Shown: one piece after another, positions 1 through 33,796 of the stretch | Layout: every line of letters begins with the position of its first letter | Numbering within the stretch: the first letter of the stretch is position 1 | From: Bacillota bacterium | Lineage (GTDB): Bacteria > Bacillota > Clostridia > Christensenellales > Pumilibacteraceae | Reading direction: 5' to 3' | Length of the DNA stretch: 33,796 nt | Assembly: GCA_009783985.1 (NCBI GenBank) | Contig: WQVM01000011.1 | Coordinates: 1 to 33,796 of the forward strand | The notes under the pieces: model-generated | The model's input: the letters and a program-made list of their open reading frames with translations, nothing else | What the model was told of the DNA's origin: nothing | Database searches by the model: none | Program-made: the position numbers and the translations under genes

Positions 1-147
1 AGGCAAAGGAACGGCTTGTATATAAGCGGGTGTTTGTGCTCCGCTTTTTTCTAACTTGAGGGTAAATCCGCCCTCGGTTATTTCCATTTTGTTAAGGTCT
101 GATTTTTCAAACAGTCCCATAACGGCTTTTATTACTCTTATGTCCAT
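1..147 (-). CDS. accB: Biotin carboxyl carrier protein of acetyl-CoA carboxylase, N-terminal part (partial)
   Basis: The ATG lies at 147 and the frame stays open to the window edge, giving 49 residues that begin MDIRVIKAVMGLFEKSDL. The pattern of an N-terminal helix rich in K/I/L, then 'ESDL-x-K-ME-I-x-EGGF-x-L-K-L-x-K', is typical of AccB N-termini. The biotinyl domain with its MKM motif would lie beyond the left edge, so biotin attachment cannot be checked. AccB carries the biotin that AccC carboxylates and that AccD/AccA use to make malonyl-CoA. It follows fabF in the same direction, as in the streptococcal fab operon, where fabZ-accC-accD-accA come next. The call rests on the N-terminus plus context. 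Confidence 0.8.
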   Translation of the reverse strand, partial: MDIRVIKAVMGLFEKSDLNKMEITEGGFTLKLEKSGAQTPAYIQAVPLP

Positions 148-160
148 AGTAAATCCTTTT

Positions 161-256
161 TATAATTATGAATTATAAATGATAAATTATAAATTGTTGT
201 CAACCTTAGTAAAAATATTTGCCCGCAATTTATAATTTATAATTCATAATTTATAT
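161..256. repeat. AT-word hairpin element between fabF and accB (copy 1 of the variable-arm family)
   Basis: The left arm is built from repeated words like ATAAATTAT and the right arm from TTTATAATTTATAA, and the two are largely complementary. The core contains TTGTCAACC and ends in GCCCGCAA. The right arm runs over the stop codon of fabF (251-253). The core-plus-right-arm junction resembles the CCGNCAT junction in the other copies at 2.3, 3.3, 6.0, 13.8, 15.4 and 21.5 kb. Confidence 0.75.
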
Positions 257-1474
257 TTTCCTAAATGCTAACACGCAGTTATGTCCGCCAAATCCGAAAG
301 TGCTTGACATTGCGAAGGTTACATTAGCTTTGCGTGCTTTATTCGGTATATAATCAAGGTCGCATTCGGGGTCTTTTTCGGCATAACCGGCTGTCGGAGG
401 AAGCACCCCCGTATGGAGAGCCATTACGGATACAATCGCCTCAACCGCACCCGCAGCACCCAGCATATGACCCGTCATTGACTTAGTACTGCTCATAGGT
501 ATTTTGTCCGCTCTATCACCAAAAGCCAGCCTAACTGCCGCCGTCTCTGTCTTATCATTAAACGGCGTGCTTGTCCCGTGCGCATTGATATACACGCTAT
601 CAGTATCCTTTAGTTCCGCCGCCGCAATTTTGAGTGCCCTTGCCGCACCGCTACCACCCGGCATAGGTGCTGTAACATGGTGAGCGTCGCAGGTATTGCC
701 GTACCCTACTATCTCGGCATAAATTCTTGCACCTCGTTTTTTGGCGTGCTCATAATCCTCAACAATCAATGCACCGCCACCCTCACCCATAACAAATCCG
801 TCCCGTCTTTTGTCAAAAGGAATCGACGCACACTTGGGGTCACTCCGCTGAGTAAGCGCCATCATATTTTGAAAACCCGCAAGAGCAAGTTTATTGATAG
901 CCGCCTCGCTACCGCCCGCAATAATCGCATCGGCTCTGCCTGCTTTAATCGCAAGATATGCCTCGCCGATACAGTTAGCACCCGTAGCACACGCTGTAAT
1001 AACCGCCATATTGACACCGCCCGCCTTGTACTTGATAGCAATCAGACCTGCGGCAATATTGATAATAGTCATCGGAATAAAGTTAGCAGACACTCTTGAC
1101 GGACCTCTTTCGGCTAGCTTGTTAGTCTCACCGACAAAGGTATTGATACCACCCTTACCACTACCAAAATACACTCCAAAACGGTCGGGGTCAACCTTGC
1201 CCTCAATTCCGCTGTCGGCAACCGCTTGAGCCGCAGATGCAAGCGCATATTGTGAGTACAAGTCAAGTTTTCTCGCCTCGTTAAAATCCATATACAAAGC
1301 AGGGTCAAAATCCTTAACTTCCGCCGCGATTTTGACCTTGCAATCTTCCGTGTCAAACTTGGTGATATTACCGATACCAACCTTACCCGCCGACAGACTT
1401 TTCCAAAAATCTGCGATATTATTGCCGACGGGCGTTACACAACCCATTCCTGTTATTACTACTCGTTGTGACAT
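251..1474 (-). CDS. fabF: 3-oxoacyl-[acyl-carrier-protein] synthase II
   Basis: This 407-aa protein has the length usual for FabF (about 410). It performs the decarboxylative Claisen condensation of malonyl-ACP with acyl-ACP that elongates fatty acids in the cytosol. The Cys-His-His triad is visible: Cys162 in TACATG, His299 in INAHGTSTP and His336 in TKSMTGHMLGAAG, with the conserved Lys331. The C-terminal FGFGGHN motif is present. The ATG is preceded by an AGAGAGGA ribosome binding site about 8 nt upstream. The gene sits between fabG and accB, all on the minus strand, in streptococcal-type order. The stop codon lies inside the arm of a hairpin repeat. FabF is preferred over FabB by overall sequence and context; the call is secure. 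Confidence 0.97.
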   Translation of the reverse strand: MSQRVVITGMGCVTPVGNNIADFWKSLSAGKVGIGNITKFDTEDCKVKIAAEVKDFDPALYMDFNEARKLDLYSQYALASAAQAVADSGIEGKVDPDRFGVYFGSGKGGINTFVGETNKLAERGPSRVSANFIPMTIINIAAGLIAIKYKAGGVNMAVITACATGANCIGEAYLAIKAGRADAIIAGGSEAAINKLALAGFQNMMALTQRSDPKCASIPFDKRRDGFVMGEGGGALIVEDYEHAKKRGARIYAEIVGYGNTCDAHHVTAPMPGGSGAARALKIAAAELKDTDSVYINAHGTSTPFNDKTETAAVRLAFGDRADKIPMSSTKSMTGHMLGAAGAVEAIVSVMALHTGVLPPTAGYAEKDPECDLDYIPNKARKANVTFAMSSTFGFGGHNCVLAFRKI

Positions 1475-1568
1475 ATGTTAATCCTCTCTTAAACGCAAAT
1501 AGTATTATATTGAATATTCAATATAACCTATTGCTACTATTGAATAGAACTCTTACCCCAGATTTCCC

Positions 1569-2330
1569 TTACACGCTCAGTCCGCCGTCTACTCTTATTA
1601 CCTGCGCCGTAATATAATCCGCGGCGGGAGATGCCAAATACCCCACAATATTAGCAATATCGGTTGGCACACCAAACCGGCCAAGCGGGATATGCCCTGC
1701 GACTTTGCTCTTAAGGTCATCTTTAAGAACTTGCGTCATAGCCGTGTCAATAAATCCGGGGGCAACCGCATTAACGGTGATTCCTCTTGACGCAACTTCC
1801 TTGGCAAGAGACTTAGTAAGCCCAATCATACCCGCCTTTGATGCCGAATAATTACCTTGACCCGGATTGCCGTCACAACCGGCGGTAGAACTTATATTAA
1901 TAATTTTGCCCGATTTATTCCTAATCATTCTGCCAACCGCATGGCGAGACATATTAAAAGCACCTTTAAGATTGATATCCAAAACCAAATCCCAATCGGA
2001 TTCTTTCATTTGCATAAGGAGCATATCACGGGTAATGCCTGCATTGTTGACAAGTATATCAATCGCCCCAAAGTCAGCGGCGATTTTGTCAGTAATCTCT
2101 TTGCACTTGTCAAAATCGCTGACATCGCACTCATAATATTGACAACGCCGCTTATGTTTGGCTACAGCCGCTACGGTTTCCTCAACCTCAGCCTTATCCC
2201 CGACATAAACCACGGCAATATCCGCACCTTGGCTCGCAAGTCGCTCACATATAGCCCGCCCGATTCCGCGCGAACCTCCTGTAACTACGGCAACCTTGCC
2301 GCTAAGGTCAAATGATTTTTTAAGTGTCAT
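1569..2330 (-). CDS. fabG: 3-oxoacyl-[acyl-carrier-protein] reductase
   Basis: This 253-aa classical short-chain dehydrogenase reduces 3-oxoacyl-ACP to 3-hydroxyacyl-ACP with NADPH. The Rossmann motif TGGSRGIG is at residues 17-24, NNAG at 95-98, and the catalytic tetrad is Asn120, Ser148, Tyr161 and Lys165 (YSASKAG). The C-terminus reads RVDGGLSV, close to the usual FabG ending 'DGGMVM'. The AAAGGAA ribosome binding site stands a few bases before the ATG. It lies between fabD and fabF in the same direction; gaps of about 85-95 nt on each side include one hairpin element upstream. Other SDR reductases look similar, but the operon context settles the assignment. Confidence 0.96.
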   Translation of the reverse strand: MTLKKSFDLSGKVAVVTGGSRGIGRAICERLASQGADIAVVYVGDKAEVEETVAAVAKHKRRCQYYECDVSDFDKCKEITDKIAADFGAIDILVNNAGITRDMLLMQMKESDWDLVLDINLKGAFNMSRHAVGRMIRNKSGKIINISSTAGCDGNPGQGNYSASKAGMIGLTKSLAKEVASRGITVNAVAPGFIDTAMTQVLKDDLKSKVAGHIPLGRFGVPTDIANIVGYLASPAADYITAQVIRVDGGLSV

Positions 2331-2340
2331 ATTGTTTCCT

Positions 2341-2430
2341 TTATAATTATAAGTTATAAATTATAAGTTGTTGGCTAGTAATTAAATAAGATACTACTTG
2401 TCCGTCATTTATATTTTATAATTTATAATT
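2341..2430. repeat. AT-word hairpin element between fabD and fabG (variable-arm family)
   Basis: The left arm (ATAAGTTATAAATTATAAG) and right arm (TTTATATTTTATAATTTATA) are self-complementary AT words. The core begins GTTGGCTAGTAATTAAATA and ends CTTGTCCGTCAT. The core is nearly identical to the copy at 3321-3418. The right arm encodes the last residues and stop codon of fabD (stop at 2416-2418). Confidence 0.85.
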
Positions 2431-3291
2431 ATCAACTACCTTCGCTTCGGGTATAATTTTAGTCAGTAGTCCTGTTAGTACATTTCCCGCACCGCATTCG
2501 ACCCATTCGGTTGCACCGTCTTTTGCCATATTAAGGATTGTGTCAACCCAGCGTACAGGAGAGTTGATTTGTTTGCTTATATTGTCCGCATAAGGAGCAG
2601 CATATGGGGTAGCCGTCATATTGCCGTATATAGGCAAGCACGGAGCGTTTATATTAACCCCTTTTAGATATTCCGCCATTTTGCTTGCGGCATCCGTCAT
2701 ATACGGACTATGGAAAGCTCCCGCAACAGCAAGTTTTATAGCTCTTGCACCCTTAGCTTTGAGTGCATCAATTGCGGCGTCTAAATCATTCTTACCCGAT
2801 ATGACTGTTTGGGTAGGAGCGTTATAATTGACACAAGTTACATCACTAAATTCTTTGATTGTTTCTTCAATCGCTTTAGCGTCTAATCCAATTATCGCCG
2901 CCATACTGCCGCTGTTTTTGACGCAACATTCTTCCATAAACTCGGCTCGTTTTATAACTAAGTCAAAAGCGTCTTGGTCTTTTAACATTCCAGAAGCGGC
3001 AAGTGCAGGTATCTCACCCAAACTAAATCCTGCCACCATATCGGCTTTTATACTTTTTTCTTCTAATGCCCTGTATGCCGCAAGTCCCACACAAAAAAGT
3101 GCAGGTTGTGCATTGATAGTTTTGGTAAGCTCGTCCTTCGGACCTTCAAAACACAACTCTGTTATTCCTTTGCGTTTTTTCTCCGCCATATCAAAAATTT
3201 TACGCGCCGCCGCAGACGACTCGTATAAATCCTTGCCCATACCGGGGAATTGTGCCCCCTGCCCCGAAAATAATACTGCTAGTTTGCTCAT
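2416..3291 (-). CDS. fabD: Malonyl-CoA:ACP transacylase
   Basis: This 291-aa protein transfers malonyl groups from CoA to ACP, supplying the extender unit. Visible landmarks are GQGAQFPGMG near the N-terminus, the nucleophile Ser90 in GFSLGE, Arg115 that would bind the malonyl carboxylate, and catalytic His194 in GAFHSPYM. The nucleophile elbow normally reads GHSLGE; here His is replaced by Phe, which is unusual but keeps the catalytic serine and oxyanion context. The start is the ATG at 3291. No clear ribosome binding site is seen (AAAGAAAG lies about 15 nt upstream). The C-terminal NYKL and stop are encoded by the arm of a hairpin repeat. Order fabK-fabD-fabG matches the streptococcal operon. 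Confidence 0.95.
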   Translation of the reverse strand: MSKLAVLFSGQGAQFPGMGKDLYESSAAARKIFDMAEKKRKGITELCFEGPKDELTKTINAQPALFCVGLAAYRALEEKSIKADMVAGFSLGEIPALAASGMLKDQDAFDLVIKRAEFMEECCVKNSGSMAAIIGLDAKAIEETIKEFSDVTCVNYNAPTQTVISGKNDLDAAIDALKAKGARAIKLAVAGAFHSPYMTDAASKMAEYLKGVNINAPCLPIYGNMTATPYAAPYADNISKQINSPVRWVDTILNMAKDGATEWVECGAGNVLTGLLTKIIPEAKVVDNYKL

Positions 3292-3320
3292 TTTATAATC
3301 TATAGCTTTCTTTAATAGAG

Positions 3321-3418
3321 ATTATAAATTATAAATTATAAATTATAAGTTGTTGGCTAGTAATTAAATAAGATAATACCTGTCCGTCATTTATAATTTA
3401 TAACTTATAATTTATAAT
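3321..3418. repeat. AT-word hairpin element between fabK and fabD (variable-arm family)
   Basis: Arms are repeats of ATAAATTAT on the left and TTTATAATTTATAACTTAT on the right. The core GTTGGCTAGTAATTAAATA ... CCTGTCCGTCAT is nearly the same as in the copy at 2341-2430. The right arm encodes the last residues (NYKL) and stop codon of fabK. The two copies flank fabD, so recombination between them could delete or duplicate that gene. Confidence 0.85.
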
Positions 3419-4336
3419 CGCCTGCTCTGCCCCGTCCATTATATCCTTAATAATCTCCGCCGCTGTTTGTTCGGCTTTAACCATAGCGGCAACTTGCCCC
3501 GCCATAAAACATCCGTTTTCTTCATCTCCGTCAACCGCCGCAAGACGCAAACAGCCTCCGAATTTTTTCTCAAGCTCCTCGTTGCTGACAGTATTGTCAT
3601 ACTCAAACTCAAACATTTTTCGGCTAAAAGGAGATTTGATACTTCTTACAGGGTGACCAAGCCTTTTTCCTGTAATAATACTGTCAATATCTCTTGCCAT
3701 AAGCACTCGTTTTTTGTAGTTTTCGTGTATACCACATTCTTTAGCGACCAAAAATCTTGTACCGATTTGCAAACCTTGTGCGCCCATAACAAAAGTCGCC
3801 GCCGCTTGCCGTCCGTCCGCAATTCCGCCCGCCGCCACTACAGGAATATCCACACAGTCAACAACTTGTGGCAAAAGTGCCATAGTGCTAAGCTCACCCA
3901 CATGACCGCCCGCTTCCGAACCCTCGGCGATGACCGCCGTTGCTCCGCTTTTTGCCATCATTCTTGCGTGTGCCGTTGATGCCACCACAGGCAAAACCTT
4001 AATCCCTGCGGCTATCCAATCTTTCATATATATTGCGGGATTACCTGCGCCTGTAGTTATTACGGGGACTTTTTCTTCTATTACAACTTGTGCCGCCTCT
4101 TTAGCATAGGGCGACATAAGCATAATATTGACCCCGTATGGTTTTTTGGTCAATTTTTTGATTGCCTTAATCTCAGCACGCAATTGCTCGCCGTTAGAAT
4201 TCATGGCGGCGATAAGCCCAAGCCCCCCCGCATTACTGACAGCGGCGGCAAGTTTTGCGTCGGCAATCCACGCCATACCCCCTTGTATTATGGGGTATTT
4301 GATTTTGAGAAGAGAACAAAGTTTTGTTGGAATCAC
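3398..4336 (-). CDS. fabK: Enoyl-[acyl-carrier-protein] reductase II, FMN-dependent
   Basis: This 312-aa TIM-barrel flavoprotein catalyses the last step of each elongation cycle, reducing trans-2-enoyl-ACP with NAD(P)H and FMN. It belongs to the FabK / nitronate monooxygenase family: PIIQGGMAWIAD near residue 15, the EAGGHVG motif with catalytic His145, VVAAGGIADGRQ phosphate-binding loop near 167-178, and GTRF near 192. Position between acpP and fabD makes FabK rather than nitronate monooxygenase the right call. No fabI is seen in the window; organisms relying on FabK are insensitive to FabI-specific inhibitors such as triclosan (family knowledge). The start is a GTG at 4336 preceded by AAGGAG at an 8-nt spacing. 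Confidence 0.95.
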   Translation of the reverse strand: MIPTKLCSLLKIKYPIIQGGMAWIADAKLAAAVSNAGGLGLIAAMNSNGEQLRAEIKAIKKLTKKPYGVNIMLMSPYAKEAAQVVIEEKVPVITTGAGNPAIYMKDWIAAGIKVLPVVASTAHARMMAKSGATAVIAEGSEAGGHVGELSTMALLPQVVDCVDIPVVAAGGIADGRQAAATFVMGAQGLQIGTRFLVAKECGIHENYKKRVLMARDIDSIITGKRLGHPVRSIKSPFSRKMFEFEYDNTVSNEELEKKFGGCLRLAAVDGDEENGCFMAGQVAAMVKAEQTAAEIIKDIMDGAEQAIINYKL

Positions 4337-4350
4337 GGAGCAACTCCTTG

Positions 4351-4427
4351 CTAACGAATAACGAAAGGCAAGAAAATTTTTTTCTAAGTCAACCGTTATT
4401 CATTATTCGTTATTAGCTATTCGTTAA
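4351..4427. repeat. Hairpin element with CGAATAACG-type arms between acpP and fabK
   Basis: The left arm (CTAACGAATAACG) pairs with the right arm (words CGTTATTCATTATTCGTTA and GCTATTCGTTA). The core contains CTAAGTCAACCG. The architecture matches the AT-word hairpins nearby, but the arm words are completely different. Confidence 0.75.
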
Positions 4428-4433
4428 GTTTCT

Positions 4434-4664
4434 TTATTTCTTGCTATCAATAAAAGCCGTCAAGTCCCCTACTGTCTTAATAGTAGTCGGGTCCATAGAG
4501 TCTGTATCAATGCCAAATTCGTCACCGATTTGCATAATCATATCGACCATATCAAGCGAATCAAGTTTTAAGTCATCGACAAAAGTAGTCTTGTCGGTAA
4601 TGCTGCTTTCGGCAACGCCTCTGCTGTCCGCTAATAATTTTGCGAGTTTTTGTTGTGTAGCCAT
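4434..4664 (-). CDS. acpP: Acyl carrier protein
   Basis: This 76-aa acidic protein carries growing acyl chains on a 4'-phosphopantetheine attached to Ser36 in the DSLD motif (LKLDSLDMVDMIM). Length and the downstream helix (DEFGIDTDSMDPTTIKTVGDL) are those of a classical ACP. The ribosome binding site AAAGGAG lies about 7 nt before the ATG. It is preceded by a leader of about 180 nt that contains a GC-rich hairpin and starts from a promoter overlapping a FabT-like palindrome, so acpP-fabK-fabD-fabG-fabF-accB may be transcribed separately from fabH. The call is secure. Confidence 0.97.
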   Translation of the reverse strand: MATQQKLAKLLADSRGVAESSITDKTTFVDDLKLDSLDMVDMIMQIGDEFGIDTDSMDPTTIKTVGDLTAFIDSKK

Positions 4665-4736
4665 TTTTTTATCTCCTTTAATACGGACTATGCCGCGTGT
4701 TAAACTTTTTTAAGGGACTGGAATAACAGAGTTGCT

Positions 4737-4814
4737 AGTTGTAGGGGCGGGCGTCCCCGACCGCCTAATAACAATTACTATTCAGGCGGTCGAGGACGCC
4801 CGCCCCTACAACTT
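4737..4814. repeat. GC-rich inverted repeat (GTAGGGGCGGGCG family) in the acpP leader
   Basis: Two arms of about 28 nt, AGTTGTAGGGGCGGGCGTCC... at 4737-4766 and its complement ...GGACGCCCGCCCCTACAA at 4784-4814, have about one mismatch and a 17-nt AT-rich loop (AATAACAATTACTATTC). The same family recurs at 10.7-11.15 kb, 27.7 kb and 28.9 kb. Here it would form a strong hairpin in the 5' leader of the acpP transcript. No U-run follows it, so it is not a simple terminator. Confidence 0.9.
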
Positions 4815-4847
4815 GACAACCATATTGCAAGCTATTCTCGTATTTAT

Positions 4848-4882
4848 ATAATACCATATAATAGTTTGAATGTCAAACTATT
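4848..4882 (-). promoter_or_regulatory. Promoter for acpP-fabK-fabD-fabG-fabF-accB overlapped by a FabT-like palindrome
   Basis: On the minus strand TTGACA (4876-4871), a 17-nt spacer and TATTAT (4853-4848) form a near-consensus sigma-A promoter. The 23-nt perfect palindrome AATAGTTTGA-N3-TCAAACTATT (4860-4882) covers the -35 box. TTTGA-N3-TCAAA matches the general form of FabT (MarR family) operators, which control fab operons of streptococci and lactococci, so acyl-ACP-dependent repression is a reasonable inference. No fabT gene is in the window. Confidence 0.75.
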
Positions 4883-4901
4883 CTTCACCTGTTTCCAAAA
4901 T

Positions 4902-5867
4902 TTACCATTCTATTATCGCCGCACCGCCGCTCATTCCGGCTCCGAACGCCGCAATTAACAGCTTGTCCCCTTTTTTGAATGTTCCGTTACGGCTGTGGGT
5001 ATCAAGCATAATAGGAATACACGCACTCGAAGTATTGCCGAATTCCGATATATTCTCCAAAATTCTTTCTTTTGGAATCCCTAACTTAATCCGTGCGGTT
5101 TCGATAATCCGCATATTAGCTTGATGCGGCAAAAAGTAATCAATATCCGAAGCCTTTAGTTTGGCACACTTTAGCACATCCTCAATACTGTCTACCAAAC
5201 ATCCCACCGCAAACTTATATACTTCGGGTCCGTTCATCTCAAGCCGCTGTGTATCACATCTATTGACATTATGGCTGTCATCATACGGAAAGTTACCCGT
5301 GCGGCGAGTTATCCTAAGGATGCTGTCATCACCTTTTGTTACAAGACGGCTAGCCAAAAGATTACCGCCTTCTTCCAGTACAACTGCGCCGGCTCCGTCC
5401 CCAAATAATATACAAGTCGCCCTATCTGTATAGTCGGCGATATTGCTAAGCTGCTCGGAACTAACAAGCAATACCCGCTTAGCAAGTTTTGCCTTGATAT
5501 ACGCCGAAGCGGTTTCTAATCCGTACACAAACCCCGTGCAAGCGGCATTGAGGTCAAAAGCAGGACAAGTAGCACCGATTTCCTTTTGAATCATTGCCGA
5601 CAAGTGAGGCGAAATCATATCACCTAGTACAGTCGTGCAAATAATAAGGTCAAGTGTGTCAGCTTTGATTTTAGCCGAAGCTAATGCCGCTTTTGCCGCC
5701 ACAGCAGACAGACTAAGAAGTGTCTCATCTGTGATAATTCGGCGTGTTTTAATCCCTGTACGGGTTGTAATCCACTCGTCGCTTGTGTCGACCATCTCCG
5801 ATAGTCGCTTATTATCTAAAACAAAACGGGGCAAAGCTCCGCCTGTCCCGATTATCTTGAGAGCCAT
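4902..5867 (-). CDS. fabH: 3-oxoacyl-[acyl-carrier-protein] synthase III
   Basis: This 321-aa protein condenses acetyl-CoA (or a branched starter) with malonyl-ACP to initiate fatty acid synthesis. The Cys-His-Asn triad is Cys110 (AACTGFVYG), His248 (PHQANMRI) and Asn278 (EFGNTSSA). N-terminal TSDEWITTRTGI is the usual FabH signature. The length matches the family (about 320). It is the first gene of the fab cluster and is followed by a promoter-containing gap of about 240 nt before acpP. No ribosome binding site is present; instead a -10 box (TAATAT) ends 6 nt before the ATG, implying a leaderless mRNA. The call is secure. Confidence 0.96.
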   Translation of the reverse strand: MALKIIGTGGALPRFVLDNKRLSEMVDTSDEWITTRTGIKTRRIITDETLLSLSAVAAKAALASAKIKADTLDLIICTTVLGDMISPHLSAMIQKEIGATCPAFDLNAACTGFVYGLETASAYIKAKLAKRVLLVSSEQLSNIADYTDRATCILFGDGAGAVVLEEGGNLLASRLVTKGDDSILRITRRTGNFPYDDSHNVNRCDTQRLEMNGPEVYKFAVGCLVDSIEDVLKCAKLKASDIDYFLPHQANMRIIETARIKLGIPKERILENISEFGNTSSACIPIMLDTHSRNGTFKKGDKLLIAAFGAGMSGGAAIIEW

Positions 5868-5873
5868 ATAATT

Positions 5874-5903
5874 ATATTACCATATAAACCACACCCTAGT
5901 CAA
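5874..5903 (-). promoter_or_regulatory. fabH promoter, leaderless configuration
   Basis: On the minus strand TTGACT (5903-5898), an 18-nt spacer and TAATAT (5879-5874) are followed by exactly 6 nt (AATTAT) and the fabH ATG. Transcription starting about 7 nt after the -10 box would begin at the A of the start codon. The -35 is part of TTTGACTAG, half of a FabT-like site, but no full palindrome is seen. Confidence 0.65.
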
Positions 5904-5939
5904 ATAAATGTGGCTTTGATTTTTGAAAAATACGCAAAA

Positions 5940-5962
5940 ATGCTCGAAGTTGAGCAAAGATG
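5940..5962 (-). terminator. Possible weak intrinsic terminator downstream of the esterase gene
   Basis: On the minus strand TGCTC-N6-GAGCA followed by TTTTTG forms a short stem with a U-run. It lies after the esterase stop and hairpin element and before the fabH promoter. The stem is only 5 bp, so the call is tentative. Confidence 0.35.
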
Positions 5963-5991
5963 TGCGATTTTGTGCAAAGTTAATGTAAAAG

Positions 5992-6090
5992 GCATAATGC
6001 ATAACGCATAATGTCGGGCGAGAAAGCAATCTAGTACATTATCAATCAAAACACTCGTCAACCATTATGCATTTTGCGTTTTGCATTATT
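5992..6090. repeat. Hairpin element with CATAATGCAT arms (variable-arm family, inverted orientation)
   Basis: The arms are built from CATAATGCATAACGCATAATG and TTATGCATTTTGCGTTTTGC words. Read on the minus strand the core is TTGACGAGTGTTTTGATTG...CTAGATTGCTTT...CCCGACAT, clearly homologous to the core of the copy at 21477-21624. It separates the esterase from fabH. Confidence 0.85.
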
Positions 6091-6093
6091 TTA

Positions 6094-6870
6094 TCATTGG
6101 TTTTTTATCCATTTGACCGCAAGTCCGAACCAACTCGCCACATGAGGGTTTTTCATATCGGGGTTGTCCTCTGCGGTTTCCGGCGTTGCAAGACTCAATC
6201 CGTGCTCGCCTTTGGGATAAATATGTGCTTCGAAAGGCACATTTTTTTGTCTGAGTGCAGTGATAAGCAACAAAGCGTTTTCTACCGGCACAACCTTGTC
6301 GTCCACTGTATGCCAAACAAATACAGGGGGGCAATTATAAGTAACACTTTTTTCTAAGGATACTGCTTCTAATTTACCAAAATCACCGCCTAGCAGATTA
6401 TCAAAAGTGCCTCTATGTCCGTATGCGCCGGCAGAAATAACAGGATAGCAAAGAACAACCGAATTAGGACAGTAGTCCGCCGCACTACATTGCATATAAT
6501 CATGCAGATAATCCTGCTGCCATTGGGTCGCCAAAGTCGCCGCCAAATGACCGCCCGCACTGAACCCCATAACCGTAATTTTTTTGGGATTAATATTATA
6601 TGCCGCCGAGTTGTCACGCAAATGCTTAACCGCCGAAGCAAGTTGATGAATCTGCGTAGGATAGCGAGCAGGCGCAATTGAGTAATCCAGTACAAAAGCG
6701 GATATGCCTTTGTTAACCAGCTCCTCAGCCACAGGCGCTCCCTCACGAGGACTGACAAATCCATATCCGCCGCCGGGGCAAATGACTACCGCACGCACAG
6801 GTTTTGAGCTAGCCGGAGCAAGGTATGCCGTAAGCGTAGCACCGTCTTTTAGTCTTACTTGTTTTTCCAT
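6094..6870 (-). CDS. Alpha/beta-hydrolase, acetyl-esterase/xylan-esterase-like
   Basis: This is a predicted cytosolic serine esterase of 258 aa with no signal peptide. The family removes acetyl or other acyl groups, often from plant polysaccharide fragments. Seen in the sequence: oxyanion loop CPGGGYGFVSPRE near residue 31, nucleophile Ser104 in GFSAGGHLA, probable acid Asp in HTVDDKVVP near 190, and His223 in KGEHGLSL. I chose the ATG at 6870 because TAGGAGGA lies 13 nt before it; another ATG at 6882 sits too close to that site. The gene stands alone with its own promoter (TTGACA-17-TATAAT) about 100 nt upstream. The substrate cannot be told; fit to acetylated xylo-oligosaccharides is an inference. 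Confidence 0.85.
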   Translation of the reverse strand: MEKQVRLKDGATLTAYLAPASSKPVRAVVICPGGGYGFVSPREGAPVAEELVNKGISAFVLDYSIAPARYPTQIHQLASAVKHLRDNSAAYNINPKKITVMGFSAGGHLAATLATQWQQDYLHDYMQCSAADYCPNSVVLCYPVISAGAYGHRGTFDNLLGGDFGKLEAVSLEKSVTYNCPPVFVWHTVDDKVVPVENALLLITALRQKNVPFEAHIYPKGEHGLSLATPETAEDNPDMKNPHVASWFGLAVKWIKNQ

Positions 6871-6968
6871 AATTATATGCATTCCTCCTAAGGCAACGCT
6901 ACAAATAGACTTTAGCTGTGCCTCCAATCAACTTAAATTCTCCTAAGAATTCTTCGAGTATATACCTA

Positions 6969-6997
6969 ATTATACCAAACAAATCTAATCTTGTCAA
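6969..6997 (-). promoter_or_regulatory. Esterase promoter
   Basis: On the minus strand TTGACA (6997-6992), 17 nt, and TATAAT (6974-6969) are both perfect consensus boxes. The expected start is near 6962, giving a leader of about 90 nt before the ATG at 6870. The rest of the gap up to 7195 holds no gene I can support. Confidence 0.8.
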
Positions 6998-7132
6998 CTA
7001 TCTTATACATTACTCCCAAAGTTAAACGCCAAGCATTTGTCAATATATAGCAATAACAAGCCCTCAACCCGCCTAAATCAACCAGTTTACTTCAAGATCA
7101 CTCAGTATGTACAAGATTCCTGCTTGTTAGGA

Positions 7133-7175
7133 CAAATGGGACCCGTTGTATTTGTGACACCCCTGCCCCCATTTG
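7133..7175. repeat. Small inverted repeat CAAATGGG ... CCCATTTG left of the SRPBCC gene
   Basis: CAAATGGG at 7133-7140 is mirrored by CCCATTTG at 7168-7175. A further CAAATGGG followed by CAAAATGGGG is found at 7724-7740, just upstream of the SRPBCC gene, so the gene is bracketed by related inverted motifs. No transposase is seen; it could be a remnant of a small mobile cassette. Confidence 0.4.
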
Positions 7176-7195
7176 TTAATAGTTTATCATTCCTA

Positions 7196-7681
7196 TCATT
7201 TTTCACTTCCTTGTAAAATTTTCTCTAACTCTTTCCATTCTTTTTTATGGTGCAAGGTCAAAGCATTGCGAAATTTCTTCCCGGCAAAAAGAGAAAATAT
7301 AGGGTCAAGTATTTTCCCTATACCTTTATAACCTGCTCGCAATTCTTCTTCAAGCACAAGTCCGTTTTCTGTGTCGGTAAATTTAAGTCCAACATAGACA
7401 GGCACATTCAATTTCATTTTTTTACATTGAACAACTATCTCATTCGGTCTATTCGCAACAATTATTTTCGCATAAGATTTTAACCTGTGTTTTGGGCTGA
7501 TGTTTTGGTCAAAGAAAACTACATCGCCCACAGGACTATTCTTTCCGCGTTTTACAATATGATATTGACGATGCTCAGGCAACCAGTTTGAATATGCTGC
7601 GTCATTTGGTTCAATCATAAAATCGTAAAACTGCTCGGCTTTGCCATTCAGCAATTCGCTTTTCATTTTGTGAACAATCAT
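7196..7681 (-). CDS. SRPBCC (START-like) family protein of unknown ligand
   Basis: This protein of about 161 aa starts MIVHKMKSELLNGKAEQFYDFMI. The layout, with an N-terminal strand and helix where a polyketide-cyclase/SRPBCC protein has 'a.EVFDFM.-P', a middle of alternating strands and a C-terminal long helix (NALTLHHKKEWKELEKIL), suggests the helix-grip fold. Such proteins bind hydrophobic ligands; no catalytic residue can be assigned. The start at 7681 was chosen because GGAAAGG is placed well before it; the longer reading frame to 7726 has no better signal. It stands alone between esterase and kinase and is bracketed by CAAATGGG motifs. The family call is from pattern only. Confidence 0.6.
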   Translation of the reverse strand: MIVHKMKSELLNGKAEQFYDFMIEPNDAAYSNWLPEHRQYHIVKRGKNSPVGDVVFFDQNISPKHRLKSYAKIIVANRPNEIVVQCKKMKLNVPVYVGLKFTDTENGLVLEEELRAGYKGIGKILDPIFSLFAGKKFRNALTLHHKKEWKELEKILQGSEK

Positions 7682-7761
7682 TTTTGATTTTCCTTTCCAT
7701 TTCGTATTTTTCTTATATTCCAACAAATGGGCAAAATGGGGACGAACATAAGTGATAATGC

Positions 7762-8316
7762 CTAAGAGTTGATAAGCAGATTGGGTTCTTTTTTAGACTC
7801 ATTTCTTAGATTATATCTTCCAAAATATTTATCCTCTAACGGTATCCATTCTGTTGCAAATCTCTCATATTTGTCAGGATTTCGTTTTTTGATTCGCTTT
7901 AGTTGAGTTTCTTTGTCTATATCCAAAAATACAAAGAAATCATAATATTGTCTTAGGTTAGGACTAGTGCTGTAACAACCCTCTATAATTGTTATAGGCT
8001 TTGGGGTGATTGTTATAGGGGTGATTTTTTGAGTTAGGCAATTATACTTATTGTAGATTAGCGAGTGCGGATTAGTTTTTAGCTTTACCAACACTTCTTG
8101 CTCTAATCGTATTGCATCTAAACTCACATCGGGCAAAGACATTTCCTGCCCCTCTTGCAAAAAGAAATCGTCCGCATGAATTATATTACAATCTATTACC
8201 TCAGATATTTGAGCCGCCAATGTTGTCTTGCCTGCCCCCGAAGGACCGTCTATAGCAAAAATACAGCCCTTTGGATAATCTTTTATTTTTGCAAGTATTA
8301 GATTATTTACATTCAT
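7762..8316 (-). CDS. Uridine-kinase-like P-loop NTPase
   Basis: This 184-aa protein has a Walker A motif GPSGAGKTT at residues 24-32, the HADDFF motif typical of uridine kinase/phosphoribulokinase enzymes near residue 50, an IIEGCYST strand near 120, and the lid-type R-rich helix QLKRIKKRNPDKYERF. It probably phosphorylates a nucleoside or small metabolite; uridine kinase is the closest family, but the protein is shorter than Udk (about 210 aa) and some relatives have other substrates. The ATG at 8316 begins MNVNNLILAKI; an extension to 8379 uses a GTG-like start and looks non-coding. It lies downstream of relA with a 120-nt gap and may be expressed separately. Confidence 0.75.
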   Translation of the reverse strand: MNVNNLILAKIKDYPKGCIFAIDGPSGAGKTTLAAQISEVIDCNIIHADDFFLQEGQEMSLPDVSLDAIRLEQEVLVKLKTNPHSLIYNKYNCLTQKITPITITPKPITIIEGCYSTSPNLRQYYDFFVFLDIDKETQLKRIKKRNPDKYERFATEWIPLEDKYFGRYNLRNESKKEPNLLINS

Positions 8317-8439
8317 AAAACTTATACTTATGTGATAAATCGAAATCTCATCTAACTCAAATGCTCGATTTATCCACACACTCTCCGTTTTTTAATCCAT
8401 CTCAATACATTTACATTATATTGGGCATCTTTACTACAC

Positions 8440-10614
8440 CTAAGTCCTATATACCTTATGCACTTCTTCTACGCCCTCTATCTTCTTAATCAGGTTGTCC
8501 ACATCTGCCATCTTGTGGACGGTTACCGTCATATCAATTACCGTCTCATCAATCTTGCCCTTGCGGGCGTTGATACTCTCAACCCCAAGTTTAAGCTGCG
8601 AAACAACCGTTGTAATCTTAACAAGTAAATTATTTGTAGTCACCGCTCTGATTTTAAGTCCGACACCAAAACCACCCCTTGTTTCTTCCCCGTCCCACTC
8701 GGTATCAATAAGTCTTACAACTTCTGACCCTTTAAGATTAGGGCAAGATTTGCGATGGACGCTGACACCCCGTCCACGGCTTACATACCCGACAATAGGA
8801 TCCCCCGGCACGGGACTGCAACATCTGGCAAGTTTGATTAGCATTCCGTCATCAAAACCCTTAACCCTGACACCCGCTTGACTCCTCTTGCGTGCCCTAG
8901 GAGTTATCTTGATTTCTTTTGCCTCTTGTTCCTTGCGATAAAAATCAACCAATTTGAGCAAGATTTGATTAACCGTAAAACCGCCATATCCCACCGCCGC
9001 ATACATATCGTCCATATTGCTTATGACATACCGCTCCATAATTACATCAAGCCATTTTGGCACAAGCAATGCCGACCAATTATAACCGAGTTTTTTTGCC
9101 TCGGTCTCCAACATCTCTTTGCCACGCTTAATATTGTCATCCTTAGCCTCTTTCTTAAAAAATGACCTTATCTTAGACTTAGCTTGACTCGACTTAACAA
9201 ACCTTAGCCAATCCCTTGACGGACCTTTGGAGTTAGCCGAAGTCAATATCTCTACATAGTCGCCGTTGTTGAGCTTGGTCTCTAGCGGAACTATCTTATT
9301 ATTGATTTTCGCACCGACACACTTATTGCCCACCGCACTATGCACACTATACGCAAAGTCAAGAGTAGTCGCCCCCTTAGGAAGTATAACCACATCACCC
9401 TTAGGGGTAAAAATAAAAACCTGGTCACCGTAAAAGTCAACCTTGATATTTTCGTATAATTCTCGCGCGTCGGTAAGATTTTCGGAATCCTCCGCCGCAC
9501 CTCTCAACCAACTTAGCTTGTCATCTAAATCACTTCCGCTTTTTTGCCCTTCCTTGTATTTCCAATGAGCGGCTACACCGTACTCGGCAATCTTGTGCAT
9601 TTCGTGCGTACGGATTTGAATCTCAAAAGGCATCCCGAATCTTGTCATAACGGTGGTATGCAAGGACTGATAGTTGTTAGGCTTAGGCACAGCAATAAAA
9701 TCTTTGAACCGTCCGGGGATAGGCTTCCATTTTTCGTGGATAAGCCCTAAGGCACCATAACAATCATTGACACTCTCAACAATTACCCGTACTGCGGTAA
9801 GGTCGTACAATTGGTCTATCGTCCTACCGTACTTGAGCATTTTTTTGTAGATACTATAAAAATGTTTTGGTCGTCCGCTGACCTCGCCCTTGATACCGCT
9901 CTCTTTGAGCATTTCTTCAAGGATACCACATATTGCGGCGACCTGCTCTCTCCGCTCATTGCGTTTGAGAGGAAGTGACTTGGCAAGCTCCGCATACTGC
10001 ACAGGTTGCAAGGTTTTGAGACAACTGTCCTCCAGTTCACACTTGATATAAGACATACCCAGACGACTGGCAAGCGGCGCATAAATATCTAATGTTTCGT
10101 GAGCAAAAACAATTTGCCTCTCATTAGGCAATGCCTCAATCGTCCGCATATTATGCAGGCGGTCGGCTATCTTGATAAGTATAACCCTTATGTCCTTTGC
10201 CATAGCAAAAAACATTTTTCTAAAATTCTCTGCTTGTTCTTCCTCTTGACTTGCAAAAGTTATCTTAGCAAGCTTGGTCACGCTCTTGACAAGTTCGGTT
10301 ATTTCCTCGCCAAATTCTGCTTTAAGCTCCGCCTCTGTTACGCTCGTATCCTCAAGCACATCATGCAGTAGTGCCGCCCCAACAACTTGATAATCGTCAA
10401 TCCCAAGGTCAATCAAAAGATTAGCCACCGCAACAGGGTGTATAATATACGGCTCTCCGCTCAATCTCTTTTGCCCTGTGTGCTTATCTTCTGCGTATGT
10501 CAAAATACGGTCAATAATCTTGACCTGCTCTGCTGTATAAAGTTGTTTATACCGACTATTAAGTTGTTCCGCCTCTTTTTTCATTGTATTTGTGTCTACT
10601 ATAGTATACATCAT
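8440..10614 (-). CDS. relA: Bifunctional (p)ppGpp synthetase/hydrolase, Rel/RelA/SpoT family
   Basis: This 724-aa protein has the full Rel domain order: HD hydrolase (His59, His84-Asp85 in LLHDVLEDTS, DRLHNMRT at 151-158), synthetase (GRPKHFYSIYKKM near 247-259, GRFKDFIAVPKPNNYQSLH at 301-319, EIQIRT at 331-336), TGS (about 398-458), a Cys-rich region (LARCCSPVPGDPIVGY) and a C-terminal ACT domain. Both catalytic halves look intact, so it should make and degrade (p)ppGpp on the ribosome during starvation. The start is uncertain: ATGs at 10614, 10611 and 10584 have no ribosome binding site, and a promoter ends just before 10614, so a leaderless start is possible. It is monocistronic between the kinase and a 600-nt repeat region. 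Confidence 0.95.
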   Translation of the reverse strand: MMYTIVDTNTMKKEAEQLNSRYKQLYTAEQVKIIDRILTYAEDKHTGQKRLSGEPYIIHPVAVANLLIDLGIDDYQVVGAALLHDVLEDTSVTEAELKAEFGEEITELVKSVTKLAKITFASQEEEQAENFRKMFFAMAKDIRVILIKIADRLHNMRTIEALPNERQIVFAHETLDIYAPLASRLGMSYIKCELEDSCLKTLQPVQYAELAKSLPLKRNERREQVAAICGILEEMLKESGIKGEVSGRPKHFYSIYKKMLKYGRTIDQLYDLTAVRVIVESVNDCYGALGLIHEKWKPIPGRFKDFIAVPKPNNYQSLHTTVMTRFGMPFEIQIRTHEMHKIAEYGVAAHWKYKEGQKSGSDLDDKLSWLRGAAEDSENLTDARELYENIKVDFYGDQVFIFTPKGDVVILPKGATTLDFAYSVHSAVGNKCVGAKINNKIVPLETKLNNGDYVEILTSANSKGPSRDWLRFVKSSQAKSKIRSFFKKEAKDDNIKRGKEMLETEAKKLGYNWSALLVPKWLDVIMERYVISNMDDMYAAVGYGGFTVNQILLKLVDFYRKEQEAKEIKITPRARKRSQAGVRVKGFDDGMLIKLARCCSPVPGDPIVGYVSRGRGVSVHRKSCPNLKGSEVVRLIDTEWDGEETRGGFGVGLKIRAVTTNNLLVKITTVVSQLKLGVESINARKGKIDETVIDMTVTVHKMADVDNLIKKIEGVEEVHKVYRT

Positions 10615-10620
10615 ATGAGT

Positions 10621-10649
10621 GTATTATGCAAGCAAAAAGGGTTTGTCAA
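10621..10649 (-). promoter_or_regulatory. Probable relA promoter
   Basis: On the minus strand TTGACA lies at 10649-10644. The -10 is either CATAAT (10628-10623, 15-nt spacer) or TAATAC (10626-10621, 17-nt spacer). Either would start transcription at or within a few bases of the ATGATG at 10614-10609, so the mRNA would be leaderless or nearly so. Confidence 0.5.
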
Positions 10650-10662
10650 TAAGGATAATTAT

Positions 10663-11153
10663 TATTCGGGCAGCCGAGGACGTCTGCCCTACACTATATC
10701 TGTGCTGTACTTGTTTTTACAACTGTAGTCGTATGCCTAGTTGTAGGGGCGGATGTCCTCAGCCGCCTAACAACAATTATCCTTATTATTATAATATTGT
10801 CTTACCTATTCGGGCGGTCGAGAGTGTCTGCCCCTACGATAGGTGTCCGACGGCAATCGGTATTATCAATCTGTAGGGGATGCCGCCTTCGGCGTCCCCT
10901 ACAATAATTATCCTTATTATATTTTTATAAAGGTGAGTATTCGGGCGGTCGAAGGCGAGCCGCCCCTACCTCTGTCCACGCTATACTGTCTTTTGGGCGG
11001 TAATTGTATACACCCAATCATCAAAGATCAGAAAAACAGCTACACAAGACAATCCAAGTGTAGGGGCAAGCATTGCTCGCCCTAATAACAATTATCTTTA
11101 TTATAACATAAAGACAAGTATTCGGGCGGTCGAGGACGCCCGCCCCTACGCTC
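10663..11153. repeat. Array of GC-rich hairpin repeats (GTAGGGGCG family)
   Basis: The 605-nt gap between relA and secF holds no gene. It is filled by about four units. Each consists of a left half (TGTAGGGGC...CGCCTAA), an AT-rich spacer resembling AACAATTATCCTTATTAT, and a right half (TATTCGGGCGGTCGA...GCCCCTACG). Full pairs lie at about 10738-10848, 10872-10968 and 11058-11150, with a lone right half at 10663-10696. Many halves are themselves short hairpins, for example GTAGGGGATGCCG-CCTT-CGGCGTCCCCTAC. Variation inside one half is often mirrored in its partner. Confidence 0.85.
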
Positions 11154-11169
11154 CAATCTGCTCCTAAAA

Positions 11170-11203
11170 ACAAAAAACGACCCTAACTAAGGTCGTTTTT
11201 GTT
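11170..11203. terminator. Bidirectional intrinsic terminator after secF
   Basis: AAAAACGACC-N8-GGTCGTTTTT forms a 10-bp stem with A/T runs on both sides. It lies 17 nt past the secF stop and ends the scfA-scfB-secD-secF direction of transcription. Confidence 0.85.
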
Positions 11204-11219
11204 TATTATTTATCATTTT

Positions 11220-12299
11220 TTAACTTTCGCTGACAGCTATGGCGGTTTTTTGTTTTTTGCTTATTGGTTGACCGCCTTTATTTTGCTTTTTCTTTTTATA
11301 CCCTGCCCATGTTTCGGCAAGACCTACCCAAATTCCGGGTGTTATAAATGTTGTACTAAAGATACCTGCGGCAAAGCCTACGATAATCGGTGCTACAAAG
11401 ATTCTTACACTCGGCACTCCGAATATCGCAAGTACAGCTATCGACACAATTGTAGTCAGCGTGGTTACTAGCGTTCTTGTAAGTGTTTCTTTGATAGATA
11501 GGTTGGTAATATACGCAAGCGACTTGTCTTTGAGCATTAAGTTCTTTTGATTTTCCCGCACTCGGTCAAACACTATAATATTGTCGTTGATTGAGTATCC
11601 GACAACGGTGAGTAGGACGGCTATAAATGTCGCACCTATCTCCATCCTTGTAATTGCCATAAAAGCAAACACTATGATAACATCGTGCAATAGCCCTATT
11701 ATAGTAGCTACACCCTGCAAGAATTGGAATCGCCATGCGATATAGATTAGCAACAATATTGATATGACTATGATAGCGATTATAGTATTGCGGATAAGCT
11801 CGCTACTTATTGTCGCACTCACCGAATCGCCTTGAATAACATAACCGTCAAATGTGGTCGGGAATAACTCTCTTTGCAGATAATCCCTAAGTGCTGCGTT
11901 AAGCTGGAGCATTCTTGCATCATCAAATCCAGCTACAGGTCTAAAATTAATTCTTAATGATGCGTTATCGCCCTCACCTTGCCTCAAAAAGTTGTTCCTT
12001 ACGCTAATGTTGTAATTAGTTCCTTCAAACTCAAAGCCTTCAATTCTGCTTCTAATATAGTTAAATTTTTCTCTATCGGTTTCGCCTTGTGTCATTTGAC
12101 TATGCTCTACCGTAATTGAATACCCACCCACAAAGTCCATACCTAAATTGAGCGGATAGCGTCCAGTGAATCCAACAATAATCATTACAACCATAGCAAT
12201 AAGGATTGGTATAAACGGCGTAAGGAAAAGCGTCCGCCTATGCTCGATAAGCCGAAATTCCTTATTATGGGGATTTATCTTGTTAAAAAACTTTTTCAT
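11220..12299 (-). CDS. secF: Protein translocase subunit SecF
   Basis: This 359-aa inner-membrane protein partners SecD to use the proton motive force to pull translocating proteins from the SecYEG channel. It shows a first membrane segment near residues 28-48 (FIPILIAMVVMIIVGFTG), the conserved LGMDFVGG loop after it, a periplasmic-type domain, then five more membrane segments including VVGYSINDNIIVFDRVREN, the SecF signature. The C-terminus is a basic KKKKQNKGGQPISKKQK tail. It follows secD after 33 nt and is followed by a terminator. The ribosome binding site is weak. SecD and SecF are separate genes here. Confidence 0.96.
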   Translation of the reverse strand: MKKFFNKINPHNKEFRLIEHRRTLFLTPFIPILIAMVVMIIVGFTGRYPLNLGMDFVGGYSITVEHSQMTQGETDREKFNYIRSRIEGFEFEGTNYNISVRNNFLRQGEGDNASLRINFRPVAGFDDARMLQLNAALRDYLQRELFPTTFDGYVIQGDSVSATISSELIRNTIIAIIVISILLLIYIAWRFQFLQGVATIIGLLHDVIIVFAFMAITRMEIGATFIAVLLTVVGYSINDNIIVFDRVRENQKNLMLKDKSLAYITNLSIKETLTRTLVTTLTTIVSIAVLAIFGVPSVRIFVAPIIVGFAAGIFSTTFITPGIWVGLAETWAGYKKKKQNKGGQPISKKQKTAIAVSES

Positions 12300-12332
12300 T
12301 CTGACACTTTAGCTGTTTTTTATTTTTGGTTT

Positions 12333-13727
12333 TTATACTACCGGTACCGGCTCCGGTGCAAACGGAACTGACTCCTTGTCCCTACCTTTTTTGCTGCCTT
12401 TGTCAAAGTCGTCCGGTAATTCTGCCACATCTGCGGCACGCTTAAGTCCGAATAACTTAGGTCTGTCGCCTGCTAAGTTAAGGAAGTTTTTGATAAGCAT
12501 ACGGGTAATCAAGATATTAGTCAACATTGATACAGCAATACCCATCATAAAGATAACCGCAAAAGACATAACAGGACCTGTACCTAAGATAAACAATACT
12601 ACACCTGCACCGATACCCGTGACATTACTGTCAATAATGGCTCTCATAGCACGCTTAAACCCTGCGTGGTAAGAGGCTTTCATTGATTTGCCCTTGCGGT
12701 ATTCGTCCTTGATACGCTCATAAATAATGATATTGGCGTCTATCGACATACCTATCGACAGAATAATACCTGCGATACCAGGGAGTGTAAGCTGTACCCA
12801 CGGCATAACCGCCATCAAAAATAGCATCAAAATCGTATATATAATGATACTTATGATAGCCGCACCGCCAAGCATTCTGTAGAAGAACGCCATAAATAAC
12901 ATTATAAGGAGAACCCCGATTATACCTGTAATAAGACTTCTTCTAAGTGCTCCCGCACCCAAAGTCGCAGAAACGGTCGAACTCTCAAGCAGCGTAAGCT
13001 GAACATCAAATGTTCCGCTCATTATTTGATCACTAAGTTCTCTTGCCGCCGCAAAGCTACCCATTCCTGTAATAACTGCCCGTCCGCCTGCAATCGCCGT
13101 GTTAATCATAGGCGAGCTTACAACTCTTTCCTCGTCACCCACGATGACCACAATTGCCATAGCTTGTCCGACATTTTCGCCTGTTATTCTATGAAACTCG
13201 GAAGCACCCTCACTTGTCATTACAAGCTCAACCGCAGGACCGCCTGCACCTGTTCCGTCTTGATGATTATCAATAGGTCTAGCCGAGCGGATATGCTCAC
13301 CGCCCATTACAGGGCTGTCGTTAATTCTGAACTCTAGTCTGGCAGGACGACCTATAATATTAAATATTTCTTGAGGGTTGTCCACATCAGGCACTTCGAC
13401 CCTAAGACGGCGAGCCCCCTCTCTAACTACTGTAGCTTCGGTATAGCCTCTAGTCGTAAGCAAACTCTCAAGTGCAGTACGAGTATTGTTCATTTGGTCT
13501 GAAGTGACATCTTCCTCAGCTTCGTACACAGCATAAATACCGCCCACAAGGTCAATACCCAAACTGATTTGGCTCATAAAAGAATTGTATCGGTTGATAC
13601 CTTGCGGACCGCCGATATTAGGATTCCACCCAAATGGAAAAGGGATTGTCGCAAATGACAGAATAAATCCTAGTACTATTAGTACACCCGTAACAGATAA
13701 TTTAATAATGGACGACTTCTTTTTCAT
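12333..13727 (-). CDS. secD: Protein translocase subunit SecD
   Basis: This 464-aa membrane protein has an N-terminal membrane segment (LSVTGVLIVLGFILSFATI), the LGIDLVGGIYAVYE signature, an extracytoplasmic P1-type domain, and five C-terminal membrane segments with GMSIDANIIIYERIKDEYRKG, the SecD counterpart of the SecF motif. It acts with SecF downstream. It has a consensus promoter 12 nt upstream of its ATG, so it can be transcribed apart from scfB, and a hairpin element separates it from scfB. The C-terminal tail is charged (DDFDKGSKKGRDKES). Length is in the usual range for clostridial SecD. Confidence 0.96.
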   Translation of the reverse strand: MKKKSSIIKLSVTGVLIVLGFILSFATIPFPFGWNPNIGGPQGINRYNSFMSQISLGIDLVGGIYAVYEAEEDVTSDQMNNTRTALESLLTTRGYTEATVVREGARRLRVEVPDVDNPQEIFNIIGRPARLEFRINDSPVMGGEHIRSARPIDNHQDGTGAGGPAVELVMTSEGASEFHRITGENVGQAMAIVVIVGDEERVVSSPMINTAIAGGRAVITGMGSFAAARELSDQIMSGTFDVQLTLLESSTVSATLGAGALRRSLITGIIGVLLIMLFMAFFYRMLGGAAIISIIIYTILMLFLMAVMPWVQLTLPGIAGIILSIGMSIDANIIIYERIKDEYRKGKSMKASYHAGFKRAMRAIIDSNVTGIGAGVVLFILGTGPVMSFAVIFMMGIAVSMLTNILITRMLIKNFLNLAGDRPKLFGLKRAADVAELPDDFDKGSKKGRDKESVPFAPEPVPVV

Positions 13728-13739
13728 TATAGCTTATAT

Positions 13740-13769
13740 ATTATACCTTAAAGACAAAAGGCTTGTCAA
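13740..13769 (-). promoter_or_regulatory. secD-secF promoter
   Basis: On the minus strand TTGACA (13769-13764), 18 nt, and TATAAT (13745-13740) lie 12 nt before the secD ATG. The predicted leader is only about 5 nt and contains no ribosome binding site. Confidence 0.75.
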
Positions 13770-13783
13770 CCGATTTATATATT

Positions 13784-13915
13784 GAAAAATGAAAACTTAA
13801 AACTTAAAAATGATTGACTTATGTTGAGCTTTTGGCTGTTTCGCAAACACTCCACCGTCTTTTGAAATACTCGTCCGCCATTTTTCACTTTTCAATTTTC
13901 ACTTTTCATTTCTCA
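13784..13915. repeat. Hairpin element with TTTTCACTTTTCA arms between scfB and secD
   Basis: The left arm (TGAAAAATGAAAACTTAAAA) pairs with the right arm (TTTTTCACTTTTCAATTTTC). The core begins ATTGACTTATGTTGAGC and ends ACTCGTCCGCCAT, the same junction as the other variable-arm elements. The scfB stop codon (13906-13908) lies in the right arm. Confidence 0.8.
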
Positions 13916-15378
13916 ATAGCCCCCAAGGCTATCCCGCACTCTATTCGCTTTTTCATTAGTTTGCAACTTTGTTTGTGAATACCCTTAATTCCTGCACCGC
14001 ACATAACAGCATTTGCCATACAACCGCCGCCGCAATAATACTTAGCCCAACACTTAGTACACTCAGGCTTATCAAGCAAGCTAAACCCCGAAAACTCTTT
14101 CATTTTTTGTTGATTTAATGCGTCATTGCGAGGAGGCAATGCCGACGAAGCAATCCCACGGGTAGAATACTCTTTACATGAGATTGCTTCGTCGCTTCGC
14201 TCCTCGCAATGACATAGCCTTTCTGCAATATTTCCAAGCCTATACTCTGCCTGTCCGACAAATTGATGACACGGATAAACATCACCCATTGGGTCAACCG
14301 CAATATATTCGTACCCTGCACCGCACGCTGTCAACCTCTTTGACTCACACGGTCCACCCGCCAAATCAATATTAAAGTGAAAAAATTTCAATTCCCTATC
14401 CGCTTTCTTTTCTCTCCTCAACATTTCTTCGGCTAATCTCTCATACTCATCAACACATCTCTCAATATCGCTATCCTTTAATGCAAGTGCATGTCCATCA
14501 GCCAAAACAACCGGCTCAAGCGACAAATTATTAAAACCCTCATTATATAACCAACGCACATCGCTAACAAAATCCGTGTTTTTTGTTGTATATGTCCCAC
14601 GAATAAAATAATCCGTGTTGCCATCGTTGAAAATATTTTTCTTTTCACCCTCTGCTCTTTTATCTCTTTTCTTAATCAGCTCTTTTGCTCTCTCTACAAC
14701 AATATCATAACTTCCTTGCCCGTCATTCCTAATTCCCTTTAGTTTCCTTACCGCATTATGGACTTCTTTGCGTCCGTCTATACTAATAACTACATTACTA
14801 ATCTCACTATTGACAAAATCTATTATGTCATCCGTCAATAACGCTCCGTTAGTTGTCAATGTAAATCTAAAAACTTTGTCCGTTTCTTTCTCAATTTGCC
14901 GTCCCCTCTCTACCGCCGCCCTAACCGCAGGCATATTAAGTAACGGCTCTCCTCCAAAGAAGTCAACCTCAAGATAACGCCTGTTTCCGCTATTCGCCGC
15001 CAAAAACTCTATCGCCCTAACCGCAAGTTCAGGCGACATATTAGCCTCTGTCATTGGAGTAGCAATAACATCAGCCGCAAAACAATATCCGCAAGTTAGA
15101 TTACACTCATGGCTGACATTAAGACACATTGCCTTAATTGCACCATCCCATTTTCTTTTTGCATGTACAGTAGGAGGCGAATCTATAAGCCCTCGTTCCC
15201 TAAGCTCCTCAATCTCTTGCTCAATCTCAAGCTCTTTTTTGGTCTTAGATGCAAAATTGCCCGTACCACTGATACGAGCATTGATAATTTCAAAAGCAAC
15301 TTTGTCAAGTTGCATAACAGAGCCACTCTCAACATCAAGCAAAAAGTAGCGTCCCAAACACTTGAATGTATGCAACAT
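13906..15378 (-). CDS. scfB: SCIFF peptide maturase, radical SAM/SPASM protein, with an in-frame palindrome insertion
   Basis: This enzyme installs thioether cross-links between cysteines and other residues of the SCIFF peptide (a ranthipeptide). From the ATG at 15378 it has 490 aa. Residues 1-70 form a peptide-recognition-type region (MLHTFKCLGRYFLLDVESGS). The radical SAM cluster motif CNLTCGYC (CX3CX2C, Cys92/96/99) follows in IKAMCLNVSHECNL. The C-terminal SPASM region has ACGAGYEYIAVDPMGDVYPC and CTKCWAKYYCGGGC. Residues about 389-419 (HCEERSDEAIS...SALPPRND) are the translation of a 92-nt palindromic repeat inserted between auxiliary-cluster cysteines. An upstream TTG start at 15399 is translated from a repeat arm and is unlikely. 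The gene directly follows scfA. Confidence 0.9.
   Translation of the reverse strand: MLHTFKCLGRYFLLDVESGSVMQLDKVAFEIINARISGTGNFASKTKKELEIEQEIEELRERGLIDSPPTVHAKRKWDGAIKAMCLNVSHECNLTCGYCFAADVIATPMTEANMSPELAVRAIEFLAANSGNRRYLEVDFFGGEPLLNMPAVRAAVERGRQIEKETDKVFRFTLTTNGALLTDDIIDFVNSEISNVVISIDGRKEVHNAVRKLKGIRNDGQGSYDIVVERAKELIKKRDKRAEGEKKNIFNDGNTDYFIRGTYTTKNTDFVSDVRWLYNEGFNNLSLEPVVLADGHALALKDSDIERCVDEYERLAEEMLRREKKADRELKFFHFNIDLAGGPCESKRLTACGAGYEYIAVDPMGDVYPCHQFVGQAEYRLGNIAERLCHCEERSDEAISCKEYSTRGIASSALPPRNDALNQQKMKEFSGFSLLDKPECTKCWAKYYCGGGCMANAVMCGAGIKGIHKQSCKLMKKRIECGIALGAIEK
14122..14213. repeat. GTCATTGCGAGG-type palindrome inside scfB
   Basis: The left arm GTCATTGCGAGGAGGCAATG...GACGAAGCAATC and right arm GATTGCTTCGTCGCTTCGCT...CGCAATGAC surround a 26-nt loop. 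The left arm has diverged near its middle. Palindromes of this sequence occur in many unrelated bacterial genomes (general knowledge). A second, near-perfect copy lies at 17754-17839. The reading frame of scfB passes through without a stop. Confidence 0.92.
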
Positions 15379-15379
15379 A

Positions 15380-15536
15380 AATAAAAAGTAAGAAGGCAAG
15401 CTAAAGTAAAAGGTAAAAAGTAAGAAGTAAAAAGTATTGACAAGTTATTTGTTTGCAAATCTTAAAATTACTAAGTCCGCACTTTTTACTTCTTACTTTT
15501 TACCTTTTACTTTAATTTTACTTTTTACTTCCAACT
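15380..15536. repeat. Hairpin element with AAAAGTAAGAAG arms between scfA and scfB
   Basis: The left arm is made of AAAAAGTAAGAAG and AAAGTAAAAGGTAAAAAG words and the right arm of TTTTTACTTCTTACTTTTT and ACCTTTTACTTT words. The core begins ATTGACAAGTTATTTG and ends CTAAGTCCGCAC. The scfA stop and its last codons lie in the right arm, and the left arm forms the leader of scfB. Confidence 0.85.
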
Positions 15537-15694
15537 ACTCTATTGATTTTATAATCTGTAATTTGTTCGCAAGATTGGTTGCCGACTGTGCAACTTGTCT
15601 TACACGCTGATTGGCAACTTTGACGGCATTCACCGCAGCCTGTTTCTGCGCCTTTTTTGATAGGCTTTTCTGCAATAACTTTGATATGTTTCAT
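15518..15694 (-). CDS. scfA: SCIFF peptide precursor (ranthipeptide), six-cysteine
   Basis: This small gene encodes 58 aa starting MKHIKVIAEKPIKKG. The core CGECRQSCQSACKTSC plus a later SC gives six cysteines at 20, 23, 27, 31, 35 and 42, the defining pattern of the SCIFF family, which ScfB cross-links by thioether bonds. It lies directly upstream of scfB and near secD-secF, the common neighbourhood in Clostridia. Known SCIFF peptides are about 45 residues; here a tail of about 15 residues after Cys42 (EQITDYKINRVVGSKK) extends into the arm of a hairpin repeat. A promoter (TTGACA-17-TAAAAT) ends 9 nt before the ATG and there is no ribosome binding site. Confidence 0.93.
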   Translation of the reverse strand: MKHIKVIAEKPIKKGAETGCGECRQSCQSACKTSCTVGNQSCEQITDYKINRVVGSKK

Positions 15695-15703
15695 AATGCT
15701 ACT

Positions 15704-15732
15704 ATTTTAGCATACTTGACAGCACTTGTCAA
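15704..15732 (-). promoter_or_regulatory. scfA promoter
   Basis: On the minus strand TTGACA (15732-15727), 17 nt, and TAAAAT (15709-15704) lie 9 nt before the scfA ATG. The -35 overlaps the end of the upstream reading frame (stop at 15729). The predicted leader is about 2 nt. Confidence 0.75.
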
Positions 15733-16241
15733 ATCTTTTTGGGTACTTGCACAAACTCCAATCCCTTGCGACCCAAAATTTTGTCTAAACCTTTTTTACC
15801 CACCTTTTTTTTCTTTACTCCAAACTCCTCACTAACAAAAACATTACAACCGTTTTTTCTCATTGCCTTAACCATTCGCTTGCTTGCTTTGTCCACAATC
15901 ACACCGCCGACATCATTCCGTAATCTCACCGCCGTCTGAACCTGCCTATATTCGGCAACCTTTAGACTCTTCATCCGCCTATTTTGCCTTACCACAAACC
16001 CCACCATACCAAAAGCTTTCTTTATATCCAAAGCATCACTGCCAGCAAGAGCAGTCTGATACCTATAATACTCGCCAACCCTCAAGTTGCCAAAAGGGAT
16101 ACCGCTACTATACTTGTAAACTAATTCTTTTTTGCGTTTTTTGGCAACCTGCAAATCCACCTCATCATCAGGCACTCTCACAATCCGAAGTCGCCCATCA
16201 ATCGCCAACCTAACCTTATCACTATGTATCCTAATCCTCAT
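15729..16241 (-). CDS. Basic protein resembling a degenerate ABC-transporter ATPase domain, function unknown
   Basis: This lysine/arginine-rich protein of about 170 aa (from MRIRIHSDKVRL) has no membrane segment or signal peptide. The stretch NLRVGEYYRYQTALAG...AFGMVGF followed by MKSLKVAEYRQVQTAVRLRN and VGGVIVDKAS aligns by eye with the helical and signature part of ABC ATPases (NLTVREYL.., LSxGxxQR.., LILDEPT). The Walker A loop is absent, the signature LSGGQ reads LKVAE, and the Walker B Asp-Glu is lost, so if the homology is real the protein cannot hydrolyse ATP. The start is uncertain: a TTG at 16259 and a GGGGAGG site with a five-codon reading frame lie upstream. It is transcribed toward scfA. 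Confidence 0.55.
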   Translation of the reverse strand: MRIRIHSDKVRLAIDGRLRIVRVPDDEVDLQVAKKRKKELVYKYSSGIPFGNLRVGEYYRYQTALAGSDALDIKKAFGMVGFVVRQNRRMKSLKVAEYRQVQTAVRLRNDVGGVIVDKASKRMVKAMRKNGCNVFVSEEFGVKKKKVGKKGLDKILGRKGLEFVQVPKKI

Positions 16242-16249
16242 AGCAGCAA

Positions 16250-16267
16250 TTATTGACAAGATACCAT
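16250..16267 (-). other. Possible five-codon upstream reading frame before the ABC-like gene
   Basis: On the minus strand GGGGAGG (16284-16278) is followed after 10 nt by ATG GTA TCT TGT CAA TAA. The next in-frame ATG of the 170-aa gene comes 8 nt after that stop. It could be a leader peptide that couples translation, or a decayed start of the main gene. A TATAAT box lies about 40 nt further upstream. Confidence 0.3.
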
Positions 16268-16407
16268 TGTTTGATAACCTCCCCAAATCAGACTAGTTTT
16301 GCTGACTAGTTTCGGAACGATTATACTCCGATTATATCGCCAGCTGCACTTAGCAACCCAAGCTGTAAAGCATTGTCCACAAAGGTATTAGACCTTGGGA
16401 TACAAGT

Positions 16408-16794
16408 CTATTCTATCATCAAACACCAACGCAAGCCGTACTTGTCTATTAGGTCACAAGAGTGACTTGTCCACGGCACTGATTGCAACGGGTGAATAAC
16501 ATTTGCGCCTTCTTTGATTATGTTGTATGCTTTTTCAAGTTGTGCCTCGTCGCCTTTATCATACATTAAGCACATTTGCATTATGTTTCCTGTGTTGACC
16601 TCGCCCTCAATTGCCGATACGCCCTTGCGCTCGGCTACCCAAAAGGAAGTCCCTTTGCTTATTTTAAGTTTGCACAACTCGTATTTGCCGTCCTTGTGTT
16701 TCCAGTTTTCTCCGATTGTCGCATCAAAAACTTTTTGGTAATAAGCAACCGCCTCGTCTATGCCGTCTACATAAGTAAACATTTTTAATTTCAT
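16408..16794 (-). CDS. VOC superfamily (PhnB/glyoxalase-like) protein
   Basis: This 128-aa protein has the paired beta-alpha-beta-beta-beta layout of vicinal-oxygen-chelate proteins. It begins MKLKMFTYVDGIDEAVAYYQKVFDA and ends VPWTSHSCDLIDKYGLRWCLMIE, where the D-x-(F/Y)-G-x-x-W ending is typical of PhnB/3-demethylubiquinone methyltransferase-like relatives. The reaction cannot be deduced; many are small-molecule binding or resistance proteins. The ribosome binding site AGGAGAG is well placed before the ATG, and a small hairpin (ATTGCC...GGCAAT) sits just upstream. It follows an AraC-type gene after 81 nt, and may be its target or operon partner. Confidence 0.8.
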   Translation of the reverse strand: MKLKMFTYVDGIDEAVAYYQKVFDATIGENWKHKDGKYELCKLKISKGTSFWVAERKGVSAIEGEVNTGNIMQMCLMYDKGDEAQLEKAYNIIKEGANVIHPLQSVPWTSHSCDLIDKYGLRWCLMIE

Positions 16795-16875
16795 CTTTTA
16801 GCTCTCCTATTGCCACCCTTTTGGCGGCAATATAATTATAACCAAAACAACAAACACACATCTTGTAAATATTCG

Positions 16876-17661
16876 TCATTTGTAAAGCTTAATTAAATCC
16901 GTAGGTGTTATCCCTATATGTTTTTTGAAATCATTTGCAAAATGCGCTTGGTCATAATAATTAACTTGCTCTAACGCCTCGCTTGGATTGCTCTCACCAC
17001 CGACTAATACGCTAAGGCATTTTTGAAATCTCAAAACACTTAAAACCATTTGCGGAGTTAAGCCAAAATGTTTATCAAATAACCTTTGACATTGTTTGGG
17101 GCTATAGCCAATTTTGTCATAAAGTTTCTTAGTAGTATCGGGCAAATCTGAATATAATTTGTCAAATAGCGTTATATACTCGTTTGGAATTTTGTCCTTA
17201 ATAAGATTTTTTAATAACTCAATAAATTTTTCTTTTGCCGCACTCTCGTCCTCTTCAAAAAAATTCTTTTGATTGAATCCCTTATACACCTTGGATAGTG
17301 GTAGAAAGTTATCCATTGCGACACTTGCGTCAAGTCCCGTGATGACTTGAAAAGCACCCGCTTTTAATCTTGCCCCTATATAAAGCGAAGGTATTTTAAT
17401 TTTGTCGCCAAATTTGGTCTTGCTCATACCCGCAAAACCAATTTCTTTATATCTAAAATCCGCCACCAAATCAATACATCCGTCCGCTACTATTACATGG
17501 TTAGTAACGATTGACGGCTCATTTAACCTCGAACTCATCTTCCACACACAAATTACAAAATCATTAAGGTCGGCTATAATATCTTCCGTATAACAAATTG
17601 CCTTTGAGAATTCCTTACTCAAAACATACGGGATTTGAATTGGATAGTACGGGGCTTTCAT
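16876..17661 (-). CDS. AraC-family transcriptional regulator
   Basis: This 261-aa protein has an N-terminal ligand-sensing region of about 160 residues and a C-terminal AraC DNA-binding domain. That domain includes IGYSPKQCQRLFDKHFGLTPQMVLSVLRFQKCLSVL and a second helix-turn-helix ALEQVNYYDQAHFANDFKKHIGITPTDL, where the AraC signature is recognisable. The N-terminal portion (MKAPYYPIQIPYVLSKEF..) resembles the DUF6597-type region of related regulators. It lies directly upstream of the VOC gene. It lacks a ribosome binding site; a -10 box (TATACT) ends 6 nt before the ATG, a leaderless arrangement. The inducer is unknown. Confidence 0.88.
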   Translation of the reverse strand: MKAPYYPIQIPYVLSKEFSKAICYTEDIIADLNDFVICVWKMSSRLNEPSIVTNHVIVADGCIDLVADFRYKEIGFAGMSKTKFGDKIKIPSLYIGARLKAGAFQVITGLDASVAMDNFLPLSKVYKGFNQKNFFEEDESAAKEKFIELLKNLIKDKIPNEYITLFDKLYSDLPDTTKKLYDKIGYSPKQCQRLFDKHFGLTPQMVLSVLRFQKCLSVLVGGESNPSEALEQVNYYDQAHFANDFKKHIGITPTDLIKLYK

Positions 17662-17667
17662 ATCATT

Positions 17668-17697
17668 AGTATAGCATAGTTTACCAAAGAATTACAA
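17668..17697 (-). promoter_or_regulatory. araC-type gene promoter, leaderless configuration
   Basis: On the minus strand TTGTAA (17697-17692), 18 nt, and TATACT (17673-17668) are followed by 6 nt (AATGAT) and the ATG. The spacing is identical to that at fabH, the GH36 gene and two genes near 27 kb. Confidence 0.6.
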
Positions 17698-17753
17698 GTC
17701 TTCGGGCTACAGAGAGTGTATTTGCTACAGTCCGTTGCCTCAACACAAAAAGC

Positions 17754-17839
17754 CATTGCGAGGAGCGAAAGCGACGAAGCAATCCCACGAGTAGAACACT
17801 TCACATGGGATTGCTTCGTCGCTTTCGCTCCTCGCAATG
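17754..17839. repeat. GTCATTGCGAGGAGC-type palindrome, intergenic copy
   Basis: The arms CATTGCGAGGAGCGAAAGCG...CAATCCCA and TGGGATTGCTTCGTCGCTTT...GCAATG are perfect complements of 34 nt around an 18-nt loop. It is the intact relative of the diverged copy inside scfB. The rest of the 300-nt gap (17662-17963) holds no gene I can support, only a short open stretch in frame after the next gene's stop. Confidence 0.93.
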
Positions 17840-17963
17840 ACTTTCATCCGATATTCTCAAAGGTGTGTCGATATGTTGAAAATTGTCATTTTGCTGGCTT
17901 AAATTTCCACCCGTCAGGCATCGCAGTCGTACCTTTCTTCAAACTTCTAACACCTCTATAAAT

Positions 17964-18935
17964 TCATCTCTTATCATATTGTTTATACAATTTCATAAAG
18001 ACATCATAGGTCTTTTTAATTTCTTCCGGCAATTCGCCATAGGACACTAGGTCTATATTCACATAATCAATGTGAGTATGATGTCCAAACAAAATGCCTT
18101 TTTCATAGTCATCTTTTGACTTAATAGACATTGCATGTTTATAAGTTGCTTTATCCAATTCAATACAATAGTTAGAGTCAGTCTTTAATAAATCACTTCC
18201 GTCATCGTCGCTCCATTCCATATTGATTGCATATTTCGTTGCACCATAATATTCGTTCAAATATGAGTTGCAGTAAGTTATTAAATCCAAGTGTTTAACA
18301 AATTTAGGCAATTCAGGGTCACGGTGTAAAAAGCACTCAGTATCTAGCTTTTCATCTTCATCGTCATAACATTTGCAAGTAGAACACAGCCACTTTCTTT
18401 CATCATCAAAACTATAATGGTCTACATCTTTAATTTCAAGTTTTGCGTTTAACCTTATGCGACCTTGTTCATCTTCGTCAAAACCATATTGCTTTGGCGA
18501 CAAATCATCGGTTGCTTTCCGCTTAAAAATTTCAACAAGTGAACTTTTATCAAACACAATATTATACTCTTTACAAAAAAGTTTTACTTTGTTGTATGCA
18601 CCTTGATATGTCTTTGCCAAAAACCTTTCTTCAATGGCTTTTGGTTTTTCTTTGATAATTGCTTCAAATACACAATCTTTTTCATCAGATATAAATTTTT
18701 TGAATTCATCTTCTTTGTATGTAATACACTTTTCGGCTTGACTCTTTGTTCGCTCGTCTTTGGTGCTTGACACAATATAACTTAGCAATTCAATTAGTCT
18801 GTCATAAGTCGGTGCATATCTGTATGCCAAGATTAAAAGGTCAAAATCTTGCATTTCAAAACTCTTTTTTTCTATTGTATCAAAAAGCGACTTGGAACAA
18901 ATTGCTTTCAAAATTTCACTTTGTATTTTTTTCAT
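17964..18935 (-). CDS. Uncharacterised 323-aa protein with a cysteine cluster
   Basis: I do not recognise this soluble protein. It is rich in Lys, Asp and Glu. The first 110 residues look helical (KKIQSEILKAICSKSLFDTIEKKSF...). A motif WLCSTCKCYDDEDEKLDTECFLH near residue 205-227 offers four Cys and one His that could bind metal. The C-terminal part contains KGILFGHHTHIDYVNIDLVSYGELPEE. It begins at an ATG 9 nt after the U-run of the gpsA terminator with no ribosome binding site, so how it is expressed is unclear. Base composition is more AT-rich than gpsA. The reading frame is long and unbroken, so it is very likely a real gene. Confidence 0.75.
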   Translation of the reverse strand: MKKIQSEILKAICSKSLFDTIEKKSFEMQDFDLLILAYRYAPTYDRLIELLSYIVSSTKDERTKSQAEKCITYKEDEFKKFISDEKDCVFEAIIKEKPKAIEERFLAKTYQGAYNKVKLFCKEYNIVFDKSSLVEIFKRKATDDLSPKQYGFDEDEQGRIRLNAKLEIKDVDHYSFDDERKWLCSTCKCYDDEDEKLDTECFLHRDPELPKFVKHLDLITYCNSYLNEYYGATKYAINMEWSDDDGSDLLKTDSNYCIELDKATYKHAMSIKSKDDYEKGILFGHHTHIDYVNIDLVSYGELPEEIKKTYDVFMKLYKQYDKR

Positions 18936-18943
18936 AGTGCATT

Positions 18944-18969
18944 AAAAAGAGCAAGACTAAACTTGCTCT
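18944..18969 (-). terminator. Intrinsic terminator after gpsA
   Basis: On the minus strand AGAGCAAG-N6-CTTGCTCT is followed by TTTT and begins 2 nt after the gpsA stop (18971-18973). The 8-bp perfect stem and U-run are convincing. Confidence 0.88.
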
Positions 18970-18970
18970 C

Positions 18971-19939
18971 CTAAAACTCCTCTATGCTTTCCCTGGCTTC
19001 AAATACTTTGTTTAGTTCGGCTTGCATATCGCCTTTTGTTTTTATTATTCTGTCTATTGCTTCGGTTATGGGCATAGCTATGTTGTGCTGTTTGGCTAAT
19101 TTTGCTACGGCAGCAGCAGTTTTTACTCCTTCGGCAAGACCGCCCTCGAAGGCTTTGCCTTGTACGAATGCTTCGCCCCATTTGAGATTGTGGCTATGCT
19201 TAGAGAATAGTGTAGTCTCGTAATCCCCTAGGTGACAAAGCCCGTAAGCTGACAGTTCATTACCGCCTAAGCCCTTGATAAGCCTTGCAACCTCTCTTGC
19301 ACCCCGTGCCATAAGTGCCCCTTTGAGTGCTTTGAGTCCTAGCCCGTCAAGCATACCTGCGGCGATTCCCATAATATTTTTTGTTGCCGCTCCGATTTCT
19401 GTGCCAATAATATCTCTGCCGTAATAAAACTTGATAAGCGGTGACGAGAATTTTTGTGCCAGCTCATCGGTCAACTGCTTGTTGTGACTGTCGATAACCA
19501 TTGCACTAGGCACTCCCCGCACAAAGTCTTGTATATGCCCCGGCCCTACCCATACTGCTAGATTATCCTTGTCTATGCCACCGCTTATGGCAACCTCTGT
19601 CAATCTCTCGCCTGTACTTTCTTCTATACCCTTCATACAGAGTACGATTTTTTTGCCAACAATATTATGCTTAGCGATATCTTTAGCAAATCCTCTTAAT
19701 CCTTGCGAGCTAATCGACACTATGATAATATCCGCCCACTCTACGCTATACTTCAAATCACTTGATAACTCTATCTTGTCACTTAGCTTGACCCACTTGT
19801 TACGACGATTTTTTTTGAGTATTTGATAACTTTTTTCGGTTTCTAATCCAAAATTGACAACCTCGTTGCCCAAAATCTCACTTTGATACCACGCTAAAAA
19901 CGAACCCCATCTTCCGCAACCTAGTACTGATATTTTCAT
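18971..19939 (-). CDS. gpsA: Glycerol-3-phosphate dehydrogenase [NAD(P)+]
   Basis: This 322-aa cytosolic enzyme reduces dihydroxyacetone phosphate to sn-glycerol-3-phosphate, the backbone of phospholipids. The Rossmann loop GCGRWG is at 7-12, CMKG with Lys103 near the substrate, VGPGHIQDF at 131-139, and the catalytic Lys187 in GAATKNIMGIAAG. The RTLFSKHSHN-type region (YETTLFSKHSHN) follows, as in GpsA. Ribosome binding site TAGGAA is a few bases before the ATG. It follows guaB after 39 nt and is closed by a strong terminator. Length fits the family (about 330). Confidence 0.95.
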   Translation of the reverse strand: MKISVLGCGRWGSFLAWYQSEILGNEVVNFGLETEKSYQILKKNRRNKWVKLSDKIELSSDLKYSVEWADIIIVSISSQGLRGFAKDIAKHNIVGKKIVLCMKGIEESTGERLTEVAISGGIDKDNLAVWVGPGHIQDFVRGVPSAMVIDSHNKQLTDELAQKFSSPLIKFYYGRDIIGTEIGAATKNIMGIAAGMLDGLGLKALKGALMARGAREVARLIKGLGGNELSAYGLCHLGDYETTLFSKHSHNLKWGEAFVQGKAFEGGLAEGVKTAAAVAKLAKQHNIAMPITEAIDRIIKTKGDMQAELNKVFEARESIEEF

Positions 19940-19978
19940 AACTATTATTCCTAAACTTTCTTGCAGAGCAATGAAAAC

Positions 19979-21624
<1,646 letters not shown>

Positions 21625-21631
21625 TTACACA

Positions 21632-21829
21632 TTATTCTTCTGTTCTTATCGGGAGCAAACATTCTCTGTCAGCTTCGCCTTTTTTGATATTTCTAAGGAC
21701 TTTGGTCATTTTGCAATCTTTTTCCAAATCAACCAAAGGATTCCGCCACGCATAAGGAACTTCGTCGCCTGCTCCTGCTATGACCGCACGGCGTGCAGAC
21801 TGTGTAATTGTATCTTTTTTCTTTGACAT
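21632..21829 (-). CDS. Small uncharacterised protein of 65 aa
   Basis: I do not recognise this protein. It begins MSKKKDTITQSARRAVIAGAGDEVPYAWRNPLVDLEKD and ends RTEE. It is charged, has no membrane segment, and no known motif. It sits between two hairpin elements, one on each side, which suggests that it is a bounded unit and not chance. A purine-rich GAAAAAG lies before the ATG but there is no strong ribosome binding site. It may be cotranscribed toward guaB. Confidence 0.55.
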   Translation of the reverse strand: MSKKKDTITQSARRAVIAGAGDEVPYAWRNPLVDLEKDCKMTKVLRNIKKGEADRECLLPIRTEE

Positions 21830-21838
21830 CTTTTTCAG

Positions 21839-21916
21839 TTCTCAATGTTCAGTTCTCAATGCTCAATGATTGTTATTATTACTCATCAATAATTGAGCAT
21901 TGTGCACTGAGCATTG
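21839..21916. repeat. Hairpin element with CTCAATG arms
   Basis: The left arm TTCTCAATGTTCAGTTCTCA and ATGCTCAATG pairs with AATTGAGCATTGTGCACTGA and GCATTG. The central loop is short (TTATTATTACTCATC) and lacks the TTGAC...CCGNCAT core, so it may be a shortened relative. Confidence 0.7.
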
Positions 21917-21920
21917 TATA

Positions 21921-22517
21921 TTAGTGGAATTTGTTTTTATTCTTATTTAGTATAAATTCTAGTTTTGGAACATCTTCTTCTCTGACTTTGGCTGGAGGAA
22001 GCGTTCCTTTGAAGGTTAGGAAAGTAAGTTTTTGTGTGCTGACTGTCAGACGATTTTTATCGTCCATCAAATAGTCATGTAAGTTGTACCAGTCATAAAA
22101 CCGTCCCGCATTAGCAAGCCCCTTATCCATAACAGCACAAAGATTGATTAGGGCAACTCCGACAACAAGTGCGACACTGACTCCTAATAGTGTTATAGCC
22201 GACAGTAGTATGGTCGCAAACACTCTATTAAGACTATATTGGTAATGCAATGCACTAATCTCAGGACCGTTAAATATTTGGGCTATAACAATAACAACAA
22301 CAACCGCAATTACCGCTAGCGAAATATACGAGGTGAGTTTGCTTTGACGCATCTCCACAAGTGTAATGATGCTTCGCTGTTTAAGTCTAAAAATAAGCCT
22401 CCGCACAGCCGTATGACAAAAATATATGCTAAACCCCACGCAGATTACTGCAATGGTTATTGCCATTATAGGTCCTGTAATGTGATTGAGCATAGTAGTT
22501 AATTGAGGATAATGCAT
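21921..22517 (-). CDS. Small integral membrane protein, unknown function
   Basis: This protein of up to 198 aa has three predicted membrane segments: ITGPIMAITIAVICVGFSIYF (about 13-33), YISLAVIAVVVVIVIAQIF (about 64-82) and a long hydrophobic stretch TILLSAITLLGVSVALVVG (about 107-125, extending further). A cytosolic C-terminal tail of about 60 residues follows. I do not recognise the family. It starts 12 nt after the stop of the acyltransferase gene, so they form a likely operon. The start could be ATG 22517 or 22493; neither has a clear ribosome binding site, and the first lies within GCATTATGCATTAT repeat words. Confidence 0.65.
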   Translation of the reverse strand: MHYPQLTTMLNHITGPIMAITIAVICVGFSIYFCHTAVRRLIFRLKQRSIITLVEMRQSKLTSYISLAVIAVVVVIVIAQIFNGPEISALHYQYSLNRVFATILLSAITLLGVSVALVVGVALINLCAVMDKGLANAGRFYDWYNLHDYLMDDKNRLTVSTQKLTFLTFKGTLPPAKVREEDVPKLEFILNKNKNKFH

Positions 22518-22529
22518 AATGCATTGTTT

Positions 22530-23375
22530 TTAATATTTCAGTTCTACTCCGTAATGCTTTTCATAAAAGTCTTTCCAAGCCTGATAGTTCTTATCCTTCA
22601 TAATGCCTGCATTCTTGTAAGCACTAACACCCTCTTCGGGATAAATAAGCGGCAAAATATTGATAGTAAACTCCTGTACAGGAAATCCGTCAGCCCCTAT
22701 TAAGTCGCTGTCTTTAAGTGTCAAAAAACACGGAATAACAGGAGCATTAAACTTAGAGGCAAACATAAAAGCACCTTTTTTGAGCGGACGGGGTTTTTTG
22801 TAGTTCCACCACATTCCCTGCTCCGGATAAATAAGGATTTTTCTGCCTTTGCTAAGGTGATGCCTAACACCTTTCATACATTCGGTAGTCAGCTTAAAAT
22901 TTTCGCCCTCGTTGATAGGTAATGTATTACAACTCCTCAAAAAAAAGCCTATCTTGCCGGGATATGAGTAATTGCCTTCCCTTATAATCTTGAACATACG
23001 GAATTTTTTGCCGTACTTCTTTTCAAACCCTAGTTGCACCGGATAACTATCAAACTGGTTTATATGATTGCAAGTGATAATCGCACCGCCCTTGAATCCG
23101 TCAAGATTTTCAAGTCCTGTGACCCCTGCAAAAATAACTTGGCGGGTTTTTATCATTTTTCCAAAAAACCGCCTGCCAAAAAAATTAGCTATCTTTGCTT
23201 TGATTTTGGTGCGGGGCTTGCGATAGCAAAAATCAACCGACATCGGGTCAACCGGCGTCCACGGCGGGTCAACCTCAACATCCTTATCAAAAAGTCCTTG
23301 CTTTTCGTACTCGGCTATCCGCTCCAGCACCGCAATCCTATCGGGTGCTTTTTCTATTGTAGTTGGTGTGTCCAT
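22530..23375 (-). CDS. 1-acyl-glycerol-3-phosphate acyltransferase-like (PlsC family) protein
   Basis: This 281-aa protein belongs to the lysophospholipid acyltransferase family, which adds the second acyl chain in phosphatidic acid synthesis. The HX4D catalytic motif is NHINQFD with His104 and Asp109; the substrate-binding EGEN block near 160 and the YPEQGMWW block near 187 (family EGTRS) follow. It has an unusual N-terminal 60 residues (MDTPTTIEKAPDRIAVLERIAEYEKQ) and no clear membrane segment. Relatives sometimes acylate other substrates. Together with gpsA it fits phospholipid synthesis. It lies upstream of the small membrane protein and downstream of the structured repeat element. No strong ribosome binding site is seen. 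Confidence 0.85.
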   Translation of the reverse strand: MDTPTTIEKAPDRIAVLERIAEYEKQGLFDKDVEVDPPWTPVDPMSVDFCYRKPRTKIKAKIANFFGRRFFGKMIKTRQVIFAGVTGLENLDGFKGGAIITCNHINQFDSYPVQLGFEKKYGKKFRMFKIIREGNYSYPGKIGFFLRSCNTLPINEGENFKLTTECMKGVRHHLSKGRKILIYPEQGMWWNYKKPRPLKKGAFMFASKFNAPVIPCFLTLKDSDLIGADGFPVQEFTINILPLIYPEEGVSAYKNAGIMKDKNYQAWKDFYEKHYGVELKY

Positions 23376-23426
23376 TTAATAATATATGAGTGTTAAATAG
23401 TTAATATTGATTAGAAATGATAGATT

Positions 23427-23603
23427 AGACCTGTTCTTCTAACCTAGAGTGATTAGATAGCGAGTGGCTTTTTGTGTCAGTATAGTCTCCAAAAAGCCTG
23501 CGTCTTGGAGCATAGCACCGCTATGTGACAAGTTTTGGAGGCTTATACTGACGCAAATTTAAGACACCGCTAGATAGTCGCTATAGGTTAGAAGAACAGG
23601 TCT
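23427..23603. repeat. Structured four-stem element, copy 1
   Basis: A 177-nt nested inverted repeat. The outer stem is 20 bp perfect (AGACCTGTTCTTCTAACCTA and complement at 23584-23603). Next is a stem TAGCGAGTG with CACCGCTA. The inner stem is GTCAGTATAGTCTCCAAAA (23476-23494) with its near-complement at 23533-23552. The apical hairpin CTTGG-A-GCATAGC-ACC-GCTATGT-GA-CAAG closes it. A second copy at 29077-29248 shares loops and core but has different, still complementary arms. The element lies between GT8 and acyltransferase genes and abuts the GT8 stop codon. It may be a structured RNA or a mobile palindrome; I recognise no named family. Confidence 0.85.
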
Positions 23604-23604
23604 T

Positions 23605-24591
23605 TTACTTCATTAACTTGATTTTACCCATAAAGTATTGACCAGCCCAAGTATCTTCAATCGGTCTATCCCAGTGAGAGATTGCCAATTTTTGGAGGTT
23701 TTCGAACATACTTTTGTCAACAGCTTTTTTGTCGTCACCGTAATTTTTCTTTTCGTCAAGTAGTGCTTGATATGCTTCCTTAGGAGCTTGTTTTGCGTGT
23801 TTCCAGAATATTGCCTCAAACGGCACATTGTCATAACGCCAAGGACGGAATATTAGATTGAAGTGAACCAGCTTAACATTACTCTCATCTATCCCCGGTT
23901 TTTCGAGCGGAATCTTATTCCATGTTTGCGGCAAGAATAATACTCTGCCACGGAATAGGCAGTTAAGATAGTCTTGGTCCTGAATTACCTCAAATTTTAC
24001 TTTGCCCAAAATATCAAAGAACTTCGCCTCAAAATTGTCCTTGCGTAGTAAATCAAGATTAAGCACAAGCATTCCTGCATTAAAATACCACGGAAGTTTG
24101 AACCCAAGATAAATCTCTACATATTTAGTCCATACATCAAAAGAGTTACAGGTTTCGCAGCAACATGCCGCCGCATAGTTGTTGTCTAGGTCATGATTAT
24201 ATAACTCAGAAATATCCGCGTTAAGAATCATATCGCTGTCCAAATAAATAGCCTTAGAATACTCAGGGAATAGCGTCGGTATAAAAATTCTAAAATATGT
24301 TGTTTTAGAGTAATAGTCACGCACATGGAAACCCGTACCACGCTCCTTACACAACTTAGTCATATCGTGTACCATTACCTTGATGTTGTTTCGGGTCAAA
24401 TCTGTATAAGACTTTTTCCACTTGTCGCTAAGGTTTTCGCACAAGATATTGATATGATATTCATATTTAGGACTGGCTTGACTTGTTACTGATTGAATAG
24501 ACGCGTGTAATAAAGCGGCATAGTTATCGTCCACCGCATAAAAAATCGGTACAATATTGTTTTTTGGTGTTGCTTTTGATGTTGTTTTCAT
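23605..24591 (-). CDS. Family 8 glycosyltransferase
   Basis: This 328-aa protein is a retaining glycosyltransferase of the GT8 type, which uses UDP-sugars with Mn2+. The sequence shows IPIFYAVDDNYAALLHASIQS near the N-terminus, YFRIFIPTLFPEYSKAIYLDSDMI with the metal-binding DxD (Asp118-Ser-Asp120), YFNAGMLVLNLDLLRK and QDQDYLNCLF, all typical of GT8 enzymes making glycans or lipopolysaccharide-like structures. The acceptor is unknown. It is first of its unit with its own promoter and a TAGGAGA ribosome binding site. It is divergent from the GH36 alpha-galactosidase, so both could handle galactose-containing glycans (inference). Confidence 0.9.
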   Translation of the reverse strand: MKTTSKATPKNNIVPIFYAVDDNYAALLHASIQSVTSQASPKYEYHINILCENLSDKWKKSYTDLTRNNIKVMVHDMTKLCKERGTGFHVRDYYSKTTYFRIFIPTLFPEYSKAIYLDSDMILNADISELYNHDLDNNYAAACCCETCNSFDVWTKYVEIYLGFKLPWYFNAGMLVLNLDLLRKDNFEAKFFDILGKVKFEVIQDQDYLNCLFRGRVLFLPQTWNKIPLEKPGIDESNVKLVHFNLIFRPWRYDNVPFEAIFWKHAKQAPKEAYQALLDEKKNYGDDKKAVDKSMFENLQKLAISHWDRPIEDTWAGQYFMGKIKLMK

Positions 24592-24635
24592 ATGATTATT
24601 TCTCCTATAGGACTCTTATACAAGCCTTACCTGAT

Positions 24636-24664
24636 ATTATATCACAACCCATATGATTTGACAA
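24636..24664 (-). promoter_or_regulatory. GT8 gene promoter
   Basis: On the minus strand TTGTCA (24664-24659), 17 nt, and TATAAT (24641-24636) give a start near 24629 and a leader of about 38 nt with a TAGGAGA ribosome binding site before the ATG at 24591. Confidence 0.75.
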
Positions 24665-24738
24665 AACATTTTTACGCACTAATCACAAATACTTTGCATT
24701 ACAAAAATTTTAATGCACACTACAAGCTACAAAATCAC

Positions 24739-24767
24739 TTGACAATAATATGCAGAAATTGTATTAT
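24739..24767 (+). promoter_or_regulatory. GH36 gene promoter, leaderless configuration
   Basis: TTGACA (24739-24744), 17 nt and TATTAT (24762-24767) are followed by 6 nt (TTTGGC) and ATG at 24774. The longer reading frame from the ATG at 24750 would lie upstream of the transcription start, which argues for 24774 as the true start. Confidence 0.7.
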
Positions 24768-24773
24768 TTTGGC

Positions 24774-27035
24774 ATGGCGATTAAGTATAATGGTAATACA
24801 AAAACTTTTTATCTTTCGGGCAAGAGTTTTGCTTATGTATTTGGGGTTAATCAGTTCGGCTATTTGCAAAATTATCATTTTGGCAAGCCTGTAGATGTGG
24901 CTGATGACCTAAGCTATATGTTTGTGCCTGTTGAGCGAGGATTGGCGGCATCTATTCCTGATAGTGCGGGGCGGCATAACGGGCTTGACACTATGCCGTT
25001 AGAGTATCCTTTTTTTGGCGGTAGCGATATGAGGCACGGGGCTTTTTTGAGTGTGAGTGACACGGGGCTACGACAAGAGGACCTAAGATATAAGAGTCAC
25101 AAAATCACTAAGGACAAACCGTCTATCAAGGGTCTACCCTCTCTTAGGCGTGGCGGACAGACATTGATTATTACTCTAGCGTCTAAGGCTGTCGAGGTCA
25201 AACTTTTTTATACTGTGTACGAAGACTGTAACACTATCGCTCGGCGGACTGTTATCAAAAATATCGGCTACAAAAATCTCAAATTAGAACGAGTCGCAAG
25301 TCTGTCGCTTGACCTGCCTAATATGAATTATGATATGGTATCACTATGGGGCAAGCATTGCGGTGAGCGTCATATAGAAAGAGCCCCCTTACGCAAGGGC
25401 ATACAGTCCGTGTACTCTCTAAGGGGTGCAAGCAGTCCGCATTTCAATCCGTTTTTGGCACTTTGTGACCCTAACGCAGATGAGCGGCAAGGTAATGTCA
25501 TCGGCATTAGCTACATATACGGAGGCAATTTTTTGATGTCGTGTGAGTGTGACTTTGTGGGTGGCACTAGGATTTATGCGGGCTTTCCTGACTTTGATTT
25601 TGGCTACAATATCCATAAGGGCGAGAGTTTTGAAACCCCCGAGACCGCCCTTGTTTTTTCGGATACAGGATTTGGCGGTATGAGCAGAAGCTACCACGAC
25701 CTATACCGAGGCTACCTTATCAACCCTAATTTCGCAAGTAATCCCCGCCCTATCGTTATCAATAATTGGGAAGCGACTTACTTTGATTTTGACGACGATA
25801 AGTTATGTAAAATAGTTGACGCCGCCGCCCCGTTAGGTATAGATACATTTGTGCTTGATGACGGGTGGTTTGGAAAACGCAATAGCGATACTTCGGGCTT
25901 AGGCGATTGGTATGTCAACAAAAACAAACTGCATAACGGACTGACAACTATTATTAACCGCTGTAAGGACAAGGGTATGAAATTCGGACTTTGGTTTGAG
26001 CCGGAAATGATATCGGAGGACAGCGACTTATTCAGGACGCACCCCGAATGGCGGATGCAAGTCCCTAACGCTAAGCCCTCCCCTAGCCGCAGTCAATATG
26101 TCCTCAACTTATCTCGGCAAGATGTGGTTGACTACCTCAAACAAACCTTAGGCGATATGCTCCGCACCCACGACATTTCCTATGTCAAATGGGACTACAA
26201 CCGCCATATAACTGATGTGCATTGCACCCTCCTTCCTCCCGAAAAACAACAGGAAATTCTCCATAGATATATGCTTGGGTTTTATGAGTTGGTGGAGTAT
26301 CTGACTACGACTTTTCCTCATGTGTTATTTGAGGGTTGTAGTAGCGGCGGCGGACGATTTGACCCCTCTATGCTACCTTACTTCCCGCAACATTGGACAA
26401 GCGACAACTCAGATGCGTGGGCAAGGACTTTTATACAGTATGGGACAAGTCTTTGTTATCCGCTCTCAAGTATGGCAGGTCATGTGAGTGTTTGTCCCAA
26501 TCATCAGACGGGTCGCAACACACCCCTAGAATCCCGTGGAATTATGGCATCTCTCTGTGCCTTTGGCTACGAACTTGACATATCCCAAATGAGTGACCAC
26601 GAGCGTGCCATAGTCAAAACTCAAATCGAGGTCTACAGGCGAGATATTAGTCCCCTTATCCTAAACGGCGACTTATACAGACTCAAAAGTCCTTTTGAGG
26701 GCAACTTAGTCAATAATAGTTTTGCTTTTTTGGTAGTGTCCAAAGACAAACAAAAAGCCCTGTTAGCATATATGCAAGGCACTTCGGAATGTAGTCCCGC
26801 ACCCAAAACTCTCAAACTCGACGGACTAAATCCCCGCCAAAAATACAAGTTAAGCCGAGTCCATTTTGACCCCGCCACAAAAAACAGAAAACCACTAGGC
26901 GGTTTCCCCTCAGCATACACAGACAGCTTTGACACCATTGCCCTAAGTGGCTCAACCCTTATGAGTTGCGGAGTACCGCTACCCTCTTTCGGATGGGATT
27001 TCGGTGCGGTGATGTATCTGGTAGAACAAGTCTAA
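24774..27035 (+). CDS. Alpha-galactosidase, glycoside hydrolase family 36
   Basis: This 753-aa cytosolic enzyme (no signal peptide) hydrolyses terminal alpha-galactosides such as raffinose, melibiose and stachyose. GH36 landmarks are FVLDDGWFGKRNSD, GMKFGLWFEPEMIS, the nucleophile Asp474 in YVKWDYNRHITD, and the acid/base Asp544 in HWTSDNSDAWAR preceded by CSSGGGRFDP. Length is right for the 700-750-aa Firmicute type. The ATG at 24774 is chosen over one at 24750 because the promoter's -10 lies between them; an mRNA starting here would be leaderless. No sugar transporter or regulator accompanies it. It nearly touches the convergent small membrane gene (6-nt gap) with no terminator between. Confidence 0.95.
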   Translation: MAIKYNGNTKTFYLSGKSFAYVFGVNQFGYLQNYHFGKPVDVADDLSYMFVPVERGLAASIPDSAGRHNGLDTMPLEYPFFGGSDMRHGAFLSVSDTGLRQEDLRYKSHKITKDKPSIKGLPSLRRGGQTLIITLASKAVEVKLFYTVYEDCNTIARRTVIKNIGYKNLKLERVASLSLDLPNMNYDMVSLWGKHCGERHIERAPLRKGIQSVYSLRGASSPHFNPFLALCDPNADERQGNVIGISYIYGGNFLMSCECDFVGGTRIYAGFPDFDFGYNIHKGESFETPETALVFSDTGFGGMSRSYHDLYRGYLINPNFASNPRPIVINNWEATYFDFDDDKLCKIVDAAAPLGIDTFVLDDGWFGKRNSDTSGLGDWYVNKNKLHNGLTTIINRCKDKGMKFGLWFEPEMISEDSDLFRTHPEWRMQVPNAKPSPSRSQYVLNLSRQDVVDYLKQTLGDMLRTHDISYVKWDYNRHITDVHCTLLPPEKQQEILHRYMLGFYELVEYLTTTFPHVLFEGCSSGGGRFDPSMLPYFPQHWTSDNSDAWARTFIQYGTSLCYPLSSMAGHVSVCPNHQTGRNTPLESRGIMASLCAFGYELDISQMSDHERAIVKTQIEVYRRDISPLILNGDLYRLKSPFEGNLVNNSFAFLVVSKDKQKALLAYMQGTSECSPAPKTLKLDGLNPRQKYKLSRVHFDPATKNRKPLGGFPSAYTDSFDTIALSGSTLMSCGVPLPSFGWDFGAVMYLVEQV

Positions 27036-27041
27036 GGAAGT

Positions 27042-27254
27042 CTACCATCGCCGTGAGAAAACTCTGCGAAGATTAGACGGATTGTCACGCCAAAACCAAA
27101 TAGCAGCGGTTATTAACACTATCGATGCTATTAACCAAAGGACAAGAAGAATAATTTTTGTCTTGTCTTTTTTGTGTCTGCAAATATAATAGCTTACATA
27201 CACAATTAAAAATAGGAATAATGCTAAGGTTATAACAAAAATAATGTTGTCCAT
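27042..27254 (-). CDS. Small two-span membrane protein (70 aa)
   Basis: I do not recognise this protein. It starts MDNIIFVITLALFLFLIVYV, giving a first membrane segment (about 4-25), a basic turn CRHKKDKTK, a second segment (ILLVLWLIASIVLITAAIWFW, about 36-56) and a basic tail DNPSNLRRVFSRRW. The ATG at 27254 lies exactly 6 nt after a TATAAT box. It is divergent from an HTH gene and both share a perfect 16-bp inverted repeat, so the HTH protein may control it. Small membrane protein plus HTH repressor pairs include toxin-like modules, but nothing in the sequence proves that here. Confidence 0.7.
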   Translation of the reverse strand: MDNIIFVITLALFLFLIVYVSYYICRHKKDKTKIILLVLWLIASIVLITAAIWFWRDNPSNLRRVFSRRW

Positions 27255-27260
27255 AATTAT

Positions 27261-27318
27261 ATTATAACACAGCACAAATGCCGAGTCAAGTATTTATTCG
27301 GCATTTGTGCTGTATAAT
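27261..27318. promoter_or_regulatory. Divergent leaderless promoters in a perfect inverted repeat
   Basis: ACAGCACAAATGCCGA (27269-27284) and TCGGCATTTGTGCTGT (27298-27313) are perfect 16-bp complements around 13 nt. On the minus strand TTGACT (27289-27284), 17 nt and TATAAT (27266-27261) lie 6 nt before the ATG at 27254. On the plus strand TATAAT (27313-27318) lies 7 nt before the ATG at 27326, with no good -35. The repeat is placed as an operator for the HTH protein (inference). Confidence 0.7.
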
Positions 27319-27325
27319 ATTTTTT

Positions 27326-27550
27326 ATGAAAACTTTCGGAGATAAAATAAAAGAATTACGGGAAGAAAAAGGTCTTTCAATTTTAGCGCTTAGCAAACTT
27401 CTTGATGTTAATGACAGAACAGTAGGGCGTTGGGAAAAAGGCATATGCGACATCACTTCAAACCTAATTAAACTCTCATTATTTTTTGATGTAACATCGG
27501 ATTATCTCTTAGGGCTAGAAGACGAATACGGCAACAAAATAAAACCCTAA
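27326..27550 (+). CDS. HTH (XRE/Cro-CI type) transcriptional regulator, 74 aa
   Basis: This 74-aa protein is a single Xre-type helix-turn-helix domain: MKTFGDKIKELREEKGLSILALSKLLDVNDRTVGRWEKGICDITSNLIKL, with the recognition region DRTVGRWEKG followed by SLFFDVTSDYLLGLEDE, the usual XRE ending. It has no further domain. The start at 27326 is 7 nt after a TATAAT and lies outside the inverted repeat; the longer reading frame from 27278 would be translated from the operator. It is probably an autorepressor that also controls the divergent small membrane protein. Confidence 0.85.
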   Translation: MKTFGDKIKELREEKGLSILALSKLLDVNDRTVGRWEKGICDITSNLIKLSLFFDVTSDYLLGLEDEYGNKIKP

Positions 27551-27735
27551 CCTCCCCTTTTAGACCATTGTTGTTCAAAGGGTGTGAAGATAAATCTATC
27601 CTAATTATCGTCATTACTACGACTTTTTTTCTAAGGCGGATTGCTTCGTTCCTCGCCCTCGCAAAGGATAATGGGATAAGTTTCAAATGCTTGCCCCTAC
27701 ACTTGGGAAAGCAACTACATTAGAAAACCCAATCG

Positions 27736-27829
27736 TAGGGGCGGGCGTCCCCGACCGCCCGAACAACATTATCCACATTAAAAAAATAAGGATAATACTA
27801 TTAGGCGATCGGGGACGCCCGCCCCTACG
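27736..27829. repeat. GC-rich hairpin (GTAGGGGCGGGCG family)
   Basis: The arms TCGTAGGGGCGGGCGTCCCC and GGGGACGCCCGCCCCTACG enclose GACCGCCCGAAC and TATTAGGCGATC with an AT-rich centre. The 352-nt gap 27551-27902 otherwise holds only a degraded half of a GTCATTGCGAGG palindrome (about 27640-27665) and a broken GC-rich half near 27690-27706; no gene is seen. Confidence 0.85.
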
Positions 27830-27866
27830 GCTAGTCTAACAATACAACAAAAAGCTGCTTTTTTAC

Positions 27867-27896
27867 TTGACAAAATAATTGCCGTTACCTTATAAT
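27867..27896 (+). promoter_or_regulatory. Zinc-ribbon gene promoter, leaderless configuration
   Basis: TTGACA (27867-27872), 18 nt and TATAAT (27891-27896) are followed by 6 nt (ACACTT) and ATG at 27903. Both boxes are perfect consensus. There is no ribosome binding site. Confidence 0.75.
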
Positions 27897-27902
27897 ACAC
27901 TT

Positions 27903-28910
27903 ATGGATGATGTGGTAAAATGCTCTAGTTGCAATGCTAATACTGAAGTAAAGGATAATCAACGCAAATCGTTTTGCACTTTTTGCGGAACTAAGGTTGC
28001 CGATTGGGACGACCCCCATTTTGGCAACAATATGACTAATGCTAAGTTTTGGGAAAAGCGTGCCGAACAAATACAAGCTGACTTAGGCGGAAATTGGCTG
28101 AATGAGTTGACTTCTGGCAATCTCGGCTTTGGCTTTGACACTGCGGATTCTAACAATTTTGAGGAGCTTTTTAATACCGATTTTAGCTTAAAATCATTGA
28201 TATTCGGAAAAAAATCCAAGCCTAAAATAGATACAAAAACTTATCTCTACTATAAAGGTGATAAATCCGTAAAGGATAAGCAGCTAGACAAGTTGGTTCA
28301 ATCAAAAAAACATCTCTTTATCTATGCCGACGAGAATACTATCAAAACCTTTGGCAAAGAAGTGCGAGAAAACACTCTCTCCGGCAATTACGCAGATGCA
28401 TACTCTTATGTCGCAAATATCAAACTCATACCAAAATTAGGCGACCATTACGCTCTAACTGCCGGAATTATCAAAAGTGTTTTTTATTATAAACCTTACA
28501 ACGATTTTGCAGAAATTGCAGAAGGATTAGCTACAACCAATTCCGCACTTACAAAAGTGCCTGCTTCTCACAAAGTAATCTATTGTTCTGTATCTATGAG
28601 ATATATGTGTCAAGTTGCCGCCAAGCTATTTGAGGATTGCTATCTTGACCGTGGGGATAAATGGTTTGTAGAAACAATGTCAAGATTGTTTCATTTTTTA
28701 GAGATTGTTTTAACATTAGTGCCTGTCACGGAATGTGTTAAAGTCGAGTACGGAGATGATTTTAAGCGTGCTTTCGCCAAAATGCATAGCTCTTGTCCCC
28801 CGATTTTGGCTAGACTCAAGAGTCTTGTCGCCAAAAACTCTGACGAACTCAAAAAACTTGAACGAATTGAAAAACGCCTAGACGCTTCTGCAAAAGAATT
28901 AGCATTATAA
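27903..28910 (+). CDS. Zinc-ribbon protein of unknown function, 335 aa
   Basis: The N-terminus MDDVVKCSSCNANTEVKDNQRKSFCTFCGTK carries a CX2C-X14-CX2C zinc ribbon (Cys7, Cys10, Cys25, Cys28). The rest is soluble, without membrane segments, mostly helical, and I do not recognise it; parts include FLEIVLTLVPVTECVKVEYGDDFKRAF and a C-terminal coiled-coil-like ELKKLERIEKRLDASAKEL. Zinc-ribbon plus helical proteins of this sort are common in Firmicutes and often unnamed. It stands alone with a strong leaderless promoter and is bracketed by GC-rich hairpin repeats. The start at 27903 is set by the -10 box; an upstream TTG reading frame would lie in the promoter. Confidence 0.75.
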   Translation: MDDVVKCSSCNANTEVKDNQRKSFCTFCGTKVADWDDPHFGNNMTNAKFWEKRAEQIQADLGGNWLNELTSGNLGFGFDTADSNNFEELFNTDFSLKSLIFGKKSKPKIDTKTYLYYKGDKSVKDKQLDKLVQSKKHLFIYADENTIKTFGKEVRENTLSGNYADAYSYVANIKLIPKLGDHYALTAGIIKSVFYYKPYNDFAEIAEGLATTNSALTKVPASHKVIYCSVSMRYMCQVAAKLFEDCYLDRGDKWFVETMSRLFHFLEIVLTLVPVTECVKVEYGDDFKRAFAKMHSSCPPILARLKSLVAKNSDELKKLERIEKRLDASAKELAL

Positions 28911-28916
28911 CGACCA

Positions 28917-29022
28917 AAGTATTCGGGACGCCGAGGACGGCGTCCCCTACGACTAGACAACAGACAGCACTTGAGTAGTCCTATTTGTAGAGGACACCGT
29001 CCTCGGCGTCCCGAATATCGTC
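28917..29022. repeat. GC-rich inverted repeat (ATTCGGGACGCCG family)
   Basis: The arms TATTCGGGACGCCGAGGACG at the left and CGTCCTCGGCGTCCCGAATA at the right are complementary, with inner segments GCGTCCCCTAC and GTAGAGGACACC also pairing. The orientation of the GTAGGG motif is inside-out relative to the copies at 4.7 and 10.7-11.1 kb. Confidence 0.85.
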
Positions 29023-29031
29023 ATACTACAC

Positions 29032-29075
29032 AAAAAAGTCCTATTATAGCACTTACGCTACAATAGGACTTTTTT
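29032..29075. terminator. Bidirectional intrinsic terminator between the zinc-ribbon gene and tex
   Basis: AAAAAAGTCCTATT and AATAGGACTTTTTT form a 14-bp stem around a 16-nt loop. It can stop transcription of the zinc-ribbon gene on the plus strand and of tex on the minus strand. Confidence 0.88.
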
Positions 29076-29076
29076 G

Positions 29077-29248
29077 AGGCTTATTTGCTGACCTAAAGTG
29101 ATTAGATAGTGTGTGAATTTTTGTGATGTGGATTGCCCTCAAAAGCCTGCGCCTTGGCGCGTAGCAACGCTACGCAACAAGTTTGAGAGCAATCCACATC
29201 GCTAATAAGACACCGCTAAATGATTGCTTTAGGTCAGTAAATAAGCCT
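29077..29248. repeat. Structured four-stem element, copy 2
   Basis: The outer stem pairs AGGCTTATTTGCTGACCTAA with its complement at 29227-29248 (22 bp, one mismatch). The next stem is TAGTGTGTG with CACCGCTA. The inner stem is GATGTGGATTGCCCTCAAA (29125-29143) with its complement at 29182-29200 (one mismatch). The apical hairpin CTTGGC-GCGTAGC-AAC-GCTACGC-AA-CAAG follows. It shares AGTGATTAGATAG, AAAAGCCTGCG, CTTGG and TAAGACACCGCTA with the copy at 23427-23603 in the same orientation, while the paired arms differ and stay complementary. The tex stop codon (29247-29249) overlaps the last two bases. Confidence 0.85.
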
Positions 29249-31880
29249 ATTTCTTATCCATTCCGTACTTGCCTTTGAGGGCTGCCATCATTTCATCTAT
29301 GCTTTGAGGCTTAGATGATGTTTCTTGTTTTTGTACGGGTTGCTTGTCTATATAACTACCTGAGAAATTATTGCGAGGCGGGCGGTCTCCACGGGGAGCA
29401 AAGTTAGGTCTGTCGCCTCTGTCCTCACGGGGCTTAAAGCCCCCTTCTCGTCTTACGGCTTGCTCTTGGCTAAGCGGTCTGACATCTTCTATCGCACCGC
29501 TTTTTTCTAGCTCCTCGTATTCTTTTTCTGCAAGTATAATAAGCTCTCGCTCTTGCTCTCTGGTCATTCTTACCGGTCTGTCACCTTGCGGTCTATCGGC
29601 TTTTGGGCGGTCTGACTTAGGTCTGTCAACCTTCTTTTGGTCATCAAGGAAGTTGCGGTTGACTACACGCTTAGCTCCCCCGTCCTCTTTTTTGACTTGC
29701 GGTACGGCGTGTTCTGACTTCATAGTCAAACCGATTCTGTTTTTGGCTACATCAACCTCTAGCACCCTAACTTTGACTGCTTGCCCTACTTTAAGTTTTT
29801 CGGACGGATGTTTGATATAGTCGTCGCTGATTTGGCTCAGGTGTAGCAAGCCGTCATGATGGACACCAATATCCACAAAAGCACCAAAGTCAATAACATT
29901 ACGCACAACACCGTCAAGAATCATACCTGCCTCTAAATCCTTGATTTCCATAAGGTCGGCTCTAAGCACAGGCGGTGGCAAGCTGTCTCTTATATCACGA
30001 CCGGGACGGAGCATTTCCTCCACGCAGTCAATAAGTGTTACCGCACCGATACCGACTTCCAAAGCAACTACCTCGGTTCCGTCCGCAGTTATTTTATTTT
30101 TGACTTCGCCTATAACACTCGGCTCAACAGTCTTGACGCCGTATTTTTCTAACACCTTATTGATAGCAACATAAGCCTCTGGGTGGACACCCGTATTATC
30201 AAGCGGGTTGCTTCCGCCAAGTATTCTTAAAAAGCCGGCGCATTGCTCATACGCTTTCGGACCTAGCTTAGGGACTTTGCGTAATTCTTCTCTGGTCTCA
30301 AAAGGTTTAGCTTTGCGATACTCGGCAATATTTTTTGCTATAGTAGAGTTAAGTCCTGCAACCCGTCCAAGCAAACTCGGACTTGCCGTATTAAGGTCAA
30401 CACCTACGCTGTTAACGCAATCCTCAACTACACCCTCTAACGCCTCGGTCAATCTCTTTTGCGGCATATCGTGCTGATACTGTCCTACACCGATACTCTT
30501 AACATCAATCTTGATAAGCTCGGCAAGCGGGTCGATAAGTCGTCTGGCGATAGAGATAGCACCCCTAATCGTAACATCATAATCAGGAAACTCCTCCGCA
30601 CCCACTTTGCTCGCACTATAAACACTCGCCCCAGCCTCGTTGACTACCGCATAGCTGATAGGCAGATTATTTTCTTTGATAAGTCCGGCTACAAAAATCT
30701 CTGTCTCTTTGCTTGCTGTACCGTTACCTATACTGATAACATTAACCTTGTGTTTATTGATTAAACCGACAACCTTAAGCGCCGCATCCTTTGAACGCTC
30801 TTCACTCATAGTTACATAGATAACGCCGTGGTCAAGAACATTTCCGCTGCTGTCAACAACAGCCATCTTACATCCTGTACGGTATCCGGGGTCAAGCCCA
30901 AGCACAACCTTGCCTTTAAGAGGAGGTTGCATAAGCAAAGGTTTAAGATTAGACTCAAACATCTTAATCGCCTGCTCGTTAGCTATATCGGTAAGGTCGC
31001 TCCTCACCTCACGCTCAATGGACGGGAAAATCAATCTGGCATAACTGTCCTTAATTGCCTCATCTATAATAGCGTCAAATCCACTTGACTTCTTAAAAGC
31101 TTGCGTCATAGCGGCGATACAACGCTCATCGTCTACCTTGATAGAGGCTTTGAGGCATTCCTCATTTTCGCCCCTGTTGATAGCCAAAATCCTATGCGAC
31201 GGAATAGACCCGATACGCTCCTCGTACTCTTTGTACATCTCGTAAGTGTGTATCTTGTCTTTAAGTTTTTTCTTAGCCTCTTCGTCATCTTCCTTAAAGC
31301 TAAAGCAAGACGCAATAGAACCCTCAGCATTAAGAATCCGCCTAAGGTTTTTACGGTTAGCCGCATCGTCGCTCATTATCTCGGCGATAATATCTCTTGC
31401 ACCGTCAATACAATCTTTGGTCGTTTCAAGCCCTTTTTCGGCATCGATATACGGAGCGGCAAGCTCGTCAAGATTTACCTCTTGCATTTCTTGTGCCCAA
31501 ATAATATCGGCAAGCGGTTGCAAGCCTTTTTCGATAGCCACACTCGCCCGTGTTTTCTTTTTGGGCTTATACGGTCTATAAATATCCTCAACTTCGGTAA
31601 GAGTTTGGGCGGCGGCAAGTGCAAGAGCTAACTCGTCCGTCCATTTGCCTTGCTCGGTAATAGACGCGGTTACTTCCTCTTTACGCTTAACTAAATTCTG
31701 CAAATAACTCAAACGCTCTGCAAAATCACGCAAAACTTGGTCGTCACACTCGCCGTGCATTTCTTTCCTATATCTCGCAATAAAAGGAATAGTGTTGCCC
31801 TCGCCGATAAGCGAAATTATATTCGCACTATACTCAGGCTTTAGCTTAAACTCTTCTGATAACTTAAGGGTAATGTCCAT
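29247..31880 (-). CDS. tex: Tex-type RNA-binding transcriptional accessory protein with a long basic tail
   Basis: This 877-aa protein has the Tex order: an N-terminal helical region, YqgF/RNase H-like domain (VVLGLDPGYRTGCKMAVVD..., ISIGNGTASKETE), HhH region (LNSTIAKNIAEYRKAKPF, RKVPKLGPKAYEQCAGFLRI) and an S1 domain (GMILDGVVRNVIDFGAFVDIGVHHDGLLHLSQIS) ending near residue 720. Typical Tex stops soon after; this one adds about 155 residues with DRPKSDRPKADRPQGDRP repeats, RGD-rich segments and a C-terminal EMMAALKGKYGMDKK. Such tails often bind nucleic acid. The start ATG at 31880 has a distant GGAG. Its promoter lies about 90 nt upstream. The stop codon overlaps the structured element. Confidence 0.93.
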   Translation of the reverse strand: MDITLKLSEEFKLKPEYSANIISLIGEGNTIPFIARYRKEMHGECDDQVLRDFAERLSYLQNLVKRKEEVTASITEQGKWTDELALALAAAQTLTEVEDIYRPYKPKKKTRASVAIEKGLQPLADIIWAQEMQEVNLDELAAPYIDAEKGLETTKDCIDGARDIIAEIMSDDAANRKNLRRILNAEGSIASCFSFKEDDEEAKKKLKDKIHTYEMYKEYEERIGSIPSHRILAINRGENEECLKASIKVDDERCIAAMTQAFKKSSGFDAIIDEAIKDSYARLIFPSIEREVRSDLTDIANEQAIKMFESNLKPLLMQPPLKGKVVLGLDPGYRTGCKMAVVDSSGNVLDHGVIYVTMSEERSKDAALKVVGLINKHKVNVISIGNGTASKETEIFVAGLIKENNLPISYAVVNEAGASVYSASKVGAEEFPDYDVTIRGAISIARRLIDPLAELIKIDVKSIGVGQYQHDMPQKRLTEALEGVVEDCVNSVGVDLNTASPSLLGRVAGLNSTIAKNIAEYRKAKPFETREELRKVPKLGPKAYEQCAGFLRILGGSNPLDNTGVHPEAYVAINKVLEKYGVKTVEPSVIGEVKNKITADGTEVVALEVGIGAVTLIDCVEEMLRPGRDIRDSLPPPVLRADLMEIKDLEAGMILDGVVRNVIDFGAFVDIGVHHDGLLHLSQISDDYIKHPSEKLKVGQAVKVRVLEVDVAKNRIGLTMKSEHAVPQVKKEDGGAKRVVNRNFLDDQKKVDRPKSDRPKADRPQGDRPVRMTREQERELIILAEKEYEELEKSGAIEDVRPLSQEQAVRREGGFKPREDRGDRPNFAPRGDRPPRNNFSGSYIDKQPVQKQETSSKPQSIDEMMAALKGKYGMDKK

Positions 31881-31967
31881 AGATGTAATTTTTTCTCCGT
31901 TATATACACGGGACTTAGGTCAGCCACTCCACCGACCCCAAATCCCACGCTAAATAATAATAACCAT

Positions 31968-31996
31968 ATTATACCACATATCAAACAAAATAGCAA
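31968..31996 (-). promoter_or_regulatory. tex promoter
   Basis: On the minus strand TTGCTA (31996-31991), 17 nt, and TATAAT (31973-31968) lie directly after the terminator at 31998-32043. The leader is about 80 nt and contains a possible GGTC...GACC hairpin. Confidence 0.7.
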
Positions 31997-31997
31997 G

Positions 31998-32043
31998 AAA
32001 AAAGACACAGCAATTTCCTGTATTTTTTTGCTGTGTCTTTTTT
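31998..32043. terminator. Bidirectional intrinsic terminator between pth and tex
   Basis: AAAAAAGACACAGCAA and TTGCTGTGTCTTTTTT form a 16-bp perfect stem around a 14-nt loop. On the minus strand it ends in TTTTTTC and would terminate transcripts from the candidate RNA and pth. Confidence 0.93.
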
Positions 32044-32130
32044 GTTGTTTAAGTTTGACTATGCTCCAAAAATCGTTCCGCCCAAAATTCCTTACTTTAT
32101 TTAGCTATAAATAAAGGTTGTCCCTTTATG
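32000..32130 (-). ncRNA. Candidate small RNA between pth and tex
   Basis: A consensus promoter (TTGACA 32165-32160, 17 nt, TATAGT 32142-32137) is followed at about 130 nt by the strong terminator at 31998-32043, with no reading frame of more than a few codons. The predicted transcript contains a 9-bp stem CTTTATTTA-N4-TAAATAAAG near its 5' end and then the terminator stem. It resembles no RNA family I can name. Expression is not shown; this is inference from promoter and terminator spacing. Confidence 0.4.
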
Positions 32131-32136
32131 TATCTA

Positions 32137-32165
32137 ACTATAACTTGTGCACCAAGTAATGTCAA
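32137..32165 (-). promoter_or_regulatory. Promoter of the candidate small RNA
   Basis: On the minus strand TTGACA (32165-32160), 17 nt and TATAGT (32142-32137). It lies in a 510-nt gap between pth and tex, about 250 nt downstream of the pth stop, and is not placed to serve any protein gene except tex. Confidence 0.6.
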
Positions 32166-32180
32166 GTGTTTGGTGTCTTG

Positions 32181-32273
32181 GGTGTCATTTCGACCGAAGC
32201 GGAGAAATCTCCTCATTAACGGTATTATAACACAATTTTGATGATATTTCTCCGCTTCGGTCGAAATGACACC
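32181..32273. repeat. GTCATTTCGACCGAAGCGGAG palindrome
   Basis: The arms GGTGTCATTTCGACCGAAGC... (32181-32208) and its perfect 28-nt complement (32246-32273) enclose a 37-nt loop. Palindromes of this sequence are widespread in bacterial genomes. The rest of the 510-nt gap 31881-32390 holds the terminator, tex promoter and candidate RNA; I see nothing further. Confidence 0.9.
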
Positions 32274-32390
32274 TGTTTTTTGTTGGATATTATTTTTTAA
32301 TTAGGATTAAATCGGCATTTTATTAAGACAATTCAAGACGGATTTTCTAACACAATTTATTCCCCCGTTACAGTCACCGCAATTTTTCCT

Positions 32391-32918
32391 CTATTCTATA
32401 ACCTTTTCTATTGCCATATCCGCCGCCGTTATTATCGCAGGACTCATCAATGCTTGCTCCTCTGCGGATAATCGTCTAAGCACATAATCGGCGAGCGGAA
32501 CAATTGGATTGCCTCGTCCTATGCCTACTTTGATACGGGGGAATTCCTGACTACCCATAACTGCAATGATATTGCGGAGTCCGTTGTGTGTGCCACCGCT
32601 CCCTCTCTCTCTAAATCTCACTTCTCCTCTTGTTATATCTATATCGTCAGCGATTACCAAAAAGTCGCTTAGGTCAATCTTGTATTTTTTGGCAAGTAGA
32701 TAAACACAATCACCACTAAGATTCATAAAGGTTTGCGGTTTGGCTAAAATAACCTTACCCGTCTCTGTCATAATATGAGCCGTGAGAGCCTCACATTCTT
32801 TTTTATATTTTGATACACCAAAACGCCTTGTAAGTTCGTCAATTACTTCAAAGCCCATATTGTGCCATGTATTATCATAGCGTGAACCTGGGTTACCTAA
32901 TCCTAAAATTACTTTCAT
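32391..32918 (-). CDS. pth: Peptidyl-tRNA hydrolase
   Basis: This 175-aa enzyme frees tRNA from peptidyl-tRNAs released prematurely by ribosomes. It shows the family pattern: MKVILGLGNPGSRYDNTWHNMGF with Asn9 and catalytic His19, QTFMNLSG near residue 63, IADDIDITRGEVRFRERGSGGTHNGLRN with the catalytic Asp and the substrate-gripping segment, and KVGIGRG. Length is slightly shorter than usual. I chose the ATG at 32918 (MKVILG); the longer reading frame (MKCKPAKNSPLL..) is translated from a palindromic repeat. The only ribosome binding site candidate, GGGGTG, is part of the repeat arm. It lies 111 nt downstream of metK. Confidence 0.95.
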   Translation of the reverse strand: MKVILGLGNPGSRYDNTWHNMGFEVIDELTRRFGVSKYKKECEALTAHIMTETGKVILAKPQTFMNLSGDCVYLLAKKYKIDLSDFLVIADDIDITRGEVRFRERGSGGTHNGLRNIIAVMGSQEFPRIKVGIGRGNPIVPLADYVLRRLSAEEQALMSPAIITAADMAIEKVIE

Positions 32919-32919
32919 C

Positions 32920-33029
32920 AACACCCCGCCCCTACGGGGCACCCCTCTTAAAAGAGGGGAATTTTTTGCAGGTTTACACTTCACAATTCCCCTCTTTTAA
33001 GAGGGGTGCCCCGTAGGGGCGGGGTGTTT
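32920..33029. repeat. 44-bp-arm perfect palindrome between metK and pth
   Basis: The left arm AACACCCCGCCCCTACGGGG...GGGGAATT (32920-32963) is exactly complementary to the right arm AATTCCCCTCTTTTAAGAGG...GGGGTGTT (32986-33029) with a 22-nt loop (TTTTTTGCAGGTTTACACTT...). It starts next to the metK stop (33030) and ends 2 nt before the pth ATG, so it fills the whole gap and supplies the pth ribosome binding site. Confidence 0.95.
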
Positions 33030-33796
33030 TTATTCACATAATACACCCTTTAGCTTATCAACCATATCCACTCTCTCCCAAGTCATATCGGCTTTGCCGA
33101 AATGTCCGTAGTTAGTTGTCTTAGCATATATAGGCTTGCGGAGTTCTAACTTTTCGATTATCTTAAAAGGTCTAAAGTCAAAACATTTTTTGACGATGTC
33201 CAAAATCCTATCTTCGGGATATTTTGCCGTTCCAAAAGTATCAATATAGATAGACACAGGGTCAGCCCTGCCTATTGCGTACGCTACCTGCATCATTACT
33301 CTGTCCGCAACGCCTGCCGCAACCAAATTTTTGCATACATACCTGCTAAAATATGCCGCACTCCTGTCTACCTTAGTCGGGTCTTTGCCGCTGAACGCAC
33401 CGCCACCGTGAGGACAAATTCCGCCGTAAGTATCAACTATAATCTTACGACCCGTAACACCGCAATCCCCTGCCGGTCCGCCTATAACAAAACGACCTGT
33501 AGGATTGATATAAATCTTTGTATCGGCTTTGAGATATTTGGACGGAATAATCTTTTTGATAACTTTGGCGGTGATGTCCTTAACTATGCGCTCGTGCTCT
33601 GCCGTATCGCTATGCTGACAGCTGACCACCACCGTATCAACATACTTAGGCACTCCCTTCTTATTATAAGCTACAGTCACTTGTGCCTTGCCGTCGGGTC
33701 TGAGATACTTGATTTCACCCGATTTTCTGACCTCAGTCAGTCTTGCCGTAAGCCCGTGAGCAAGCATAATCGGCAGAGGCATAAGTTCGGGAGTAT
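33030..33796 (-). CDS. metK: S-adenosylmethionine synthetase, C-terminal two-thirds (partial)
   Basis: The reading frame is open to the right edge (…[19 protein letters not shown]), so the N-terminus is missing. The ATG at 33782 is an internal Met of the '[12 protein letters not shown]' motif. MetK joins methionine and ATP to give S-adenosylmethionine. Landmarks are [43 protein letters not shown] with the ATP/metal-binding loop, [19 protein letters not shown], and [18 protein letters not shown]. About 255 of an expected 390-400 residues are present. It precedes pth. ScfB upstream in this window is a SAM consumer, but no direct link is implied. Confidence 0.96.

Follow-up and report, generated by a model that had tools for sequence, protein, structure and literature searches.

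MITEs are usually regarded as inert, reduced transposons for which only the ends are required. Imperfect palindromes in which the structure of one strand outweighs the sequence are known from integron attC sites and REP elements, and these are not bounded by transposon terminal inverted repeats (TIRs) with target duplications. The Correia/NEMIS elements are a different family, belonging to one genus. MITEs of the IS5 family are also known, such as BrickBuilt and its relatives in Porphyromonas gingivalis (PMC4596501). In the literature covered, which was mostly open access, we found no description of the family reported here, nor of a fold conserved across phyla in any MITE.

The window analyzed here is a 33,796-nucleotide stretch from a genome of the Pumilibacteraceae (Clostridia). 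The two structured elements that an earlier note had reported in it, A and B, are both present at the positions given in Table 1, and they share AGTGATTAGATAG, AAAAGCCTGCG, CTTGG...CAAG, and TAAGACACCGCTA in the same order. The inner arms, which the note had called unrelated, differ at nearly all bases between A and B, and each arm pairs with its own partner if a single bulged base is permitted. The apical stem changes from GCATAGC/GCTATGT to GCGTAGC/GCTACGC with its pairing kept, and an apex resembling the latter was found again in relatives. The MFE of the + strand was −104.1 kcal/mol for A and −95.7 kcal/mol for B (z = −14.2 each, with 0 of 200 shuffles as good), whereas the − strand folded more weakly (−80.9 and −82.1 kcal/mol, a gap of 14–23 kcal/mol). 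At the paired sites of a three-copy alignment from the window genome (A3), G·T and A·C occurred in a ratio of 17:1. A match to a known Rfam family above the gathering score was absent for the window and for ten structured loci, in agreement with the note's statement that it knew of no named family with this core. A retron ncRNA was rejected because no recognized RT occurs among the neighboring genes of A and B (IMP dehydrogenase, acyltransferase, GT8, GH36, HTH, and Tex), and the tRNA/tmRNA and terminator readings of the hairpins were rejected as well. The overlap of the B terminus with the tex stop codon has parallels in seven other insertions, in which the gene end lies at the same offset (distance −3). 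A short inverted repeat with A and T runs, possibly a two-way terminator, adjoins B at 29031–29076.

Table 1. Positions of elements A and B and their parts in the window. R3 is the covariance model described in the text.
Feature	Position	Strand	Basis
Element A, full length	23427..23603	+ (sense, folded strand)	MFE, R3 match
A left TIR, AGACCTGTT (family form AGACTTGTT)	23427..23435	+	sequence, family termini
A right TIR, reads AACAGGTCT on +	23595..23603	-	sequence, family termini
A conserved 5' loop strand, AGTGATTAGATAG	23448..23460	+	
A first tandem G-A mismatch (GA and partner GA)	23456-23457 and 23573-23574	+	
A inner stem, 5' strand (TCAGTATAGTCTCCAAAA)	23477..23494	+	paired; sequence differs from B
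A inner stem, 3' strand (TTTTGGAGGCTTATACTGA)	23533..23551	+	
A apical hairpin, GCATAGC-ACC-GCTATGT	23510..23526	+	
A conserved 3' loop strand, TTTAAGACACCGCTA region, includes TAAGACACCGCTA	23557..23572	+	
Element B, full length	29077..29248	+ (sense strand)	MFE, R3 match
B left TIR, AGGCTTATT	29077..29085	+	
B right TIR, reads AATAAGCCT on +	29240..29248	-	
tex stop codon TAG, from B terminal AG and flanking T	29247..29249	-	Tex ORF 29247-31880 -

The window genome is a 1.6-Mb MAG with a completeness of about 88%. A BLAST search with element A found a third, internally deleted copy of 72 nt in it (C2:63976-64047), and across 150 relatives and plasmids it returned only one chance-level match outside that genome. 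A covariance model was therefore needed. A model of the outer shell (R1) yielded nothing beyond the short copy and a weak match to A. The model built from three window-genome copies (R2), the kind of search that the earlier note had proposed, detected three more full copies in the window genome and others in other genera and another family. The window genome has at least seven structured copies in all. Reading outward from the R2 matches revealed shared ends of the form (T)AGACTTGTT...AACAAGTCT(A), and a pattern search of the relatives by those ends yielded clean full-length elements, mostly of 164–176 nt, together with shortened ones of 72–98 nt whose interior was gone. The window genome belongs to the same order as G139, and the element of G139 also occurs in the assembly of Clostridia bacterium PG1894_211 (L154). 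Against these ends, the outer arms of A and B are not unrelated as had been claimed: their pairing is real, and AGACCTGTT and AGGCTTATT are decayed copies of the repeat AGACTTGTT, which had escaped notice because of that decay. The bases that follow the repeat also align (A, AACCTAGAG; B, GACCTAAAG). The remaining divergence of the arms is attributable to the age of the family, in which only pairing has been kept.

When one genome per species was searched for TAGACTTGTT N130-160 AACAAGTCTA, at least 119 stretches were detected. Among the matches listed, these were mostly 161–165 nt long and were carried by Saprospiraceae, Chitinophagales, Lewinella, Thiotrichales, Clostridiales, Defluviitaleaceae, several Patescibacteria, and others; some end-sharing stretches, such as those in Thiomargarita, Brachyspira, Streptococcus, and Methylomonas, count by their ends alone and not by fold. 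A large family of palindromes of ~162 nt with these ends is present in Clostridia, Bacteroidota, and Thiotrichales, and probably also in Patescibacteria. The ends numbered 187 in Thiotrichales bacterium BB31 (G153, 5.3 Mb) and 110 in a Clostridiales genome (G151); the 187 ends of the former constitute a natural mutation-accumulation set. Internally deleted copies of 44–98 nt were observed at G139:C8:52462, C11:18551, C13:43474, and C19:24451, at G012:C11:5064, and at L009 1970-2051, some of them apparently joined at microhomology (TTTTCGCAA). Conversely, two copies in G012 (L023 and L027; 217 and 208 nt) have a rod that is ~40–50 bases longer.

The same ends are also found around other palindromes. 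The window contains further long, near-perfect intergenic palindromes (32181-32273, 28920-29017, 32920-33028, 17749-17844, 4737-4813, and 27734-27829), and interiors like theirs sit within AGASTTGTT termini on contigs C7, C9, C12, and C48 of the window genome (G000), indicating that several unrelated palindromes share a single set of ends. In Hymenobacter (L071, L080, L086, L093, L094, L181, L187, L203, and L206), the same ends enclose a 'GTCATGCTGAGC...' palindrome with no strand asymmetry, and four of these insertions have 3-bp duplications (CGT, TAT, TGT, and AGT).

The termini of the family are those of a transposon. Among 121 pattern-selected elements, an A-N-T 3-bp target duplication was exact in 103, and its middle base was equal in 112 against 51 expected, with 1000 shuffles reaching at most 67. 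The middle base was nearly always A or T (A-W-T), and at A and B the duplications have decayed to ATT/TTT and TTG/ATT. Such 3-bp ANT duplications characterize the ISL2 group within the IS5 family. IS5-family genes (PF13359/PF01609, NF033581) end 20–22 bp from AGAGTTGTTGCG or AGACTTGTTGCG (L214 and L226), and another ends about 8 bp from AGAGTTGTC (L289). One such end lies beside IS5-type genes in two element-bearing genomes, and both ends together were found only in diverged IS5 relatives on plasmids, which have TAGACCTCTT-like termini. A search for a complete IS with exactly AGACTTGTT ends in element-rich genomes gave none, and the roughly 88% of the window genome represented by the MAG yielded no PF13359 gene. 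Two candidates were discarded: a 1.4-kb 'autonomous element' at L105 proved to be a chance pair of terminal repeats around a LexA-like gene, and L210 proved to be an IS982-type gene whose ends are its own and unrelated to those of the family. Elements A and B are old copies of a small, gene-less MITE with IS5-type ends, and the ends, duplication, size, and copy number together probably place the family among MITEs of the IS5/ISL2 type. The earlier argument that a simple MITE would keep its arms alike is not supported, since the elements combine terminal repeats of the IS type with a 3-bp target duplication, many copies per genome, and derivatives that arose by internal deletion. For the termini there is indeed a match to an IS end, which the note had named as evidence against its reading, but the conserved fold is not accounted for by this match.

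In 17 Bacteroidota elements, RNAalifold predicted 65 pairs, 39 of which had changed on both sides, including the exchange of an A6/T6 run for T6/A6. In this set, 96.4% of the cells were paired, against 45–58% in slid-structure controls, and 0 of 500 shuffles attained any of five covariation measures. On the sense strand, G·T and A·C cells numbered 103:3 in Bacteroidota and 105:9 in Thiotrichales. Each group had at first been oriented according to its folding energy, and both R2 and a model from Bacteroidota only (R3) agree with that orientation. The Hymenobacter elements, used as a control with the same ends and another interior, had no fold asymmetry (mean |dE|, 2.4 vs 15.9 kcal/mol). Among the 2x2 internal loops, GA/GA strongly predominated, with 72 instances spread over 57 of 98 elements; energy-based strand choice favors it over its complement TC/TC and not over other mismatches. 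Several columns have G·U as their majority or invariant pair (48-118 in alignment A9 and 60-105 in alignment A10), and the Thiotrichales consensus has seven fixed G·U pairs and no A·C. In a double-stranded palindrome, a mutation is equally likely to create G·T on either strand, with A·C on the other, so the excess of G·T on the same homologous strand in separate groups shows selection on one folded strand. These results show that the whole element, unlike an ordinary MITE, has been selected to fold as one particular strand, and the earlier proposal of selection on a folded single strand, made from two copies, is thus borne out by covariation and strand-specific G·T retention in many copies from several phyla.

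Quasi-palindrome correction is known to perfect hairpins, and the elements could in principle be ordinary MITEs whose arms are kept complementary by template switching or gene conversion between them, with a fold that has no role. Some copies do have very perfect arms (e.g., C44), and the same-ended Hymenobacter palindromes are near perfect and not strand-biased, which favors this reading. However, correction at the DNA level treats both strands alike and would erase mismatches, whereas the GA/GA mismatches are conserved here and unrelated groups have more G·T than A·C on one strand, and we consider this explanation decidedly unlikely.

The elements of the window and those of Bacteroidota are homologous. 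R3 matched A at 23426-23604 on the + strand with 65.8 bits (41.1 bits on the − strand) and B at 29076-29249 on the + strand with 68.6 bits (44.6 bits on the − strand). In the reverse direction, R2 matched a Saprospiraceae element (L099) with 67 bits on its better-folding strand. The same-ended Hymenobacter palindromes also scored high with R3, mostly 59–82 bits, so the specific part of the signal is the preference for one strand, which was about 24 bits for A and B and at most about 13 bits in Hymenobacter.

Variants within single genomes bear on the step at which selection acts. They were drawn from 49 distinct copies in one Thiotrichales genome and 22 in one Clostridiales genome. Uncompensated G·T and A·C changes numbered 16:22 in single-copy variants and 12:4 in variants of at least four copies in the same genome (Fisher p = 0.038); in G153 alone, singletons compared with all shared variants gave p = 0.46. 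The skew is greater again among fixed pairs, with the seven G·U and no A·C of the Thiotrichales consensus. Resident copies seem to decay neutrally while spreading copies keep the fold, which suggests, in what is a weak test (p = 0.04), that the fold serves propagation and not the host.

Service to the host is an alternative. Resident copies might act as sense RNA, as a riboregulator, an RNase III site, or an mRNA 3' element, with host selection keeping the fold. A strand-specific fold with fixed G·U pairs would agree with this, as would the many copies that adjoin gene ends, and the Correia elements provide a MITE-like precedent with effects on RNase III processing and promoters (PMC2649163). 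However, the changes in single copies are strand-symmetric, as though resident copies were neutral. Furthermore, a consensus scan found no convincing sense-strand promoter, orientation relative to the neighboring genes was mixed without clear bias (22 (-,-), 21 (-,+), 15 (+,+), and 8 (+,-)), and no significant replication-strand bias was detected by GC skew, so that transcription is unsupported. We regard a host RNA as quite unlikely.

A strand-specific fold without transcription signals might instead mean that the sense strand works as single-stranded DNA, as in REP and attC, through lagging-strand extrusion or a single-stranded step of transposition. DNA likewise tolerates tandem G·A and G·T. 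Against this, the TIRs, 3-bp duplication, and DDE transposase point to double-strand cut-and-paste, GC skew gave no significant replication-strand bias, and the majority or invariant G·U columns fit RNA better; this reading is unlikely. The same G·U columns, although not decisive, make RNA more likely than single-stranded DNA as the folded form, by about two to one in our estimate.

With slightly better than even confidence, we explain the whole as a trans-mobilized MITE whose one-strand fold acts in cis in its propagation. In such a model, the transposase that moved A and B would have been provided in trans; it would recognize (T)AGACTTGTT and leave a duplication of its 3-bp A-W-T target. The whole ~162-nt element is selected to fold as a long rod of about 65 pairs with conserved loops, among them tandem G·A mismatches, an asymmetric internal loop, and an apical hairpin of the TAGC/GCTA type. 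The transposase or some factor of the host may recognize the folded sense strand in cis, either as sense RNA or as transiently single-stranded sense DNA, and a copy unable to fold would then fail to spread, placing selection at the propagation step. Several results weigh against this model: transcription is unsupported, G·T is also accepted in ssDNA, the within-genome test is weak, the duplications at A and B have decayed, and neither a complete IS with exactly these ends in an element-rich genome nor a PF13359 gene in the window genome came to light. That IS5/DDE elements in several phyla depend for propagation, in cis, on an RNA (or single strand) folded from end to end is a more specific claim, and one that we put forward as possible but doubtful.

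A one-strand fold kept across Clostridia, Bacteroidota, and Thiotrichales implies a functional interior. If it proves true that RNA takes part in DDE transposition, or that the element exploits a host protein that binds RNA or ssDNA, this would add a new layer to transposon biology, and genomes with about 100 copies make the idea directly testable. The family also adds a structured nucleic acid to those available for genome annotation, Rfam having no such entry.

Among known systems, BrickBuilt resembles the present family in being short, gene-less, and multi-copy, with IS5-like terminal repeats and predicted stem–loops; the present family has, in contrast, a strand-specific covarying fold over the whole element and a near-constant length across phyla, features that did not turn up in the parts of the BrickBuilt description covered (PMC4596501). 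The ISL2 group of IS5 (e.g., ISCaa3, PMC3196728) shares the A-N-T 3-bp duplication, and in two element-bearing genomes one end with the repeat lies beside a DDE_Tnp_4-type transposase gene, whereas the present elements lack a transposase and no whole autonomous copy with exactly these ends was recovered. The Correia/NEMIS elements of Neisseria likewise have MITE-like inverted repeats and a conserved core, and act on promoters and RNA processing (PMC2649163); activity has been measured there, whereas the present family is known from sequence alone. Unlike attC and REP, the present elements are bounded by TIRs with target duplications.
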